A DNA stretch of 64,000 bases, taken from NCBI RefSeq assembly GCF_900109705.1, contig NZ_FOAI01000015.1, positions 1 through 64,000 on the forward strand. The letters run 5' to 3'. Position 1 is the stretch's first letter. Every line of letters begins with the position of its first letter. The translations under genes were made by a program, and so were the position numbers. The notes below the pieces were generated by a model that was not told the DNA's origin, ran no database searches, and worked only from the letters and a program-made list of their open reading frames with translations. This DNA is from Roseivivax marinus (GTDB taxonomy: Bacteria; Pseudomonadota; Alphaproteobacteria; Rhodobacterales; Rhodobacteraceae). This document shows positions 1 to 64,000 of the stretch, in pieces.

Positions 1-18
1 GAGACGGGTGGCGACCCG

Positions 19-198
19 TTATGACCGCTGCCCACAAACCTTCTTCTCAGCAATCGCACTCGCTGCGACCGTAATCTTCTGGCTTTGAGAGAGAACGAGT
101 CCTGAACATACGCCAGGCGAGCAGAAGTCGAGCATATGAATGTCGAGACACTGGTAATCTTGCCAGACTTTGGCGCAAGCGAGAACACATAGAGCCAT
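19..198 (-). CDS. Possible small hypothetical protein
   Basis: A 59-codon open frame, starting MALCVLACAK and ending near the window edge, follows the 64-residue membrane protein gene in the same direction. An AAGGAGG stands upstream but about 15 bases from the ATG, which is too far for confidence. The frame is Cys-rich. It matches no family I recognise and could be chance; it is listed because it would be the last gene of the low-GC operon. Confidence 0.15.
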   Translation of the reverse strand: MALCVLACAKVWQDYQCLDIHMLDFCSPGVCSGLVLSQSQKITVAASAIAEKKVCGQRS

Positions 199-248
199 TC
201 GCTTGTCGGCCGTTACCTCCTTGAGCTGCTCATTGTAGGTCGGGCATC

Positions 249-443
249 TCAGCCCCTAAAAACAATTGCCTTTACCAAAGCCCCCAACAGTGCACCAACT
301 GCCGCCCCTAGGGCCATTATGAATGCCTTACCGGCGACTGACAACTTTTCGCCTCCCGCAGGAACATTTGCATCTAGGACTGCGATAGCTATAATGCCTA
401 AAACGAACCCAAGGGCAGCGGTACAACCTATTGCTTTAAACAT
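249..443 (-). CDS. Small hydrophobic membrane protein, unknown function
   Basis: A 64-residue protein with two predicted membrane segments (about residues 5-25 and 38-60) separated by a short polar loop; the second is Gly/Ala rich. A GAGGT ribosome binding site lies 6 bases before the ATG. It begins 9 bases after the stop of the preceding gene, so the two are probably co-transcribed. No family is recognised. Base composition is lower in GC than the genes beyond the tRNA at 2081, in keeping with recent acquisition. Confidence 0.55.
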   Translation of the reverse strand: MFKAIGCTAALGFVLGIIAIAVLDANVPAGGEKLSVAGKAFIMALGAAVGALLGALVKAIVFRG

Positions 444-452
444 TCTTCGACC

Positions 453-971
453 TCACCGCGCCATTCGTTCGTAGAAATTCAAATCTTCGCCAATCATATT
501 CGCGAAGCGAATAATTGCAGAACTCCAATTCTCGTTCGCAATATTAGAAGTCGACCATAGATCGGAGTTTTGCTCGATGGTTACTCGCCAAGCCTGGAAT
601 GCTCGCTCGGATTCTTCCTGAGTTTCGACGTAGGACAAGTCAAAGGCGAGTACGAGGACATCGTCATCGGTACTTCCTCTGTTTTCCCCCGGGGCCCAAG
701 CTAGAAGCCAAGGGCCATCTTGATCACTTGTACCGACTCTCGCTGCCACGTCGCTTTTGCCGCGCGCTGTGAAGAAGCGAGCTGCCGATGCTATCTCGTC
801 GCTACCAGTATTCCAGTCGTAAGCATCAATCGCTTTCGAGCAAATTTCGGCAGGATCACTGGTCCCCTGCATCTTCCCCTCCAGCTGATCCGCCTCCTGT
901 TGAGACAGCATTGGCCAAACAGTCACAACCTGGCGATCGATGCTAGTTCCCCTCGAAAACTGCGTACTCAC
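453..971 (-). CDS. Hypothetical protein, 172 residues
   Basis: A soluble-looking acidic protein with no signal peptide and no recognised domain. I place the start at the GTG at 971, because it overlaps the TGA of the upstream gene as GTGA, the coupling used repeatedly in this genome. A TTG at 1001 and an ATG at 911 are alternatives. The sequence has several Trp residues (for example DAYDWNTG, DGPWLLAWAPG) and ends with a predicted helix. It sits between a secreted protein and a small membrane protein in a low-GC operon. Function unknown. Confidence 0.5.
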   Translation of the reverse strand: MSTQFSRGTSIDRQVVTVWPMLSQQEADQLEGKMQGTSDPAEICSKAIDAYDWNTGSDEIASAARFFTARGKSDVAARVGTSDQDGPWLLAWAPGENRGSTDDDVLVLAFDLSYVETQEESERAFQAWRVTIEQNSDLWSTSNIANENWSSAIIRFANMIGEDLNFYERMAR

Positions 972-1768
972 GGAATTAACAGATAGCAAAAACCACGACA
1001 AATCTTATCGGCTGTGTCTCTCAGAGAGCTTGTTGGTGATCGCAGAAAAGCTATGGAGCCAATCCCGGCAAAATCTTCGTGCGGCATATCTTCCAGCACC
1101 GCGAATTTTCTAGATGAACGCAACTCACTCAAGGAGAGTGTCTGACCAATGGGGGGAACTTCAATCAGCTCAATACCTGGACCAATGATCGTCGGCATAT
1201 TCCTATCCCCACCTGTACCTGGTGCCGGGGGAAGTTGATTGCGAAAGGGTTGCGCGTCAGACATGCTCCGCGTCTGAATATCCTTACGTGAGGCCAAAAT
1301 TATCCCAACAAATCCCGTATCCGATGACACACCGACGATCTCGGACGGGCTTACCAGGACTTCTTGGCTACCAATACCTAAGAAACCGCCGACCGTCACA
1401 ATAGCTTCATACTCTGAAGACCACGGAGCCTGAAATATCTCGTCAATCTCTCCGACACGCTCACCAGCGGAATATATATCTAATCCAATAACGTCTTGGG
1501 GATTTCTTGAGCTGAGATCAACGATCTCAAAGTTGAAATCTGATGGGCCTTCATAGTCACTACCGATAAGGCGAGATACCGCATTACCACAATCAACCTC
1601 GCTTTCGAAGGGATACCCGAAAAGATCGGGATTCTCCGGAACAGCCGTAGCCCCCCTTTGTATTAGCACGGACAGCGCATCACAGGCCGACATATCTTGG
1701 GCTACAGATGGGGTTGCCGTAGTTGCGGCAACGAACAGTGCAGAAGATATATATTGCAATTTCATCAT
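968..1768 (-). CDS. Secreted hypothetical protein with signal peptide
   Basis: A 266-residue protein with a clear Sec signal peptide: MMKLQYISSALF, then a hydrophobic stretch and a cleavage site after SVAQ. I chose the ATG at 1768 (ATG also at 1765), because the longer frame from 1831 would put a charged extension before the signal and lacks a ribosome binding site. The mature part has paired Cys residues (CDAL, CGNA, CRGFC) that could form disulfides in the periplasm. No family recognised. It is the first gene of a three-gene low-GC operon next to tRNA-Val. Confidence 0.5.
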   Translation of the reverse strand: MMKLQYISSALFVAATTATPSVAQDMSACDALSVLIQRGATAVPENPDLFGYPFESEVDCGNAVSRLIGSDYEGPSDFNFEIVDLSSRNPQDVIGLDIYSAGERVGEIDEIFQAPWSSEYEAIVTVGGFLGIGSQEVLVSPSEIVGVSSDTGFVGIILASRKDIQTRSMSDAQPFRNQLPPAPGTGGDRNMPTIIGPGIELIEVPPIGQTLSLSELRSSRKFAVLEDMPHEDFAGIGSIAFLRSPTSSLRDTADKICRGFCYLLIP

Positions 1769-1931
1769 ACAAAAATCCAATCTTCCAAAATGATCGGACC
1801 GCTTCTGGAAAGCGAAGGCTTTCACTTTCATCGGCGCGGCATATTTATGCTACCCGATTCTCTACCCTCGCGCGAGCCTATGAATAATTTGCTGTCCTTG
1901 AGTGCTGAGACTCAGGTCGACCACAAGGTGA

Positions 1932-2046
1932 TTTGATTAAGGCCTCACCTTTGATTAAATACCGCAAAAACAGTGGCCAAGCATCCGAAAGAAGAGCCCG
2001 ACCACAAACCGCTACTTTGGGAAACACCTTCTTCACTTTGGGAAAC
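1932..2046. repeat. Short direct repeats beside tRNA-Val
   Basis: Within an otherwise gene-free stretch (1769-2080) two pairs of direct repeats occur: TTTGATTAA at 1932-1940 and 1950-1958 (period 18), and ACTTTGGGAAAC at 2014-2025 and 2035-2046 (period 21). An inverted pair AGGTGA/TCACCT overlaps the first set (1926-1950). Periods near two helical turns beside a tRNA 3' end would suit integrase arm sites, but this is inference. Confidence 0.35.
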
Positions 2047-2080
2047 CGTCAAAGCGATTGCAAGGTAAGTCATTGAAAAA

Positions 2081-2156
2081 TGGTGGGTCGTGACGGACTC
2101 GAACCGCCGACATTCTCGGTGTAAACGAGACGCTCTACCAACTGAGCTAACGACCC
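2081..2156 (-). tRNA. tRNA-Val, anticodon TAC
   Basis: A full cloverleaf on the minus strand. The acceptor stem is GGGTCGT/ACGACCC with discriminator A and an encoded CCA (2081-2083). The anticodon stem TCTCG/CGAGA encloses loop TTTACAC, giving anticodon TAC, which reads GUA. The T arm contains GGTTCGAGTCC. Its 3' end faces the low-GC segment at 1-2080. Confidence 0.97.
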
Positions 2157-2183
2157 GAACCGGGGCACCACGCGGTGTAAGGC

Positions 2184-2218
2184 CGCCGCCACCCGCGGGC
2201 AAGGGCGAAGTGGCGGCG
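2184..2218 (-). terminator. GC-rich hairpin after xylA
   Basis: Perfect 9-bp stem CGCCGCCAC/GTGGCGGCG with a 17-base loop, 9 bases beyond the xylA stop. There is no T-run, so it may act as a processing or stability hairpin rather than a strong terminator. Confidence 0.4.
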
Positions 2219-2227
2219 CACCGGTGT

Positions 2228-3523
2228 TCAGACGTAGCGATTGACCACGTTCTCTAGGATTTCCTGCCGGCCCGAGCGCGGCTCTGGGTCGAGGCCTTCG
2301 GCCTCCACCCGCGCGGCGACGGTCTCGAGGTCCGACGTGAGCATCGCCTGCGCTTCGGGCGTCTCCCAGCCGGCGTAGCGTGCGCGGCGCGCCGCTTCGA
2401 GCTCGCCGCCCTCAAGCATGTCGGCCGCGGCGATCAGGCCGCGCGCGCAGACGTCCATCGCGCCTACATGCGCCGCCACCAGATCCTCGGGGTCGAGCGA
2501 CTGGCGCCGCAGCTTGGCGTCGAAGTTGGTGCCGCCAGAGGCGAAACCGCCGCCCTTGAGGATCTCGTAATAGGCCAGAGCGACCTCGGGGACATTGTTG
2601 GGGAACTGGTCCGTGTCCCAGCCCGACTGGTAGTCGTTGCGGTTCATGTCGATCGAGCCGAACACGCCCAGCGCCTGCGCCAGTGCGATCTCGTGCTCGA
2701 AGGAGTGGCCGGCGAGGATCGCGTGACCCTGCTCGATGTTCAGCTTTACCTCCTTCTCGAGGCCGAAGCGCTGGAGGTGGCCGTAGACCGTGGCGACGTC
2801 GTAGTCGTACTGGTGCTTGGTCGGCTCCTGCGGCTTGGGTTCGATCAGGATCGCGCCCTCGAAGCCGATCTTGTGCTTGTAGTCCACGACCATCGACAGG
2901 AACCGGCCCATCTGGTCGAGCTCGCGACCCATGTCGGTGTTGAGCAGCGTTTCGTAGCCCTCGCGGCCGCCCCAGAGCACGTAATTCTCGCCGCCGAGCT
3001 TGTGGGTCGCGTCCATGCACTGCTTCACCGTCGCCGCCGACCACGCGAAAACGTCCGGGTCGGGGTTGGTCGCCGCGCCCGACATGAAGCGGCGGTGCGA
3101 GAACAGGTTCGCCGTGCCCCACAGCAGCCGGGTCTTCGACGTCTCCATCTTAGACGCGAAAATGTCGACGATCTCTTCGAAGTTGCGGCGGCTCTCGGCG
3201 AAGGTCGCGCCTTCGGGACGGATATCCGCGTCGTGGAAGCAGAAGAACGGCTGGCCGAGGATCTCGAACATCTCGAAGGCGACCTCCGCCTTCATGCGCG
3301 CGCCGTCCATCGTATCGCCGAACCACGGCCGGTCGAAGGTCTGGCCGCCGAACGGATCGCCGCCGGGCCAGGCGAAGCTGTGCCAGTAGGCGACGGCAAA
3401 GCGCAGATGCTCTTCGAGCCGCTTGCCCATGACCATGCGGTCCGGATCGTAGTGGCGGAAGCAGAGCCCCTCGCCCTGGGGGTCGAAGCGGATGGGTCCG
3501 AGATCACCGAAGAAACGCGACAT
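2228..3523 (-). CDS. xylA: Xylose isomerase
   Basis: A 431-residue cytosolic class II xylose isomerase that interconverts D-xylose and D-xylulose using two divalent metal ions. Visible marks are the catalytic [13 protein letters not shown] motif (His97, Asp100), the metal-binding [14 protein letters not shown] block, and [11 protein letters not shown] near the middle. Length equals the usual 430-440 residues. The start has an AGGA-type site upstream. It stands alone between two Val tRNA genes, without xylB or a xylose transporter nearby, so its control is not evident here. Assignment is firm. Confidence 0.96.
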
Positions 3524-3651
3524 GAATGTCCTCCCGTCAGGGGCCGGTCAGCGGCCCGTCGGACCCTGTGTTAGCGGTCGCAGGCCAGGCGGTCGAGACC
3601 CGATCTTACGCCGCTTGGAGGGGCGTCACGGCACATCGCGGAAAGGGAGGA

Positions 3652-3726
3652 TGGTGGGTGATAGAGGATTTGAACCTCTGACATCTTCGATGTGAACGAA
3701 GCGCTCTACCACTGAGCTAATCACCC
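3652..3726 (-). tRNA. tRNA-Val, anticodon CAC
   Basis: Cloverleaf on the minus strand with acceptor stem GGGTGAT/ATCACCC, discriminator A and encoded CCA (3652-3654). The anticodon stem CTTCG/CGAAG closes loop TTCACAT, giving anticodon CAC, which reads GUG. The T arm holds GGTTCAAATCC. Confidence 0.96.
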
Positions 3727-3745
3727 GGTGGGCGGTCTCTTAGAC

Positions 3746-4171
3746 TCAGTCGTTACCGGACGCAAGGGGGTCGTGGTCGTCCGTGGCGTCATTCCCGGAA
3801 GCCGCCTTTTGCGTCGCGGAGGGGCGACGGATCCGGGCGGTCAGGACCTCCGCATTGGTGGTGTCGCGGGCGTTGGTCAGCTTGACCTTGCCGAGCGGCG
3901 GCAGGTTCAGATCCCGGCCCGAGGCCAGCGTTTCACCGAGGATGGCCAGCAGTGCCTCCACCGCGGGCTTGGCATCGCGCTTGCGGACGCCGCTGCGGGC
4001 GACGACCTCTTCCACGAGGTCGCGCTTCTTCATGTCCGGCTGGTGCGCCGGCGGCAGGCGGGAAGGATCGAGGGTTGCGGCCACGGCCGCGTCGATCGCG
4101 GTCTCCCGGGCGCTGCGATCCTCCTCGGCTGAGGGGGCGGACGGGGCGTCTGTCGGGGTGGTCCGGGCCAT
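3746..4171 (-). CDS. HU-family DNA-binding protein with N-terminal extension
   Basis: A 141-residue protein. The first ~45 residues are an Ala/Pro/Asp-rich, probably disordered extension. The rest is HU/IHF-like, beginning MKKRDLVEEVVARSG and containing the usual helix pair and the PLGKVKL strand turn. HU proteins are normally about 90 residues. The start at 4171 has AGGAAGGA upstream, whereas the longer open frame to 4426 has no site. It ends 20 bases before tRNA-Val(CAC). Probable role: nucleoid architecture or local DNA bending. The DNA-contacting arm looks shortened, so binding may differ from classical HU. Confidence 0.8.
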   Translation of the reverse strand: MARTTPTDAPSAPSAEEDRSARETAIDAAVAATLDPSRLPPAHQPDMKKRDLVEEVVARSGVRKRDAKPAVEALLAILGETLASGRDLNLPPLGKVKLTNARDTTNAEVLTARIRRPSATQKAASGNDATDDHDPLASGND

Positions 4172-4328
4172 GTCACGTGTCCTTCCTGCTCTGGCGCGAT
4201 ACGGTTCCGCGCCCGGTCTTGTCCGAACGCTAACATGGCACCGGCGCATGAACACTTCCCTGACATGCGAGCGCAGCCATGCGTCGACACCGTGACCCGA
4301 TCTCCACAATTTTGCATCCGGGGGACTC

Positions 4329-4363
4329 AAAAAAGCGGCGGCACCCCTTGGGACGCCGCCGCT
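4329..4363 (-). terminator. Intrinsic terminator of lon
   Basis: Read on the minus strand: a 9-bp stem AGCGGCGGC/GCCGCCGCT with an inner CCC/GGG pairing, followed directly by TTTTTT. It begins 26 bases after the lon stop. This is a textbook Rho-independent terminator. Confidence 0.9.
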
Positions 4364-4388
4364 GTTCGTCAGGATCGGGCCGAAGCGA

Positions 4389-6797
4389 TCAGTGCGTGAC
4401 CGCACCGTCGGACTTGTCGTCGGCACGGGCCATCGCGTCGAGAGCGGCGGCCTCGGCCTCCTCGTCCCAGTCGATGGCCTCGGGCTCGCGGATCAGGGCC
4501 AGCTTGAGCACTTCGGAGACGTGCTCCACCGGGATGATCTCGAGCCCCTCCTTCACATTGTCGGGCAGCTCGGCCAAGTCCTTCTCGTTCTCCTTGGGAA
4601 TGAGAACGGTCTTGATCCCGCCGCGCAGCGCCGCGAGCAGCTTCTCTTTCAGGCCGCCGATGGCGCTGGCATTGCCGCGCAGCGTCACCTCACCGGTCAT
4701 GGCGATGTCCTTCCGGACCGGGATTCCAGTCAGGACCGAGACGATGGCCGTGACCATGGCCAGACCGGCGGACGGGCCGTCCTTGGGCGTCGCGCCGTCG
4801 GGCACGTGGACATGGATGTCCCACTTCTCGAAGCGCGGCGGCTTGACCCCGATCTGCGGCGACACAGAACGCACGTAGGACGACGCCGCGTCGATCGACT
4901 CCTTCATCACGTCGCCCAGCGTGCCGGTGGTCTTCATCCGGCCCTTGCCCGGCAGGCGCAGCGCCTCGATGTGCAGCAGGTCGCCGCCCACCGACGTGTA
5001 GGCAAGGCCCGTGACCACGCCGACCTGGTTCTCGTCTTCGGCCAGCCCGTAACGATGCTTTCGCACGCCCAGGAAGTCCGGAAGGTTCTCGGCGGTCACG
5101 GTGACCGTCGAGGTCTCCTTCTTGACGATCTGGGTCACCGCCTTGCGGGCGATCTTGGCCAGCTCGCGCTCGAGGTTCCGCACGCCCGCCTCGCGGGTGT
5201 AGTAGCGGATGGTGTCGACCAGAGCCTGGTCCTCGACGACGAATTCGCCGTCCTTGAGACCGTGGTTCTTGATCTGCTTGGGCAACAGGTGCCGCTTGGC
5301 GATCTCGGCCTTCTCGTCCTCGGTGTAGCCCGACAGCGGAATGATCTCCATCCGGTCCAGCAGCGGGCCCGGCATGTTGTAGGAGTTCGCCGTGGTCAGG
5401 AACATCACGTTCGACAGGTCGTACTCGACCTCGAGGTAGTGGTCCACGAAGGTCGCGTTCTGCTCGGGGTCGAGCACCTCGAGCATGGCCGAGGCCGGGT
5501 CGCCGCGGAAGTCCTGACCCATCTTGTCGATCTCGTCGAGCAGGATGAGCGGGTTGGTCGTCTTGGCCTTCTTCAGCGCCTGGATGATCTTCCCCGGCAT
5601 GGAGCCGATGTAGGTCCGGCGGTGGCCGCGGATCTCGGACTCGTCACGCACGCCGCCCAGCGAGATACGGATGAACTCGCGGCCCGTGGCCTTCGCGACG
5701 GACTGGCCGAGCGACGTCTTGCCCACGCCCGGAGGGCCGACGAGGCACATGATCGGCCCCTTCAGCTTCTTCGAGCGCTGCTGCACGGCGAGATACTCGA
5801 CGATCCGCTCCTTCACCTTCTCGAGGCTGTAGTGATCGTCGTCGAGGATCTTCTCGGCGCGGCCCAGGTCCTTCTTGACCTTGGACTTGGTGCCCCACGG
5901 GATCGACAGCATCCAGTCGAGATAGTTGCGGACCACGGTGGCCTCGGCGGACATCGGGCTCATGTTCTTGAGCTTCTTGATCTCCGCGTCGGCCTTTTCG
6001 CGCGCTTCCTTGGACAGCTTCGTCTCGGAGATGCGCTTCTCGAGCTCCTGCACCTCGTTCTGGCCGTCCTCGCCGTCGCCCAGCTCCTTCTGAATGGCCT
6101 TCATCTGCTCATTCAGATAATATTCGCGCTGAGTGCGCTCCATCTGCGACTTGACGCGGGTCTTGATCTTCTTCTCGACCTGCAGGACCGACATCTCGCC
6201 CTGCATGTGGCCGTAGACCTTCTCCAGCCGGTCGGACACGGCGAGCGTTTCCAGAAGCTCCTGCTTCTGGTTCACCTCGATGCCCAGATGACCCGCGACG
6301 AGGTCGGCAAGCTTCGCCGGCTCGGTGGTCTCGGAGACGGTCGAAAGCGCCTCTTCGGGGATATTCTTCTTGATCTTCGCATAGCGCGCGAACTCGTCCG
6401 CGACCGAACGCACCAGCGCCGTGATCGCGGTGTTGTCGCCCGGCATTTCCGAGAGATACTCTGCGCGCGCCTCGAAGTAGTCCTCGTTATCGAGATACTC
6501 GGTGATCTTCACCCGCGCCTGACCTTCGACCAGCACCTTCACGGTGCCGTCGGGCAGCTTGAGCAGTTGCAGCACGTTCGCAAGCACGCCCGCGGTGTAG
6601 ATGCGGTCGGACGTGGGGTCGTCCTCCGCCGGGTCGATCTGGCTTGCCAGCAGGATCTGCTTGTCGTCCTGCATGACCTCTTCCAGTGCCCGCACGGACT
6701 TGTCCCGGCCCACGAAGAGCGGAACGATCATGTGCGGAAAGACGACGATGTCGCGAAGCGGCAGCACCGGGTAAGAGGCGTTGAGTGGCTGTTGCAT
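4389..6797 (-). CDS. lon: ATP-dependent protease Lon
   Basis: An 802-residue cytosolic AAA+ serine protease that degrades misfolded and regulatory proteins. Domain order: LON substrate-binding domain (about 1-200), coiled-coil linker, AAA+ module with Walker [10 protein letters not shown] (354-362) and Walker [10 protein letters not shown], then the protease domain with catalytic Ser in DGPSAGLAM and Lys in [11 protein letters not shown] chose the ATG at 6797, preceded by AAAGGA; the open frame continues ten codons upstream without a site. A strong terminator follows. Usual length and no missing key residue. Confidence 0.98.
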
Positions 6798-7026
6798 ACG
6801 CTTTCCTTTGCTAGAGCAGGACGGCATGGCCCCGGCGTGGCGGCGGCCTTTTGCAGTCCCCTATCCTCGGGTGACGATTTGTGTCCGAGGCTAGCCCTTT
6901 TCAAGCGCCGTGCGCCAGCGCCGATCGCATCGCAGGCTTACCGCCGCAGCGTTCGGCACCCCAAGAATGTCGCCAAGGCGACGTTCGAAGCGCAATATGT
7001 TGGCGAATGGGCGGACGTGCCCCGGC

Positions 7027-7476
7027 TTAGTAGACCACCAGTTCGCTTGGCGGCTTGTCGGTCGACGCCGAGACTGCGACGATCTCGCTCACCGAGCCGC
7101 CGCCCGCGGCCGCGATGCCGGTCAGGGTCACGTCCCAGCAGGCCGGCGTACCGGCTGCGGTGGGGCATTCGGCGACGAAGTTGACCTGCCGGCCCTGCGC
7201 CGCCAGTTCGATCGCATCCTTCAGAAGCGCGCGCGCCCGCTCGGGCCAGAGCGCCCACCACTCCTGCCCCAGCACCGGTCCGAGGTCCGGGATTTCCATG
7301 GCGCAGCGACCGTTGTGGCTCATGTAGCGCAGCCGGCCGTCGGTCTCGAGAAGCTTCACGCAATCGGGCGAGAACGCCATCAGGGTCGCCGTGCGCATGT
7401 CGATCTCGACGCCGTGGGCGCGCGCATCCTCGATGTCGCGGGTGATCTCGGTTCGTGCCATCTGCTGCGGTGCCAT
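7027..7476 (-). CDS. PAS-domain protein
   Basis: A 149-residue protein that is almost entirely one PAS fold: after a 30-residue lead, CVKLLETDGRLRYMSHNG, then PVLGQEWWALWPE, and the closing strands. There is no kinase, HTH or cyclase output domain, so it is an orphan single-domain sensor that must act through a partner. A GGGCAGGAC ribosome site supports the ATG at 7476. It is flanked by lon and a flavin reductase in the same direction but separated from both. Cofactor and signal cannot be told from the sequence. Confidence 0.7.
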   Translation of the reverse strand: MAPQQMARTEITRDIEDARAHGVEIDMRTATLMAFSPDCVKLLETDGRLRYMSHNGRCAMEIPDLGPVLGQEWWALWPERARALLKDAIELAAQGRQVNFVAECPTAAGTPACWDVTLTGIAAAGGGSVSEIVAVSASTDKPPSELVVY

Positions 7477-7566
7477 GCGTCCTGCCCTTTCCTCGTGCGA
7501 ACGTCTTTTTCATTTCCTGCCATAATCATTAGCAGGACGTCGCACGAAGCCCAGACAAAACGCGCA

Positions 7567-7591
7567 AGGGCGCCCCGTTTCGGGACGCCCT
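7567..7591 (-). terminator. Probable terminator of the OYE reductase gene
   Basis: Stem AGGGCG/CGCCCT continued by CCCG/CGGG around a TTT loop, 35 bases past the reductase stop. On the minus strand it is followed by TTGCGCGTTTTGTC, a weak T-rich tail. Confidence 0.6.
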
Positions 7592-7626
7592 GTCGCAATC
7601 TCGTCTTCCGGCCGAGCCGGGGCCCC

Positions 7627-8745
7627 TCACTCGGCGGCGGTGTGGTTTGCCGTCGCCACCTGCTCGAGGAAGGGATAGTCGGTGTAACCGGCCTCTCCCC
7701 CACCGTAGAACGTGTCCTGATCGGGCTCGTTCATCGGCGCGTCGCGATGCAGGCGCTTGACCAGGTCCGGGTTGGCGATGAACGGCACGCCGAAGGCCAC
7801 GAGGTCCGCGTCGCCGTTCTCGACCCGCGAAATCGCGAGGTCGCGGTCATAGCCGTTGTTGCCCATCCAGACGCCGCCGAAACGGTCCTTGAGCGCGCGC
7901 ATGTCCACGTCGTCGGGCCAGTTGCGCGGACCGCCGGTCTGGCCCTCGATCATGTGCACATAGGCGAGCCCCAGCGGCGCCAGGCCGTCGATCACGTGCT
8001 CGGCCAGCGCCTTGGGATCGCTGTCCGTGGCATCGTTGGCGCTGGAGAACGGCGACAGGCGCACGCCCACACGTCCCGCGCCCCAAACGCCGGTCACCAC
8101 GTCGAGCACCTCGAACAGGAGCCGCGACCGGTTCTCCAGCGACCCGCCATAGGCGTCCTCGCGCTTGTTGGAGCCGTCCTTGAGGAACTGGTCCAGCAGG
8201 TAGCCGTTCGCGCCATGGACCTCGACCCCGTCGAAGCCTGCTCGCTTGGCGTTCTCGGCAGCGCGGCGGTAGTCCTCGACGATGCGCGGCAGCTCGTCCA
8301 GCCGCAGGGCACGCGGTTCGGAGACGTCGACCTTCTTCTCGCCGTCGAAGGTCGGGGCATTGGCACGCACCGCGGACGGCGCCACCGGGTCCTGCCCACC
8401 GGGCTGCAGCGAGGTGTGCGAGATGCGGCCCACGTGCCAGAGCTGAAGCACGATGCGTCCACCGGCCTCGTGCACGCCGTCGACAACCTTCTTCCACGCC
8501 TCGACCTGAGCGTCGGAGTGGATGCCCGGCGTCCAGGCGTACCCCTTGCCCTCGGGCGAGATCTGCGTGGCCTCGGTGATGATGAGCCCGGCGCCGGCGC
8601 GCTGGGTGTAGTATTCCACGTGCATGTCCATCGGCGCGTCGTCCTCGTTCATCGCGCGGTTGCGCGTGAGCGGGGCCATGACGATGCGGTTCTTGAGCGC
8701 GATGTCGCCGGCCGTGGTCGGGGAGAAGAGCTTGGCCTCGGTCAT
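7627..8745 (-). CDS. Old yellow enzyme family NAD(P)H:flavin oxidoreductase (NemA-like)
   Basis: A 372-residue FMN enzyme of the OYE family, which reduces electrophilic alkenes, nitro compounds and N-ethylmaleimide. Recognised by LKNRIVMAPLTRNRA at the N-terminus, QLWHVGRISH (substrate His region), GANGYLLDQFLKDGSN with the family signature, and a C-terminal TDYPFLE. The start at 8745 follows AAAGGACA; the upstream open frame is noise. It is a single gene, transcribed away from sqdB. Native substrate unknown. Confidence 0.9.
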   Translation of the reverse strand: MTEAKLFSPTTAGDIALKNRIVMAPLTRNRAMNEDDAPMDMHVEYYTQRAGAGLIITEATQISPEGKGYAWTPGIHSDAQVEAWKKVVDGVHEAGGRIVLQLWHVGRISHTSLQPGGQDPVAPSAVRANAPTFDGEKKVDVSEPRALRLDELPRIVEDYRRAAENAKRAGFDGVEVHGANGYLLDQFLKDGSNKREDAYGGSLENRSRLLFEVLDVVTGVWGAGRVGVRLSPFSSANDATDSDPKALAEHVIDGLAPLGLAYVHMIEGQTGGPRNWPDDVDMRALKDRFGGVWMGNNGYDRDLAISRVENGDADLVAFGVPFIANPDLVKRLHRDAPMNEPDQDTFYGGGEAGYTDYPFLEQVATANHTAAE

Positions 8746-9279
8746 CGGAAATGTCCTTTCGGTTGCCTGATGCGTGGCATCGGATGGCACGGAGCTAGGA
8801 AGTCGCACGCGACCTTCCACCCCTGCCCCCGCGGCACGCCGCCTTGCATCCCGCGCAACTCCTGTGCGTCGGTGCGACGGAACCCGAAGGGCCGGTCCTT
8901 GGCTGTCTGGGGACGGAGCGAGCGCTTTGTCCTCGCGCTCCCGGGATATTTTTGCCAAGAAGAAGCGGCAAGGACCGGAACTTGCCGCGCACAGAAGACA
9001 TGGCCGGACCGGACCTGTTTACGGGCTGGCGGGCCACCGCGAAGGCTCTGCATGTGCGGGCCTGTGCGTCGCAGCAAGAACAGTATGCAAAGCGTCGCAA
9101 CGCAGTGTCCGGATGGTCATCGCGGAGGCGCGGAGGACCGCCGGGCGCGGGCGATCGGCTTGCCCCCCGTTGCAAAAGAGTCATTTTACTTTCACACGGG
9201 GGCGCCCTAAGCGGCGGTCAAGCACGAGAGGCCGCCCGGCGTGGCGGCCCGGAACGGAACGGACAAGGGAGCGGTCCTG
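8746..9279. other. 534-bp divergent intergenic region, no gene seen
   Basis: This region separates the OYE reductase (minus) from sqdB (plus). Long open frames exist on both strands but none has a credible start, ribosome site or family resemblance. It must hold both promoters. A short motif at 8937-8965 recurs elsewhere in the window. Confidence 0.6.
8937..8965 (+). repeat. Intergenic motif GGATATTTTTGCCAAGAAGA, copy 1
   Basis: A conspicuous GGATATTTTTGCCAAGAAGA block in otherwise GC-rich spacer DNA. A similar block occurs reversed at 43494-43513. From memory, related sequences are common between Rhodobacteraceae genes; I could not check this. Confidence 0.4.
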
Positions 9280-10497
9280 ATGCGTATCGCCATTCTCGGG
9301 GGGGACGGCTTCGTGGGCTGGCCGACCTGTCTTCACCTGTCGGCCAAGGGCCACGACGTCCACATCATCGACAATCTCAGCCGCCGCTGGATCGACACCG
9401 AGCTCGGCGTCCAGTCGCTGACGCCGATGGACTCGATCCAGGAGCGCTGCCGCATCTGGAAGGACGTGTCGGGCGAGAGCCTGCACTTCCACCTGCTGGA
9501 CCTTGCGAAGGATTACGAGCGGCTCAAGCAGTGGCTGGCGGAATACCGGCCCGACGCCATCGTCCACTTCGCCGAGCAGCGCGCCGCGCCCTACTCGATG
9601 AAGTCCGACCGCCACAAGACCTACACCGTCGACAACAACGTCAGCGCCACGCACAACCTGCTGACCGCGCTGGTGGAAACCGGCATCGACGCGCATCTCG
9701 TCCACCTCGGGACGATGGGCGTCTACGGCTATTCCTCGGTCGGCGCGCCGATCCCCGAGGGCTACCTCGATGTCGAGATCGACACGCCGGCGGGCAAGAA
9801 GGAGCAGGAAATTCTGTATCCCACGCGCCCCGGCTCGGTCTATCACATGACCAAGTCGCTGGATCAGATCCTGTTCCAGTTCTACGCCCAGAACGACGGC
9901 GTGCGGATCACCGACCTGCACCAGGGCATCGTGTGGGGCACCCACACCGAGCAGACGCGCCGCCACGAGCAGCTGATCAACCGCTTCGACTACGACGGCG
10001 ATTACGGCACGGTGCTTAACCGTTTCTTGATCCAGGCGGCGATCGATTACCCGCTCACGGTGCACGGCACCGGTGGGCAGACCCGCGCCTTCATCCACAT
10101 CCAGGACAGCGTGCGCTGTATCGAGCTTGCGCTGCAGGATGCGCCGGAGGCCGGTGACCGGGTGTCGATCTTTAACCAGATGACCGAAACGCACCGGGTG
10201 CGCGACCTCGCCGAGATGGTGGCGGGCCAGACCGGAGCGCGCGTGGCCTACCTGCCGAACCCGCGCAAGGAAGCCGCCGAGAACGACCTCATCGTGAAGA
10301 ACGACAAGTTCCTCGCGCTCGGGCTCGAGCCGACGACGCTGGCCGAGGGCCTGTTGTCCGAGGTCGTGGACGTGGCGAAGAAATATGCCCACCGCATCGA
10401 CCGCAGCCGCGTTCCGGCGGTGTCGGGCTGGACCAAGGCGCTCGGCCAGCGGGTCGAGCGGGACCCGGAGGGCAAATCGCTCAAGTCGGTGTCGTGA
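9280..10497 (+). CDS. sqdB: UDP-sulfoquinovose synthase
   Basis: A 405-residue NAD-dependent extended short-chain dehydrogenase that builds UDP-sulfoquinovose from UDP-glucose and sulfite, the head group donor for the sulfolipid SQDG. Evidence: N-terminal Rossmann GGDGFVG (7-13), the SqdB-specific NLSRRWIDTELG and HFAEQRAAPYSM blocks, and the catalytic YHMTK Tyr/Lys pair. Length matches R. sphaeroides SqdB. ATG at 9280 follows AAGGGAG. It is first in an operon with sqdD and sqdC and overlaps sqdD by GTGA. Confidence 0.96.
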   Translation: MRIAILGGDGFVGWPTCLHLSAKGHDVHIIDNLSRRWIDTELGVQSLTPMDSIQERCRIWKDVSGESLHFHLLDLAKDYERLKQWLAEYRPDAIVHFAEQRAAPYSMKSDRHKTYTVDNNVSATHNLLTALVETGIDAHLVHLGTMGVYGYSSVGAPIPEGYLDVEIDTPAGKKEQEILYPTRPGSVYHMTKSLDQILFQFYAQNDGVRITDLHQGIVWGTHTEQTRRHEQLINRFDYDGDYGTVLNRFLIQAAIDYPLTVHGTGGQTRAFIHIQDSVRCIELALQDAPEAGDRVSIFNQMTETHRVRDLAEMVAGQTGARVAYLPNPRKEAAENDLIVKNDKFLALGLEPTTLAEGLLSEVVDVAKKYAHRIDRSRVPAVSGWTKALGQRVERDPEGKSLKSVS

Positions 10498-11318
10498 GCG
10501 CGCTGCGCCCCGAAGGCCCCGCCCGAACGGACCGGGCCTTCGTTACGCTCGTCACCAATGCCGATTTCGCGCGGGGAGCGGCGGCGCTGCTGCACTCTCT
10601 GGCGCTCACCGGCTCGGACGCGGATCGCGTGGTGCTGCACACCGAGGCGGTGCCCGCGGACGCGCTGGCCGTGCTGCGCGATCGCGGCGCGCGGCTGGTG
10701 GAAACGGACCTGCTGCCCACCAGCCCCGCGTTCAACGCAGCCCACGCCAAGGACCAGGTGCACGGGCGCAACCCCTTCACCAAGGGCGAGAAGCCACCCT
10801 TCCATACACCGCTCGACAATTTCGCGAAGCTGCGGCTGTGGCAGCTCGACTACGCGCGGGTGGTCTTTCTGGACGCCGACACGCTGGTGCTGCGCAATAT
10901 CGACCGGCTTTTCGACTATCCCGAGTTCTGCGCCGCGCCGAACGTCTACGAGGGGCTTGGCGACTTCCACCGGATGAACTCCGGCGTGTTCACCGCACGA
11001 CCGTCCGAGGACACCTTCCGCGGCATGCTCGAGCGGCTCGACGCGCCGGGCGCGTTCTGGCGGCGCACCGACCAGACCTTCCTGCAGGACCACTTCCCCG
11101 CCTGGCACGGGCTGCCGGTCTTCGACAACATGCTCCAGTACGTCTGGTTCAACATGCCCGAGCTCTGGGCGTGGGACGAGATCAACGTCCTGCATTTCCA
11201 GTACGAGAAGCCGTGGCAGGACCACGCCAAGGCCGACCGGCTGCGCCCGCTCATCGAGCTGTGGCAGACCTACGCGCGCGGCGAGACGCCGGACCTCGCC
11301 GCCCTGCCCGCGCCGTGA
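10494..11318 (+). CDS. sqdD: Sulfolipid glycosyltransferase-like protein SqdD
   Basis: A 274-residue GT8 (glycogenin-like) glycosyltransferase. The nucleotide/metal-binding DxD is visible in RVVFLDADTLVL, followed by the acceptor-side HRMNSGVFTARP block. In R. sphaeroides SqdD is thought to transfer sulfoquinovose to diacylglycerol. The gene starts at a GTG that overlaps the sqdB stop and ends overlapping the sqdC start (GTGA both times), so translation is coupled across the operon. The assignment rests on both fold and context. Confidence 0.9.
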   Translation: MSALRPEGPARTDRAFVTLVTNADFARGAAALLHSLALTGSDADRVVLHTEAVPADALAVLRDRGARLVETDLLPTSPAFNAAHAKDQVHGRNPFTKGEKPPFHTPLDNFAKLRLWQLDYARVVFLDADTLVLRNIDRLFDYPEFCAAPNVYEGLGDFHRMNSGVFTARPSEDTFRGMLERLDAPGAFWRRTDQTFLQDHFPAWHGLPVFDNMLQYVWFNMPELWAWDEINVLHFQYEKPWQDHAKADRLRPLIELWQTYARGETPDLAALPAP

Positions 11319-12193
11319 GGGTCGCGATCACCGGGGCCACGGGCTATGTCGGGCGGTTCTTCGTGGCGCGCGCGCTGGCGGACGGCCATCGGGTCACGGC
11401 GCTGACCCGGCACGCGCCGGGCGGGCCGGTCGATCACCTGCCCTACGACCTCGGCGCGGCGCCGCCGGAGCTGTCTGGCACCGACCTGCTGGTTCACACG
11501 GCTTTCGCGCACATCCCCGGGCGCTATCGTGGCGGAGAGGGTGACGATCCCGACGGCTTTCTCGCCGCGAACCTCGACGGGACGCGACGGCTCTTCGACG
11601 CGGCGGCGCGGGCGGGCGTCCCGCGGGTGGCGTTCCTGTCGTCGCGTGCGGTGTTCGACGGGTTGCCCCCGGGCGCGGACCTGCCGGAGGGATGCGCGCC
11701 CGACCCGAAATCGCTCTACGGGCAGGCCAAGCTGACGGCCGAGCGGCATCTCTCCGCCCTGCCCCTTCGCGGCTGGTCGCTGCGGGCGACAGGCGTGTTC
11801 GGGCTGGAGCCGCACGACCTGCCGCGCGCGACGCCGCCGGCCTGGCAGAAATGGCGGGACGTACTGACCGAGGCCTTCTCAGGCCGGGCGCCTGCCCCGC
11901 GGCGCGGGACGGAGGTGCACGGCGCGGATCTTGCCGATGCACTCGCGCGGCTGGTGGCAGCGGAAGCTCCGGCGGGGCCGGTGCACGTGTCGGACATCCT
12001 CCTCGACACGCGAGAGCTTGTCGGGACGGCAGCGCGCGCGGCGGGGCGGGAGGCGGCCCTGCCCGCCCCCTCGGACGCGCCGGTCAGCGCGATGACCTGC
12101 GAGACGCTGGTCGGGCTTGGCTGGGCTCCGGACGGCCGCGCGCGGCTCGAAATGGAACTACCGGCGCTGCTGACGGCCTTTGGGCTGGTCTGA
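11315..12193 (+). CDS. sqdC: Sulfolipid biosynthesis NAD-dependent epimerase-like protein SqdC
   Basis: A 292-residue extended SDR protein starting at a GTG coupled to the sqdD stop. It shows the Rossmann motif GATGYVG (7-13), FLSSRAVFDG, and the active-site SLYGQAK Tyr/Lys pair. In R. sphaeroides SqdC lies third in sqdBDC and affects sulfolipid product profile; its exact reaction is less clear than SqdB's. Position, order and fold support the name. No terminator is obvious in the 146 bases to the next, convergent gene. Confidence 0.85.
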   Translation: MRVAITGATGYVGRFFVARALADGHRVTALTRHAPGGPVDHLPYDLGAAPPELSGTDLLVHTAFAHIPGRYRGGEGDDPDGFLAANLDGTRRLFDAAARAGVPRVAFLSSRAVFDGLPPGADLPEGCAPDPKSLYGQAKLTAERHLSALPLRGWSLRATGVFGLEPHDLPRATPPAWQKWRDVLTEAFSGRAPAPRRGTEVHGADLADALARLVAAEAPAGPVHVSDILLDTRELVGTAARAAGREAALPAPSDAPVSAMTCETLVGLGWAPDGRARLEMELPALLTAFGLV

Positions 12194-12339
12194 GCGAGGG
12201 ACGTGTCCGCCGCGGCGGCTCCAGCCGGAACGCAGGCGTCCGTATCGACCGAAGGCACGTGGCGGGTGTCTGACCTTCGCATCGGCAGCCGCCCCGGACC
12301 AGCGCCCGCATATGCGCGCAGCGACCCGGCGCGCCCGCC

Positions 12340-13185
12340 CTACTCCGCCGCGAGCACGGTCTGACGCTGGGTGCCCAGCCCCTCGACGCTCAGTTCCATG
12401 ACGTCGCCCGCGCGCAGGAACCGCTGGGGTTTCATGCCCATGCCCACGCCCTCGGGCGTGCCGGTGGCGATGATGTCACCGGGCACGAGGCGCATGAACC
12501 GGCTCATGTACGAAATGATGTGCGCCACGCCGAAGATCATGTCGGAGGTGTTCGAGCTTTGCATCGTCTCGCCGTTCACCGAGAGCGACAAGGCCAGCTT
12601 CTGCGGGTCCGGCACCTCGTCGGCGGTCACGAGCCACGGCCCGACGGGGCCGAAGCCGGGCGCCGACTTGCCCTTGATCCACTGGCCCTTGCGCTCGATC
12701 TGGAATTCCCGCTCGGACACGTCGTTGACCACGCAATAGCCGGCCACGTAGTCCAGTGCCTCGGCCTCCGAGACGTAAAGGGCTTCGCGCCCGATCACCA
12801 CGCCCAGTTCGACCTCCCAGTCGGCCTTCTCCGAGCCGCGAGGCAGCGGCACGTCGTCGTTCGGGCCCGACAGCGCCGAGGCGGCCTTGGAGAACAGGAT
12901 CGGCTCGGGCGGCGGCTTGCCGCCGGTTTCGGCAGCGTGGCGGGCATAGTTCAGCCCGATGCAGTGGAACGTCGGCACCCGGCCGAGGCACGCCCCCAGC
13001 CGGCCCGGCGAATTGACCACTGGCAGGCTCTCGACGTCGAGCGCGCGGACCCGGTCCAGCGCGGCGAACGACACGCCGTCTCCGGCGAAGTCCGGCACAT
13101 GGCCCGTGAGGTCGCGCACCTGGCCTTCGGCGTCCAGAAGGCCCGGTTTCTCTTGGCCCTTCGCTCCGAAGCGCAGCAGTTTCAT
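12340..13185 (-). CDS. Fumarylacetoacetate hydrolase family protein
   Basis: A 281-residue FAH-fold enzyme. Metal-ligand and active-site blocks are present: CIGLNYARHAAETG, SEKADWEVELGVVIG (the E-x-E ligands), and GDIIATGTPEGVGMG near the C-terminus. Family members cleave or decarboxylate 2-oxoacid and acylpyruvate-type substrates, or act as ureidoglycolate lyase; this length and N-terminal lid fit the latter sub-group. The start at 13185 follows GGGAGGGA. It lies 82 bases after a 2-hydroxyacid dehydrogenase gene and probably works in the same catabolic pathway. Confidence 0.85.
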   Translation of the reverse strand: MKLLRFGAKGQEKPGLLDAEGQVRDLTGHVPDFAGDGVSFAALDRVRALDVESLPVVNSPGRLGACLGRVPTFHCIGLNYARHAAETGGKPPPEPILFSKAASALSGPNDDVPLPRGSEKADWEVELGVVIGREALYVSEAEALDYVAGYCVVNDVSEREFQIERKGQWIKGKSAPGFGPVGPWLVTADEVPDPQKLALSLSVNGETMQSSNTSDMIFGVAHIISYMSRFMRLVPGDIIATGTPEGVGMGMKPQRFLRAGDVMELSVEGLGTQRQTVLAAE

Positions 13186-13267
13186 CCTCGTCCCTCCCGG
13201 TGGTGCTGATCCGGGCGCAGGATGGGCCGAACCGGGCCGTGGCCGCAAGGGTCCGCGCGCGGTCGAG

Positions 13268-14209
13268 TCAGGCCACGCGCGTGGGCAGCGGACGCCCGTC
13301 GAGGAAGGCCCGGATGTTGTCGCGCTGCACCCGGCCCATCGCGGCGCGGCACTCATGCGTCGAAGTGGCATGGTGCGGTTGCAGGACCGCGTTGGGCAGC
13401 GCCAGAAGACGCGGGTCCACCTCCGGCTCTCCGACGAAGACGTCCAGCCCAGCACCGCCGAGACGCCCGTCCTGCAGCGCGGCGATCAGCGCCTCTTCGT
13501 CCACCGTGTTGCCGCGCGCGATGTTCACAAGGCAGCCGCCGGGGCCCACCGCCTCGATCATCTCGCGCGTGACGAAGCCCGCGGTCTCGGGGCCGCCCTT
13601 CAGTGCCACGAACAGCACGTCCACCGAGGCCGCGAGGTCCACCGGATCGGCGTGGAACGTCCAGCCCGGCGTCTCCTTCTCGGAGCGGGCGTAGTAGTGC
13701 ACGTCCATCTTGAAGGCGGCAAGCCGGTCGGCGATCTCGTGCCCGATCCGGCCCAGTCCCAGCACGCCCGCGCGGCCCCCGCTGGCGGTGTGGGCGAGCG
13801 GCGGTGGTCCCTCGGAGGCCCAGCGTCCGTCGCGCAGCCAGCGACCCGCCATGTCGGTGCTGCGCCGCTGCATCAACCAAAGCGCGATGGCGAAGTCCGC
13901 AACGTCGTCGTTCAGCACATCGGGCGTGTTCGTCACCGCGATGCCACGTTCCTGCGCCGCCCCCGTGTCGATCGCGTCGTAGCCCACGCCGAAATTCGCG
14001 ATCAGGCCGAGCTTCGGCAGAAGGTCCATCTCGGCAGGCCCGAACGGCTTGCCACCCCCCTTGTAGGCCACCGCCTCGATGCCCGCGCGCGTGGTCTCGT
14101 CGAGCGAGGCGAGGTCCGCGATCGCCGCCAGGCGGACCGGATCGAAGGTCTCGGACAGCGCGGCGTCGGCCTCCTCGGAATAGGTGCCTACGGCAAGGGT
14201 TCGGGACAT
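13268..14209 (-). CDS. D-isomer-specific 2-hydroxyacid dehydrogenase
   Basis: A 313-residue NAD(P)-dependent enzyme reducing 2-oxoacids (glyoxylate/hydroxypyruvate-reductase type). The cofactor motif GLGRIGHEIADRL sits mid-protein; catalytic Arg is in VNIARGNTVDEEAL, Glu in DVFVGEPEVDP, and His in LQPHHATST. The ATG at 14209 was chosen over an upstream in-frame one, because MSRTLAVGTYSEE is the natural family N-terminus. It is co-directional with the liv-type transporter upstream and the FAH enzyme downstream. Confidence 0.88.
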   Translation of the reverse strand: MSRTLAVGTYSEEADAALSETFDPVRLAAIADLASLDETTRAGIEAVAYKGGGKPFGPAEMDLLPKLGLIANFGVGYDAIDTGAAQERGIAVTNTPDVLNDDVADFAIALWLMQRRSTDMAGRWLRDGRWASEGPPPLAHTASGGRAGVLGLGRIGHEIADRLAAFKMDVHYYARSEKETPGWTFHADPVDLAASVDVLFVALKGGPETAGFVTREMIEAVGPGGCLVNIARGNTVDEEALIAALQDGRLGGAGLDVFVGEPEVDPRLLALPNAVLQPHHATSTHECRAAMGRVQRDNIRAFLDGRPLPTRVA

Positions 14210-14405
14210 GCGGGGCCTCCAATCTCGGTCCGGATCGGCGCAGAGGTGTGCGCCTGGCACCTGCGATGTCAACGCGTTACCGTCGGCCCTTCACCGGAAT
14301 CCTGCCTCCCCCGCGCGGCCATGGCGTCCGGTGACCGTTCCTTGGTCACGCCGGCCGCGGACGGACGGCGCGGAAGGCGACCCGCCGGGCCGCCGTCCTC
14401 CGAGC

Positions 14406-15710
14406 TCAGCGTTCCGGGATCAGCCCGCGCGGGCTGAACCGCAGCACCAGAAGCAGCACGAGGCCCATGGTGAGCAGCCGGATATGCGCCGACGACGCCA
14501 GCAGGTGCGCCTTGAGCGCCGAGCCGTCCGCCAGCGGCGCCGCGATGGCCGACATCAGGAGTTGCCCCATCGGCTCCACCTGGACCCACAGGAACCAGAT
14601 CAGGAAGCCGCCCAGCACCGCACCGAGGTTCGAGCCCGACCCGCCGACAATCACCATCACCCAGACGAGGAAGGTGAAACGCAGCGGCTGGTACGAGGCC
14701 GGCGTGAGCTGCCCGTCGAGCGTGGTCATCATCGCGCCGGCAAGCCCGCAGACCGCCGAGCCCAGCACGAAGATCTGCAGGTGGCGGCGGGTGACGTCCT
14801 TGCCCATCGCCCGCGCCGCGGTCTCGTTGTCGCGGATCGCGCGCATCATCCGACCCCACGGCGAGTTCAGCGCCAGCTGCGCCAGAACGAACACGATCAC
14901 CAGCACCACTGCGAAGAGGATGCCGTAATTCACCTTCACCCAGAGGCCCGAAGCCGTCACCGGGTCGAGGCCGAAGCCCTCGGCGCGGCTGATGAAGATG
15001 TCGGATTGCTGCAGGTCCACCTCGTAGGGCACGGGCCGCGGCAGGCCGATCACATTCTTCACGCCGCGCGCCAGCCAGTCCTCGTTCTTGAGCGCGGCGA
15101 CGACGATCTCGGCGATGCCGAGCGTCGCGATGGCGAGGTAGTCCGAGCGGAGGCCGAGAGCCGTCTTGCCGATCACCCATGCCGCGCCGGCGGCCAGAAG
15201 CCCGCCCACCGGCCACGACAGCAGGATCGGCAGGCCGAGCCCGCCGAGGAAGCCCGAGGTCGAGGAATTGACCGCCTCGACCGCCTCCACGGCCGGGTCG
15301 AACACCGCGCGGTAGATCACGAAGCCCAGAAGCAGGATCGCCACGACAGCCAGCGCCCGCAGGCGCCCGGGCACCATGCGCTGCCAGGCGAGCACGGCCG
15401 CCACGACCGACGCCGCGCCCAGCACGAGGCCCGCAAGCAGGCGGAGGCCGCCAGCGGACCAGGCCTCGCCCACCGGCTCGACCGAAACCAGAACCGCCGC
15501 CAGCCCGCCGAGCGCGACGAAGCCCATGACGCCCACGTTGAAGAGGCCCGCGAAGCCCCATTGCAGGTTCACCCCGAGAGCCATGACCGCCGAGACGAGG
15601 CCCATGTTGAGGATCACCAGCGCCGAGTTCCAGCTCTGCAGCAGGCCGGTCAGCACGATCAGGCCGGCGGTGCCGGCAAACAGAAGGGTTGTGCGCAGGG
15701 TGTGGCTCAT
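14406..15710 (-). CDS. HAAT-family ABC transporter permease (LivM-like)
   Basis: A 434-residue inner-membrane permease with about ten hydrophobic segments. Family marks are LGVNLQWGFAGLFNVG near the N-terminus, LALNSPWGRMMRAIRDNETAARAMG (the cytoplasmic coupling loop to the ATPase) and GGSGSNLGAVLGG. LivM proteins are usually nearer 320-430 residues; here an extra hydrophobic segment lies after residue 90. Its ATG overlaps the LivH-like stop as ATGA. Partners are LivH-, LivG-, LivF-like proteins and the binding protein from the same operon. Confidence 0.92.
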   Translation of the reverse strand: MSHTLRTTLLFAGTAGLIVLTGLLQSWNSALVILNMGLVSAVMALGVNLQWGFAGLFNVGVMGFVALGGLAAVLVSVEPVGEAWSAGGLRLLAGLVLGAASVVAAVLAWQRMVPGRLRALAVVAILLLGFVIYRAVFDPAVEAVEAVNSSTSGFLGGLGLPILLSWPVGGLLAAGAAWVIGKTALGLRSDYLAIATLGIAEIVVAALKNEDWLARGVKNVIGLPRPVPYEVDLQQSDIFISRAEGFGLDPVTASGLWVKVNYGILFAVVLVIVFVLAQLALNSPWGRMMRAIRDNETAARAMGKDVTRRHLQIFVLGSAVCGLAGAMMTTLDGQLTPASYQPLRFTFLVWVMVIVGGSGSNLGAVLGGFLIWFLWVQVEPMGQLLMSAIAAPLADGSALKAHLLASSAHIRLLTMGLVLLLVLRFSPRGLIPER

Positions 15711-16717
15711 ACCGACTTCCCCCGGAAGAGGCCCGTGGGCCGGAACAGTAGGACGATCACGAGGATCATGAAGCTGACCGCGAACTTGTAATCCGTGGAC
15801 AGAAGCTGGACGAGACCGTCGGGCGCCACCGCCTCGGGCAGCGCATATTCCAGCACCCGTTTCCAGGCGTAGGTGATCGTCACCTCCGAGAACGCGATCA
15901 CGAACCCGCCCGCGATCGCCCCGAGCGGCGAGCCGAGGCCGCCGACGATGGCCGCCGCGAAGATCGGCAACAGGAGCTGGAAGTAGGTGAACGGCTTGAA
16001 GCTCTTGTCGAGGCCGTAGAGCACGCCCGCCACGGTGGCGAGCGCTGCGACGATGATCCACGTCACCGCCACCACCCGCTCGGGGTTGATCCCCGACAGG
16101 AGCGCGAGGTCCTCGTTGTCCGAGAACGCCCGCATGGACTTGCCGGTGCGGGTGCGGTTGAGGAACCAGAACAGCGCCGCGACCACCACGATCGCGGTCA
16201 AGATGGTGATCGCCTGGCTCGTGCGCAGGCCGAAGCCTTCCTCGAGGCCGGTCCACGCCTCGAAGTCGCGCACCGTGAAGATGAAGCGCTCCCCGTCGTC
16301 GAAGCGGCGGTCGTCCGGACCGACGATCAGTCGGACGATGCCGTTGTAGATGAACATCACGCCCATCGACACGATCACGAGGATGATCGGGTTGGCCTTC
16401 TGCCGCCGGTAGAAGCGGTAGACTGCCCGGTCCGTCCCGAGCAGCATCAGCGCGGCGCCGGCGATCCCCAGGGGCAGCGCCAGCAGCGCGGTCGGCACCG
16501 GGCCGAGCGACACCCCGATGCCCTGCAGCGCCCAGGTGAACAGGATCGTCACCATCGTGCCGAAGGCCATGGAATCGCCGTGCGCGAAGTTCGAGAAACG
16601 CAGGATGCCGTAGACCAGCGTAACGCCCAGCGCACCCAGCGCCAGCTGCGCGCCGTAGGCCGTGGCCGGCATCACGACGAAGTTCATCAGCACCATCAAG
16701 GCGTTGAGAAGATCCAT
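15707..16717 (-). CDS. HAAT-family ABC transporter permease (LivH-like)
   Basis: A 336-residue membrane permease that forms the translocation pore with the LivM-like subunit. Recognised by ALGALGVTLVYGILRFSNFA and HGDSMAFGTM at the N-terminus, the coupling loop TGKSMRAFSDNEDLALLSG, and the Gly-rich GGLGSPLGAIAGG. About eight membrane segments. The start codon overlaps the stop of a 179-residue unknown protein by one base (TAATG), and its stop overlaps livM, so all three are translated together. Confidence 0.93.
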   Translation of the reverse strand: MDLLNALMVLMNFVVMPATAYGAQLALGALGVTLVYGILRFSNFAHGDSMAFGTMVTILFTWALQGIGVSLGPVPTALLALPLGIAGAALMLLGTDRAVYRFYRRQKANPIILVIVSMGVMFIYNGIVRLIVGPDDRRFDDGERFIFTVRDFEAWTGLEEGFGLRTSQAITILTAIVVVAALFWFLNRTRTGKSMRAFSDNEDLALLSGINPERVVAVTWIIVAALATVAGVLYGLDKSFKPFTYFQLLLPIFAAAIVGGLGSPLGAIAGGFVIAFSEVTITYAWKRVLEYALPEAVAPDGLVQLLSTDYKFAVSFMILVIVLLFRPTGLFRGKSV

Positions 16718-17256
16718 TAATTGTCCTCCACACGGCAGGTGCCGAGAATGCGCGAGCGCCGAAGCCCGCTTAGTCCAAGCGCTTCAACGTCGATGCGCGC
16801 CGGCGTCCCGGAGTGGTTCAGTCGCCGTGACATCCGCAGCACCCGGTCCTGCAAGAAGCCGTACCGGAACGGGATGGTGACCTCGTTCGTGCCGTCGTCA
16901 GTGAATTTCACAAACCCCAGGGTAGACCGAGCGTCCCGAATCCAGGTGCCGAAAAGCACTCGGGCCTCTGGTCCGTCGACCTCCGGTCCCTCGATCAGCA
17001 GCGGCGATGCATAGATCAGGGCATTGATCTGCTCGCCGAACTGCATGAGGTTTATAGCCATCTTCGCCGGGCCAAATGTTTCGCAGGTATCGGAGGCGTC
17101 GCAGCTCCGAAAAAACGTGCACGCCACGACACTGAAGGTCGTCTTCCTGAGGATTTCCTCGCCATGGCCGGTTCGGGGCAGGACGACGAGGCAGCCCGCC
17201 AGTCCGACCCAGAGCGCCAGCGCCGCCGCGCCCGTGCTGCGTCGTGCCAAGGCCAT
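16717..17256 (-). CDS. Unknown exported protein embedded in the liv-type operon
   Basis: A 179-residue protein lying between the LivF- and LivH-like genes, 2 bases after one and overlapping the other by one base, so it is a full member of the operon. The N-terminus has an Arg pair, a hydrophobic stretch and a lipobox-like LAGC at about residue 21, suggesting a lipoprotein or a secreted protein. Four further Cys residues lie in ACTFFRSCDASDTCE, and GTCRVEDN ends the chain. No known HAAT transporter subunit looks like this. It may be a periplasmic accessory factor for substrate capture. No family recognised. Confidence 0.7.
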   Translation of the reverse strand: MALARRSTGAAALALWVGLAGCLVVLPRTGHGEEILRKTTFSVVACTFFRSCDASDTCETFGPAKMAINLMQFGEQINALIYASPLLIEGPEVDGPEARVLFGTWIRDARSTLGFVKFTDDGTNEVTIPFRYGFLQDRVLRMSRRLNHSGTPARIDVEALGLSGLRRSRILGTCRVEDN

Positions 17257-17258
17257 GC

Positions 17259-18083
17259 TCAGCCCCCCAGGAACGAGCGGCGCACTTCTGGGTCAGCCAG
17301 AAGCTCTTTGCCTGACCCGGTATGCGCGTTCGCCCCCTGCACGAGGACATAGCCCTTGTCCGCGATCTCGAGCGCCTGGCGGGCGTTCTGCTCGACCATG
17401 AGGATCGGGATGCCGGTGCGGGCGACCTCGATGATCCGGTCGAAGAGCTCGTCCATGACGATCGGCGACACGCCCGCCGTCGGCTCGTCCAGCATCAGGA
17501 CCTTGGGCTTGGTCATCAGCGCGCGGCCCACGGCGACCTGCTGGCGCTGGCCGCCCGACAACTCGCCCGCCGGCTGGCGACGCTTCTCGCGCAGGATCGG
17601 GAACAGGTCGTAGACCTGCTCCATCGTCGGGCGGATGTCGTCCTCGCGGATGAAGGCACCCATCTCAAGATTCTCCTCCACGGTCATGGAGGTGAAGATG
17701 TTCGAGGTCTGCGGCACGAACCCCATGCCCGCGCGCACCCGGTCCTGCGGGCTGAGCGCTGAGATGTCGTGACCGTCCAGCACGACCTTGCCGCCGCGCA
17801 GGTCGAGCATCCCGAAGATCGCCTTCATGGCGGTGGACTTGCCCGCCCCGTTGGGGCCGACGATCACGGCGATCTCGCCGGGATTCACCGCGATGGTGCA
17901 ATCGTGCAGGATGTCCGGCCCCTTGCCGTAGCCCCCGGTCATGGCGTGGCCCTCGAGGAAGGGCGCGCCGCTCACGTCCGGCGTGGGGCCACTGCGATGG
18001 TGGGCGGGCTGCATGTCGCCGCCGCGCCGCGGATTGACGACGGAGGCGTCCTTGGTGCCGCGTCCCGAATAGGCGTCGCTCAT
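17259..18083 (-). CDS. HAAT-family ABC transporter ATP-binding protein (LivF-like)
   Basis: A 274-residue ATPase with Walker A GPNGAGKST, signature LSGGQRQQVAVGRAL, Walker B VLMLDEPTAGVSP and the H-loop replaced by the usual LivF MVEQN. The family is normally about 235 residues; here a ~45-residue polar leader (from MSDAYSGRG to EGHAMTGG) precedes the ATPase core. I kept the longer start at 18083, because it overlaps the LivG-like stop as ATGA; an internal ATG at about residue 48 is an alternative. Confidence 0.92.
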   Translation of the reverse strand: MSDAYSGRGTKDASVVNPRRGGDMQPAHHRSGPTPDVSGAPFLEGHAMTGGYGKGPDILHDCTIAVNPGEIAVIVGPNGAGKSTAMKAIFGMLDLRGGKVVLDGHDISALSPQDRVRAGMGFVPQTSNIFTSMTVEENLEMGAFIREDDIRPTMEQVYDLFPILREKRRQPAGELSGGQRQQVAVGRALMTKPKVLMLDEPTAGVSPIVMDELFDRIIEVARTGIPILMVEQNARQALEIADKGYVLVQGANAHTGSGKELLADPEVRRSFLGG

Positions 18084-18868
18084 GCACCCGCCTCCAGCTT
18101 GTCCTTGTTCTTGAGACCGGTGCCAAGATAGGCCTCGATGACCTCCTCGTTGGCCTTGATCTCGGCCAGCGTGCCCTCGGCCAGCACCTTGCCCTCGGCC
18201 ATGCAGATGACCGGGTCGCAGAGACGCTCGATGAAATCCATGTCGTGCTCGATCACCACGAAGGTGTAGCCGCGTTCGCGGTTCAGTCGCTGGATCGCAT
18301 CGCCGATCGTGTTCAGCAGCGTCCGGTTCACGCCCGCCCCCACCTCGTCGAGGAAGACGATGCGCGCGTCGACCATCATCGTGCGCCCAAGCTCCAGAAG
18401 CTTCTTCTGTCCGCCCGAGACCTGCCCCGCCTTGTGGTCGGCAAGATGCGAGATCGTCAGGAACTCTAGCACCTCGTCGGCCTTGGCGCGCAGCGCGCGT
18501 TCCTCGTCGGCGATGCGCTTGCGGCCGAACCACGTGTTCCAAAGCGTCTCGCCCGACTGGCCGGGCGGCACCATCATCAGGTTCTCGCGGCAGGTCATCG
18601 ACGAGAACTCGTGCGCGATCTGGAACGTGCGCAGCAGGCCCTTGTGGAACAGGGCGTGCGGCGGAAGGCCGGTGATGTCCTCGCCTTCCATCGTCACCCG
18701 CCCCGAGGTGGGCGACAGCACGCCCGCGATGACGTTGAAGAGGGTGGTCTTGCCGGCGCCGTTCGGGCCGATCAGCCCGGTGATCGAGCCCTTCTCGATC
18801 CGAAGGCTGGCCCCGTCGACGGCGTGGAAGCCCCCGAAATGCTTGTGCAGGTCGTCGACGACGATCAT
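18080..18868 (-). CDS. HAAT-family ABC transporter ATP-binding protein (LivG-like)
   Basis: A 262-residue ATPase with N-terminal VDDLHKHFGGFHAVDG, Walker A GPNGAGKTT, signature VSGGQKKLLELGRTMM, Walker B RIVFLDEVGAGVN and the H-loop VIEHDMDFI. Walker B has DEVGAGV, where most LivG proteins read DEPxAGL; the catalytic Glu is retained. Forms the ATPase pair with the LivF-like protein. A hairpin at 18893-18923 separates it from the binding-protein gene. Confidence 0.93.
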   Translation of the reverse strand: MIVVDDLHKHFGGFHAVDGASLRIEKGSITGLIGPNGAGKTTLFNVIAGVLSPTSGRVTMEGEDITGLPPHALFHKGLLRTFQIAHEFSSMTCRENLMMVPPGQSGETLWNTWFGRKRIADEERALRAKADEVLEFLTISHLADHKAGQVSGGQKKLLELGRTMMVDARIVFLDEVGAGVNRTLLNTIGDAIQRLNRERGYTFVVIEHDMDFIERLCDPVICMAEGKVLAEGTLAEIKANEEVIEAYLGTGLKNKDKLEAGA

Positions 18869-18892
18869 GCGGTGTCCCTTTTGCCTATTGGA

Positions 18893-18923
18893 ACAGCCCG
18901 GGCGCGCGTGCGGCCCGGGCTGT
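18893..18923 (-). terminator. Hairpin between binding-protein gene and transporter genes
   Basis: Perfect 10-bp stem ACAGCCCGGG/CCCGGGCTGT with an 11-base loop, 23 bases past the binding-protein stop and before the LivG-like start. There is no T-run. It probably gives partial termination or 3'-end protection, so that more binding protein than membrane complex is made. Confidence 0.6.
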
Positions 18924-18946
18924 CCGGTCGTTCCGTCAGGTCGGGA

Positions 18947-20143
18947 TCAGCGGTAGCCGACCACCGTCAGCGCGCCGTCCTGCACCTCGAACTGAGCGTA
19001 GGAGCCCGCGGCCTCGCCCGGCTCGACGAACTCGACGCCGGTCGCGCCCTGGTAATCGACCTCGCCGCCGTCCGCGATGATCTGCAGCGCCTTCGACAGC
19101 TCGCCCGGCAGGATCTGCTCGCCCGGTGCGTTGGCGATGCCCATGACCTCGCCCTTGAAGTCCGACGCCGACGCCGAACCCGCCTTGGCCATCGCGAGGA
19201 TGGTCAGCGCGGCCGCGTCGTAGCTTTCGCCGGCATAGACCGACGTGCCGTCGATCCCGGCTTCCGAGGCCATGTCCGCGAAGACGTCGCCGCCCTCGTT
19301 CTCGGAGCCCGGCGCGGTGCCGATGGTGCCGTCGATGTCGGTCCCGAAGCGCTCGGTCAGGCTGTCGCCGATCATGCCGTCGCCCAGCGCGAAGAGGTCG
19401 AACGCACCGGTGTCGAGCGCCGACTGCATGACGCCCGCGCCACCCTGGTCGACATAGCCCAGCACGACGAGCGCGTCGCCGCCTGCGGAGGCCAGCGCAC
19501 CGACTTCGGCCGAGTAGTCGCCCTTGCCGTCCTCGTGCGCCGCCGCGATCGTGACCTCGCCGCCCGCTTCTTCGAAGGCCGCCTGGAACGCGTCGGCAAA
19601 GCCCTTGCCGTAGTCGTTGTTCGTGTAGGTCACCGCGACCGAGGAGATGCCCTCCTCGCTCAGGATCGCGGCCAGAACCTCGCCCTGGCGGGCGTCGGAG
19701 GGTGCGGTGCGGAAGAACAGGCCGTCATCCTCGGCCTCGGTCAGCGCCGGCGACGTCGCCGAGGGCGAGATCATCGAGATGCCGTTCGGCACCGCGACGT
19801 TCGCGAGAACCGCGGTGGTCACGCCCGAGCAGTCGGCGCCCATGATCGCGGTCACGCCGTCCGAGGTCACCATGCGCTCGGCCGCGGCCGTGGCGGCTGC
19901 GGCATCGACGCAGGTGGCGTCGCCGCGGACCGGCTCGATCGCCATGCCGCCCATGAAGTTCTCGTCCCCCGACGCTTCCGAGATCGCCATTTCGGCACCC
20001 GCGGCCATCGCCGGCGTCAGGCTCTCGATCGGACCGGTAAAGCTGAGCAGCACGCCCATCTTGACCGAGTCGGTGTGGCTTTCGGCGAAGGCCGCGCCCG
20101 CGGTCAGGCTCGCGGCGGCGGCGGTCAGAAGAAGGTGTCGCAT
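18947..20143 (-). CDS. HAAT-family periplasmic substrate-binding protein
   Basis: A 398-residue type-I periplasmic binding protein. The signal peptide MRHLLLTAAAASLTAG is cut after FAES or just before. The mature chain opens with MGVLLSFTGPIESLTPAMAAGAEMA and shows IMGADCSGVTTA (the ligand-binding Ser/Thr loop) and YTNNDYGKGFADAF. Two Cys (about 79 and 104) can form the usual disulfide. The family binds branched amino acids, amides or other small acids; the ligand cannot be told from sequence. It is first of the transporter genes and is followed by a hairpin. Confidence 0.93.
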   Translation of the reverse strand: MRHLLLTAAAASLTAGAAFAESHTDSVKMGVLLSFTGPIESLTPAMAAGAEMAISEASGDENFMGGMAIEPVRGDATCVDAAAATAAAERMVTSDGVTAIMGADCSGVTTAVLANVAVPNGISMISPSATSPALTEAEDDGLFFRTAPSDARQGEVLAAILSEEGISSVAVTYTNNDYGKGFADAFQAAFEEAGGEVTIAAAHEDGKGDYSAEVGALASAGGDALVVLGYVDQGGAGVMQSALDTGAFDLFALGDGMIGDSLTERFGTDIDGTIGTAPGSENEGGDVFADMASEAGIDGTSVYAGESYDAAALTILAMAKAGSASASDFKGEVMGIANAPGEQILPGELSKALQIIADGGEVDYQGATGVEFVEPGEAAGSYAQFEVQDGALTVVGYR

Positions 20144-20314
20144 GTGTCTCCCTTGTCGGTTCTGTGGCCCTCACCGGGCCGGATATGCGGCTCGGGCAGG
20201 ACGCCCGCCGCCGGATTATGGCACGTTGTCTTGTAAGCGACAGGCCCAATCGTGATGGAACGAACGCGCGCCGCCGTCAACGTCGGCGGCATCCGGAGCG
20301 GGCGCGCCGCAACG

Positions 20315-21523
20315 TCATATTACCGCTCGCTCGGTCAGAGGCCGGCCCTCGTCCACCCGGGCGACGCCAAAGTCGGACAGGTCTATCGCGCGCGTCGCGC
20401 CGTAAAGGACGATTTCGGCCACCGCGCGTCCCACCGCCGGGGCCTGCTGCAAGCCGTGTCCCGAAAGCCCGCAGGCCGAGACGAGGCCCGGTGCATCGGG
20501 ATGTGCGCCCAGCAGGAGGTTCTGGTCGAAGGCGTTCCACTCGTAGTGCCCGACCCAGCGCGCCTGCACGCGGATCGCCTCGAACGCCTCGGACCGGGCG
20601 GCGAGCGCGGGCCAGATCACGTCGTCGAACTCGGCCTCGCGCGGCTCGAAATCGTCGAACGCCACCTCGGGGTCCGGATCGGGCGCAGCGCCGGTGACAA
20701 AGCCCCGCCCCTCGGGGCGGCAGTAGACGCCGGACGGGTCCACCATCAGCGGCAGGCGCCCCTTCGCCACGGTCGCGCTGCCCTCGGGCGAGCGCGCGCA
20801 GTCGAAGACGAAGACCGTGCGCTTGCGCGGACCGACCGGCAGCCTCAGCCCCGCCGTCGCTCCCACCTGCCCCGCCCGTGTGCCGGCGGCGTTCACCACC
20901 GCTCCGGCCGCGATCTCGCTGCCGTCGGCCAGCACCACGCCGCACACGCGCGGGCCGTCGCGCACAAGCCCGGTGACGTCGCCGGGGACGAAGGTCGCCC
21001 CCCGTGCCCGCGCCGCGCGCCGGTAGCCCGACAGCATTCCCATGTTGTCGAACCAGCCCTCGTTCGACCGGCCATAGGCGCCGAGCATCAGGTCATCGGT
21101 CCTCAGATGCGGAAAGGCCGCCGCGATTTCGTCCGGCGACCAAAGCGCCACGTCCGCCCCCGCCGCCACCTGCACCGCGTGGTTCGCGCGCAGGGTCTCG
21201 GCCCCTGCCCCGGTCGCGGCGAGCGTCAGGTATCCGGCCTCGTGGAAGGCCAGATCGGGACCGGGACCGTCCTCCGTCGCGGTGATCTGCGGGAAGCGGC
21301 GGATGACATCGGCGCCGTAAAGGCTCATGGCGACGTTGCCCGGCTGCGAGAACTGGCTGCGGATCGAGGCGACGGACAGTGCCGTGGCGCTACGGGTGTG
21401 GCGCGGGTCGCGTTCGATCACGGTGACCGTGCCGCCGAAGCCCGGATCCGCGACGAGGTGAAAGGCCGCCGACGCGCCGATCGCGCCGCCGCCCACGATC
21501 ACCACGTCGCGGCATGCGCTCAT
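20315..21523 (-). CDS. FAD-dependent oxidoreductase (DAO family)
   Basis: A 402-residue flavoprotein of the D-amino-acid-oxidase/sarcosine-oxidase superfamily. N-terminal dinucleotide motif VIVGGGAIGASAAFHL, then SVASIRSQFSQPGN, and the C-terminal CGLSGHGLQQAPAVGRA that closes over the flavin. Such enzymes oxidise N-methyl or D-amino acids or similar amines. Its start overlaps the upstream dehydrogenase stop (ATGA), and it is followed after 171 bases by the binding-protein gene. Substrate unknown, probably the transported compound or a metabolite of it. Confidence 0.88.
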   Translation of the reverse strand: MSACRDVVIVGGGAIGASAAFHLVADPGFGGTVTVIERDPRHTRSATALSVASIRSQFSQPGNVAMSLYGADVIRRFPQITATEDGPGPDLAFHEAGYLTLAATGAGAETLRANHAVQVAAGADVALWSPDEIAAAFPHLRTDDLMLGAYGRSNEGWFDNMGMLSGYRRAARARGATFVPGDVTGLVRDGPRVCGVVLADGSEIAAGAVVNAAGTRAGQVGATAGLRLPVGPRKRTVFVFDCARSPEGSATVAKGRLPLMVDPSGVYCRPEGRGFVTGAAPDPDPEVAFDDFEPREAEFDDVIWPALAARSEAFEAIRVQARWVGHYEWNAFDQNLLLGAHPDAPGLVSACGLSGHGLQQAPAVGRAVAEIVLYGATRAIDLSDFGVARVDEGRPLTERAVI

Positions 21524-22341
21524 GCGGTGCCGTCGTCGTCCGGGTGCGGATAGGTCACGAAGGCCCCGCCGTAGCGTGCCACGGTCGGGTCATGCGGATC
21601 GGGCACCGGCGTGCGGGTCTCGACGGCGGCGCGGTAAGGCTCGGTATTGTCCTGCGGGTGGAAGCCCAGGTGCCCGGCCAACCGGTTGTCGAGCGGCACG
21701 ATCGCGTTGTCGGATGTCCCGAAGACGATGGTGTGCCCCACCCGTGGCGCGGTCAGCGCGGCGGTCACTAGCCGGTTCAGGTCGTCGAAGCTGAGCCACG
21801 ACCACAGGTGCCGACGGTCCGCCGGTTCTGGGAAGGACGAGAAAATCCGCACCATGACGCTCTCGATGCCGAACTTGTCCCAGTAGAGGCTCGACAGGTT
21901 CTCCACGAAGCACTTCGACACGCCGTAGAGCGTGTCCGGCCGCTGCGGGCTGCGGGCGTCGATGTTCGACTCGAGCGTGTGGAAGCCGATCGCATGGACC
22001 GACGAGGCGTAGACCACCCGGCGCACCCCGTGCTTCCGGGCGCCCTCGTAGACGTGGTAGCTGCCGCGGATGGAGCTATCGAGGATCTCCTGCCAGGGCT
22101 TTTCGACCGGCGCGCCGCCGAAGTGCACGATGGCATCCACGCCCTCGCACATGGCGATCACCGCGGCCTCGTCCGAGAGGTCGCAGATCACGGCTTCCTC
22201 GTTGACCTTGAGGTCGGCGATCTCCTCGCGGTCGTTCAGCCGCAGGCGGCGGGCCAGAGGCGCAAGACCCCGGCGCAGCTCGGTGCCGAGATTGCCGGCG
22301 GCGCCGGTGATGAGGATCGTGTCGAAGATGGGCTCGCTCAT
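21520..22341 (-). CDS. Uronate dehydrogenase-like NAD-dependent SDR
   Basis: A 273-residue extended SDR closely resembling Agrobacterium Udh, which oxidises D-galacturonate and D-glucuronate to the aldarolactone. Shared features are GAAGNLGTELR (NAD), the VHFGGAPVEKPWQEIL block, SSVHAIGFH, and the catalytic RPDTLYGVSKCFVENL Tyr/Lys. Differences near the C-terminal substrate loop mean uronate itself is not certain. It overlaps the FAD oxidase gene by ATGA and lies 42 bases after the TPP enzyme gene. Confidence 0.82.
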   Translation of the reverse strand: MSEPIFDTILITGAAGNLGTELRRGLAPLARRLRLNDREEIADLKVNEEAVICDLSDEAAVIAMCEGVDAIVHFGGAPVEKPWQEILDSSIRGSYHVYEGARKHGVRRVVYASSVHAIGFHTLESNIDARSPQRPDTLYGVSKCFVENLSSLYWDKFGIESVMVRIFSSFPEPADRRHLWSWLSFDDLNRLVTAALTAPRVGHTIVFGTSDNAIVPLDNRLAGHLGFHPQDNTEPYRAAVETRTPVPDPHDPTVARYGGAFVTYPHPDDDGTA

Positions 22342-22383
22342 GGCGCCTCCGGGTCTGTCAGTAGTTGTTTGGGTGCGCTGCTC

Positions 22384-24045
22384 TCATCCGGCCGCCCCGG
22401 CGGCCTGCGCCGCCGCGCGCATCTGAGACAGGGTCTGGCGGGGGCTCACGGCGTCGGCGGCCACGTCGAGGTCGAGCACCGCGCCTGTGCCGGACGCGAG
22501 CGCCCGCTCGAAGGCAGCGGCGAAGTCGGCCGTGGCGCCCACCCGCTCGCCATGCACGCCATAGGCGCGCGCCAGCGCCGCGAAGTCGGGGTTGGTCATG
22601 TCGGTGCCCGACACCCGCGCGGGGTAGTTCCGCTCCTGGTGAGCGCGGATCGTGCCGTAGATGCCGTTGTTCACGACCAGCACCACCGGGACGGCGCCGG
22701 CCTGCCGGGCCGTCGCCAGTTCCTGCCCGTTCATCTGGAAGTCGCCGTCACCGGCGAAGCAGATCACGGTCCGCTCCGGGTGGGCGATCTTCGCGGCGAT
22801 GGCCGCGGGCAGGCCGTAGCCCATCGCGCCCGATTGCGGCGCCAGCAGGCGCTGGCCGGGACCATAGGCGAAAACCTTGTTCGGCCAGATCGCGAAGTTG
22901 CCGGCGCCGTTGGTGACGATGGCGTCCTCGGGCAGCACTTCTGCGAGGTGTGCCATCACCGCGGCCATATCGACGGGCGAGGGCTGCGCGGGCACGTCCA
23001 GACTGGCCTCGAACGCCGCGCGGGCCTCGGTGCGCCACGTCCCGCGGTCGGCTTTCGACGGCGTCAGGGACCGGGCCAACACATCATGGCTGGCGTGCAG
23101 GCCCAGCGCCGGACGGTAGACCTTGCCGATCTCGTCCGCGCTCTGGTGGACATGAATGATCCGCTGGCGCGGTTCCGGCACGTCGAGGAGCGTGTAGCCT
23201 CCGGTGACGTTCTCGCCGAACCGGGTGTTGAGCGCGAGTATCACGTCGGCCTCGCGCATCAGGCCCCGGACATGCGGTGGCATTCCCACCCCGGCCTCTC
23301 CGGCATAGCAGGGCGAGTGGTTGTCGAAGCTGTCCTGGTAGCGGAACGCCACCACGACGGGGATGTCCGAGGCCTCGGCATAGGCCTGCAGAGCGGCGCG
23401 GCCGTCGGCGCTCCAGTCCGAGCCGCCGATCAGGATCAGCGGGCGCGTCGCCTCCGCCAGCATCTCCTGCGCCTCGGCCAGCGCGTCGGGATCCGGCGCG
23501 GGCGCGGCCACGCGCACCGCGCCGGTCAGGGGCGCGCAGGGGCTGGGCGCCGAGAGCACGTCCTCCGGCAACGCGACGACCACCGGGCCGGGGCGACCCG
23601 ACAGCGCCGTTGTCCATGCGCGAGAGACGATTTCGGTCAACCGTGCCGGGTCGTCGATTTCGACCGCCCACTTGGCCATGGTGCCGAAGACCGCGCGGTA
23701 GTCGAGTTCCTGGAACGCCTCCCGGCCCTTCATATGCGTGGCGACCTGCCCCACGAAGACCAGCATGGGCACGCTGTCCTGCCGCGCGGTGTGGATGCCA
23801 ATGGAGGCGTTGGTGGCGCCCGGCCCGCGGGTGACGAAGGCGACGCCCGGGCTCCCGGTCAGCTTGCCCCAGGCCGCCGCCATGAAGGACGCCCCGCCCT
23901 CGTTGCGACAGTTCACGAAGTCGAGCCGGCCGGCACTGTCGTGCATCCCGTCAAGCGCGGCGAGGAAGCTTTCGCCCGGCACGCCGAACGCCTTGCGCGC
24001 GCCAAGCGCCACGAGGCTTTCCACCAGAACCTGACCGCCATGCAT
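22384..24045 (-). CDS. Thiamine pyrophosphate-dependent enzyme (acetolactate synthase-like)
   Basis: A 553-residue TPP enzyme with all three domains. The N-terminal PYR domain has the catalytic Glu in NCRNEGGASFMAAAWG; there is a central Rossmann-like domain, and a C-terminal PP domain with the cofactor/Mg motif FAGDGDFQMNGQELATA. Family reactions are decarboxylation or carboligation of 2-oxoacids. It is not the housekeeping IlvB, since it lacks the small subunit and sits in a catabolic context. The ATG at 24045 was preferred; the longer frame has no ribosome site. First gene of an eleven-gene minus-strand run. Confidence 0.85.
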   Translation of the reverse strand: MHGGQVLVESLVALGARKAFGVPGESFLAALDGMHDSAGRLDFVNCRNEGGASFMAAAWGKLTGSPGVAFVTRGPGATNASIGIHTARQDSVPMLVFVGQVATHMKGREAFQELDYRAVFGTMAKWAVEIDDPARLTEIVSRAWTTALSGRPGPVVVALPEDVLSAPSPCAPLTGAVRVAAPAPDPDALAEAQEMLAEATRPLILIGGSDWSADGRAALQAYAEASDIPVVVAFRYQDSFDNHSPCYAGEAGVGMPPHVRGLMREADVILALNTRFGENVTGGYTLLDVPEPRQRIIHVHQSADEIGKVYRPALGLHASHDVLARSLTPSKADRGTWRTEARAAFEASLDVPAQPSPVDMAAVMAHLAEVLPEDAIVTNGAGNFAIWPNKVFAYGPGQRLLAPQSGAMGYGLPAAIAAKIAHPERTVICFAGDGDFQMNGQELATARQAGAVPVVLVVNNGIYGTIRAHQERNYPARVSGTDMTNPDFAALARAYGVHGERVGATADFAAAFERALASGTGAVLDLDVAADAVSPRQTLSQMRAAAQAAGAAG

Positions 24046-24195
24046 GTCGCACCCTTTCCGTCCGCCGGGGCGCGTGCGCCCGCTGCGCCAAGGAAGATCA
24101 GGAATGGCCCCGAGCGGCAAGGGCGTGGGCCCGAGAACGCCGCAGGCAGGCAGGGCGTGGGCCGGCCATCGCCCGGCGCACTCCGCCATCCCGGA

Positions 24196-24657
24196 TCAGA
24201 GCGTCACCGGCTCCCGGTCGTGGATCGTCGCGGCAAGGGCCCGGAACGCCTCGACCACGACGCCCGCCTCGTTGGCCTCGCACAGAAGCCAGGCATGGGC
24301 CCGCAGCCGTGCGATATCCCCGGCCTGCGCCGCGCGCAGCGCGGCCATGAAGGTCCGTTCGTTCGACGACAGGTAGAGCGCGCATTCGCGGCAAGTCGGA
24401 CAGTTGAACCGGAAGGCCGAGTGCCGCACCCGCCGCACAGCCTGGATCGCGTTCAGGGTGGCGAGCGCGAAGTGCGGCCCCGCCTCGGCGCCCCGAACGT
24501 TGAGCGCGTGGGCGAAGGCGGCGATCCAGCCCTGCTTCTCGGGTTCGCAGAAAGCGTGGAAGAAGTGGCGCGCCACGCGCAGGGTATCGCGCTCGGCCTC
24601 GGAGTAGCCCAGCGCCGAGAGCGGCGTGCCATGGTCGGCGGCGTGGTAGTGGGACAT
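24196..24657 (-). CDS. Hypothetical protein with Cys cluster, divergent from siderophore genes
   Basis: A 153-residue, mostly helical protein with a FNCPTCRECALY motif (three Cys in CxxCxxC) near the middle, able to bind a metal or an iron-sulfur cluster. Two more Cys lie in FCEPE and LLCEAN. A GAGGAG ribosome site precedes the ATG at 24657. It is divergent from the iron-siderophore importer and shares a 236-bp promoter region with it, so a role in iron response or siderophore iron release is plausible. No family recognised. Confidence 0.65.
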   Translation of the reverse strand: MSHYHAADHGTPLSALGYSEAERDTLRVARHFFHAFCEPEKQGWIAAFAHALNVRGAEAGPHFALATLNAIQAVRRVRHSAFRFNCPTCRECALYLSSNERTFMAALRAAQAGDIARLRAHAWLLCEANEAGVVVEAFRALAATIHDREPVTL

Positions 24658-24707
24658 GCGGTAGCTCCTCGTTCGCGTCGATCCCTGATGGGGCATACCT
24701 TGCACGG

Positions 24708-24733
24708 ATTTCCTGATTATTTTTATCGGAAAT
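24708..24733. promoter_or_regulatory. Imperfect palindrome in iron-gene promoter region
   Basis: ATTTCC and GAT mirrored by ATC and GGAAAT around an AT-rich centre, in the only AT-rich stretch of the divergent promoter. It is a candidate operator for an iron regulator (Fur, Irr or RirA type); it does not match a consensus exactly. Confidence 0.35.
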
Positions 24734-24893
24734 TATTCTGGGGTCAATCGTCCTTCGCCGACGCAACGCCAGGCGTTCCCGGAGACGTGATCGCGCATGT
24801 GCACAAAACGCGGCCGTGGCCGGGTGGACGTTCGTCAGCACATACCCTATCGAAAAGCTCGGAAACCGGCTCACCCTCAAGGAGGCCTCGCCC

Positions 24894-25829
24894 ATGTCCC
24901 TGAAATCCCTCGCCCTGTCGACCGCGATCGCCCTCGCCGGCCCGGCCGCCGCCCTCACGCTTGCGACCGGTCCCGCGCTGGCGCAGGACGACACGCTCTC
25001 GGTCGAAACCGCGACCGGCACAGCCGAGGTGCCGCGCGCTCCGGCGACCACGGCAGTCTATGACATGGCCGCACTCGACACGCTGGATGCGCTCGGGGTC
25101 GAAGGACTGACCTCCACCGACAAGACCTACTTCGACGGGCTCGCAGACTACCAAGGCGATATCGGCACCCTGTTCGAGCCGGACTTCGAGGCGCTGAACG
25201 CCCTGCAACCCGATCTCATCATGGTCGGCGGACGCTCGGCGCCGCAAGCCGAGGCAGTGGCGGACTTCGCCCCCACCATCGACATGACCATCGAGGGCAC
25301 GGACCTTTTGAACGGGCTCCGCGCCCGGATCGAGGCCTACGGCCGCATCTGGGGCAAGGAAGACGCGGCCGCCGACCTGATGGCAGACCTCGACACGGCG
25401 CTGGAAGACGCCCGTGCCGCGGGCCGCAACGCGGGCGCCGCGCTGATCGTGCTGACCAACGGCGCCAAGATGTCGGCCTATGGCGCGGGCTCGCGGTTTG
25501 GCTGGCTGCACGAGGCGACGGGGATGCCCGAGGCCGTCGAGGGGCTGAGCGCGGCGCAGCACGGTGAGCCGGTGTCCTCCGAGTTCATCCGCGATGCCGA
25601 TCCCGACTGGCTTTTCGTGATCGACCGCGGCGCGGCCATCGGCGCCGACAGCCAGGGCGCGGAGGCGACGCTGGACAACCCGCTCGTGCGCGAGACCAAG
25701 GCCTGGCAGTCGGACCAAGTGGTCTATCTCGGCGCGGCGGACGTCTACATCGCCAGCGGCGGCGTCCAGGCCACGCGCCGCACGCTGAAGACCGTGACCG
25801 AGGCCCTGACCGCAGCCGCCGGGTCGTAA
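24894..25829 (+). CDS. Siderophore ABC transporter substrate-binding protein
   Basis: A 311-residue cluster-A type-III binding protein of the FatB/YclQ kind, which captures ferric siderophores in the periplasm. A signal peptide ends around GPALAQ. The mature chain has AVYDMAALDTLDALGV, the LQPDLIMVGG block and IDMTIEGTDLLNGL, typical of this family. ATG at 24894 follows AAGGAGG. It is first of a four-gene importer. Iron control is likely from family and position; the ligand is probably a catecholate or mixed siderophore, by analogy only. Confidence 0.88.
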   Translation: MSLKSLALSTAIALAGPAAALTLATGPALAQDDTLSVETATGTAEVPRAPATTAVYDMAALDTLDALGVEGLTSTDKTYFDGLADYQGDIGTLFEPDFEALNALQPDLIMVGGRSAPQAEAVADFAPTIDMTIEGTDLLNGLRARIEAYGRIWGKEDAAADLMADLDTALEDARAAGRNAGAALIVLTNGAKMSAYGAGSRFGWLHEATGMPEAVEGLSAAQHGEPVSSEFIRDADPDWLFVIDRGAAIGADSQGAEATLDNPLVRETKAWQSDQVVYLGAADVYIASGGVQATRRTLKTVTEALTAAAGS

Positions 25830-25833
25830 ACCC

Positions 25834-26775
25834 ATGCGGGCGCGCGCCGCCATCGCCGCGGGCCTCGTCGTGCTGATCGCGGCGAGCCTCTTCACCGGCG
25901 TCGGCTCGATCACCGCCGACGCCGAGGGGCTGTGGCTGGTGGCGGTCAGCCGCGCGCCCCGCACCGCCGCCGCGCTGCTGGCGGGCGCGGGCCTCGCCGT
26001 GGCGGGGGTCATCATGCAGATGCTGGCGCGCAACCGCTTCGTGGAGCCGACGACCGCCGGCACCGCGCAGGCGGCCGGCCTCGGGCTGGTGGTTGTGACG
26101 CTGGTGGCGCCCGGTTCGGCCCTGTGGCTCAAGATGCTGGCGGCGACGGCCGCCGCGCTGGTGGGCACAGCGGGCTTCCTCGCGATGGTGCGCCGCCTGC
26201 CCCCGCAGGAGCCTTTGCTGGTACCCCTCACCGGCCTCGTCTACGGCGGCATCCTCGGTGCGGCGACCACATTCCTCGCCTTCGAGCGCGACCTCCTGCA
26301 ATTCCTCGACATCTGGATGAACGGCGAGTTCTCGGGCGTCCTCCTCGGCCGCTACGAGTTCCTGTGGGCGGCTGGCGCGGCCAGCGCGCTCGCCTTCGTC
26401 TATGCCGGGCGCTTCACCATCGCCGGGCTTGGCGAGGATGCGAGCCTCAACCTCGGCCTGCGCTACGGGCAGGTGATGGCGCTCGGTCTTGCGCTGGTCT
26501 CGGTCATCACCGCCGTCACCGTGGTCACCGTCGGCATGATCCCCTTCGTGGGCCTCGTGGTGCCGAACATCGTCAGCCGTCTGCGCGGCGACAACCTGAG
26601 CGCCACCCTACCCCTCGTGGCGCTGTCCGGGGCGGCCCTCGTCCTGGCCTGCGACATCCTCGCCCGGCTGCTGCGCTACCCCTACGAGATCCCCGTGGGC
26701 ACGGTGCTGGGCGTTCTCGGCGCCGGACTTTTCCTGTGGCTGCTGCACGGCCGTCCGGCCCACGGTCGGGGCTGA
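25834..26775 (+). CDS. Siderophore ABC transporter permease 1 (FecCD family)
   Basis: A 313-residue permease with about nine hydrophobic segments. Family marks are SRAPRTAAALLAGAGLAVAGVIMQ near the N-terminus and MIPFVGLVVPNIVSRL, the cytoplasmic helix that contacts the ATPase. It begins 4 bases after the binding-protein stop. Pairs with the second permease to form a heterodimeric BtuC-like channel. Confidence 0.93.
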   Translation: MRARAAIAAGLVVLIAASLFTGVGSITADAEGLWLVAVSRAPRTAAALLAGAGLAVAGVIMQMLARNRFVEPTTAGTAQAAGLGLVVVTLVAPGSALWLKMLAATAAALVGTAGFLAMVRRLPPQEPLLVPLTGLVYGGILGAATTFLAFERDLLQFLDIWMNGEFSGVLLGRYEFLWAAGAASALAFVYAGRFTIAGLGEDASLNLGLRYGQVMALGLALVSVITAVTVVTVGMIPFVGLVVPNIVSRLRGDNLSATLPLVALSGAALVLACDILARLLRYPYEIPVGTVLGVLGAGLFLWLLHGRPAHGRG

Positions 26776-26782
26776 GCGCGCC

Positions 26783-27721
26783 ATGTCCCGCCCCCTTCTC
26801 GTCACGGGCCTCGCGCTCGCCGCCGCCTCGGCGGTGTTCCTGACGCTCGGCGCCCGCGGGGACTGGTCCTTCGTGCTGGCCTTCCGGGGCGAGAAGCTGG
26901 CCGCGCTGATCGTCGTCGGCAGCGCCGTCGCGGCAAGCACCGTGGCCTTCCAGACGGTGACCGGCAACCGCATCCTGACGCCCGCGATCATGGGCTTCGA
27001 CGCGCTCTACGTGCTGATCCAGACGCTTTTGGTGTTCGGCCTGGGCGGCGTCGGCCTCGCGGCGCTCGACGCGCGGGTGCTGTTCGGAGCCGAAACCGCG
27101 CTGATGCTCGGAGCGGCGCTCGTGCTCTTTGCATGGCTCCTGCGCCGGGGAGCCGACCTCAACCGGCTGGTGCTGACCGGGATCATTTTCGGAACGCTCT
27201 TCCGCAGTCTTTCGGGGCTTCTGAACCGCATGATCGACCCCGCCGACTTCGCGGTGGTGCAGTCGGCGAGCTTCGCGCGGTTCAACAGCGTGGACGACCG
27301 GCTGCTCTGGCCCGCGGCGGCGGTCACGCTGCTCGCGCTCGCCGCGCTGCTCGCCCGCCACGCACGGCTCGACGTCGTGGCGCTGGGACGGGACGCCGCC
27401 ACGGCTCTCGGCGTGGATCACGACCGCGAGGCCCGGCGCGTGATGGTCCTGATCGCGGTCCTGGTGTCGGTGTCGACCGCGTTGGTGGGCCCGGTGGTGT
27501 TCTTCGGGCTGCTGGTGTCGGCGCTGACCCACGCGGTTGCGGGCACCTGGCGGCACGCGGTGCTGCTACCCCTCTCGGCCCTGCTGGCGAGCGTGGTGCT
27601 GGTCGCCGGCCAGACCCTGTTCGAGCGGGTCCTTTCGCTGCAGACCTCGGTGTCGGTGGTGATCGAGGGCCTCGGTGGCGCCGTCTTTCTGATCCTGATC
27701 CTGAGGAGAGCCGCGCGATGA
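26783..27721 (+). CDS. Siderophore ABC transporter permease 2 (FecCD family)
   Basis: A 312-residue permease paralogous to the gene before it. It has RGEKLAALIVVGSAVAASTVAFQ, a short form of the first-helix motif, and LVGPVVFFGLLVSALTHA as the ATPase-contact segment. Its stop overlaps the ATPase start as ATGA. The pair resembles FatC/FatD or YclN/YclO rather than FhuB-type fusions. Confidence 0.92.
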   Translation: MSRPLLVTGLALAAASAVFLTLGARGDWSFVLAFRGEKLAALIVVGSAVAASTVAFQTVTGNRILTPAIMGFDALYVLIQTLLVFGLGGVGLAALDARVLFGAETALMLGAALVLFAWLLRRGADLNRLVLTGIIFGTLFRSLSGLLNRMIDPADFAVVQSASFARFNSVDDRLLWPAAAVTLLALAALLARHARLDVVALGRDAATALGVDHDREARRVMVLIAVLVSVSTALVGPVVFFGLLVSALTHAVAGTWRHAVLLPLSALLASVVLVAGQTLFERVLSLQTSVSVVIEGLGGAVFLILILRRAAR

Positions 27722-28467
27722 TCGAGATCCGCTCCCTGTCCGCGAAGCTGGGCGGCGCGCCTGTCCTTCACGACATCGACGCGACCATCGCGCCCGGTCG
27801 CGTGACCGCGCTCGTCGGGCCGAACGGGGCGGGCAAGTCCACCCTGCTGGCGGTGATCGGGCAGCTTCTGAAGGCGTCCGCGGGGTCGGTGACGCTCGAC
27901 GGCGCGGACCTGTCGGACATGCCCCCGCCCGAACGCGCGCGCCGCCTCGCGATCCTGCGGCAGAACACGACGATCACGCCCCGGCTGACCGTGGCCGACC
28001 TCGTGGGCTTCGGGCGCTATCCCCATTCCGGCGGACGACTGGACGATGCCGACCTCCGGATCGTCGACGCGTGCCTCGCCGAGCTGGATCTCTCGGCTCT
28101 GGCCGGGCGTCATCTCGACACGATCTCGGGAGGGCAGCGGCAGCGGGCGCTGATCGCGATGACGCTGGCGCAGACGCCACGCGCCCTCCTGCTGGACGAG
28201 CCGCTCAACAACCTCGACCTGGGCCACGTCCGCCGGGTGATGGAGGTGGCGCGAACGCGCGCCCGGGCCGGTGTCGCGGTTGTCGTGGTGCTGCACGACC
28301 TGTCCATCGCGGCGCGCTTTGCCGACGCCCTGATCGCGCTCAAGGCCGGCCGCGTCTTCGCCGCCGGCCGGCCGGACGAGGTGATCACAGGCCCGACGCT
28401 GAGCGCGCTTTACGACACGCCGATCGACGTGCACGAGGTGGCGGGCAGCCGGGTCGTGCTGACCTGA
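27718..28467 (+). CDS. Siderophore ABC transporter ATP-binding protein
   Basis: A 249-residue FepC-type ATPase with Walker A GPNGAGKST, signature ISGGQRQRALIAMTLAQ, Walker B ALLLDEPLNNLDL and H-loop VLHDLSIAARF. The ATG at 27718 overlaps the permease stop. Drives import through the two FecCD permeases. It is the last gene of the importer; no strong terminator is evident downstream. Confidence 0.95.
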   Translation: MIEIRSLSAKLGGAPVLHDIDATIAPGRVTALVGPNGAGKSTLLAVIGQLLKASAGSVTLDGADLSDMPPPERARRLAILRQNTTITPRLTVADLVGFGRYPHSGGRLDDADLRIVDACLAELDLSALAGRHLDTISGGQRQRALIAMTLAQTPRALLLDEPLNNLDLGHVRRVMEVARTRARAGVAVVVVLHDLSIAARFADALIALKAGRVFAAGRPDEVITGPTLSALYDTPIDVHEVAGSRVVLT

Positions 28468-28786
28468 CCCGTGCGGGCGCCCGGGTGCGGATCAGCCTGA
28501 AAACCTCCCCGTAAGACGCAATTTTCGCGACACAAAACAGCGCTGCAAGAAGAGGCAGATCACCCGCCCAACGCTCGGCCGAAAGCAAGGGATGGAAACA
28601 CTTTGCCGCGTCTCTTTCGGCAGTGCCGAGCGGCGCCGCTCCCGCCGCCGAACCCTGCCCCTGCGGGTCGGCGCAGACCCGCCTGCGACGGGAGGGGGGG
28701 ATCGGAACGAAGCTCCGGTCCGCGTGTTTCGGCAGCGACGACCCGTGGACCTGCGCGGGCCATTTCAGCCTGAAAGGATCCCAGCC
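28468..28786. other. 319-bp intergenic region upstream of catalase
   Basis: No credible gene. It must hold the catalase promoter; an AT-richer patch lies at about 28498-28550. I see no convincing OxyR or Fur site by eye. Confidence 0.5.
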
Positions 28787-30301
28787 ATGAGCCGGAAACC
28801 CACCCTCACTTCCACGTCCGGGGCCCCCTACCCCACGAACCAGACCTCCAAGACCGCCGGTGGCCGCGGTCCGCTGCTCGTCGAGGATCATCAGCTTTTC
28901 GAAAAGCTCGCCCACCAGAACCGCGAGCGCATCCCCGAGCGCGTGGTTCACGCAAAGGGCTGGGGATTGCAGGGCCACTTCACGGTGACCAAGGACATCA
29001 CGAAATACACCTGCGCCAAGATGTTCTCGGAGGTTGGCAAGACGACCGAAGTGCTGTCGCGCTGGTCCACCGTCGCGGGCGAGCGTGGCGCGGCCGACGC
29101 CGAGCGCGACGTTCGCGGCTTCTCGCTGAAGTTCTACACCGAAGAGGGCAACTGGGACATGGTGGGCAACAACACCCCCATCTTCTTCGTCCGCGACGCC
29201 TACAAGTTCCCCGACTTCATCCGCACGCAGAAACGCCACCCCAAGACCAACATGCGCTCGCCCGAGGCGATGTTCGACTTTTGGGCCGGCCAGCCGGAAA
29301 GCGTGCACCAGGTCACCATCCTGATGTCCGACCGCGGCATCCCGAAAAGCCCCGCGCACATGAACGGCTACGGCTCGCACACGTTCTCGATGTGGAACGC
29401 GGCCGGAGAGCGGCACTGGGTGAAGTTTCACTTCCGCACCCACCAGGGCCACGAGACCCTGTCCGACGCGGAGGCGCAGGAAATCATCGGCCGCACCCGC
29501 GAGAGCTACCAGGAAGAGCTGTGGCACATGATCGAGGAAGGCCGTCCGCCCAAATGGACGATGTATATCCAGGTCATGCCGGAGGCGGACGCGGCCAAGA
29601 CGGACTTCAACCCGTTCGACCTCACCAAGGTCTGGCCGCACGACGACTTCCCGCTGATCGAGGTGGGCGAGCTGGTCATGGACACCATCCCCGAGAACTA
29701 TTTCCAGATGGTCGAGAACGCCGCCTACAACGTGAACAACGTGGTGCCGGGCATCGGCTTCTCCCCGGACAAGATGCTGCAGGCGCGGATCTTCTCCTAC
29801 GCCGACGCGCACCGCTACCGGATCGGTACGCACTACGAGGCGCTGCCGCCAAACGCACCGAAGAACGCGAACGTCCAGCACTACCACAAGGACGGCTCCA
29901 TGCGGTTCTTCACCAACGACTTCGGCAATCCGAACGCCTATTACGAGCCGAACCAGTACGACGGCCCGGTGGCGGACGAGAGCGTTCAGGAGCCGCCGAT
30001 GGAGCTTGACGCCGAGGCCGTGGCCGCGCGCTTCCTCCAGGAGGACAGCGACATCGACTACGTGCAGCCGCGCAAGCTCTACCTCGAAGTGCTCGACGAC
30101 GCACACCGCGACCGGCTCCACAAGAACATGGCCGGCGGCATGGCCCCGGTGTCGGAGTCGGTGAAGGAGCGCTGGCTTGCCGTGCTCAAGCGTGTCCACC
30201 CGGACTACGAGGCCGGCGTGCGCCGCGCGCTCGAGACCGGCGATCACGGCGAACCGGCCCTGCCGGTGACCGACCAGACACCGGTCGAAGCGGCCGAGTA
30301 G
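28787..30301 (+). CDS. katA: Monofunctional heme catalase
   Basis: A 504-residue small-subunit catalase that splits hydrogen peroxide. Catalytic His55 is in ERVVHAKGWG and Asn128 in WDMVGNNTPIFF. The proximal heme Tyr lies in RIFSYADAHRYRIG, and NADPH-site residues are in FRTHQGHETL. The ATG at 28787 follows AAAGGA. No signal peptide, so cytosolic. Its place after the siderophore importer fits the link between iron and peroxide stress, but it has its own upstream region. The symbol is by family; katE-like naming is possible. Confidence 0.95.
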   Translation: MSRKPTLTSTSGAPYPTNQTSKTAGGRGPLLVEDHQLFEKLAHQNRERIPERVVHAKGWGLQGHFTVTKDITKYTCAKMFSEVGKTTEVLSRWSTVAGERGAADAERDVRGFSLKFYTEEGNWDMVGNNTPIFFVRDAYKFPDFIRTQKRHPKTNMRSPEAMFDFWAGQPESVHQVTILMSDRGIPKSPAHMNGYGSHTFSMWNAAGERHWVKFHFRTHQGHETLSDAEAQEIIGRTRESYQEELWHMIEEGRPPKWTMYIQVMPEADAAKTDFNPFDLTKVWPHDDFPLIEVGELVMDTIPENYFQMVENAAYNVNNVVPGIGFSPDKMLQARIFSYADAHRYRIGTHYEALPPNAPKNANVQHYHKDGSMRFFTNDFGNPNAYYEPNQYDGPVADESVQEPPMELDAEAVAARFLQEDSDIDYVQPRKLYLEVLDDAHRDRLHKNMAGGMAPVSESVKERWLAVLKRVHPDYEAGVRRALETGDHGEPALPVTDQTPVEAAE

Positions 30302-30334
30302 GTCTGCGCCATATCAGGGGGCGTGTCCCCTGAC

Positions 30335-30363
30335 GGAGGGATCGCGGTGATCGCGGTCCCTCC
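30335..30363 (+). terminator. Terminator of the catalase gene
   Basis: 7-bp stem GGAGGGA/TCCCTCC followed by TTTCGTCT; a second hairpin TCAGGGG/CCCCTGA (30314-30333) stands just before it. Lies 33 bases past the catalase stop. Confidence 0.7.
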
Positions 30364-30395
30364 TTTCGTCTGACCGGGCTACACCGCTGTGTCAG

Positions 30396-30899
30396 TCATT
30401 TCGCCAGCGCCTTCAGGATGACGCGCACCGCCGCGTCGGGATCGCAGGCAGCCGAGTCGATGCGGACCGCCGCGTCGGTCCACGTCACGTAGTCGCGTTC
30501 TTGCACCTCGGCCCATGTGGGCTTGAAGCCACCCGGAATGTCGAGGACGCGCCCCTCCACCCGCCGCCGGTGCTGGGACCGGTCGTCGCAGCGCAACTCC
30601 ACGCCCAGTAACTTCGCCCCGGCCTGCCGCGCCGCGTCGGCGAAAATGTCTCGGGTCAGGGGCCATGGATTCACGCAGTCGATGATCGCGGAATTGCCGA
30701 CCCGAAGGTTGGACACGGCGAGCGCCGCGGCGATCCGGTAGCTTTCGTCGGCGATCTCGCGCCCCGGGTCGCGCGCCTGCATCACCGCCTCGATCTCGTC
30801 CACGCGAAGGAACGCCGCGCCGGTCGCCGCGGCGAGATGCCGGCCGACGGTGCTCTTGCCGGTGCCAGGCAAGCCGGCGAAGGAGATGAGGGCGGGCAT
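30396..30899 (-). CDS. P-loop kinase-like protein
   Basis: A 167-residue protein of the AAA_33/small-molecule kinase type. Walker A GLPGTGKST (9-17) is followed by RVDEIEAVMQ, the acceptor-side Asp-Glu region, and DCVNPWPLTRDIFAD. The basic RRRVEGRVLDIPG could be the lid. Relatives phosphorylate small molecules such as antibiotics, gluconate or shikimate. The start at 30899 begins the P-loop strand directly. It stands alone, convergent with the catalase gene. Substrate unknown. Confidence 0.75.
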   Translation of the reverse strand: MPALISFAGLPGTGKSTVGRHLAAATGAAFLRVDEIEAVMQARDPGREIADESYRIAAALAVSNLRVGNSAIIDCVNPWPLTRDIFADAARQAGAKLLGVELRCDDRSQHRRRVEGRVLDIPGGFKPTWAEVQERDYVTWTDAAVRIDSAACDPDAAVRVILKALAK

Positions 30900-31039
30900 G
30901 GCGAGTCCCTCGGCTGGAAGCCGGACAGTCAGACCCGTCCGGCTCACTCTCAGCCTAGATCACACGCTCCGGGTAGGCCACTGACAGGAAGCAGGAGACG
31001 CCGAAGCTGGTCGAAGCGGGGCGCAGCATCCAATTCAGG

Positions 31040-31972
31040 TCACGCATTCACCGCCCTGCCCGGCCCACTGCGCGGCTCCACTCCGATCTGGCGGTTGGCG
31101 TACTCGGTGGCCTGCTCGATCCCGCCAAGCGGAAAGAGGTGGGCTCCGGCGATCAGGGTATCGGGCGTCGCGGCCTTGTATCGCGCGATGGCCTCGAGAA
31201 CGTCGGTCGGCTCGAAGGGCCGGACCAGCCGCGTGATGTCCTTGGCGCGCTTCTGAAGCACGGACAGGGACGGACCGATACCGCACATCACCGCGAATTT
31301 CAGAAGGGTCTGAAGCTTGGCGGGTCCGGCGACACCGACGTGTATGGGAAGATGAACTCCGCTGGCGCGAAGCCGCTGTTCCCATGCAATGACCGGCGCC
31401 GCGTCGAAGACGAACTGGGTGACCAGCGCCATCGCGGCGTCGGTGCGCTCCGCGAAGTCCTGCTTCCAGCGGATCGCATCGTCGACGAGAGCATTGCCAC
31501 CGTGCAGATCGATGTCGCGGTTCCCCTCGGGGTGTCCGGCAACATGAAGGCGGGTGAACCCGTGACGGTCGAAGAGGCCGGTTTCCAGCAGCGCCATGGA
31601 ACTGTCGAAAACCCCCTGCGGACGCTTCGATCCTCCGGCGATGACGAGGGCCTCGGACACGCCGGCCTCTCCGGCGTAGCGCGTGAGCCACGCGTCCAGC
31701 CTGGCGCGCGTGTCGATGTGGCGGGCGGGGATGTGCGGCATGGGGGTGAACCCCTCCGCCCGGACGCGCCGCGCGCAGGCCACCATGTCGTCGATCGGCG
31801 TGCCTTCGACATGCGCGATGTAGACCCGCGTTCCCGCCGGGATCATCTCACGCAGGTCCGCGATCCGGCTCGCGGTGCGCGGCATCACCTCGATGGAATA
31901 ACCCGAGAGAAGCGCGGCGAGGTCGCCGCGCCCTTCCGTGCCGCTCCGCCTGAGAAAGCTCATCAGCGTCAT
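31040..31972 (-). CDS. Methylenetetrahydrofolate reductase-like protein (MetF family)
   Basis: A 310-residue TIM-barrel flavoprotein related to MetF. Family features: YSIEVMPRTASRIADL at the N-terminus (catalytic Glu), VYIAHVEGTPIDDM, LVIAGGSKRPQGVFDSS, GHPEGNRDIDLHGG and TQFVFDAAPVIAWEQRL. It is divergent from housekeeping MetF and lies 68 bases downstream of a folate-dependent demethylase. The natural role would be to oxidise the 5-methyl-THF made by that demethylase and return C1 units to the folate pool. The reaction direction is inferred from context. Confidence 0.8.
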   Translation of the reverse strand: MTLMSFLRRSGTEGRGDLAALLSGYSIEVMPRTASRIADLREMIPAGTRVYIAHVEGTPIDDMVACARRVRAEGFTPMPHIPARHIDTRARLDAWLTRYAGEAGVSEALVIAGGSKRPQGVFDSSMALLETGLFDRHGFTRLHVAGHPEGNRDIDLHGGNALVDDAIRWKQDFAERTDAAMALVTQFVFDAAPVIAWEQRLRASGVHLPIHVGVAGPAKLQTLLKFAVMCGIGPSLSVLQKRAKDITRLVRPFEPTDVLEAIARYKAATPDTLIAGAHLFPLGGIEQATEYANRQIGVEPRSGPGRAVNA

Positions 31973-31995
31973 CGCTCGTTCGTCCTTTCACGACG

Positions 31996-32027
31996 GATCC
32001 GGGCCCGCCTCTCGGGCGGCCCGGATC
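31996..32027 (-). other. Intercistronic hairpin
   Basis: Perfect 10-bp stem GATCCGGGCC/GGCCCGGATC with a 12-base loop between the demethylase and MetF-like genes. No T-run; likely an RNA-processing or partial-termination hairpin setting unequal expression. Confidence 0.5.
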
Positions 32028-32040
32028 TCTTTCAGGAGCT

Positions 32041-33186
32041 TCAGGCCACTTGGGCTTGGGCGATCGACTTTTTCGGGTCGTGGAACGGGCGATCCACGAT
32101 GCGCGCCGAAACCGGCACGTCACGCACCATCACCGTCACGGTGTCGTCGAGGACCGCGTGTTCGGCCGAGACGAGCGCCAGCGCGATGTTCTGGTCGAGA
32201 CGCGGCGAGTAGACCGCCGAGGTCACCTTGCCGATGGTCTCGCCATCCTTGACCACCGACCAGAACACCGTGTTCGGCCCGCGCAAGCGCTCTCCGTCGA
32301 TGACGAGACCGACCTGTTTGCGGGTGATGCCCTCGTCCCGGATGCGGGTCAGGGCCTCCTTGCCGATGAAGGTGATGTCGGCGTCCACATCCACCAGACG
32401 GCCAAGCCCCAGCTCGTAGGGATTGGTATCGGGGTCCATGTCCGCGTGGTAGGACAGCATCCCCGCCTCGATGCGGCGGATGGTCGATGTGTGCCCCGGC
32501 TTCAGACCGTGGGGCGCACCGGCCGCCATGATCTTTTCCCACAACTCGTCGCCGCGGCTGCCGTCACGCAGGTAAAGCTCGTAGCCCAGCTCGCTCGACC
32601 ATCCGGTGCGCGACACGACCAGCGGGATGCCGTCCAGTTCGAGTTCGCGCAGCCAGAAGTATTTCAGGTCGAGAATCTCGTCCCCGAAAAGCGCGCGCAT
32701 GATCCGGCCCGAGTTCGGCCCCTGGAGCTGCAGCGGCGAGACGTCGGGCTCGCGGATCTGGACGTCCATGCCCGAAAACACCGCGAGGCCCTGCGCCCAC
32801 AGCAGGATGTCGCTGTCGGCGAGCGAGATCCAGAAGTGGTTCTCGGCCAGCCGCAGCACGATCGGGTCGTTCAGGATCCCGCCATTGGCATTGGTGATGA
32901 GCACATACTTGCACTGGCCGACGGCCATCTTCGACAGGTTGCGCGGGGTGAGCAGCTGCGTGAACCGGGCCGCGTCGGGGCCGGTGATCTCGACCTGGCG
33001 CTCGACCGCGACGTCGCACAGGATCGCGGTGTTCACGAGGTTCCAGAAGTTCTGCTCCGGGTCGCCAAAGTCGCGCGGGATATACATGTGGTTGTAGACC
33101 GAGAACGCCGCAGCGCCCCAACGCACCGTCGCGTCGAAGTAGGGCGATTTCCTGATCTGCGTTCCGAAGCCGAAATTCTCCATCAT
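32041..33186 (-). CDS. DmdA-like tetrahydrofolate-dependent demethylase (GcvT family)
   Basis: A 381-residue aminomethyltransferase-fold protein. It is closer to DMSP demethylase DmdA than to glycine-cleavage GcvT. Supporting features are YNHMYIP, CDVAVERQVEITGPDA, LLTPRNLSKMAVGQCKY, GGILNDPIVLRLAENHFW, and RTGWSSELGYELYL, where DmdA has a conserved Trp and GcvT a Tyr. The usual DmdA reading at that site is WSKQGG; here it is WSSELG, so the methyl donor may differ from DMSP. The start at 33186 follows GGAGGAG. It probably transfers a methyl group from a sulfur, nitrogen or oxygen compound to THF. Confidence 0.78.
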   Translation of the reverse strand: MMENFGFGTQIRKSPYFDATVRWGAAAFSVYNHMYIPRDFGDPEQNFWNLVNTAILCDVAVERQVEITGPDAARFTQLLTPRNLSKMAVGQCKYVLITNANGGILNDPIVLRLAENHFWISLADSDILLWAQGLAVFSGMDVQIREPDVSPLQLQGPNSGRIMRALFGDEILDLKYFWLRELELDGIPLVVSRTGWSSELGYELYLRDGSRGDELWEKIMAAGAPHGLKPGHTSTIRRIEAGMLSYHADMDPDTNPYELGLGRLVDVDADITFIGKEALTRIRDEGITRKQVGLVIDGERLRGPNTVFWSVVKDGETIGKVTSAVYSPRLDQNIALALVSAEHAVLDDTVTVMVRDVPVSARIVDRPFHDPKKSIAQAQVA

Positions 33187-33487
33187 CGACGGGCTCCTCC
33201 TATCAAGCCAGCTGTCGCAAAGGGGCCTTCCGAGAAGCGTGGGGCGCTGGGGACGCGTGCTGTGGCGTCCGGTGCCCGACCGCTCCGATCCTCCTCCGAA
33301 TCGAAGCCCTCCCACGGCGACCATGCTTTACGCTGCGTCGGGGTGGATCGCTCAAAACCGACATCGCGCATGGTTGAACCGGCAGAGCACGAAGCCGTGC
33401 GCGAACGGACCCCGCGGACGGATGAAGACATGCCGACAGGACCCGTGGGGACCAACGGGAGCACATCTTTCAGGTTCCTTCCCCCGC
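33187..33487. other. 301-bp gap upstream of the demethylase gene
   Basis: Located between the IclR regulator stop and the demethylase start, both minus strand. No gene is supported. The distance suggests a separate promoter for the demethylase-MetF pair; no clear operator was picked out by eye. Confidence 0.5.
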
Positions 33488-34294
33488 CTACTTCACCGCG
33501 GTGCCGGAGGCAGCCGGGCGGTTTATCGGGCGCGGCGTCGCGGTCGCCGGATCGACGGGCTCGACACCGGCAAGATGCCGCGACAGGTCGCGCGCCATGC
33601 CGCACAGAACATTGCCGATCCGGTCGCGCGCCTCGGGCGTGAAGACCCGGATCGATCCGGTGGCTCCGATCGACATGGTCGCGCCAGGCCCGGTATCGGC
33701 GAGCGGCGCCGCGACCGAGCACATGCCCCGCTCGATCTCCTCGACGCATTCGGCGTAGCCGCGCGCCCGGATGACATCCAACTCGGCGGCGAGATCCTCG
33801 ACTCTGGTCAGGGTGAACTCGGTATAGGCCTTCAGCCGCCCCTCGAGGGTCTTCGAGGCCAGCAGATCGGGCGAGAACGCCGCGACCGCCTTGGAGCACG
33901 AACAGGCGTGCAGCGGCCGTTTGCCGAGTCCGGGATGCAGGAAGGAGACGCCGGTGTCCGGGGTCTCCACGTGGATGATCTCGACCGCGCGACCGCGCTG
34001 GCGCGACAGGAAGAACGCCGCGCCGTGCTCCGCCGACGCCTGCCGTAGTGCGGGCGCGACGATCTCGATCAGCGCCGCGTCCGAATGATCGCTTCGCACG
34101 ATACGTTTCAGCCGCGTCCCCAGCGCGAAGCGCCCGCGGGCGACGGGCTCCAGCAGGCCCGCACCCACCAGCTCCTGCACCAGCCTGTAGGCGGAGGGGC
34201 GCGGCAGATCGGTATGCGCGCAGATGTCGGCCACGGTCGCCTCGCCCTTCTGGCCGACGGTTTCGAGGATCAGTGTCAGACGGTCGAGGTGCAT
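33488..34294 (-). CDS. IclR-family transcriptional regulator
   Basis: A 268-residue regulator. N-terminal winged helix: LTLILETVGQKGEATVADICAHTDLPRPSAYRLVQEL. The C-terminal effector domain has the family block HPGLGKRPLHACSCSKAVAAF. The C-terminal ~25 residues are Pro/Ala-rich and probably disordered. Divergent from the methanethiol oxidase gene with only 73 bases between the starts, and upstream of the demethylase, so it is placed to control both arms of the locus. Confidence 0.92.
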   Translation of the reverse strand: MHLDRLTLILETVGQKGEATVADICAHTDLPRPSAYRLVQELVGAGLLEPVARGRFALGTRLKRIVRSDHSDAALIEIVAPALRQASAEHGAAFFLSRQRGRAVEIIHVETPDTGVSFLHPGLGKRPLHACSCSKAVAAFSPDLLASKTLEGRLKAYTEFTLTRVEDLAAELDVIRARGYAECVEEIERGMCSVAAPLADTGPGATMSIGATGSIRVFTPEARDRIGNVLCGMARDLSRHLAGVEPVDPATATPRPINRPAASGTAVK

Positions 34295-34367
34295 GATTTT
34301 CTCGTTTCGTGAGACGCAGATTTTCGATATGCGGGAATCACGGCAGACTCAAGGGAGGAGCGGACCG

Positions 34368-35723
34368 ATGGACGGAACATGTTGCGGACCGGGCTACGCG
34401 AGCCCCGCCGAGGCGATCAGGGCACCGCGGGAAAAGCTGCTCTACACCATCGCGATCTACACCGGCACGGGCATCCAGAAGCCCGACTACCTCGCGACGG
34501 TGGACGCCGATCCCGACAGCCCGACCTACAGCCAGGTAATCCACCGGCTCGAGATGCCGGGCATCGGGGACGAGCTGCACCACATGGGCTGGAACGCCTG
34601 CTCGTCATGCCACGACGACGCCGGGATGAGCCGCAAGTACCTGCTGGTGCCGGGCGTGCGGTCGAACAACATCCACGTCGTCGACACCGCCACCGACCCG
34701 CGCGCGCCGCGCCTGCACAAGATCATCGACGGCGCCGAGATCAAGTCCAAGACCGACCTCTCGGGCCCGCATACGGTGCATTGCCTCGGCTCCGAGATCA
34801 TCATCTCGTTTCTCGGCGACGCCAAGGGCGAGGCGCCGGGCGGCTACCTGCACCTCAACAAGGACTTCGAGATCGTCGGCCGCTGGGAGGAGTCGATGGG
34901 TGACATCCCCTTCGGCTACGATTTCTGGTACCAGCCGCGTCACAACGTGATGATCAGCTCGGAATGGGCGGCGCCCAACACCTTCATGCCGGGCTTCGAC
35001 CTCGAGGAGGTGGGCCACCTGAAATACGGCCGCCGCCTGCACGTCTGGGATTTCGAGGCGCGCAAGCCCGTCGAGACCATGTATCTCGGCGAGGACGGGC
35101 TGATCCCGCTCGAGGTGAAGTTCCTCCACGACCCCGACAGCACCCACGGCTTCTGCGGCGCGGCGCTCAGCAGCAACGTGATCCATTTCTGGAAGTCGGA
35201 TGCCGGCACCTGGGAGTGGGAAAAGGTCATCGACGTCGAGAACGAGCCGCACCCCGAATGGCCGATCCCCGTGCCGGGCGTGATGTCTGCGATCCTCGTG
35301 TCGATGGACGACAGGTATCTCTACCTCAACAACTGGCTGCACGGCGACATGCGCCAGTATGACATCAGCGACCCGCACAACCCCAAGCTCACCGGGCAGG
35401 TCTACATGGGCGGCCTGCTCGGCAAGGCGCCGAAGGTGAACGGGGTCGAGGTCACCGGCGGGCCGCAGATGTTCCAGCTCTCGCTCGACGGCAAGCGGCT
35501 CTACGTCACGACGTCGCTGTTCTCGACCTGGGACAACCAGTTCTACCCCGAGATCCGCGAAAAGGGCGGTGTCATGGTCCTGATCGATTGCGACGTCGAG
35601 AACGGTGGCATGACCATCAACGAGGACTTCATCGTCGATTTCGGCCAGGAACCCAACGGCCCCAGCCGCTGCCACGAGACCCGCTATCCCGGCGGCGATT
35701 GCACGAGCGATATCTGGCTGTGA
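34368..35723 (+). CDS. mtoX: Methanethiol oxidase (SBP56/selenium-binding protein family)
   Basis: A 451-residue beta-propeller protein strikingly like human SELENBP1 and bacterial MtoX, which oxidise methanethiol to formaldehyde, hydrogen sulfide and hydrogen peroxide. Conserved features: CCGPGYASPAEA at the start, HHMGWNACSSC with Cys78/Cys81, DFWYQPRHNVMISSEWAAPN, NWLHGDMRQYDISDP and RYPGGDCTSDIWL at the end. No signal peptide, so it should be cytosolic, unlike the periplasmic Hyphomicrobium enzyme. The ATG follows AAGGGAGGAG. Its stop overlaps the ferredoxin start (GTGA). The usual SCO1/SenC and MauG neighbours are absent. Confidence 0.88.
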   Translation: MDGTCCGPGYASPAEAIRAPREKLLYTIAIYTGTGIQKPDYLATVDADPDSPTYSQVIHRLEMPGIGDELHHMGWNACSSCHDDAGMSRKYLLVPGVRSNNIHVVDTATDPRAPRLHKIIDGAEIKSKTDLSGPHTVHCLGSEIIISFLGDAKGEAPGGYLHLNKDFEIVGRWEESMGDIPFGYDFWYQPRHNVMISSEWAAPNTFMPGFDLEEVGHLKYGRRLHVWDFEARKPVETMYLGEDGLIPLEVKFLHDPDSTHGFCGAALSSNVIHFWKSDAGTWEWEKVIDVENEPHPEWPIPVPGVMSAILVSMDDRYLYLNNWLHGDMRQYDISDPHNPKLTGQVYMGGLLGKAPKVNGVEVTGGPQMFQLSLDGKRLYVTTSLFSTWDNQFYPEIREKGGVMVLIDCDVENGGMTINEDFIVDFGQEPNGPSRCHETRYPGGDCTSDIWL

Positions 35724-36085
35724 CCACGCACACGATCACCCTCGCGAACCGTGACGGCGCGACTTACGTCGTGGAGGCGCGCCGCCCCCTGCTCGACACG
35801 CTGCGCGAGCAGGGCGTCGATCTGCCCTACGGCTGCAAGTACGGTGGCTGCATCACCTGCGCCGCCAAGCTGACCGACGGCGAGGTCGACCAGCGCCGAC
35901 AGGTCGCGCTCAACAACCGGCAACTGTCGCGCGGCTACGTCCTGCTCTGCGTGGCGCGGCCGGTCACGGACTGCACGCTCGAGATCGGCGTCGAGAGTCA
36001 CGACAAGCTCTACCGCAACCCGTTCCTCGATCCGCTGGAGCCGCACGAGCTCAAGGCGGACATCGCCACATCGAAGGAGCCCTAG
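35720..36085 (+). CDS. [2Fe-2S] plant-type ferredoxin
   Basis: A 121-residue ferredoxin with Cys39, Cys44, Cys47 and Cys77 in the order C-KYGG-C-IT-C then LLC, the plant-type [2Fe-2S] pattern. The start is a GTG overlapping the methanethiol oxidase stop. A C-terminal tail of about 30 residues (DKLYRNPFLDPLEPHE) follows the domain. No reductase gene is next to it; it probably carries electrons to or from an enzyme of this operon. Confidence 0.9.
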   Translation: MTTHTITLANRDGATYVVEARRPLLDTLREQGVDLPYGCKYGGCITCAAKLTDGEVDQRRQVALNNRQLSRGYVLLCVARPVTDCTLEIGVESHDKLYRNPFLDPLEPHELKADIATSKEP

Positions 36086-36550
36086 ATGCCAGACACGGTC
36101 ATCACGCCCCGCTACGACTATTCTCAGGCCTACCTGTCCGACATCCTGAAGTCGGTGAAGACGATCGCCATGGTCGGCGCCAGCGCGGACAAGACCAAGT
36201 TCAGCTACGGCGTGCTGCGGGTCCTCCACGAAACCGGCTACGACATGATTCCGGTGAACCCTAACCACGCCGTGACCGAGATCCGCGGCCTGCCGGTCTA
36301 TCGCTCGCTCGCGGACATCGACCGGCCCGTGGACATGGTCGAGGTCTTCCGCCCGAAGGAAGAGCTCTACGTCATCGCCGAGCAGGCCGTCGCCATCGGC
36401 GCCAAGGTCCTGTGGGCGCAGATCGATGTCTACGACGACCGCGCCGCGCGGCTCGCCGAGGACGCCGGCCTCAAGGTCGTCATGGATCGCTGCCCCAAGA
36501 TCGAGCTTTTCCGCCCGTTCTGGAAGCCCCGGCTCGACCTCGCGATATGA
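36086..36550 (+). CDS. CoA-binding domain protein (YccU-like)
   Basis: A 154-residue single-domain protein of the CoA_binding_2 type. Rossmann-like features are TIAMVGASADKTKFSYGVLRVL, DMIPVNPNH, LPVYRSLADI and the closing VVMDRCPKIELFRP with the conserved Cys. It begins the base after the ferredoxin stop. Family members bind CoA without a defined reaction. In this operon it may present or protect a CoA or persulfide intermediate. Confidence 0.85.
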   Translation: MPDTVITPRYDYSQAYLSDILKSVKTIAMVGASADKTKFSYGVLRVLHETGYDMIPVNPNHAVTEIRGLPVYRSLADIDRPVDMVEVFRPKEELYVIAEQAVAIGAKVLWAQIDVYDDRAARLAEDAGLKVVMDRCPKIELFRPFWKPRLDLAI

Positions 36551-36668
36551 CCCGGCCCGGCACGTCCCTGCACGCGCGGTCCGCCTGCGGATGCGGGGGA
36601 TCACGTCGGACTGGCCCCTCTCCGCGCTGATCGCGTGGATGTCGACCCTCACGAAACGGAGGCCCCCC

Positions 36669-37058
36669 ATGGCCCAGACCATCACCAAGAGCGCCGCCGA
36701 CCTGGTCCGCGAGGCCCGCGAGACGGTGCCGGAGATCTCGGCCGAGGAGGCCGTCGCGCTCACCCGCTCGCCCGACCACGTCTTCGTCGACCTCCGCGAC
36801 GGCGCCGAACAGGAGCGCACCGGCGTCATCCCGGGCGCGATCGTCTCGTCGCGCGGGATGATGGAATTCCACCTCGATCCCGACAGCCCCGCGCACAAAC
36901 CGGAGTTTGCACAGGACAAGACTTACCTGTTCTACTGCGCCTCGGGAGGCCGGTCGGCGCTTGCGGCGCGCACGGCGATGGACATGGGACTGAGCCCGGT
37001 CGTGAACGTGGCAGGCGGCGTCTCGGCGTGGAAGAAAGCGGGAGGAGCACTGGAATGA
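36669..37058 (+). CDS. Rhodanese-domain protein
   Basis: A 129-residue single rhodanese domain with active-site Cys90 in FYCASGGRS, DLRDGAEQERTGVIPGA as the CH2A-like region, and NVAGGVSAWKKAGG at the C-terminus. CGGAGG precedes the ATG. Rhodaneses carry sulfane sulfur; beside methanethiol oxidase the natural task is handling the sulfide released. Its stop overlaps the crotonase start (ATGA). Confidence 0.92.
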   Translation: MAQTITKSAADLVREARETVPEISAEEAVALTRSPDHVFVDLRDGAEQERTGVIPGAIVSSRGMMEFHLDPDSPAHKPEFAQDKTYLFYCASGGRSALAARTAMDMGLSPVVNVAGGVSAWKKAGGALE

Positions 37059-37870
37059 ATACGGCACCGACGCCGGACGGCGACCTCGTCACCCGGTCCG
37101 ACGCGGGCGGCGTCGCGACCATCACGCTGAACGCGCCCAAGTCGATCAACGCGCTGTCCGAGGCCATGATGGCCGCGCTCTCGCGCACGCTCGACGACAT
37201 CGCGGCGGACGGATCGGTGCGCGCGGTGATCCTGCGCAGTGCCGGGGACCACTTCTGCGCCGGCCACAACCTCAAGGAAATGACCGCGCGGCGCACGGAC
37301 GCGGATGGCGGCCACCAGTATTTCCGCGATCTCTTCGCGACCTGCTCGGCGATGATGCTGCGGGTGGTGCGCCTGCCGCAGCCGGTCATCGCGGAAGTGA
37401 AGGGCATCGCCACCGCGGCGGGCTGCCAGCTCGTCGCGTCGTGCGACCTTGCCGTGGCCTCGGAGGACGCGCGCTTTGCCACCTCGGGCGTGAACATCGG
37501 GCTGTTCTGCTCGACGCCGATGGTGGCGCTGTCGCGGAACGTGCCACAGAAGCAGGCGATGGAGATGCTGCTGCTGGGCGAGTTCCTGCCCGCCGCGCGC
37601 GTGGCCGAGCTGGGGCTTGTGAACCGTGTCGTCCCCCGCGACGACCTGGAGGCCACGGCCGAGGAGATGGCCCGGGTCATCGCGTCGAAGTCGCCGGTGG
37701 CGATCAAGGCGGGCAAGCGCGCCTTCTACGAACAGGCCGGGATGAGCCTCGACGACGCCTACGCCCTTGCCGGTCAGGTCATGGCCGACAACATGATGGC
37801 CCGCGACACCGAGGCCGGGATCGGCGCCTTCACGCGGAAAGAGCCCATGCCCGAGTGGAGCGGCGAATGA
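37055..37870 (+). CDS. Enoyl-CoA hydratase/isomerase (ECHDC3-like crotonase)
   Basis: A 271-residue crotonase. The oxyanion-hole region HFCAGHNLKEMTARR, KGIATAAGCQLVASCDLAVAS and GLFCSTPMVALSR closely match the ECHDC3 branch rather than the classical FadB type. Catalytic Glu pairs typical of hydratases are not clear, so hydrolase or isomerase activity is possible. Overlaps both the rhodanese and acyl-CoA synthetase genes by ATGA. By context it could act where DmdD or AcuH act in DMSP demethylation. Confidence 0.85.
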   Translation: MNTAPTPDGDLVTRSDAGGVATITLNAPKSINALSEAMMAALSRTLDDIAADGSVRAVILRSAGDHFCAGHNLKEMTARRTDADGGHQYFRDLFATCSAMMLRVVRLPQPVIAEVKGIATAAGCQLVASCDLAVASEDARFATSGVNIGLFCSTPMVALSRNVPQKQAMEMLLLGEFLPAARVAELGLVNRVVPRDDLEATAEEMARVIASKSPVAIKAGKRAFYEQAGMSLDDAYALAGQVMADNMMARDTEAGIGAFTRKEPMPEWSGE

Positions 37871-39486
37871 ACTACAACGGCCCCGAGCTCGCGCGGTGCG
37901 CGGCGAACCACACCGCGCTGTCGCCGGTCTCGATCCTGAAGCGCGTCGAACGGGTGCATCCCGAACTGCCCGCGCAGATCCATGGGTCGATCCGGAGAAA
38001 CTGGGGCGAAGTGGCCGAGCGTTGCAAGCGGCTGGCCTCGGCCCTCGCGAAGCGTGGCGTCGGCAAGGGCGACACCGTGGCGCTGATCGCACCGAACATT
38101 CCCGAGGCGCTGGAATGCGCGTTGGCGGTTCCGATGCTGGGCGCGGTGCTGAACGCCAACAACACCCGGCTCGACGCTGACACGATCGCCTACATCCTCG
38201 GGCACGGCGAGGCGACAGTGCTGCTGGTGGACACCGAGTTCTCGGGCATGGCGGCCGAGGCGGTGCGCGCGTCGGGCCGCGACATGCTGGTCGTCGATAT
38301 CGAGGACCCCGAAGGCCCGGGCGGCGAGCGGATCGGCGCGCTGACCTACGACGCGCTGCTGGCCGAGGGCGATCCGGGCTTCGCCTATACGCTGCCGGAC
38401 GACGAGTGGGATGCGCTGGCGCTGAACTACACCTCGGGCACCACCGGGCGCCCCAAGGGCGTGGTCTATTCCCATCGCGGCGCGTGGACCAACGCGGTCA
38501 ACAACGTCGTCACGTGGGAGATGCCGCACCACCCGGTCTACCTGTGGACGCTGCCGCTCTTCCACTGCAACGGCTGGTGCTTCCCGTGGACGATCACGCT
38601 TCTGGCCGGGTGCCACGTGTTCCTGCGCGCGCCGCGGGCCGACGCGATCTATCGGGCCTTTGCCGACCACGGCGTCACGCATCTGTGCGGTGCGCCGATC
38701 ATCATGTCGATGATCGCCGGCGCCTCTGCCGAGGAAAGGCGCGAGTTTCCGCAGAACATCCGGATGATGACCGCCGCCGCGCCTCCGCCCGCCAGCGTGA
38801 TCGCCGGGATGGAGAAGATGGGCATCTCGATCACCCACGTCTACGGACTGACCGAGGTCTACGGCCCGGCCGTGGTCTGCGCCGAAAAGCCCGGCTGGCA
38901 GGACCTGCCGCTGGAAGAGCGCGCCCGCCTCAAGGCGCGCCAGGGCGTGGCCTACGAGCTGCAGGAGGACGTGCTGGTCCTCGACCCCGACACCGGGCAG
39001 CCGGTGCCGTGGGACGGCGAGACCCAAGGCGAGATCGTCTTCCGCGGCAACATCGTCATGAAAGGCTATCTCAAGCAGCCCGACGAGACCGCAGAGTCGT
39101 TCAAGGACGGCTGGTTCTGGTCCGGCGACCTCGCCGTGCAGCATCCCGACGGCTACGTCGAGATCCGCGACCGTGCCAAGGACATCATCATCTCGGGCGG
39201 CGAGAACATCTCGTCCATCGTGGTGGAGAACGCGCTCTATACCCACGAGGCGGTGGCGCTGGTGGCAGTCGTGGCGATGCCCGACGAGAAGTGGGGAGAG
39301 GTGCCCTGCGCCTTCGTCGAGCTGGCCGCCGGCGCGGCGACCGACGAGGACGAACTGCTCGCCCACGCCCGGACGAAGCTGGCCGGGTTCCAGCGGCCGA
39401 AAAAGGTGGTCTTCAGCGAATTGCCCAAGACCACGACCGGCAAAATCCGCAAGAACGTGCTGCGCGACCGGGCGAAAGAGCTCTGA
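37867..39486 (+). CDS. AMP-dependent acyl-CoA synthetase (DmdB-like candidate)
   Basis: A 539-residue ANL-superfamily CoA ligase. P-loop LNYTSGTTGRPKGVVYSH, HVYGLTEVYGPAV, WFWSGDLAVQHPDGYVEI and the catalytic Lys in PKTTTGKIRKN are all present. The length and the NYTSGTTG/LYTHEAV style fit the group containing methylmercaptopropionate-CoA ligase DmdB as well as general short- and medium-chain acyl-CoA synthetases. It is the last gene of the operon and coupled to the crotonase. Substrate is inferred only. Confidence 0.85.
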   Translation: MNYNGPELARCAANHTALSPVSILKRVERVHPELPAQIHGSIRRNWGEVAERCKRLASALAKRGVGKGDTVALIAPNIPEALECALAVPMLGAVLNANNTRLDADTIAYILGHGEATVLLVDTEFSGMAAEAVRASGRDMLVVDIEDPEGPGGERIGALTYDALLAEGDPGFAYTLPDDEWDALALNYTSGTTGRPKGVVYSHRGAWTNAVNNVVTWEMPHHPVYLWTLPLFHCNGWCFPWTITLLAGCHVFLRAPRADAIYRAFADHGVTHLCGAPIIMSMIAGASAEERREFPQNIRMMTAAAPPPASVIAGMEKMGISITHVYGLTEVYGPAVVCAEKPGWQDLPLEERARLKARQGVAYELQEDVLVLDPDTGQPVPWDGETQGEIVFRGNIVMKGYLKQPDETAESFKDGWFWSGDLAVQHPDGYVEIRDRAKDIIISGGENISSIVVENALYTHEAVALVAVVAMPDEKWGEVPCAFVELAAGAATDEDELLAHARTKLAGFQRPKKVVFSELPKTTTGKIRKNVLRDRAKEL

Positions 39487-39672
39487 CCGTTGCGGGGCTG
39501 CCGCATGTGCGCGCGCCCCGCACCACGGCAGCCCGACCCGAAATAAATCGCCCCCTCACGCCCCTCGCGAGGGACGCAAACCTTGATCGACTGACACAGT
39601 CCGTCATGGTCGGAGAGGCGTCGGGCCCGAAAAGGCATGTCGCTCAATGCAAAAACGGCTCGGAGGGTCTTA

Positions 39673-41142
39673 ATGTCTTTGGGAGTTCTAATCAGCCTCG
39701 CGGCGTATTTCATCCTGATGCTCGGTATCGGAGTGTACGCCTACAAGAACGCCACATCGAGTTCCGAGGAATACATCCTCGGGGGACGCAACCTTCCCCC
39801 GGCCGTCGCCGCGCTGTCCGCGGGCGCGTCTGACATGTCCGGCTGGCTTCTGCTCGGCCTGCCCGGCGCGCTCTATGCCTCGGGTCTCGTGGAGGCGTGG
39901 ATCGGTATCGGCCTCTTCATCGGTGCGCTCGTCAACTGGATCGTCGTGGCGCCCCGCCTGCGCGAGCAGACCGAGCGGTACGACAATTCGCTGACGATCC
40001 CGGCCTTCCTCGCCAACCGCTTTCCCTCGCAGGGCGGCACGCTGCGGATGGTCTCCGCGGTCATCATCGTCGTCTTCTTCGCGGTCTATACCGCCTCGGG
40101 CCTCGTCGCCGGTGGCAAGCTCTTCCAGAGCGCCTTCGACGGCAGCTACCAGGTCGGGATCTGGCTGACACTCGGCGTGGTCCTCGCCTACACCGTGGTC
40201 GGCGGGTTCCTCGCGGTGTCGCTCACCGATTTCTGCCAAGGTCTCATCATGATGCTCGCGCTGATCATCATGCCCGCGATCGTGCTTTATGCCGGTGAGG
40301 GCGGCGGCTTCGATCAGGCGCGCGAAACGCTGTCTGGCGTCGAGGGCTTCACGCTTGGCTGGTGGACGTCCGACATGACCTTCATCGGGTTCATCTCGCT
40401 GCTGGCGTGGGGCCTCGGTTATTTCGGCCAGCCGCACATCATCGTCCGCTTCATGGCTGTGCGAAGCGTCGCCGCCGTGGCCACCGCCCGCAACATCGGC
40501 ATGGCCTGGATGGGCATCGCGCTGATCGGCGCCATCGGGGTGGGCATCTTCGGCCGCGCCTATGTCGAGCGCAACGGCGTCTCGATCGAGGACAGCGAGA
40601 CGATCTTCATCTACCTCGCCGAGAATCTCTTTCCGGGGCTGATCACCGGCTTCCTGCTGGCGGCGCTTCTCGCGGCGATCATGTCCACGGTATCGAGCCA
40701 GCTGCTGGTGTCGTCCTCCTCTCTGGCCGAGGACTTCTACAAGCTGGTGCTCAACAAGAACGCGTCCGAGACGACCCTCGTGACCGTCGGGCGGATCGCC
40801 GTCGTCGCGGTCGGGGTCGTGGCGGCACTGATCGCTGGCGATCCGGAAAGCCAGGTCCTCGGACTCGTCTCGAATGCCTGGGCGGGCTTCGGCGCGGCCT
40901 TCGGTCCGCTCATGATCCTGTCGCTGACGTGGCCGCGCATGAACGGTCTCGGCGCGGTGGCCGGTCTCGTGGTGGGGGCGGCGACCGTGGCGCTCTGGAT
41001 CTTCACCGGCCTCAAGGCCGCCACCGGCCTCTACGAGATGATCCCCGGCTTCGCGTTCTCCTGGCTCGCCATCTACCTGGTCAGCCGCGCGACGGCCGAC
41101 CAGGGCGAGTTCCGGGCTGTCGAGGCCGCCCCGGCGGAGTGA
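39673..41142 (+). CDS. putP: Sodium/proline symporter (PutP-like SSS family)
   Basis: A 489-residue inner-membrane symporter with about 13 membrane segments. PutP marks: LGGRNLPPAVAALSAGASDMSGWLLLGLPG (helix II with the sodium site), GGFLAVSLTDFCQG, GYFGQPHIIVRFMA and AAIMSTVSSQLLVSSSSLAED. A CGGAGGG site supports the ATG at 39673. Single gene with its own hairpin terminator. No PutA nearby, so proline is the likely but not proven substrate. Confidence 0.9.
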   Translation: MSLGVLISLAAYFILMLGIGVYAYKNATSSSEEYILGGRNLPPAVAALSAGASDMSGWLLLGLPGALYASGLVEAWIGIGLFIGALVNWIVVAPRLREQTERYDNSLTIPAFLANRFPSQGGTLRMVSAVIIVVFFAVYTASGLVAGGKLFQSAFDGSYQVGIWLTLGVVLAYTVVGGFLAVSLTDFCQGLIMMLALIIMPAIVLYAGEGGGFDQARETLSGVEGFTLGWWTSDMTFIGFISLLAWGLGYFGQPHIIVRFMAVRSVAAVATARNIGMAWMGIALIGAIGVGIFGRAYVERNGVSIEDSETIFIYLAENLFPGLITGFLLAALLAAIMSTVSSQLLVSSSSLAEDFYKLVLNKNASETTLVTVGRIAVVAVGVVAALIAGDPESQVLGLVSNAWAGFGAAFGPLMILSLTWPRMNGLGAVAGLVVGAATVALWIFTGLKAATGLYEMIPGFAFSWLAIYLVSRATADQGEFRAVEAAPAE

Positions 41143-41153
41143 GCCACGCAAGG

Positions 41154-41177
41154 CAGGGGCCGGCGATCCGGCCCCTG
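41154..41177 (+). terminator. Hairpin after putP
   Basis: Perfect 10-bp stem CAGGGGCCGG/CCGGCCCCTG with a CGAT loop, 11 bases past the putP stop; no clear T-run. Confidence 0.6.
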
Positions 41178-41330
41178 TCACGCTTCCCCGAGGCCGACCG
41201 GAGTGCACATCCGCAACGGAATGTCGGCCCGCCGCTTTCACCTGCCCGATACGCCCGCACGAACCTCGGCCGGAAAACGCCGCAGCGGCGACCCGAGGGC
41301 CGTTCTCTTGCAGTCTCCGTGGGGGTGCGC

Positions 41331-41406
41331 TGGTGCCGGCAGAGGGACTTGAACCCCCGACCCACTGATTACAAATCAGTTGCTCTACCAGCTGAGCTAT
41401 ACCGGC
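41331..41406 (-). tRNA. tRNA-Thr, anticodon TGT
   Basis: Cloverleaf on the minus strand. The acceptor stem is GCCGGTA/TGCCGGC (one GU pair), with discriminator A and encoded CCA at 41331-41333. The anticodon stem ACTGA/TCAGT closes loop TTTGTAA, giving TGT, which reads ACA. The T arm has GGTTCAAGTCC. Confidence 0.97.
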
Positions 41407-41515
41407 ACGCAGCCGTCTCATATCGCCGCCCGCGCCGCGGGGCAAGCGGTCGGTATGGTACGCGCCACGTTCGCCTCTAGGTGGTCAGGGACCGCGACCG
41501 TCAGAGGAGACCGCC

Positions 41516-43333
41516 ATGCGCGCCGCACGTCCCCGCCTCGCCCTACACACCCTCGCGCTTCTTGCCCTTGCCACGCCGCTCGCCGCGCAGCAGGCGGCCG
41601 ATGCGCTCGCCCCCGAAGGTACCGGCGGCGCCGAGTCGGCCTCCGAGTTCGGGCCCCTGTCGGATGCCGCGCGCGCGGCGCTCGAGACCAAGGCCGAAGG
41701 GCGGCCGGTCGAGGCCGAGGACTGGATGATCGCCGCGGCGCATCCGCTGGCGGTCGAAGCCGGTGCCGAGGTGCTGCGCGCGGGCGGCAGCGCCGCCGAC
41801 GCGATGATCGCGGCGCAGACCGTGCTGGGCCTCGTGGAGCCGCAGAGCTCCGGTCTCGGTGGCGGCGCGTTCCTCGTCTGGTACGATGCCGAGGAAGGCG
41901 CGGTCACCACGCTCGACGGACGCGAGACGGCCCCGCTCGATGCCTCTCCCACCTATTTCCAGGACGACGAGGGCGAGCCGCTCGAGTTCTACGACGCCGT
42001 GGTCGGCGGGCGCTCGGTCGGCACGCCGGGCACGCCCGCGCTCATGCAGGCCGCGCATGACCGTTGGGGCACCGCCGAATGGTCCGGACTCTTCGACCGC
42101 GCCATCGCGCTGGCCGAGGACGGCTTCATCGTCTCGCCGCGCCTCGCGACGCTGGTCGCCGACGACGAGGATCGGCTCGGCCGTTTCGGCCCGACCGCCG
42201 ACTACTTCTATCCCGACGGCGCGCCGCTGGAGGCCGGGGCTACTCTGACCAACGCCGACTACGCCGCGACCCTGCGCGCCCTCGCCGAGGACGGCGCCGA
42301 CGCCTTCTACACAGGAGAGATCGCCGCCGACATCGTCGAAACCGTGCAGGGTGCCGAGGGCAACCCGGGGCTTCTGTCCGAAACGGATCTCGCGCTCTAC
42401 GAGGTGATCGAGCGTCCGGCGGTCTGCGTGCCCTACCGCGCGCACGAGGTCTGTGGCATGGGGCCGCCCTCCTCCGGCGCGCTGACCGTGGGCCAGATTC
42501 TCGGCACGCTCGACAGCTTCGAGCTGTCCGAGGAGGGCCCGACCTCGGCCGAGACATGGCGGCTGGTCTCAGACGCCTCCCGCCTCGCCTTCGCGGATCG
42601 CGGCCGCTACATGGCGGACATCGACTTCGTGCCGATGCCGCTCAAGGGGCTGGTCGCCGGCGACTACCTCAAGACCCGCGCAGAGCAGATCAAGGGCCGT
42701 GACCGCGCCCTCGACACGGCGGAGCCGGGGATGCCGGACTGGGATCACGCGACACTCTGGGGCGACGACGCCTCGATCGAGTTTCCGTCCACCTCGCACA
42801 TCTCCATCGTCGATGCGGAGGGCAACGCACTCTCGATGACCACCACGATCGAGAACGGCTTCGGCTCGCGGCTGTTCGTGCGGGGCTTTCTGCTGAACAA
42901 CGAGCTGACCGACTTCAGCTTCGCCACCCACGAGGACGGCCGCCCCATCGCCAACCGGGTGGAGCCCGGCAAGCGCCCGCGCTCGTCGATGGCGCCGACG
43001 ATCGTGATGCAGGATGGCGCGCCGGCGCTGGTGATCGGCTCGCCCGGCGGCAGCCGCATCATTGGCTACGTGGCGCAGGGCGTGATGAACGTGCTCGACT
43101 TCGGCATGGACGTGCAGCAGGCCGTCGCCGCGCCGCACGCGCTCAACCGTTTCGGCACCACCGACCTCGAGGCGGGAACCGAGCTCGAAGGTCTGGCGAC
43201 GCCGCTGTCGAAAATGGGCTTCGACACCGAGGTGCGCGATCTGAACTCAGGGCTGCACGCGATCCGCGTGACCGAAAGCGGTCTTCTCGGCGGCGCCGAT
43301 CCCCGGCGCGAGGGCATCGCCATCGGCGAGTGA
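41516..43333 (+). CDS. ggt: Gamma-glutamyltransferase
   Basis: A 605-residue periplasmic Ntn-hydrolase that cleaves glutathione and transfers the gamma-glutamyl group. A signal peptide (MRAARPRLALHTLALLAL) is cut after LAAQ. The large subunit begins WMIAAAHPLAVEAGAEVLRAGGSAADAM. The autoprocessing Thr is in PSTSHISIVDAEGNALSMTTT, and SSMAPTIV and GSPGGSRII complete the small subunit. A hairpin follows. Confidence 0.95.
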   Translation: MRAARPRLALHTLALLALATPLAAQQAADALAPEGTGGAESASEFGPLSDAARAALETKAEGRPVEAEDWMIAAAHPLAVEAGAEVLRAGGSAADAMIAAQTVLGLVEPQSSGLGGGAFLVWYDAEEGAVTTLDGRETAPLDASPTYFQDDEGEPLEFYDAVVGGRSVGTPGTPALMQAAHDRWGTAEWSGLFDRAIALAEDGFIVSPRLATLVADDEDRLGRFGPTADYFYPDGAPLEAGATLTNADYAATLRALAEDGADAFYTGEIAADIVETVQGAEGNPGLLSETDLALYEVIERPAVCVPYRAHEVCGMGPPSSGALTVGQILGTLDSFELSEEGPTSAETWRLVSDASRLAFADRGRYMADIDFVPMPLKGLVAGDYLKTRAEQIKGRDRALDTAEPGMPDWDHATLWGDDASIEFPSTSHISIVDAEGNALSMTTTIENGFGSRLFVRGFLLNNELTDFSFATHEDGRPIANRVEPGKRPRSSMAPTIVMQDGAPALVIGSPGGSRIIGYVAQGVMNVLDFGMDVQQAVAAPHALNRFGTTDLEAGTELEGLATPLSKMGFDTEVRDLNSGLHAIRVTESGLLGGADPRREGIAIGE

Positions 43334-43340
43334 GCCCGAG

Positions 43341-43369
43341 AGGGCCGCGCCTTTGCGGGGCGCGGCCCT
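43341..43369 (+). terminator. Hairpin after ggt
   Basis: Perfect 11-bp stem AGGGCCGCGCC/GGCGCGGCCCT with a 7-base loop, 7 bases past the ggt stop. Confidence 0.65.
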
Positions 43370-43409
43370 GACGCCTGGGATTCGCCGCCCCACCCGGCTC
43401 TTTCGCGCC

Positions 43410-43440
43410 GACGGCACCGACGGCACCGACGGCACCGACG
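43410..43440. repeat. Short tandem repeat GACGGCACC
   Basis: Three full copies and a partial fourth of the 9-base unit GACGGCACC in the spacer between ggt and the Mrp operon. Non-coding on present evidence; possibly slippage-prone. Confidence 0.7.
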
Positions 43441-43493
43441 ATCCTTCGGCGCAGTCCGCACCTCAAGCCGGCCCTGACAGCATCCGCCAACCG

Positions 43494-43513
43494 TCTTCCT
43501 GGCAAGAATATCC
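43494..43513 (-). repeat. Intergenic motif GGATATTCTTGCCAGGAAGA, copy 2
   Basis: On the minus strand this reads GGATATTCTTGCCAGGAAGA, differing at two positions from the motif at 8937-8965. Both copies are in spacers. Confidence 0.4.
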
Positions 43514-43565
43514 GGATCCGCCGTCGCCGTTCGTGTTGGTGCCGGGCTGTCGCGCGTGCTCCGGT

Positions 43566-43973
43566 TCAGCCCTTTTCCGGGGTCAGGTGCTGCGCCGGAG
43601 CATCCCCGGCGTCGGCGGTGTCGAGGGTCGCCCACGTGCTGTCGCTGCTCGGCTCCGGCGGGGTCATGCAGCTGCGGCGGTGCAGGTTCACCTTGCAGAT
43701 GAACTGCGCCGAGATCGGTGCTGTCACGAACAGGAACGCCATGATCAGCGCCTCCTGCAGCGACGGCTCGTCCCGGGCGAACGCACCGAGGATCGACGCC
43801 AGCAGCAGCGCGCCCACGCCAAGCGTACTGGCCTTGGTGGGCGCGTGCAGGCGCTTCATGGCGTCGTCGAGCTTCAGGAGGCCGAACGAGCCTACCAGCG
43901 TGAACACGGCGCCGACCACGAGGCTTATCGTGATGGCGATATCGAGGATGAGGGTCACGGTTTCGGGCGTCAT
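43566..43973 (-). CDS. phaG: Mrp-type Na+(K+)/H+ antiporter subunit G
   Basis: A 135-residue membrane subunit with three hydrophobic helices: LDIAITISLVVGAVFTLVG, TLGVGALLLASIL and ALIMAFLFVTAPISAQ. A polar C-terminal tail of about 35 residues follows. The ATG at 43973 overlaps the F-subunit stop (ATGA). Last gene of the antiporter operon. Confidence 0.92.
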   Translation of the reverse strand: MTPETVTLILDIAITISLVVGAVFTLVGSFGLLKLDDAMKRLHAPTKASTLGVGALLLASILGAFARDEPSLQEALIMAFLFVTAPISAQFICKVNLHRRSCMTPPEPSSDSTWATLDTADAGDAPAQHLTPEKG

Positions 43974-44245
43974 TCGATGATGTCCCCCCGCAGCACGAAC
44001 CGGCAATAGGCCACGGTCGACACGAAGCCGAGCATGGCAACGATCAGCGCGGCCTCGAAGTAGATCTGCGTGCCTTGCGAAATGCCGAGCATGACGATCA
44101 GGCCGATCGCGTTCACGGTCATGGTGTCCAGCGCGAGGATGCGGTCGGCGGTGTGCGGGCCGAGGATCAGGCGCACCATCGCGAGCAGCTGCGCCAGCGA
44201 CACCGCGCCGAAGGCCCCGTAGATGGCATAGTCGACGAAGCTCAT
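43970..44245 (-). CDS. phaF: Mrp-type antiporter subunit F
   Basis: A 91-residue protein with three membrane helices. LVRLILGPHTADRILALDTMTVNAIGLIVML carries the conserved GP-ADRI-ALD block of MrpF/PhaF (split here for length: GPHTADRILALD is the core). Overlaps both E and G genes by ATGA. Confidence 0.93.
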   Translation of the reverse strand: MSFVDYAIYGAFGAVSLAQLLAMVRLILGPHTADRILALDTMTVNAIGLIVMLGISQGTQIYFEAALIVAMLGFVSTVAYCRFVLRGDIIE

Positions 44246-44742
44246 TCGAAGATCTCCTTCAGTCGGCGTTCGTAGCGGTCCTTGATCTCGTCACGGACCT
44301 CCTCTGCGCTTTCGGCGTCGAGCGCATGGACCAGCAGGCAGTGCCCCTCGTCCGACAGGTCGGCCGACACCGTGCCGGGCGTCAGGGTGATGGTCCCCGC
44401 GAGCATGGTGATCGCCTCCGGCCGGCGCAGTTCGAGAGGGATCACGACCCATTTCGGATGCATGGCGGTGTTGGAGCGCGTGACGACGAGCCACGCCACG
44501 GCGACGTTGGCCGCGAGGATGTCCCAGATCACCAGCACAACGTAACGTGCCAGCTTGAACAGGCGCAGGCCGCGCGGCGCGTCGGGCCAGTAGGCGCGCG
44601 TGGTGAGCGGGATCAGGATACCGAGGATCACGCCCATCACGATGCTGCCGAGCGCGATGCTGTTGGCAACAAGGCACCACGTGATGGCCAGCAGAATGGT
44701 CAGCAGAGGATGGGGAAAGACGGCTCGCGCGGCGCGGTTCAT
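44242..44742 (-). CDS. phaE: Mrp-type antiporter subunit E
   Basis: A 166-residue membrane subunit with N-terminal hydrophobic helices and a conserved cytoplasmic ITLTPGTVSADLSDEGHCLL segment, the MrpE hallmark (TLTPGT). C-terminal helix ends KDRYERRLKEIFE. Starts 1 base after the D-subunit stop. Confidence 0.93.
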   Translation of the reverse strand: MNRAARAVFPHPLLTILLAITWCLVANSIALGSIVMGVILGILIPLTTRAYWPDAPRGLRLFKLARYVVLVIWDILAANVAVAWLVVTRSNTAMHPKWVVIPLELRRPEAITMLAGTITLTPGTVSADLSDEGHCLLVHALDAESAEEVRDEIKDRYERRLKEIFE

Positions 44743-44743
44743 G

Positions 44744-46417
44744 TCAGTGCCCCCCTGCTTCTTCTTCGGCCCCGGGTGTCATCTCCGAACCGTGCTCACC
44801 GGCGGCCTCGGTGCCGTGATCGTCGGAACCGTGCCCTCCGTCATACGAGATCTTCTTGCCCTCGGTCTCGAGCACGGTGGTGATGTACGGCTCGGGTGCG
44901 AACAGCTGTGCCGAGGTCGCCGCCATGAACCGGTTGATCGGGCCCGCAAGGACCGTGTGCGCCACGATCAGCGCGATCAGTCCGCCGATGGCGACCAGCG
45001 GCAGGACAGGCTGCCGCTCGGGATGGGCCTCGGGTTTGCTGTCGACGTTGTCCATCTCGGTGCCGGGGTCGTCCTCGAGGTCCTCGGCGGCCTCGCGGGC
45101 CTTCCAGAACACGGTCGAGCCCGCGCGGCTGAAGCCCACCACGGCGACCAGCGAAGTCGACAGGATCACCGCCCAGGCCCAGACCACCTGCGGGCTGTCG
45201 AAGGCGGCGTCGAGGATCAGCAGCTTGCCGAGGAAGCCCGACAGCGGCGGCAGGCCGGTCATCGCGATGGCCGAGGCGAAGAAGAACGCGGCAAGGATGT
45301 TGGCGCCCGGGATCGGTCTGGCGCGGCGCAGTTCGGCACCGGTGCGGCCACGATGCTCGGCCACCAGGTCGACGATCAGGAACAGGGCCGCCGTCGCCAG
45401 GGTCGAGTGAACCACGTAGTAGAGCGCCGCCGCGATGCCGGTCTCGGTGAACAGCGACATGGCTACGGTCAGCATTCCCATGGAGCCGATCACGGCGAAG
45501 GCCACCATGCGGTCGAGCCGCACCGCGCCCAGCACGCCGATCATCCCCACGGCGAGGCCGATCAGCGCCAGCGGCATCAGCCAGGTGTCCAGCAGGCCCT
45601 GCGCGACCCCGAGGTCGGGGCCGAACACCAGCGTGTAGATGCGGATGATCGCATAGGCGCCGACCTTGGTCATGATCGCGAAGAGCGCGGCCACCGGCCC
45701 CGGCGCGTTGGCATAGGACGCCGGCAGCCAGAAGTGCACCGGCGCGATGCCCGCCTTGATCGCGAAAACGATCACCAGAAGCACCGCGGCGGTGCGGATG
45801 CCCGACGACTGCGACGGGACGATCGCCTGCACCCGCTGCGCCAGATCCGCCATGTTGAGGGTGCCGGTCTCGGCATAGATCAGGCCGAGCGCGAACAGGA
45901 AGAGCGTCGAGCCGAGCAGGTTGTAGAGAACGTATTGCGTGCCCGCATGGGTCCGCTGCGTTCCGCCCGAGTGGATCATCAGGCCGTAGCTCGCGATCAG
46001 CAGCACCTCGAAGAACACGAACAGGTTGAACACGTCGCCGGTCAGGAACGCGCCCATGATGCCCATGAGCTGGAACTGGAACAGGGCATGGAAGTGCCGC
46101 CCGCGCGTATCCCAGCCGGTGCCGATCGCATGCAGCAGCACGAAGAATGCCAGCACCGCGGTCAGCAGCACCATCATCGTCGACAGGCGGTCGGCCACCA
46201 GCACGATGCCGAAAGGCGCCTGCCAGTCGCCCAGCTGGTAGATCGAGACGTCCCCGCCGGAAGCCTGCACGAAGAGGCCCACGGCTATGGCGATCAGCGC
46301 CACGGTGCCCGCGACGGAAAAGACCCGCTGCATGGGCGCGTGGAACCGCGTCGCCAGCAGGATGAACGCGGCCAGCATCGCCGGCAGCACGACGGGAGCA
46401 ACGGTCCAGTGGCTCAT
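44744..46417 (-). CDS. phaD: Mrp-type antiporter subunit D
   Basis: A 557-residue proton-pumping-type subunit homologous to NuoM/N, with about 14 membrane helices. The conserved Glu and Lys of the channel are in FFEVLLIASYGLMIHSG and IKAGIAPVHFWLPASYANAP. The C-terminal ~50 residues are His/Glu/Gly-rich (GGHGSDDHGTEAAGEHG), which is unusual and may bind metal. The ATG overlaps the C-subunit stop. Confidence 0.94.
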   Translation of the reverse strand: MSHWTVAPVVLPAMLAAFILLATRFHAPMQRVFSVAGTVALIAIAVGLFVQASGGDVSIYQLGDWQAPFGIVLVADRLSTMMVLLTAVLAFFVLLHAIGTGWDTRGRHFHALFQFQLMGIMGAFLTGDVFNLFVFFEVLLIASYGLMIHSGGTQRTHAGTQYVLYNLLGSTLFLFALGLIYAETGTLNMADLAQRVQAIVPSQSSGIRTAAVLLVIVFAIKAGIAPVHFWLPASYANAPGPVAALFAIMTKVGAYAIIRIYTLVFGPDLGVAQGLLDTWLMPLALIGLAVGMIGVLGAVRLDRMVAFAVIGSMGMLTVAMSLFTETGIAAALYYVVHSTLATAALFLIVDLVAEHRGRTGAELRRARPIPGANILAAFFFASAIAMTGLPPLSGFLGKLLILDAAFDSPQVVWAWAVILSTSLVAVVGFSRAGSTVFWKAREAAEDLEDDPGTEMDNVDSKPEAHPERQPVLPLVAIGGLIALIVAHTVLAGPINRFMAATSAQLFAPEPYITTVLETEGKKISYDGGHGSDDHGTEAAGEHGSEMTPGAEEEAGGH

Positions 46418-46776
46418 TCCGCCTTCTCCAGCTTGCGCACGGCGTCAAGCGCGCCGCCCTGCTCGTCCACGTGGTCGTCGTCCGAGCCGAGATAGGCGCC
46501 GAGCGCGATGACCACGACCACCGCCGTCATCCCGAACGAGATCACGATCGCGGTCAGAACCAGCGCCTGCGGCAGCGGATCGGTGTAGCGCGTCGCCTCG
46601 TCCATCAGGATCGGCGGCGCCGAGACGGTCAGGCGGCCCGACGCGAAGAGGAACACGTTGACGGCATAGGTCAGCATGGCGGTGCCGATGATGACCGGGA
46701 AGGTGCGCAACCGCAGCACGAGGTAGATCCCCGCCGCGGTCAGCACGCCGATGCCGGATGCGACCAGAAGCTCCAT
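46414..46776 (-). CDS. phaC: Mrp-type antiporter subunit C
   Basis: A 120-residue NuoK-like subunit with three helices: LLVASGIGVLTAAGIYLVL, FPVIIGTAMLTYAVNVFLF and LPQALVLTAIVISFGMTAVV. The start at 46776 is 1 base after the AB-subunit stop. Cytosolic tail acidic. Confidence 0.93.
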   Translation of the reverse strand: MELLVASGIGVLTAAGIYLVLRLRTFPVIIGTAMLTYAVNVFLFASGRLTVSAPPILMDEATRYTDPLPQALVLTAIVISFGMTAVVVVIALGAYLGSDDDHVDEQGGALDAVRKLEKAE

Positions 46777-46777
46777 G

Positions 46778-49648
46778 TCAGGCGCCTCCTTCGTTCGTGG
46801 TGCCCCGCGAGGGGTCGATGTCCATGGCGTGCTCGTTGTCCGTGTCGTGGGCCCGTCGGGCCATGCGGCTGAAGCTCTCGAGCGACAGCAGCACGGCGCC
46901 CAGCACAGCGAGGAACACACCGAGGTCGAAGCCCATGGCCGAGGCGACCTCGAACTCCTCGAGCAGCGGCAGCTTGATGTAGGTGAAGGACGAGGTCAGG
47001 AACTCGTGCCCGGTGAACCACGCGCCGATGCCGGTGAGGCCCGCGATCAGCACGCCAGCGCCGACGATCCCGTGGTAGGGATAGCGCTGACGATCCGAGG
47101 CCCAGGCGAAACCCGACGCCATGTATTGCTGCACGATGGCGACCGCGACGACCAGGCCCGCGATGAAGCCGCCGCCCGGCAGGTTGTGCCCGCGCAGGAA
47201 GATGTAGATGCCGATCAGCAGCAGCACCGGCATGATCACGCGGGTCAGCACCACCATCATCAGCGGATGCCGGTCGCCCGCCAGCCGTGTCTGCGGCTCC
47301 CGGTTCAGCAGGCGCGCCCGCACCGGCCCGCCCATCAGCGCCTCGGTCAGCGCGAAGATGACCAGCGCCGCGATGCCAAGCACGATGATCTCGCCGAAGG
47401 TGTCGAACCCCCGGAAGTCCACGAGGATCACGTTGACGACGTTGGTGCCGCCCCCGCCCTTGTAGGAGTTCGCGAGGTGATACTCCGAGATCGGGCTTTC
47501 GACGAAGTCGCGCACCAGCATGTAGAAGGCCAGCATCCCCGCGCCGACGCCGCCCGCCACGGCGATGAGGCCGTCGCGCAGGCGGCGACCCGCGCCGCTT
47601 TCGACCGGGGTCTCCTGCGGCAGGAAGTTCAGCGCCAGCAACATGAGGACGACCGTCACCACCTCGACCGAGATCTGCGTCATGGCAAGGTCGGGCGCCG
47701 AAAAGTAGGCAAAGCCCACCGACACGATCAGGCCGACGATCGCGATCAGGATCAGCGCGGCCAGGCGGTTGCGGTGCTTGAACACGAGGAAGCCCGTCGC
47801 GGCGACCAGCATCGCCCAGGTCGCGACGGCGACCGCCGTCGGCGGATAGACGACGCGGCTGCCCATTCCGGCCTCGCCCGTGACGAAGGCATAGGCGCCC
47901 GCCGCCACCACGAACACGACGAGGATGGCTGCGAAGCGCGTGAACGAGCCGTCATGCAGACCGCAGGTGACCCGCCGGGCCACCCAGACCGCCCCGCCGA
48001 CGATGCCGTCGAAGATCGTCTTGGCCTCGGGGCGCGGGGTGACATCCCAGCCCTTCTGCAGGAACCGGTGCAGGAGCAGCAGCAGGATGCCGCCCGCGAC
48101 GGCCACGCCCGACAGGTAGAGCGGCGGCTTCAACCCGTGCCAGATCGCGAGGTGATAGGACGGCACCTCGGCGGTCGTCCCGAGCACGGCGGCGGTGACG
48201 AACTTGACCAGCGGCTCGGCGAGGAACGGCGCGCAGCCGATGATGACCACCAGCGTCGCCAGGAACGCGGGCGGCAGCCACATGCCGAAATTGGGGTCGT
48301 GCGGATGGCTGGGGTAATCGTCGCGCGTCTTGCCGAAGAAGGTGTGGAAGATGAAGCGGAACGAATAGGCGGCCGAGAACAGCGCGCCGAAGGTGGCCAG
48401 CGCCGGCACCAGCCAGTGCGGACCGAAAAGCTCGGTATGAAGCGCCTCCTCGAGCCACATCTCCTTGGACACGAAGCCGTTGAAGAGCGGGATCCCTGCC
48501 ATCGACAGCGCCGCGACCGTGGCGATGGTCGCCGTCACCGGCATCAGGTGGCGCAGGCCGCCGAGTTTGCGGATGTCACGGGTGTGCGCTTCGTGATCGA
48601 CGATCCCCGCCGACATGAACAGCGCCGCCTTGAACGTCGCGTGGTTGAGGATGTGGAAGATCGCCGTCATCGCGCCGAAGGCCGTCCCCGTGCCCAGAAG
48701 CATGGTGATGAGGCCGAGATGCGAGACGGTGGAAAACGCCAGCAGCGCCTTCAGGTCATGCTTGAAGAACGCGATGACCGCGCCGAGCACGACGGTGATG
48801 AGCCCTGCCCCGGTGACCAGCCAGAACCACGCCTCGGACCCCGACAGCACCGGCCAGAGCCGCGCCATCAGGAAGATCCCCGCCTTCACCATTGTCGCCG
48901 AATGCAGGTACGCCGAGACCGGCGTCGGCGCGGCCATGGCGTGCGGCAGCCAGAAGTGGAATGGGAACTGCGCCGACTTGGTGAAGCAGCCGATCAGGAT
49001 CAGGATCAGCGCCGGCAGGTAAAGGTCCGAGGACTGGATCGCCTCGCGGTTCTGCAGGATCTCGGTGAGGTCGTAGCTGCCCGCGATGTTGCCGAGGATC
49101 AGCATCCCGCCGATCAGCGCGAGGCCGCCCATGCCGGTCACGGTCAGCGCCATCCGCGCGCCCTGCCGGCCTTCCTTGAGATGCTTCCAGTAGCCGATCA
49201 GCAGGAAGGACGACAGCGATGTCAGCTCCCAGAAGATCAGCAGAAGCAGGATGTTGTCGGACAGGACGATGCCCACCATCGCGCCCTGGAAGAGCAGCAG
49301 GTAGGTGAAGAACTCGCCCATGTCGTCGTTGCGCGACAGGTAGTAGCGCCCGTAGACGATGATGAGGCAGCCGATCCCGAGGATCAGGCTGGCGAAGAAC
49401 GCGCCCAGCGGATCGAGGAAGAAGGTGACGTTCAATCCCAGCTCGGGCAGCCAGTCGATCCGCGCGGTAACGGTCTCGCCCGACAGAAGCGCGGGGAAGT
49501 TCGAGACCAGCCCGACGAGGGCCAGCACGGTGACGGACAGGGTACCCAGCGCGCAGGTCCGGCGACCGGCCTGAACGAGGATCGGCGGCAACAGCGCCCC
49601 CAGGAAGGGCATCAAGACGACGAGGATCAGGGACAAGGTCGCTCCCAC
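46778..49648 (-). CDS. phaAB: Mrp-type antiporter fused subunit A/B
   Basis: A 956-residue membrane protein joining MrpA (NuoL-like, about 1-780) and MrpB (about 800-930), as in group-2 Pha systems of alphaproteobacteria. Conserved channel blocks: FWELTSLSSFLLIGYW, FTKSAQFPFHFWLPHAMAAPTP, STVSHLGLITMLLG; the B part has IFLRGHNLPGGGFIAGLV. Annotated from the GTG at 49648; a TTG four codons in has better ribosome-site spacing (GGGAG). With C-G it exchanges Na+ or K+ for H+ and supports pH and salt tolerance. First gene of the operon. Confidence 0.93.
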   Translation of the reverse strand: MGATLSLILVVLMPFLGALLPPILVQAGRRTCALGTLSVTVLALVGLVSNFPALLSGETVTARIDWLPELGLNVTFFLDPLGAFFASLILGIGCLIIVYGRYYLSRNDDMGEFFTYLLLFQGAMVGIVLSDNILLLLIFWELTSLSSFLLIGYWKHLKEGRQGARMALTVTGMGGLALIGGMLILGNIAGSYDLTEILQNREAIQSSDLYLPALILILIGCFTKSAQFPFHFWLPHAMAAPTPVSAYLHSATMVKAGIFLMARLWPVLSGSEAWFWLVTGAGLITVVLGAVIAFFKHDLKALLAFSTVSHLGLITMLLGTGTAFGAMTAIFHILNHATFKAALFMSAGIVDHEAHTRDIRKLGGLRHLMPVTATIATVAALSMAGIPLFNGFVSKEMWLEEALHTELFGPHWLVPALATFGALFSAAYSFRFIFHTFFGKTRDDYPSHPHDPNFGMWLPPAFLATLVVIIGCAPFLAEPLVKFVTAAVLGTTAEVPSYHLAIWHGLKPPLYLSGVAVAGGILLLLLHRFLQKGWDVTPRPEAKTIFDGIVGGAVWVARRVTCGLHDGSFTRFAAILVVFVVAAGAYAFVTGEAGMGSRVVYPPTAVAVATWAMLVAATGFLVFKHRNRLAALILIAIVGLIVSVGFAYFSAPDLAMTQISVEVVTVVLMLLALNFLPQETPVESGAGRRLRDGLIAVAGGVGAGMLAFYMLVRDFVESPISEYHLANSYKGGGGTNVVNVILVDFRGFDTFGEIIVLGIAALVIFALTEALMGGPVRARLLNREPQTRLAGDRHPLMMVVLTRVIMPVLLLIGIYIFLRGHNLPGGGFIAGLVVAVAIVQQYMASGFAWASDRQRYPYHGIVGAGVLIAGLTGIGAWFTGHEFLTSSFTYIKLPLLEEFEVASAMGFDLGVFLAVLGAVLLSLESFSRMARRAHDTDNEHAMDIDPSRGTTNEGGA

Positions 49649-49736
49649 CGTGGCTGGATCACTGACCCTTGATGCGGAAGTTTCCCCCTAGCCTCAAGTC
49701 CTAGGGCCCGATTTTCGGTTCGGTTTCGCCCTTCGC

Positions 49737-49752
49737 ATCGCGGTTTCGCGAT
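49737..49752. promoter_or_regulatory. Palindrome upstream of the antiporter operon
   Basis: Perfect inverted repeat ATCGCG/CGCGAT with a GTTT centre in the 236-bp divergent region between phaAB and the GntR gene. A candidate operator or hairpin; owner unknown. Confidence 0.3.
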
Positions 49753-49830
49753 AACATTCGGGTCAGGTGACGCGGGGACAGGCTACGGAAAGCAAATCCT
49801 GACGCGAGGCTTTCGGCAACAAACCGTCAC

Positions 49831-49841
49831 TTGTCAGACAA
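49831..49841. promoter_or_regulatory. FCD-type GntR operator
   Basis: TTGTCAGACAA is a perfect inverted repeat matching the FadR/FCD-subfamily pattern TNGTNNNACNA. It lies 44-54 bases before the start of the GntR-amidohydrolase fusion, which has an FCD domain, so autoregulation is likely. Confidence 0.65.
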
Positions 49842-49884
49842 CTGATAATCTGTTTGTCTCAGCTCAATTCGCCGGAGTCGCTTC

Positions 49885-51516
49885 ATGTCGATGACCTTTC
49901 ACAAGCTTTCGCGGCCGAAATCCCTCCCCGAGGAGATCGCGCAGCAGATCCGCGACCAGATCGCGGCGGGCGACCTCGCCCCGGGCGCACGGCTGCCCAG
50001 CGAGGCGCGGCTTCAGGCCGAGTTCGACGTCGGCCGCAGCGCCGTGCGCGAGGCGATCTCGCGGCTCAAGGACGACGGGCTCGTGGTCACCCGGCAGGGC
50101 GTCGGTGCCTTCGTGGCCGAAGACCCGCACGGCTCGAAGTTCCGCATCCAGAGCACGGGCCCGGACCTGATGACGGGGCTGCGCTACATCCTCGAGATGC
50201 GGCTCGAGATCGAGGTGGCGGTGGCCGGCATGGCCGCGCGACGGCGCTCGAAATCCGACCTGCGCCGTCTCGGTGACGCCGTGGCCGCGCTGTCGGCAGC
50301 GGTGGAGCGGCAGGACGGCCAGCCCGAAGCGGCCCAGCGCGCGTTCTGGTCCGCCGTCGCCGCGGCGGCGCGCAATCCGCACATGAACGACCTGATCCGC
50401 TACCTCGAGGGCCGCTTCGCCGACCGGCTCCAGACGGTGCGGGTGCCGCAGGCCGGCCAGGGCGCCGAGCTGGTTGCCGAATACGAGACGATCCGCGCCG
50501 CCATCGCGGCAGGCGATCCGGACAAGGCCCGCCGCGCGGCGTGGCGACACCTGTTGCGCGCCGCCGACCGCCTGGGTCTGCGCGGGCTGCAGGGATGGGA
50601 TGAAAGCAGGATGACGGTGATCGGAGACATGACAGAGACCGAGATTCCGCGCTGCGCCGCGGCCGACCCGGCGCCGCGGCCCGCGCGCTTCACGCCGCCC
50701 CCGGGCAGCTGCGACTGCCACGCGCACGTCTTCGGCCCGGCCGAGACCTATCCTTACGTGCACGGGCGCACCTACACGCCGCCCGACGCGCCGCTCGCGC
50801 AGTACCGCAAGATGCTCGACACGTTGGGCATCGACCGCGGCGTGATCGTGCAGCCCAGCGTCTATGGCACCGACAACCGCGCCACGCTCGACGCCGTGCG
50901 CGCGGGCGGCGACCGCTACCGCGCCGTGGTGGTGGTGGACGAGGAGGTGACCGAGGCCGAGCTCGAACGGATGCACGCCGCCGGTGCGCGCGGCGTCCGG
51001 GTGAACCTGATCTTCCGGTCGGGCATCGAGGTGTCCGACGTGCGCAAGCTCGCCGACAAGATCGCGCCGCTCGACTGGCACATGCAGCTCCTGATCGACG
51101 TGTCGGAGTTCGCCGACCTGCGCGACACGTTGGGCTCGCTGCCCGTGGACACGGTGATCGACCATATCGGCCACATGCCGACCTCGCGCGGCGTGGATCA
51201 TCCGGGCTTTCGCGACATGCTCGCGCTGCTGCGCGACGGGCGCAGCTGGGTGAAGCTTTCGGGCAGCTACCGGATCACGTCCGAGACCGAGACGCCCTAC
51301 AAGGACGTGGCGCCTCTCGCCCGCGCCATCGTGGAGGCCAACCCCGACCGCGTGCTCTGGGCGACGGACTGGCCCCACCCCTACGTGAACGTGCCGATGC
51401 CCAATGATGGCGCGCTGCTGGACATGCTCGCCGACTGGGTGCCGGACGAGGAGACGCGCCGCCGCATCCTCGTGGACAACCCGGCCCGGCTTTACGGCTT
51501 CGACCCCGTGGCCTGA
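49885..51516 (+). CDS. GntR (FCD) regulator fused to PDC-hydrolase-like amidohydrolase
   Basis: A 543-residue single open frame. Residues ~10-75 are a GntR winged helix (EEIAQQIRDQIAAGDLAPG, GRSAVREAISRLKDDGLV), and ~95-240 an FCD ligand domain. From about 270 there is a complete COG3618 amidohydrolase with metal ligands His279/His281 in CDCHAHVFGP, DHIGHMPTSRG and the catalytic Asp in VLWATDWPHPY. The two halves are normally separate proteins. Internal ATGs at 50611 and 50629 (residue 249) could start the enzyme alone. The downstream TRAP transporter suggests hydrolysis of a lactone or pyrone dicarboxylate-type substrate and its sensing. A one-base indel at the junction could mimic the fusion. 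Confidence 0.85.
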   Translation: MSMTFHKLSRPKSLPEEIAQQIRDQIAAGDLAPGARLPSEARLQAEFDVGRSAVREAISRLKDDGLVVTRQGVGAFVAEDPHGSKFRIQSTGPDLMTGLRYILEMRLEIEVAVAGMAARRRSKSDLRRLGDAVAALSAAVERQDGQPEAAQRAFWSAVAAAARNPHMNDLIRYLEGRFADRLQTVRVPQAGQGAELVAEYETIRAAIAAGDPDKARRAAWRHLLRAADRLGLRGLQGWDESRMTVIGDMTETEIPRCAAADPAPRPARFTPPPGSCDCHAHVFGPAETYPYVHGRTYTPPDAPLAQYRKMLDTLGIDRGVIVQPSVYGTDNRATLDAVRAGGDRYRAVVVVDEEVTEAELERMHAAGARGVRVNLIFRSGIEVSDVRKLADKIAPLDWHMQLLIDVSEFADLRDTLGSLPVDTVIDHIGHMPTSRGVDHPGFRDMLALLRDGRSWVKLSGSYRITSETETPYKDVAPLARAIVEANPDRVLWATDWPHPYVNVPMPNDGALLDMLADWVPDEETRRRILVDNPARLYGFDPVA

Positions 51517-51563
51517 CCGGGCCCGGGACAACTTCACCACCATTCATGACGGGAGGAGACCCC

Positions 51564-52568
51564 ATGAACATCATCGCGAAGACATCCGCCGCCGCCCTGC
51601 TCGCCGCTGGCGCCCTTGCGGGCACCGTGACCGGGGCCGCCGCGCAGGACGTGACCATGCGGATCGGCTGGACGACCTCGGACGGCGAGGCGGACCCCTA
51701 CGCCATCGCCGCACGCCAGATTCAGGCCGAGCTCGAAGAGCGCGCGCCGGGCGTGTTCGACGTGGAATTCTTTCCCAACAACCAGCTCGGCGACGAGAAG
51801 CAGATGATCGAGGCGCTGCAGTTCGGCACGCTCGATCTGGGCATCATCACCAACGCGCCGGTGGGCAACGTCGAACCCGCGTTCCAGATCCTCGACATGC
51901 CGTTCCTCTTCCCCGACGAGGAAGCCGCGCACGAGGCGCTGGACGGAGAACTGGGCGACGAGCTGATGTCGCGGCTTGAAGGGTCCGGCATCGTCGGGCT
52001 GGGCTTCGCCGAGGGTGGCTTCCGCAACATGATCAACAACGCCCGCCCGATCCAGCAGCCGGACGACGTCGAGGGCGTCAAGTTCCGGGTGATGCAGAAT
52101 CCGGTCTTCATCGACATGTTCCAGTCGCTCGGCGGCAACGCCGTGCCGATGGCCTGGGGCGAGACGTTCACCGCCGCGCAGCAGGGCACCATCGACGGCC
52201 TCGAGATCCCGCTCGCCGTGATCGCGTCCAACAAGTACGCCGACGTGGTCGAGTACCTGTCGCTTACCCAGCACACCTACTCGGCACTCGACATCCTCGC
52301 CTCCGAGCGGTTCCTCTCGGGCCTTTCGGACGAGCAGCGCACCACCGTCACCGAAGCCGTGGACGCCGCGATCGAGACCCAGCGCCAGACGGTGCAGGAG
52401 AACGCCGACGCGGTGCTCGCACACCTCGAGGAAGCCGGCATGACGATCAACGAGATCGAGGACCCCGAGGCGTTCCGCGAGAAGGTCAAGCCGGTCTACG
52501 ACTCGTTCCGCGACGACATCGGCTCGGACCTCGTGGACATGGCACTCGGCCAGTCCGGCTCCGAGTGA
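51564..52568 (+). CDS. TRAP transporter substrate-binding protein DctP
   Basis: A 334-residue DctP-type periplasmic protein. A signal peptide is cut after AAAQ. Visible features: FFPNNQLGDEKQMIEALQFGTLDLG, PFLFPDEEAAHEAL, and VKFRVMQNPVFIDMFQSLGGNAVPMAW containing the substrate-carboxylate Arg (VKFRVMQ). GGGAGGAG precedes the ATG at 51564. A strong hairpin follows. The ligand is likely an organic acid matching the upstream hydrolase. Confidence 0.92.
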   Translation: MNIIAKTSAAALLAAGALAGTVTGAAAQDVTMRIGWTTSDGEADPYAIAARQIQAELEERAPGVFDVEFFPNNQLGDEKQMIEALQFGTLDLGIITNAPVGNVEPAFQILDMPFLFPDEEAAHEALDGELGDELMSRLEGSGIVGLGFAEGGFRNMINNARPIQQPDDVEGVKFRVMQNPVFIDMFQSLGGNAVPMAWGETFTAAQQGTIDGLEIPLAVIASNKYADVVEYLSLTQHTYSALDILASERFLSGLSDEQRTTVTEAVDAAIETQRQTVQENADAVLAHLEEAGMTINEIEDPEAFREKVKPVYDSFRDDIGSDLVDMALGQSGSE

Positions 52569-52591
52569 TCTCTGCCACCTGACGCTAGACA

Positions 52592-52618
52592 CGGGCGGGC
52601 CGGCGCACGGCCCGCCCG
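52592..52618 (+). terminator. Hairpin between dctP and dctQ
   Basis: Perfect 11-bp stem CGGGCGGGCCG/CGGCCCGCCCG with a GCGCA loop. No T-run. Likely sets a surplus of binding protein over membrane subunits. Confidence 0.6.
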
Positions 52619-52646
52619 ATCACCGACCGAAGGGGGAGGTCGACCG

Positions 52647-53138
52647 ATGAAGGCTCTCGACGCCATATCCGCCGCCATCGCGCGCGCGACCGCCTGGGTC
52701 GTGGCGATCCTGGCCACGATCATGCTGAGCGCGCTCGTGCTCCAGGTGTTCTCGCGCTACGTCCTGGGATCGGCTTTCTCGTGGACCGAGGAACTGGCGA
52801 TCATCCTCTTCGCATGGGTCGTCCTGCTGACCGCCACGATCGCGATCCGCGACGACGACCACGTTCGCCTCGACGCGGCGCTCGGTGCCCTGCCCGATCC
52901 CGCCCGTCGCGTCTGGCTGCGGGTCATCGCCGTCGGCATCCTGGGCTTCTGTATCCTCTTCGCGTGGTCCGGCGTCAGCTACGTCGACCGTACTCTGGGG
53001 CAGGTGACGGCGGCCATGCGCCTGCCGATCGAGTGCCTGCACCTCGCCGTGCCGGTCTCGGGCGTCATCGGCGCGCTGCACGCCTTCGTCCGCGTCTTCA
53101 TCCCCGTCGCGGATAGAACCGACGAGGCCCCGGCATGA
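52647..53138 (+). CDS. TRAP transporter small membrane subunit DctQ
   Basis: A 163-residue four-helix protein. Marks: VFSRYVLGSAFSWTEELAIILFAWVVLL (VFxRYV and WTEE are typical) and PIECLHLAVPVSGVIGALHAF. Its stop overlaps the DctM start as ATGA. Confidence 0.93.
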   Translation: MKALDAISAAIARATAWVVAILATIMLSALVLQVFSRYVLGSAFSWTEELAIILFAWVVLLTATIAIRDDDHVRLDAALGALPDPARRVWLRVIAVGILGFCILFAWSGVSYVDRTLGQVTAAMRLPIECLHLAVPVSGVIGALHAFVRVFIPVADRTDEAPA

Positions 53139-54418
53139 GCGCAACGGCCTGGATCATCCTGTCGGTCTTCTTCGGCGGCCTCGTGACCGGCGTGCCGGTC
53201 GCCTTCGCCATCGGCCTTTCGGCGGCCGTGGGTCTCTACGTCGCCGACTTCCCCTTCGTCGTGCTGGCCCAGCGGGTTCTGGCGGGCACGCAGGTTTTCT
53301 CGCTGCTGGCGATCCCCGGCTTCGTGCTGGCGGGCGAGCTGATGATGGCCGGCGGCCTGTCGCGGCGCCTGGTCAAGGTCGGCCAGGCGCTGGTGCAGCA
53401 CATCACCGGCGGGCTCGGCATGGTCACCGTGGTGTCGGCGACCTTCTTCGCCGCGATCTCGGGCTCGGCGCCCGCGACCACAGCGGCCATCGGCGGCATC
53501 ATGATCCCCGAGATGGAAAAACGCGGCTGGCGCCGCGACTTCTCGACCTCGCTCGCCACGGCATCCGGTCCCATCGGGCAGATGATCCCGCCGTCGATCC
53601 CGATGATCATCTGGGGCGTGATCGCGGAGGAATCGATCAGCCAGCTCTTCCTCGCGGGGATCATCCCCGGCCTCTTGATCGCCGTCGGCCTGATGATCTG
53701 GTGCTGGACCGTCGCCCGGCGCGAGGGCATCAACACCGACGCCCGCCGGAGCACCGCGTCCGAACTCGGCCGCGCGGTATGGGAGGGCAAGTGGTCGCTC
53801 GCCGCGCCGCTGGTGATCCTCGGCGGCATCTACGGCGGCGTCTTCACCCCCACCGAGGCCTCGGCCATCGGCGTCGCCTACGCGCTGATCGTGGGCGTCG
53901 GGATCCACCGCGAGATCAAGTTCCGCGACCTCGGCCCGATCATGGTCAAGTCCATGCGCACGGCCACCATCGTGTGCTTCATCATCGCGGTCGCCTCGGC
54001 CTTCGGCTGGCTCATCGCGATCGAGCAGATCCCCGGCACCATCGCCTCGGGCATCCTGTCGGTGTCGGACAACCCGGTGGTGATCCTGCTGCTGCTGAAC
54101 CTCGCCCTGCTGTTCATCGGGGCGGTGATGGACAACGTGGCCGCCATGATCATCCTCGGCGCGATCCTGACCTCCATCGGACAGAGCATCGGCCTCGACC
54201 CGATCCACCTCGGCGCCATCGTGGTCATCAACCTTGCCATCGGCATGGCCACCCCGCCCTTCGGCTACTCGCTGTTCGTGGGCTCGGCGGTGTCGGGCGT
54301 GCCGATCGAGAAGCTCGTCCGGACCCTGTGGCCGATGCTCGCCATCATGCTCGTGGTGCTGCTTCTGGTGACCTACGTGCCGGCGGTGACACTGGCGCTG
54401 CCCTCGCTCATCCGCTGA
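53135..54418 (+). CDS. TRAP transporter large membrane subunit DctM
   Basis: A 427-residue permease with about 12 helices. Conserved motifs: FSLLAIPGFVLAGELMMAGG, SATFFAAISGSAPATTAAIGGIMIPEME, SGPIGQMIPPSIPMIIWG and GMATPPFGYSLFVGSAVSGV. Completes the tripartite TRAP system driven by a sodium gradient. A hairpin at 54427-54447 (GGCCGGG/CCCGGCC) follows. Confidence 0.95.
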   Translation: MSATAWIILSVFFGGLVTGVPVAFAIGLSAAVGLYVADFPFVVLAQRVLAGTQVFSLLAIPGFVLAGELMMAGGLSRRLVKVGQALVQHITGGLGMVTVVSATFFAAISGSAPATTAAIGGIMIPEMEKRGWRRDFSTSLATASGPIGQMIPPSIPMIIWGVIAEESISQLFLAGIIPGLLIAVGLMIWCWTVARREGINTDARRSTASELGRAVWEGKWSLAAPLVILGGIYGGVFTPTEASAIGVAYALIVGVGIHREIKFRDLGPIMVKSMRTATIVCFIIAVASAFGWLIAIEQIPGTIASGILSVSDNPVVILLLLNLALLFIGAVMDNVAAMIILGAILTSIGQSIGLDPIHLGAIVVINLAIGMATPPFGYSLFVGSAVSGVPIEKLVRTLWPMLAIMLVVLLLVTYVPAVTLALPSLIR

Positions 54419-54594
54419 GCCGCCGCGGCCGGGGCACCGTCCCGGCCGGGCACCCGGCCACATCGTCGCGCAAACGTGAGCCGCCGCGCGCCCGCACGAA
54501 ACGGGCCTTCGCCTTCCATCCCGCGTCAGCATCGGCCAGAACTCTGCCACCCTGCCATAGGCCCGCCCCCATCCCGGGGGCCGAGGAGGCTGCC

Positions 54595-56076
54595 ATCCGC
54601 TTCGCGACCACCATCGCCCTGACGCTCGTTCTGTCCGCCGTTGGCCTGACCTACGAGATCGCCGCGGGCCGCGTCCTCGCTCCGTTCTTCGGGACCTCGC
54701 TGCTCACCTGGACGGCGGTCATCGCGACCGTGCTCGCCGGCTTCTCGCTGGGCAGCGCGCTCGGCGGCCTCGTCGCGGAACAGGAGCGGTCCGCCGCAGC
54801 GGCCCATGTCCGCCGCGCGCTCGTGGCGACGGCGGTACTCATGGCCCTGTCGCCCACGCTTCTCGGGGCGATCCACGCCCTCGGCGCGCGGGGCACCGGC
54901 GGGATGCTGGTCAGCGTGGTGCTGGCCTTCTTCCCCGCCTCGGTGTGCGTCACCATCCCGTCGCCCTTCCTCGCCAAGCTGGCGGTCGAGGCGCGCCCCG
55001 GCCACGAGGGATCGTCGCTGGGCCTCGTGCTGGCCGCCGGATCGGCGGGCGCGATCATGGGCTCGATCCTGTCGGGGTTCGTGGCGCTGCCCCTCATCGG
55101 ATCGACCGCGACCTTCGCCGTGTGCGGCGCGACGGCGCTGCTGTGCCTGCCCTTCGTGCGCGTGCGGCCCGAGAGCGGGACGGCCCCGGACGCTGCCGCC
55201 AACCTTCGCTCGGGCGCGGTGGTCGGGGCCACCGCCTTCGTCCTCCTGGCGGGCGTGGTCAGCGCCCCGGCGTGCCGCTACGAATCCGGTCTGTCCTGCC
55301 TGCACGTGGAACAGTCCGGCGCCGAGAAACGCCTGTTCTCGGACCGTACCATCCAGGCGGCGGAGCGGGTCGGCCCGGACGGCGCGCCTCTCGGGGACGA
55401 CTCCGAGCTCGCGCTGTCCTATGCAGAAGTGCTCTGGGCTTGGATGGACCGCGATCTCGGGCCCGCCCCGTCGGTCCTGTTCGTGGGTGGTGGCGGCTAC
55501 ACCCTGCCCACCCGCCTTCTCGCCGACCGACCCGAGGCCCGGGCCATCGCGGTCGAGATCGACCCGCTGGTGACGGAAGTGGTGCGCGACCACCTGCCCC
55601 GCGCCGCGTCGATGATCGAAGCCGAAGGCTACGACGCCGACGGCGGCGAGGCCGCAACCGACGGAAGGCTCGGGATGGTCCACGCCGACGGTCGCGTCTT
55701 CCTCAACGAAACGGAGCATAGCTTCGACGCGGCCGTGATGGACGCGTTTTCGTCCGACACGGTTCCGGCGCACCTCGTGACCGTCGAAACCTACGAACGC
55801 CTGCGCGAGATCGTCGACGGCCCGGTCTACGTGAACCTGATCGACAGGCCCGACGGCCCCCTGGCGCGCGGTGTCCACGCGATCCTGACCGAGGTGTATC
55901 CCCACGTCCGGGCGCTGCAAGGTCCGCTCAGCGTGCGCGGACGCGCCAATGTCATCCTCGCCGCGTCGCCCGAGCCCCTGGCGGAGCTCGCCTCCGCGCC
56001 GGAGGGTTACGCGCCCGTCACGATTTCGCCCGCGCGGGCATTCACCGATGATCGCGGGTGGGTCGGCCACCGGTAG
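54595..56076 (+). CDS. Membrane spermidine-synthase-like protein, apparent AUC start
   Basis: A 493-residue protein with six or seven N-terminal membrane helices (LTLVLSAVGLTYEIAAGRVL onward) and a C-terminal SAM-binding, spermidine-synthase-like domain: VLFVGGGGYTLPTRLLA, then AIAVEIDPLVTEVV and FDAAVMDAFSSDTVPAHLVT. No ATG, GTG or TTG precedes the first helix, but GAGGAGG stands 5 bases before an ATC at 54595, so AUC initiation is proposed; a base error is the alternative. Reaction unknown; the family is often called fused MFS/spermidine synthase. Single gene. Confidence 0.75.
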   Translation: MRFATTIALTLVLSAVGLTYEIAAGRVLAPFFGTSLLTWTAVIATVLAGFSLGSALGGLVAEQERSAAAAHVRRALVATAVLMALSPTLLGAIHALGARGTGGMLVSVVLAFFPASVCVTIPSPFLAKLAVEARPGHEGSSLGLVLAAGSAGAIMGSILSGFVALPLIGSTATFAVCGATALLCLPFVRVRPESGTAPDAAANLRSGAVVGATAFVLLAGVVSAPACRYESGLSCLHVEQSGAEKRLFSDRTIQAAERVGPDGAPLGDDSELALSYAEVLWAWMDRDLGPAPSVLFVGGGGYTLPTRLLADRPEARAIAVEIDPLVTEVVRDHLPRAASMIEAEGYDADGGEAATDGRLGMVHADGRVFLNETEHSFDAAVMDAFSSDTVPAHLVTVETYERLREIVDGPVYVNLIDRPDGPLARGVHAILTEVYPHVRALQGPLSVRGRANVILAASPEPLAELASAPEGYAPVTISPARAFTDDRGWVGHR

Positions 56077-56565
56077 GACACTCCGGACTGCATGACTGAA
56101 CCGGCTGCGCCGGGAAGATCGTCGGAAATCGGGCGATGGCGTCAATTCCCCCGCAGGCCGCGCGCCATTTTTCGCGATCCGTTTGGCTCTACCGGCGAGT
56201 CAGGCAGCCCCCGTGCCACAATCCGAATCGAACCTGTCGAAAATTGCACCTCGGAGTTGCGCCTCGCCCCGGAGGCTGCACGTTCCGGGTGCGATCCGGC
56301 CTTTAACTTCAAATAGATAATGCGGGCTTGCGAAAATTGAATACGTTAACTATTTTGCAAGAGCGCACTCGCGACTTTATGTCGTGCACGAAATAATCGA
56401 GCGTTATCAATCGCTGAATATCCCGCCATAAACCGCGGGTTGTGCGTCTCATTTCCGATCAACCCCGCCCCAATTTCCCCACAATCCGGACGGATTCAAA
56501 ACCATAAGTAAACAAATGGCTCCCCGAGAAGGAACGCACCTCAACCGCAACAGGATGCGTTAACC
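56077..56565. other. 489-bp AT-richer promoter region before the Roadblock/GTPase cluster
   Basis: No credible gene. From about 56300 the composition becomes clearly AT-richer, with TTAACT and ATAAGTAAAC tracts. An imperfect inverted repeat, TTGC(G)AAAAT and ATTTTGCAA, spans 56328-56360. The length and composition suggest an elaborate, regulated promoter for the cluster. Confidence 0.6.
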
Positions 56566-56922
56566 ATGTCGACCAACATCTCCGAGCTGAAGAACATCCA
56601 GGGTTTCATCGGCGCCTGCCTCGTGGACAGCGAGTCCGGCCTGATGCTCGCCAGCGAAACCAGCGCCCACAAGTTCGACCTCGAGGCCGCCGGTGCCGCC
56701 AACACCGAAGTCGTCCGCGCCAAGAATGCCGCGATGAAGGCCCTCGGCCTCGACGACGCGATCGAGGACATCCTCATCACCCTCGGCAGCCAGCTGCACC
56801 TGATCCGTCCGCTCGCCAACAATCCCAGCGTGTTCGTCTATGTTGCGCTCGAGCGCGCGAACTCGAACCTCGGCATGGCGCGCATCAAGGTCAAGAGCGT
56901 CGAAGGCACCCTCAAGATCTGA
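56566..56922 (+). CDS. Roadblock/LC7-domain protein
   Basis: A 118-residue single Roadblock/LC7 domain. Order: short helix ISELKNI, strand pair GFIGACLVDSESGLMLASE, long helix with VVRAKNAAMKAL, strands EDILITLGSQLHLIRPL and SVFVYVALER, then the final helix NSNLGMARIKVKSV. Such proteins (MglB, GvpR-like, LC7) dimerise and regulate or anchor P-loop GTPases. It is first in the GTPase cluster, with an AGGA site and a long promoter region. Two hairpins separate it from the next gene, so it may be made in excess. Confidence 0.88.
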   Translation: MSTNISELKNIQGFIGACLVDSESGLMLASETSAHKFDLEAAGAANTEVVRAKNAAMKALGLDDAIEDILITLGSQLHLIRPLANNPSVFVYVALERANSNLGMARIKVKSVEGTLKI

Positions 56923-56944
56923 TCCCGCCACGACGACGGGCGCA

Positions 56945-56991
56945 CCTCGCGGGCCCTCCGCGAGGCCGCGCACCCGGCGGCCAAAGCCGCC
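56945..56991 (+). other. Two hairpins after the Roadblock gene
   Basis: CCTCGCG/CGCGAGG (56945-56965) and GGCGGC/GCCGCC with a CAAA loop (56976-56991) in the 137-bp gap before the first dynamin-like gene. No T-run; probably partial termination or RNA processing. Confidence 0.5.
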
Positions 56992-57059
56992 CCGCCCCGG
57001 CGCGACCATCCCGTCCGGACGGTCCAGCCACGCGACACGACACCCAGGCACATTTCCCC

Positions 57060-59030
57060 ATGTCCGACACGAGCTCGATCCGCAAACGCCACCGCGAAGG
57101 TTTCCGCGATCTCAACGACTTCTGGCAGAGGCTCGACGAGCTAGAGCATGCCGTCGAAGAGATGGCAGACTGCGCGCTGGCCTTCGCCGAAGACCCGCTG
57201 GACCGCACGCTCGAGGCGATCCGCGCCTTCGAGCCCTCGGTCAGCATCATCGGCCAGGTCAAGGCCGGCAAGAGCACGCTGCTGAACGCATTGATCGGCG
57301 AAACCGACCTGCTGCCGTCGGACGTCAATCCGTGGACCTCGGTCATCACCGGGCTTCACCTGAATTCCCGCCACCGGCCGCGCGACACCCGTGCGCTGTT
57401 CCGCTTCTTCGACGCGCACGAATGGGACCGGCTGGTCGCCACCGGCGGGCGGCTCGGCGAGATGGCCGCCCGCTCGGGCTTCGAGGCCGAGGCCGAAAGC
57501 GTCCGGACCCAGGTCACCGAGATGCGGCAGACAACCGAGGACCGGCTGGGCGACGAGTTCGCCTCGCTCCTCGGGTCGAGCCATGCCTTCCCGGAAATCG
57601 ACAAGGACCTGATCGACCGCTACATCTGCTACGGCGATCCCGACGAGCTCGAAGAGGGGGCGACGGAAGGCGTCTACGCCGACCTAACGAAATCCGCCGA
57701 CCTCTATCTCGACCTGCCGGGCTATCCCAAGGGCCTGTGCCTGCGCGACACGCCCGGCGTCAACGACACCTTCATGATGCGCGAGCAGATCACGCTGAAC
57801 GCGATCAGCGAAAGCCGCGTCTGCGTCGTGGTGCTGTCGGCCCACCAGGCCCTGTCGACGATGGACGTGGCGCTTCTGCGGATCATCTGCAGCGTCGAGG
57901 CGCGCGAGGTGCTGATCTTCGTCAACCGCATCGACGAGTTGCCCGACCCCGAGGCCGAGACCGGACGCATCCGCGCCTCCATCGAGCGCACGCTGTCCCG
58001 TCTGGGCCTTGGTGACGGCATCGAGATTCTCTTCGGCAGCGGCTACTGGGCGAATTGCGCCCTCGGCGACGTCGGCGCCATGATGACGGCGAGCCGCGCC
58101 GCGCTGGCCAGCCTGCACGGCGGCGACACCGAAGACCTGCAAGAGCTGCGCGCCCGCGCCCTCGAATCCTCGGGCGTTGCGGCACTGCACCGCGCCATCG
58201 CGCGCCGCATCGTGGAGGGCCCGGGCGAGGCGTTCATCGCCGACACCCAGAAGGAAATCGACGCGATCATCGAGATGACCGAGGCGGTCGAGTCGGTGGC
58301 CGGCGGCACGGGTGGCTCCGCCGCAAGGCCCGGGATCGGCATGGCCGAACTGGCCGCGCGCATCGACGAGGTTCGCGGCGAGACGCTCGAAGCCTTCGAC
58401 GAGAACGTCTCGGGCATCCGCGACGCGCTGCGCGAGCGGCTCGGCCGCGCGCAGGAGACGTTCGTGGCCTCCGCGCTTGACGCGCTCGGCGCGCACGTCA
58501 GGACCTTCGGCGCTGTGGATGCCTGGACGCACGATCCCGCGAACCTGCGGATGATGATGAAGACCGCCTTCGCCTCGGCCTGCGCGCGCCTCCGCCGCGA
58601 AGGCGAGGCCGCCTTCGACAACGTGCTCGACGGGATGCACGACGTGCTGCAATCGGATCTGGGCGTCATGCGCGAGACCCGCTCGATCGAGTTCCCCGAA
58701 CAGCCCCAGCACAAGGCGCCCACGGTCCTGGCGCGCACGCTGACGCTGGACCTCGAGGCGCCGTGGTGGCGTCGGTTCTGGAAGTTCGGCGCCAAGAAAG
58801 CCGCAGAGGCGCGCTACCGCGAGCTCATCCTCGCCGAGACCACGCCGCTGGTCGAGGAGCTGGTCACCGACTTCTTCGATCCCGCCGCGGCCCGCACCCG
58901 TGACATCGTCGAGGTGTTCCTCGCAGAGCAGGGCAAGTTCGCAGAGGCCATCCTCGAATGCGTGCTGGAACCCGGCGCGGCCGAGCCCCGCGCCAAGGGC
59001 GCCGGCGTCCTGCCGAGGTTGAGCGCATGA
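57060..59030 (+). CDS. Dynamin-like GTPase 1
   Basis: A 656-residue large GTPase. G1 is GQVKAGKST (65-73), G2-like LPSDVNPWTSV (85-95), G3 DTPGVND (230-236) and G4 NRID (289-292). The G1-G3 gap is wide, as in bacterial dynamin-like proteins. An N-terminal helical pair (20-60) precedes the domain. After 390 the chain is helical (stalk-like) and carries the Trp/Arg motif WWRRFW at 569-574 inside a helical hairpin, suited to membrane contact. The start has only a weak ribosome site. Its stop overlaps the next gene (ATGA). Probable role: GTP-driven membrane remodelling with its paralogue downstream. Confidence 0.85.
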   Translation: MSDTSSIRKRHREGFRDLNDFWQRLDELEHAVEEMADCALAFAEDPLDRTLEAIRAFEPSVSIIGQVKAGKSTLLNALIGETDLLPSDVNPWTSVITGLHLNSRHRPRDTRALFRFFDAHEWDRLVATGGRLGEMAARSGFEAEAESVRTQVTEMRQTTEDRLGDEFASLLGSSHAFPEIDKDLIDRYICYGDPDELEEGATEGVYADLTKSADLYLDLPGYPKGLCLRDTPGVNDTFMMREQITLNAISESRVCVVVLSAHQALSTMDVALLRIICSVEAREVLIFVNRIDELPDPEAETGRIRASIERTLSRLGLGDGIEILFGSGYWANCALGDVGAMMTASRAALASLHGGDTEDLQELRARALESSGVAALHRAIARRIVEGPGEAFIADTQKEIDAIIEMTEAVESVAGGTGGSAARPGIGMAELAARIDEVRGETLEAFDENVSGIRDALRERLGRAQETFVASALDALGAHVRTFGAVDAWTHDPANLRMMMKTAFASACARLRREGEAAFDNVLDGMHDVLQSDLGVMRETRSIEFPEQPQHKAPTVLARTLTLDLEAPWWRRFWKFGAKKAAEARYRELILAETTPLVEELVTDFFDPAAARTRDIVEVFLAEQGKFAEAILECVLEPGAAEPRAKGAGVLPRLSA

Positions 59031-60079
59031 GCACCGCCCGTCGCAGCACCCGCCCGCCCGCGGCAACGCGAAGCGCGCGCCGGCCACGCCTGCTCATCGC
59101 CGGCGAGTTCAGCGCCGGCAAGACGCGGCTGATCAACGGCCTTCTCGGCGGCGCCGTTCTGCCCTCCAACGTCACCGCGACGCACCTGCCCCCGGTCTGG
59201 CTGGTGGGCGGCGGCAGCGCGCGGATGGCGGTGGACCTCTCCGGAGAGGCGCGCGCCATCGAGGCGCTCGATGGCATCGACGTCGCCGCCACGCACCATT
59301 GCGTGCTGTCGCACCACGCCGACTGCCTGGCGCGGCTCGACCTGATCGACACGCCGGGCAGTTCGGACCCGAACATGACCGCCGAAAGCTGGGAGCGGAT
59401 GCTGCCGTTGGCCGACGCAGTTGTCTGGTGCACCAACGCCACCCAGGCCTGGCGTCAGAGCGAAAAGGCCGTGTGGCAGGACATGCCCGAGGCCCTGCGC
59501 GCCAATGCCACGCTGCTGGTGACCCACGCCGACCGCCTGCCCGATCGCCGCGCCGCCGACCGCGTTCTGCGCCGGGTGCAGCGCGAGGCCGGACCGTTCT
59601 TCGCGCACATCCTGCTGGCCTCGCTGATCGAGCCCGAGGACCTCGCACGCATCGGCGACCACCTTGGCCGCCTTGCCGAGGGCCTCGACGCCCTGCCCGG
59701 CCGCGCGGACAAACTGACCGCGGAGCTTGCCGCGCAGCCCGTCGCCCGGCCCCACGGGTCCGAGGCCGCGCCTGTCGCTCCGCCGCGTCGCGTTGCTCCG
59801 GCGGAGACTGCGCGTCCGACCCGCCCCATGCGCCCCGGCCGGTCGAACGTGGTGCGGCTGCCGCTGGCCCCGTCGGGCGACCGGCCCGCCGATCTGCGCG
59901 CGCTCTGGTCCGCGATGATCGAGGACATCGACAGGACGGATGCCACTGCCGTGCTCGCCTGCGTCGAGCGTCTCATCGACAGCCTCGAGACCGGCGAGCG
60001 CCTTCCCGGCGCCACCGCGCGTCCCGAACCGACCGCCACCGAGCCGCGTCCCGTCACCGCCGCACGTGAAGAGGAATAG
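59027..60079 (+). CDS. Small P-loop GTPase-like protein A
   Basis: A 350-residue protein with GTPase motifs G1 GEFSAGKT (26-33), G3 DTPG (108-111) and a G4-like THAD (166-169) in place of NKxD. The segment QAWRQSEK (140-147) is shared with the fourth GTPase of the cluster. After about 235 there is a Pro/Ala/Arg-rich disordered stretch, then a helical segment (about 292-330) and a second disordered tail. Begins within the stop of dynamin-like gene 1 and lies 4 bases before gene 2. Likely a partner or regulator of the dynamin-like proteins. Confidence 0.8.
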   Translation: MSTARRSTRPPAATRSARRPRLLIAGEFSAGKTRLINGLLGGAVLPSNVTATHLPPVWLVGGGSARMAVDLSGEARAIEALDGIDVAATHHCVLSHHADCLARLDLIDTPGSSDPNMTAESWERMLPLADAVVWCTNATQAWRQSEKAVWQDMPEALRANATLLVTHADRLPDRRAADRVLRRVQREAGPFFAHILLASLIEPEDLARIGDHLGRLAEGLDALPGRADKLTAELAAQPVARPHGSEAAPVAPPRRVAPAETARPTRPMRPGRSNVVRLPLAPSGDRPADLRALWSAMIEDIDRTDATAVLACVERLIDSLETGERLPGATARPEPTATEPRPVTAAREEE

Positions 60080-60083
60080 CCCC

Positions 60084-62204
60084 ATGAAGATCGCCCCCCG
60101 GCAGCGGCAGGAGCTAGATTTCCTGCGCGAGACCCTCGACGCGCTCGACGGCGCGGTGGACCGCAAGACCCGCGCCAACTTCCGCGAGATCCGCGAACGG
60201 CTCGACGCCTGGGCCGCCCGCGTCGCGGTCATCGGGCAGGTGAAGGCTGGCAAGTCCACCTTCCTCAACGCCTTTCTCAACATGCACGACTTCCTGCCTT
60301 CGGACGTGAACCCGTGGACGTCGGTCGTGACCAACATGCGGATCAACCTGCCCTCCGATCCGGCCTTGGGCGCGCGGTTCGAGTTCTTCGACGAAAGCGA
60401 CTGGGCCGAGATCATCGACGGCGGCTCGCGCATCCGCAAGCTGACCGAGCAGTTGCTGCCGGGCTTCGACACCGAGGTGCTCAAGCGCCAGAGCGAGGAA
60501 ATGCGCGACCGCGCGCAGGCCCGTCTCGGGCGCCACTACCACGCGCTTCTGGGCAGCGCACACGATTACGACTTCCTCACGGCGGACCTGCTGCAGCGCT
60601 ACGTCTGCGCCGGCCCCGGCTCGGACGCGGGCCTCGACCGGCAATCGCTCGGACGCTACGCCGCGCTCACCAAGGTCGCCAACACCTACATGCGGAACCC
60701 CGAGTTCCAGGTGCCGACCATCGTCACCGACACGCCGGGCGTGAACGACCCGTTCCTCGTGCGCGACGAGTTCACCTGCCGCAGCCTCGACAAGTCCGAC
60801 GTGTTCGTCGTCGTCCTCTCGGCGCACCAGCCGCTGACCGACGTGGACATCGCGCTGATCCGCATCCTCGCGCGGCAGGACTCCAAGGACGTCGTCATCT
60901 TCGTGAACCGCATCGACGAGCTCGAGGATTTCGCGCATTCGGTGCCGCGGGTGGTCGAGGACGTCTCGCGCCGTCTGTCCCGCGCGATCCCGGGCATCAC
61001 CTTCAACATCCGAGCGGGCAGCGCCTACCTCGCCGACCTGACGCTGAGCGACGACCCCGACGCCGAGGCCGAGCGCGCGGCCGCCGACACCCCCGAGCTG
61101 GCCGAGTATCTCCGCGCCACCTATGGCCGTGTGCCCGAGAACCGGCTTGACCGGCTCTACCTCGCCTCCGGCATGGACGACGCCAAGGCCGTGTTGTCGT
61201 CGGTGATCGACAACGGCGTCGGCTGCAATCAGCTTGCCCAGATCGCCGAGGACATCCGCGCCGAGATCAACGGCACCCAGTTCGTCATCCGCCGCGAGCG
61301 CGACTCGCTGCAGATGCAGGTCGAGAGCATCGGCAAGGACGTGGCCGAGCAGGCCGTGGGAGAACTGGAGACCGAGATCGAGGCGATCCGCCAGATCCTC
61401 GCCCGGCTCGAGAAGATCGTCGAGACCGCCGACACCCAGATGGACAAGGTGCTTGGCAAGGCTTGGTCCGGGCTCGAGGGCCGGCTGATGTCGCGGATCG
61501 ACAGCTTCGTCGGCGACCAGCGCCCGGTCTTCGAGGAACGGCTGTTCCGCTCCGAGATCGCCAAGGGCCCGGCCCGCGCGCTGGAGATCGACATCGCACC
61601 GCTCCAGGCCGAGATCGAGACCGAGGTGGTCGGGAGCTACGACAAGTGCCGCGCCGCCGCCGACGTGATCCTGGACAACTGCATCCACTCCTGCCGGCAG
61701 ACCATCGCCGACCGGTTCGAGGACCCGACCGAGAACATCCGCCTTCAGGACCTGCCCTATGAGCAGTTCAACTCCACCCTGACGCTCGCCAAGAAGTCGC
61801 TGCGGGTCGAGATGATCGCCGATCGCGGGTGGGCCTTCTGGCGGCGGCCCGCGCTCAATGTCGAGAAGTCGATCGCCGCGCTCAAGACGCTCGCGGGCGA
61901 GGAGATGCGCCCCCCGGTCGAGAAGATCCTCACCGCCTTCAACGAGGCGATCACCGAACGCGCCACCGCCGGCAATGGCCGCATCCGCGTGATGCTGCGG
62001 ATGATCGAGGCCAGCCTCGCCGAGCGCACGCACCGGCTCAAGAAGGACAAGGCCGAGCTGCAGCAGATCGCCGGGGACCCCGAGATCCAGCGCCGCATGG
62101 TGATGCGCCTGCAAAGCCAGATGGAGGTGCTGGAGCGCCGCCTTCTCGATCTCTCCGCGCTCGACGGTTCGCTCGCGCGCGCGGACCTCTCCAAGGCAGC
62201 CTGA
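60084..62204 (+). CDS. Dynamin-like GTPase 2
   Basis: A 706-residue paralogue of dynamin-like GTPase 1. G1 is GQVKAGKST (51-59), LPSDVNPWTSV (71-81) is identical to protein 1, G3 is DTPGVND (216-222) and G4 NRID (275-278). Long helices from 385 to 470 and 495-545 form a stalk-like region. A Trp/Arg motif WAFWRR (583-588) lies in the equivalent place to WWRRFW. A C-terminal coiled coil (about 645-695) is extra. AGAGGAA precedes the ATG. Two different dynamin-like chains side by side suggest a heteromeric assembly. Confidence 0.87.
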   Translation: MKIAPRQRQELDFLRETLDALDGAVDRKTRANFREIRERLDAWAARVAVIGQVKAGKSTFLNAFLNMHDFLPSDVNPWTSVVTNMRINLPSDPALGARFEFFDESDWAEIIDGGSRIRKLTEQLLPGFDTEVLKRQSEEMRDRAQARLGRHYHALLGSAHDYDFLTADLLQRYVCAGPGSDAGLDRQSLGRYAALTKVANTYMRNPEFQVPTIVTDTPGVNDPFLVRDEFTCRSLDKSDVFVVVLSAHQPLTDVDIALIRILARQDSKDVVIFVNRIDELEDFAHSVPRVVEDVSRRLSRAIPGITFNIRAGSAYLADLTLSDDPDAEAERAAADTPELAEYLRATYGRVPENRLDRLYLASGMDDAKAVLSSVIDNGVGCNQLAQIAEDIRAEINGTQFVIRRERDSLQMQVESIGKDVAEQAVGELETEIEAIRQILARLEKIVETADTQMDKVLGKAWSGLEGRLMSRIDSFVGDQRPVFEERLFRSEIAKGPARALEIDIAPLQAEIETEVVGSYDKCRAAADVILDNCIHSCRQTIADRFEDPTENIRLQDLPYEQFNSTLTLAKKSLRVEMIADRGWAFWRRPALNVEKSIAALKTLAGEEMRPPVEKILTAFNEAITERATAGNGRIRVMLRMIEASLAERTHRLKKDKAELQQIAGDPEIQRRMVMRLQSQMEVLERRLLDLSALDGSLARADLSKAA

Positions 62205-62220
62205 GGACCGAAGACCGATC

Positions 62221-63987
62221 ATGCCAAGCCAGACGGCCGACCTGACGCCGGCTCCCGCCGCGTCCCCCAAGACCCACATGACCGTCGTCGTCTGCGGCGA
62301 GGTCCGCTCCGGCAAGTCCACCGTGCTCGACGCGCTGGCCCGTCGGCGCCTGCCGAAACCGCTGGGCGCCTGCGATGGCGCAGCCCCCGCGGTCGCGGCG
62401 CTTCGCACGGTGGTGCGCCACCGCGGCAGCCCCGGCACTGCGCTGGTCCAGCGCGACGGGCGCATCGTCGAGCTGAGCGAGGGCAACGCCACGGATGCGC
62501 CCGACCTCGATGCCGTCGATCATCTGCTCATCTGGTCCGACAGCCCGCATCTCGCCGGAATCGAGCTGGTCGAGCTGCCGCTGACCACCGCCGAGGATCT
62601 GAGCGAAGACGACCGCGCCGTGCTGCGCGCCGCCGACGCGATGATCTGGGTGACCATCGGCTCTCAGGCCTGGCGCTTTACCGAGAAGACCATCCTCGAC
62701 GTGCTGGGCGAGGATCGGCCCGCGCACGCCCTGCTGACCGTGTCGCGCGCCGACAAGCTGCGCCGCGCGAAAGACCGGGACAAGCTGATGGACCGCCTCG
62801 TCCGCGAGACCGGCGACTACTTCGATGCCTGCCACCTTCTGAACGGATCGGGACGGAACCTCGATATGTCCCACGACAGCGACGCAGCCTGGAGCACCAC
62901 CGGAGCGAAGGCCATCTTCGACGTCCTGCGCCGCATCGGCGGCACGCTCGGGACACCCCCGGTCGAGGACGACGCCGCCGCGCAGCCGGCCTCCGGCGCC
63001 GAGATCGTGAACCTCGACACGCTGCGGCGTCATGGCTCCGACCGTCCTGCGAAGGCCTCCGACGGCCCTGCGAACCGCAACGCGGCGGAAGGAAAGACCG
63101 CCGTCTCGGCGGCCCCCGCGGACGAGGGCGAAGCCATCGCGCCAGAAAGGGTCCCGGCGGCAGGCACGGCAGACGCGTCGCGCACCAGGCGCGTGGCGTC
63201 CGGGACCCTGCCCGGCGCAGGAGGCGCCGTGGAGAGCCAGCCGGGCGACACGGCGGGTTCGGCGGCGGATGCGGTCCCCTCAGCCACGGGCGCCACTGCC
63301 GTGAAAGCGGTGACAGCGAACGTTTCCGCAGCGGCGTCCGGCCGAAAAACGGATGGGGATGCCTCCGCCGAGGGCAAAGCCAGATCGGATCGAGACCGGG
63401 ATGGTTCAGCCGCCGCGTCGAAGGGTTCCGATGCCCCTTCGACTGGTAACGACGCGGCCACTGGCCCGTTGACCGGGGAAGCGGAAGGCACCGGCAATGC
63501 CGCCCTCTCCGCCGAGGCGACCAAGACGAAGGACAGTTCGGCCGCCAGCGCGAAACCTGCTACCGGGAAGAAGCCTGGCTCAAGCGCGGCCTCGCCGAAC
63601 GCTGAGGCCGACGCCGCTCCTAAGAGCCCGGCGACCGGCCCGCTGGTCGATGCCCTGCGCGCGCTGGCCGGTGACATCCGTTCGGTCGAGGCGGCCTGCC
63701 TCCGCGGACCCGAGGGCACGGCGGCGCTGGCCGGCGATCCGGACCTCTGCCAGGGCCTCGATCGACAGGGCACCGACCTTTTCGCACGCGTGGCCGAGGC
63801 GTACCGCTTCGACGGCGCGGAGGGCGAGCTTGCCGCCGTCTCCGTCGTCGTGTCGGGCAAACGGCTGATGCTCGAACGATCCGGCCCGCACACTCTGTGT
63901 GTCCTGGCCGATGCGGGCGCCATGTCCGAGGGTCTCGCGCGGGCCACCATGCGCCGCTTCGACGAGGCCATCGCCGAGGCCTCCTGA
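62221..63987 (+). CDS. Degenerate GTPase with long linker and C-terminal Roadblock-like domain
   Basis: A 588-residue protein in three parts. Residues 18-245 are a GTPase-like domain with intact G1 GEVRSGKST (26-34). No DxxG is present at G3 (ELPLT at 118-122), and G4 reads SRAD (175-178); QAWRFTEK (149-156) matches small GTPase A. Residues ~272-470 are Ala/Ser/Asp/Lys-rich low complexity. Residues ~473-588 follow the Roadblock order helix, strands, helix, strands, helix (LVDALRALAGDI; EAACLRGPEGTAALAG; LFARVAEAYRF; LAAVSVVVSGKRLML; LARATMRRFDEAI). It starts 16 bases after dynamin-like gene 2. Probably binds GTP without normal hydrolysis and links to the Roadblock protein. Confidence 0.75.
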   Translation: MPSQTADLTPAPAASPKTHMTVVVCGEVRSGKSTVLDALARRRLPKPLGACDGAAPAVAALRTVVRHRGSPGTALVQRDGRIVELSEGNATDAPDLDAVDHLLIWSDSPHLAGIELVELPLTTAEDLSEDDRAVLRAADAMIWVTIGSQAWRFTEKTILDVLGEDRPAHALLTVSRADKLRRAKDRDKLMDRLVRETGDYFDACHLLNGSGRNLDMSHDSDAAWSTTGAKAIFDVLRRIGGTLGTPPVEDDAAAQPASGAEIVNLDTLRRHGSDRPAKASDGPANRNAAEGKTAVSAAPADEGEAIAPERVPAAGTADASRTRRVASGTLPGAGGAVESQPGDTAGSAADAVPSATGATAVKAVTANVSAAASGRKTDGDASAEGKARSDRDRDGSAAASKGSDAPSTGNDAATGPLTGEAEGTGNAALSAEATKTKDSSAASAKPATGKKPGSSAASPNAEADAAPKSPATGPLVDALRALAGDIRSVEAACLRGPEGTAALAGDPDLCQGLDRQGTDLFARVAEAYRFDGAEGELAAVSVVVSGKRLMLERSGPHTLCVLADAGAMSEGLARATMRRFDEAIAEAS

Positions 63988-64000
63988 CCGGCGGCCCGCG

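Follow-up and report, generated by a model that had tools for sequence, protein, structure and literature searches.

The locus analysed here raises the question of whether a small Roadblock-like protein and the four P-loop GTPases encoded next to it act together as one machine and, if so, what such a machine might do. Roadblock devices control MglA in bacteria and the Rag GTPases in eukaryotes, MglB being the Roadblock GAP/GEF of the polarity GTPase MglA. According to the ORF calls, positions 56566 to 63987 of the window (the whole 64,000-nucleotide stretch that was analysed) carry five genes in one direction (+ strand), in the order RB, DLP1, GTPA, DLP2 and GTPB. RB and DLP1 are separated by 137 nt, DLP1 and GTPA overlap by 4 nt, and gaps of 4 nt and 16 nt precede DLP2 and GTPB, respectively. 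These positions agree with the preliminary description of the locus, which had reported five co-directional genes and, for two of their four junctions, an overlap or a gap of 4 bases, a count that is exact (DLP1/GTPA and GTPA/DLP2).

The spacer between RB and DLP1 (56923..57059, + strand) contains a GC-rich hairpin with a fold z of -2.40; z was below -2 in 4 of the 8 loci folded, which is partly significant. These values give weak support to a possible role of the hairpin as an attenuator or mRNA-stability element; no Rfam match was found between 56000 and 64000. A gene of 106-121 aa located 3' of many such operons was considered as a sixth member and dropped, as its strand varies.

RB (56566..56922, + strand; 118 aa) is predicted to be a stand-alone Roadblock/LC7-fold protein. 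Its AlphaFold2 model, a prediction and not a solved structure, has a pLDDT of 94 and shows the a-b-b-a-b-b-b-a order of the LC7 fold. The best Foldseek match was MglB (6izw; E 2.7e-7, probability 1.00, 16% identity), and the model also resembles LAMTOR, so that the Roadblock/LC7 protein proposed earlier stands in the structure check. Pfam, NCBIfam and PHROGs gave no match to RB, and the Pfam Roadblock model found nothing in the entire genome to which the window belongs. The alignment of RB relatives comprised 38 proteins (identity 42-84%); when 16 relatives were compared with Pfam, two matched Robl_LC7 (best E 0.016) and one matched LAMTOR5 (E 0.0019). In a profile search of the PDB with RB, the two best matches were Roadblock chains, with E values of just 0.05 and 0.16. 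As the sequence models (Pfam, NCBIfam) gave no match and these E values are so high, the sequence by itself is no proof, and the predicted fold carries the claim. A PADLOC match of RB to Hhe (E 0.005) was dismissed as weak.

The next three genes encode dynamin-type GTPases: DLP1 (57060..59030; 656 aa), GTPA (59027..60079; 350 aa) and DLP2 (60084..62204; 706 aa), all on the + strand. The Pfam Dynamin_N domain was found in each of them (9e-15 for DLP1, 8e-14 for DLP2 and 4e-8 for GTPA). DLP1 and DLP2, both full-size bacterial dynamins, possess the G1, G3 and G4 motifs in this domain, and homologues of DLP1 retain all three, as expected of bacterial dynamin-like proteins and as claimed before for two dynamin-sized members among four GTPases; the smaller GTPA has G1, G3 and a G4-like motif. 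In the PDB, DLP1 matched 2j68, a bacterial dynamin-like protein (1e-8), and 5owv_A (4e-8), DLP2 matched the same two entries (1.2e-6 and 1.5e-5), and the closest match of GTPA was 5owv_C (2.5e-4). The PADLOC profiles for LeoA (DLP1, 2e-14; DLP2, 3e-9) and LeoBC (DLP2, 2e-7) also gave matches. The DxxG of G3 is kept in 38 of 42 GTPA homologues, in 36 of 37 DLP1 homologues (with one row gapped and two Der rows disregarded) and in all 23 DLP2 homologues. No 19-residue window of DLP1 or DLP2 exceeded a hydropathy of 1.8. Both carry a short Trp/basic motif that might serve as a membrane-binding tip: WWRRFW in DLP1 (58764..58781, + strand), with WW at this position in 24/37 homologues, the two Der rows again excluded, and WAFWRRP in DLP2 (61830..61850, + strand), with FW in 20/23, the alignment rows having been read by eye in both cases.

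GTPB (62221..63987, + strand; 588 aa, with an alternative possible start at 62278) has a dynamin-type G domain, a low-complexity linker and a predicted C-terminal Roadblock domain. Its match to Dynamin_N (3e-4) is under the curated cut-off, and no PDB chain matched its sequence at E <= 1. The HMM searches proposed for the preliminary assignments were thus positive for Dynamin_N in DLP1, DLP2 and GTPA, fell under the cut-off in GTPB, and were negative for Roadblock/LC7 in RB. GTPB has a P-loop at residue 26 and a G4-like motif; in place of DxxG it has ELPL (62572..62583, + strand), a motif whose first residue is E in the homologues too, and DxxG is kept in none of 19 homologues, which represent 17 distinct places, two being present twice. 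The AlphaFold2 model of the C-terminal part (GTPB-C; residues 473-588, 63637..63984, + strand) reached a pLDDT of 91.5 and again shows the a-b-b-a-b-b-b-a order of the LC7 fold. Foldseek gave 54 PDB matches at E <= 0.001, topped by LAMTOR (6ehp_B, 6.9e-5), the LC7 protein 3kye and MglB. In sequence, GTPB-C and the small roseobacter proteins of the A5 family are weakly similar to RB (P about 1e-4, probability 52-57%; for GTPB-C against the RB profile, hhalign P 1.1e-4, probability 57%). By its sequence and the model of GTPB-C, GTPB is a G domain with a lost G3 followed by a C-terminal Roadblock domain, the same order as in the Rag GTPases, in which a Roadblock domain follows the G domain. Both this domain and the loss of G3 had been overlooked in the preliminary description.

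The gene set is sporadically distributed among Rhodobacter-type bacteria. RB was found in 20, a DLP in 77 and both in 19 of 295 Rhodobacteraceae genomes, that of the window included (Fisher P 2e-11, with kinship ignored and two draws of 295 genomes taken as the identical set), and in 14 of the 20 RB-bearing genomes a DLP lies no more than 10 kb from RB. Among 29 Rhodobacterales RB loci, 18 have a DLP, the nearest always being on the RB strand (18/18) and 96-5531 nt away; the 11 loci with no DLP include some that are short or close to a contig end. The expectation that RB is kept beside the GTPases in other genomes therefore holds for these 14 genomes and 18 loci, and the recurrence of the same genes together shows that their grouping is not due to chance. 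Gene order differs among the operons. At E 1e-3, no RB match was found in the fetched stretches L053, L054, L055, L056, L059 and L068, nor in stretches fetched from plasmids of Rhodobacter CZR27, Ruegeria and Leisingera; most RB-less stretches bear another predicted Roadblock-like domain. (L057 and L058 are duplicates of L079 and L073, respectively.) Neither RB nor the DLPs occurred in any of eight other genomes of the same genus, and the module is therefore dispensable; both flanking genes are present in all eight, but they lie on separate contigs or, in G004, at a distance of about 309 kb, which left no empty site for comparison.

The proximity of RB and the GTPases extends to gene fusion. 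At four or more loci (L062, L083, L085 and L151; E 7e-56 to 5e-53), the adjoining GTPA-like GTPase carries RB at its C-terminus as an in-frame fusion, and more divergent in-frame fusions occur in GTPB-like proteins of L060 and L061. Judging from these fused sequences, a direct physical link between RB and the GTPases is likely. In the RB tree, which is built on few columns and has 51 of 108 inner forks open, the fusions fall in separate branches. The gene preceding RB in L086 and L157 was rejected as a partner, as it is Der, a housekeeping GTPase.

Outside the Rhodobacterales, none of 51 RB loci has a DLP nearby. Within 4 kb, 26 of these loci have MglB-like and Ras-like genes together, five an MglB-like gene only and one a Ras-like gene only (32/51), and these counts may be low because gene calling overlooked RB at L099, L105, L106, L123 and L134. 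No Ras-like or MglB-like gene lies within 4 kb of RB in the Rhodobacterales, either at 33 DLP-linked or at 20 other places. With such neighbours outside the Rhodobacterales, RB and its relatives seem to have changed the class of their partner GTPase: in the Rhodobacterales, dynamin-type GTPases apparently took the place of a Ras/MglA-type partner.

We consider it fairly probable that the five genes form a Roadblock-controlled dynamin module. RB would pair either with itself or with the Roadblock domain at the C-terminus of GTPB, and the resulting dimer would be a platform on which the G domains of GTPA and GTPB dock. GTPB probably binds nucleotide without ordinary hydrolysis and may be a scaffold or sensor. 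The platform would determine the state into which GTPA and the co-encoded DLP1/DLP2 pair are switched, and only licensed dynamins would assemble on, tether or remodel a membrane. LOV-type genes, or genes for Ser/Thr kinases, FHA proteins and phosphatases, adjoin some loci and suggest an environmental input. A more specific version, which we put forward tentatively and would sooner doubt than believe, is that the Rag-Ragulator principle operates in bacteria: RB and the Roadblock tail of GTPB would make up a GTPase-gated platform that licenses or loads a membrane dynamin pair, following the swap from a Ras-type to a dynamin partner. The earlier idea of one machine is partly supported by the retention of RB beside the GTPases, the predicted Roadblock fold and the fusions; against it are the lack of RB in several similar operons, the varying gene order, and the company of Ras/MglB-type genes that RB keeps outside the Rhodobacterales. 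The 11 Rhodobacterales RB loci with no DLP, the fusions of RB to Ser/Thr kinases and the weak sequence likeness of GTPB-C to RB also speak against the module.

In a rather unlikely alternative, the working unit would consist of the quartet DLP1-GTPA-DLP2-GTPB, with RB as an adaptor outside the core, a loosely associated regulator common to kinases and other GTPases. It would agree with the RB-less quartets of L053-L056 and of the CZR27 plasmid, with orphan RB copies in G251 and G263, two genomes in which an operon copy is present too, and with the fusions of RB to Ser/Thr kinases (L089 and L159). However, RB is fused to GTPases at several loci, and an RB-, GTPB-C- or A5-type domain lies within 5 kb at 38 of 42 DLP loci, many of which were fetched for their RB (L084 and L087 were scored as having none because gene calling overlooked the RB located there, and L052 was omitted, having wrongly been taken for a duplicate of L074).

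It is improbable that the operon is a LeoABC/DynA-like dynamin system (for stress, membrane repair, vesicle release or phage defence) in which the Roadblock parts just tune expression or stability. The LeoA and LeoBC profile matches of DLP1 and DLP2 fit this explanation, as do the patchy spread and the plasmid copies of related dynamins, but such matches may be generic to bacterial dynamins, and the excerpted account of LeoABC (PMC4159319) has no Roadblock part. Very improbable is a chance neighbourhood of unrelated genes co-carried on a mobile stretch, which would agree with the absence of the set from all eight other genomes of the genus and with the RB relatives carried by 28 plasmid records from other lineages, seven of which were inspected and have no annotated dynamin adjoining; the RB-DLP proximity in 14/20 genomes and the shared strand at 18/18 loci argue against it, and the in-frame fusions, being spread over separate parts of the RB tree, already make chance unlikely.

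If the preferred model of a Roadblock-controlled dynamin module is true, its new element is that dynamins come under a Roadblock GTPase-control platform. Bacterial dynamins, poorly understood in role and control, would then gain a regulator, Roadblock proteins would be able to switch GTPase class, and a small expressible system would be at hand for studying how G proteins control membrane remodelling. Literature searches, as far as titles and abstract openings tell, brought up no system of this kind, in agreement with the earlier statement that no described system has this gene order.

Like Campylobacter Cj-DLP1/2, the operon encodes two DLPs, and DLP1 and DLP2 match 5owv_A and GTPA matches 5owv_C, chains of the Cj-DLP pair that we tell apart by their lengths. 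As far as the excerpted source goes (PMC6104087), bacterial DLP genes are mostly paired in operons, and the Cj-DLP pair is described without a Roadblock protein or a Roadblock-bearing small GTPase. The locus resembles LeoABC of E. coli in the matches of DLP1 and DLP2 to the LeoA/LeoBC profiles and in the grouping of several dynamin genes, and differs in its Roadblock parts, none of which appears in the excerpted account of LeoABC. For Asgard archaea, a figure legend (PMC10933270) lists small GTPases that bear roadblock domains in the same chain, as in GTPB, but those are archaeal Rab/Rag-type GTPases, described in the excerpted text without a dynamin partner. As in the MglA-MglB system of Myxococcus and Thermus, a Roadblock protein is encoded beside P-loop GTPases, MglB being the best PDB fold match of RB, and the RB family outside the Rhodobacterales is found with MglB-like and Ras-like genes; unlike in that system, the GTPases beside RB are dynamin-type and not Ras-type, and RB has no adjacent MglA-type partner. 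In comparison with the Rag GTPases and Ragulator/LAMTOR, GTPB with its C-terminal Roadblock domain and the stand-alone RB show a likeness that is architectural and does not extend to sequence, the G domain of GTPB being dynamin-type and G3-less, and to this arrangement the operon adds two dynamins.

The operon, called on the forward strand at 56566-63987, comprises five genes in the order RB-DLP1-GTPA-DLP2-GTPB, which encode a stand-alone predicted Roadblock protein (RB, 118 aa), two dynamin-like GTPases (DLP1, 656 aa, and DLP2, 706 aa) and two small dynamin-type GTPases (GTPA, 350 aa, and GTPB, 588 aa). RB and DLP1 are separated by 137 nt, DLP1 and GTPA overlap by 4 nt, GTPA and DLP2 are 4 nt apart, and 16 nt lie between DLP2 and GTPB. 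The Pfam model Dynamin_N matched DLP1, DLP2 and GTPA above its cut-off and GTPB below it. By sequence, the solved structures closest to both dynamin-like GTPases are 2j68 (a bacterial dynamin-like protein) and 5owv_A, and the one closest to GTPA is 5owv_C (2.5e-4); none was matched by GTPB at E ≤ 1. RB had no match in Pfam or NCBIfam, and the Pfam Roadblock model found nothing in the R. marinus genome (the same model was positive in 3 of 14 control genomes). Just beyond the window, at 64108-64473 of contig C31 (9109-9474 of L007; L-numbers are fetched loci), lies a gene for a conserved protein of unknown function, phrog_9174. A gene for this protein, of 106-121 aa, is found on the 3' side of many of the operons and may read in either direction.

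The model of RB, predicted from an alignment with 38 relatives (pLDDT 94), has the element order a-b-b-a-b-b-b-a. Foldseek returned 123 PDB matches at E ≤ 0.001, the top one being Myxococcus MglB (6izw, 2.7e-7); chains of LAMTOR/Ragulator and further LC7 proteins are also among the best 50 of the 123. The C-terminus of GTPB resembles RB on inspection by eye. Its last 116 residues (GTPB-C, residues 473-588), aligned with eight relatives, gave a model (pLDDT 91.5) with the identical element order and 54 PDB matches at E ≤ 0.001, including LAMTOR, LC7 3kye and MglB. Profile comparison of RB with GTPB-C gave P 1.1e-4 (probability 57%), and the GTPB-C profile recovered GTPB C-termini outside its building set (L050, 2e-14; L051, 1e-7; L056, 3e-9; Rhodobacter CZR27, 3e-8). 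Judged from these folds and profile matches, two Roadblock domains are predicted among the operon's products. A Roadblock C-terminus was not found in the short GTPB homologues (249-288 aa) of L053, L054 and L059. Proteins of 121-135 aa adjoining roseobacter-type dynamin genes (A5 type) show a weak likeness to RB, with P about 1e-4 in a sequence-only profile comparison.

Motifs were counted in gene-called homologues, with a few places present twice and two Der proteins dropped from the DLP1 alignment. The G3 motif, DxxG, is retained in 36 of 37 DLP1 (the remaining row is gapped), 23 of 23 DLP2 and 38 of 42 GTPA homologues. It is present in none of the 19 GTPB homologues (17 distinct places), in which the position starts with E instead, but a GxxxxGK-type P-loop is found in about 18 of the 19 (12 commonest forms, one row gapped) and (S/T)RxD in all 19. 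This combination suggests that GTPB may hold nucleotide while being hydrolysis-poor.

Among 295 genomes of the family (the draws behind the DLP and RB counts were taken to be one and the same set, since the handles agree), 77 carry a DLP at E ≤ 1e-20 and 20 carry RB at E ≤ 1e-10. Both occur in 19, including R. marinus itself (Fisher P 2e-11, kinship ignored). In 14 of the 20, no more than 10 kb separates RB from a DLP (G000, G012, G023, G090, G106, G169, G179, G183, G200, G251, G263, G286, G321 and G326); such proximity was not seen in G324 (contig edge), G243 (no DLP) or G027, G185, G223 and G315 (DLPs on other contigs). DLPs were found in 2 of 289 genomes of a class-wide sample, R. marinus and one of the same family, and in no other of nine same-genus genomes; an initial sample of 61 relatives had RB in four.

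Named genomes were surveyed through the best 80 of 562 confirmed RB relatives, with Rhodobacterales assigned by record title. Within these 80, a DLP accompanies RB at 18 of 29 Rhodobacterales loci, the nearest one lying on the RB strand in all 18 (96-5531 nt away), and at none of 51 loci outside the order. The complete gene order recurs in L050, L051, L052, L057/L079, L072 and L074, and L071 has a tblastn match to DLP1 where expected. RB comes after DLP2-GTPB in L073 and L076, and after the DLP1-GTPA pair in L080, L081, L082, L150, L152 and others.

Several results speak against an obligatory link between RB and dynamins. No RB match at E 1e-3 was present in L053, L054, L055, L056, L059 and L068, nor in the stretches of plasmid sequence L008-L011 and L019; no DLP was found at 11 of the 29 Rhodobacterales RB loci among the best 80 of 562, some of them on short stretches; and in seven plasmid records inspected, from 28 with an RB relative, no dynamin is annotated next to the relative. 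At 38 of 42 DLP loci, many of which were chosen for RB, one or more domains of the RB, GTPB-C or A5 type lie within 5 kb, the A5 type being the least certain.

An RB-type domain (E < 1e-10) occurs within ten gene-called proteins longer than 200 aa. It is C-terminal on a GTPA-like GTPase adjoining DLP1 in L062, L083 (second copy), L085 and L151, on a GTPB-like protein in L060 and L061 (more divergent), and on Ser/Thr kinases at L089:8918-10354 and L159:8005-9426; other or unassigned N-termini precede it in L109 (270 aa, outside Rhodobacterales) and L095 (209 aa). At least the L085 fusion looks recent because L084, its sister in the RB tree, has an unfused RB. In L055, the roseobacter-type small protein is joined to GTPB. 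At L061:9125-11743, three closely spaced RB domains adjoin a dynamin gene, one of them fused to the GTPB-like GTPase.

Near the 51 non-Rhodobacterales RB genes (within the best 80 of 562), two neighbours recur, one encoding a Roadblock protein and the other a Ras-like GTPase; their scanned representatives match Pfam Robl_LC7 (1e-9) and Ras (9e-7), respectively. Within 4 kb, both genes are present at 26, the Roadblock protein only at five, the Ras-like gene only at one and neither at 19. The same neighbours were found at none of 53 Rhodobacterales places in the labelled set (33 DLP-linked, 20 not). Thus, the RB family is, by neighbourhood, a GTPase partner, and the class of its partner GTPase varies with lineage. 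The RB tree clusters neighbourhood labels better than every shuffle. RB together with genes for an MglB-like Roadblock protein and a Ras-like GTPase forms a widespread cassette, seen in L088 and L099-L149 without L103 (all non-Rhodobacterales), in hosts such as Acinetobacter, Lysobacteraceae, Marinobacter and Microbacteriaceae, with some loci adding a 313-321 aa protein. A targeted search of open-licence papers, judged by titles and abstract openings, found no description of this cassette. On an Agarilytica plasmid (L016:7983-10054), the genes after RB encode a BLUF photoreceptor, a GTPase judged Ras-like by eye and a Roadblock/LC7 protein. Titles and abstract openings of open-licence papers gave none that treats a Roadblock protein together with dynamins of bacteria.

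Short PAS proteins with NCRF(L/M)QG, which we take to be the LOV cysteine motif, directly follow RB or an RB-GTPase fusion in L062, L081, L087, L090, L150 and L152, and such LOV-type PAS proteins may feed blue-light signals into the dynamin module. FHA and PP2C phosphatase genes adjoin dynamin loci L009-L011, L065, L067, L069, L075 and L150 (by annotation, similarity or eye), with an annotated Ser/Thr kinase also at the plasmid loci L009-L011; the kinase, FHA and PP2C genes at roseobacter-type loci are possible inputs as well.

What the analysis shows are the genes themselves, the fold predictions, the motifs, their conservation across genomes and the fusions; in the proposed model, Roadblock domains would dimerise, dock the GTPases and control hydrolysis, and the module would act on membranes. 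In the Mgl system, MglB is a dimer that acts as both GAP and GEF of MglA (PMC11016934), and it is bound by MglC, so that Roadblock proteins are able to bind one another (PMC7949163). A Trp/basic stretch recurs in the dynamin-like proteins, with WW in 24 of 37 DLP1 and FW in 20 of 23 DLP2 homologues (rows read by eye), and hydropathy gives no sign of a transmembrane helix. Such a stretch without a transmembrane helix would be compatible with a tip that engages the membrane transiently, as in BDLP1 (PMC6104087).
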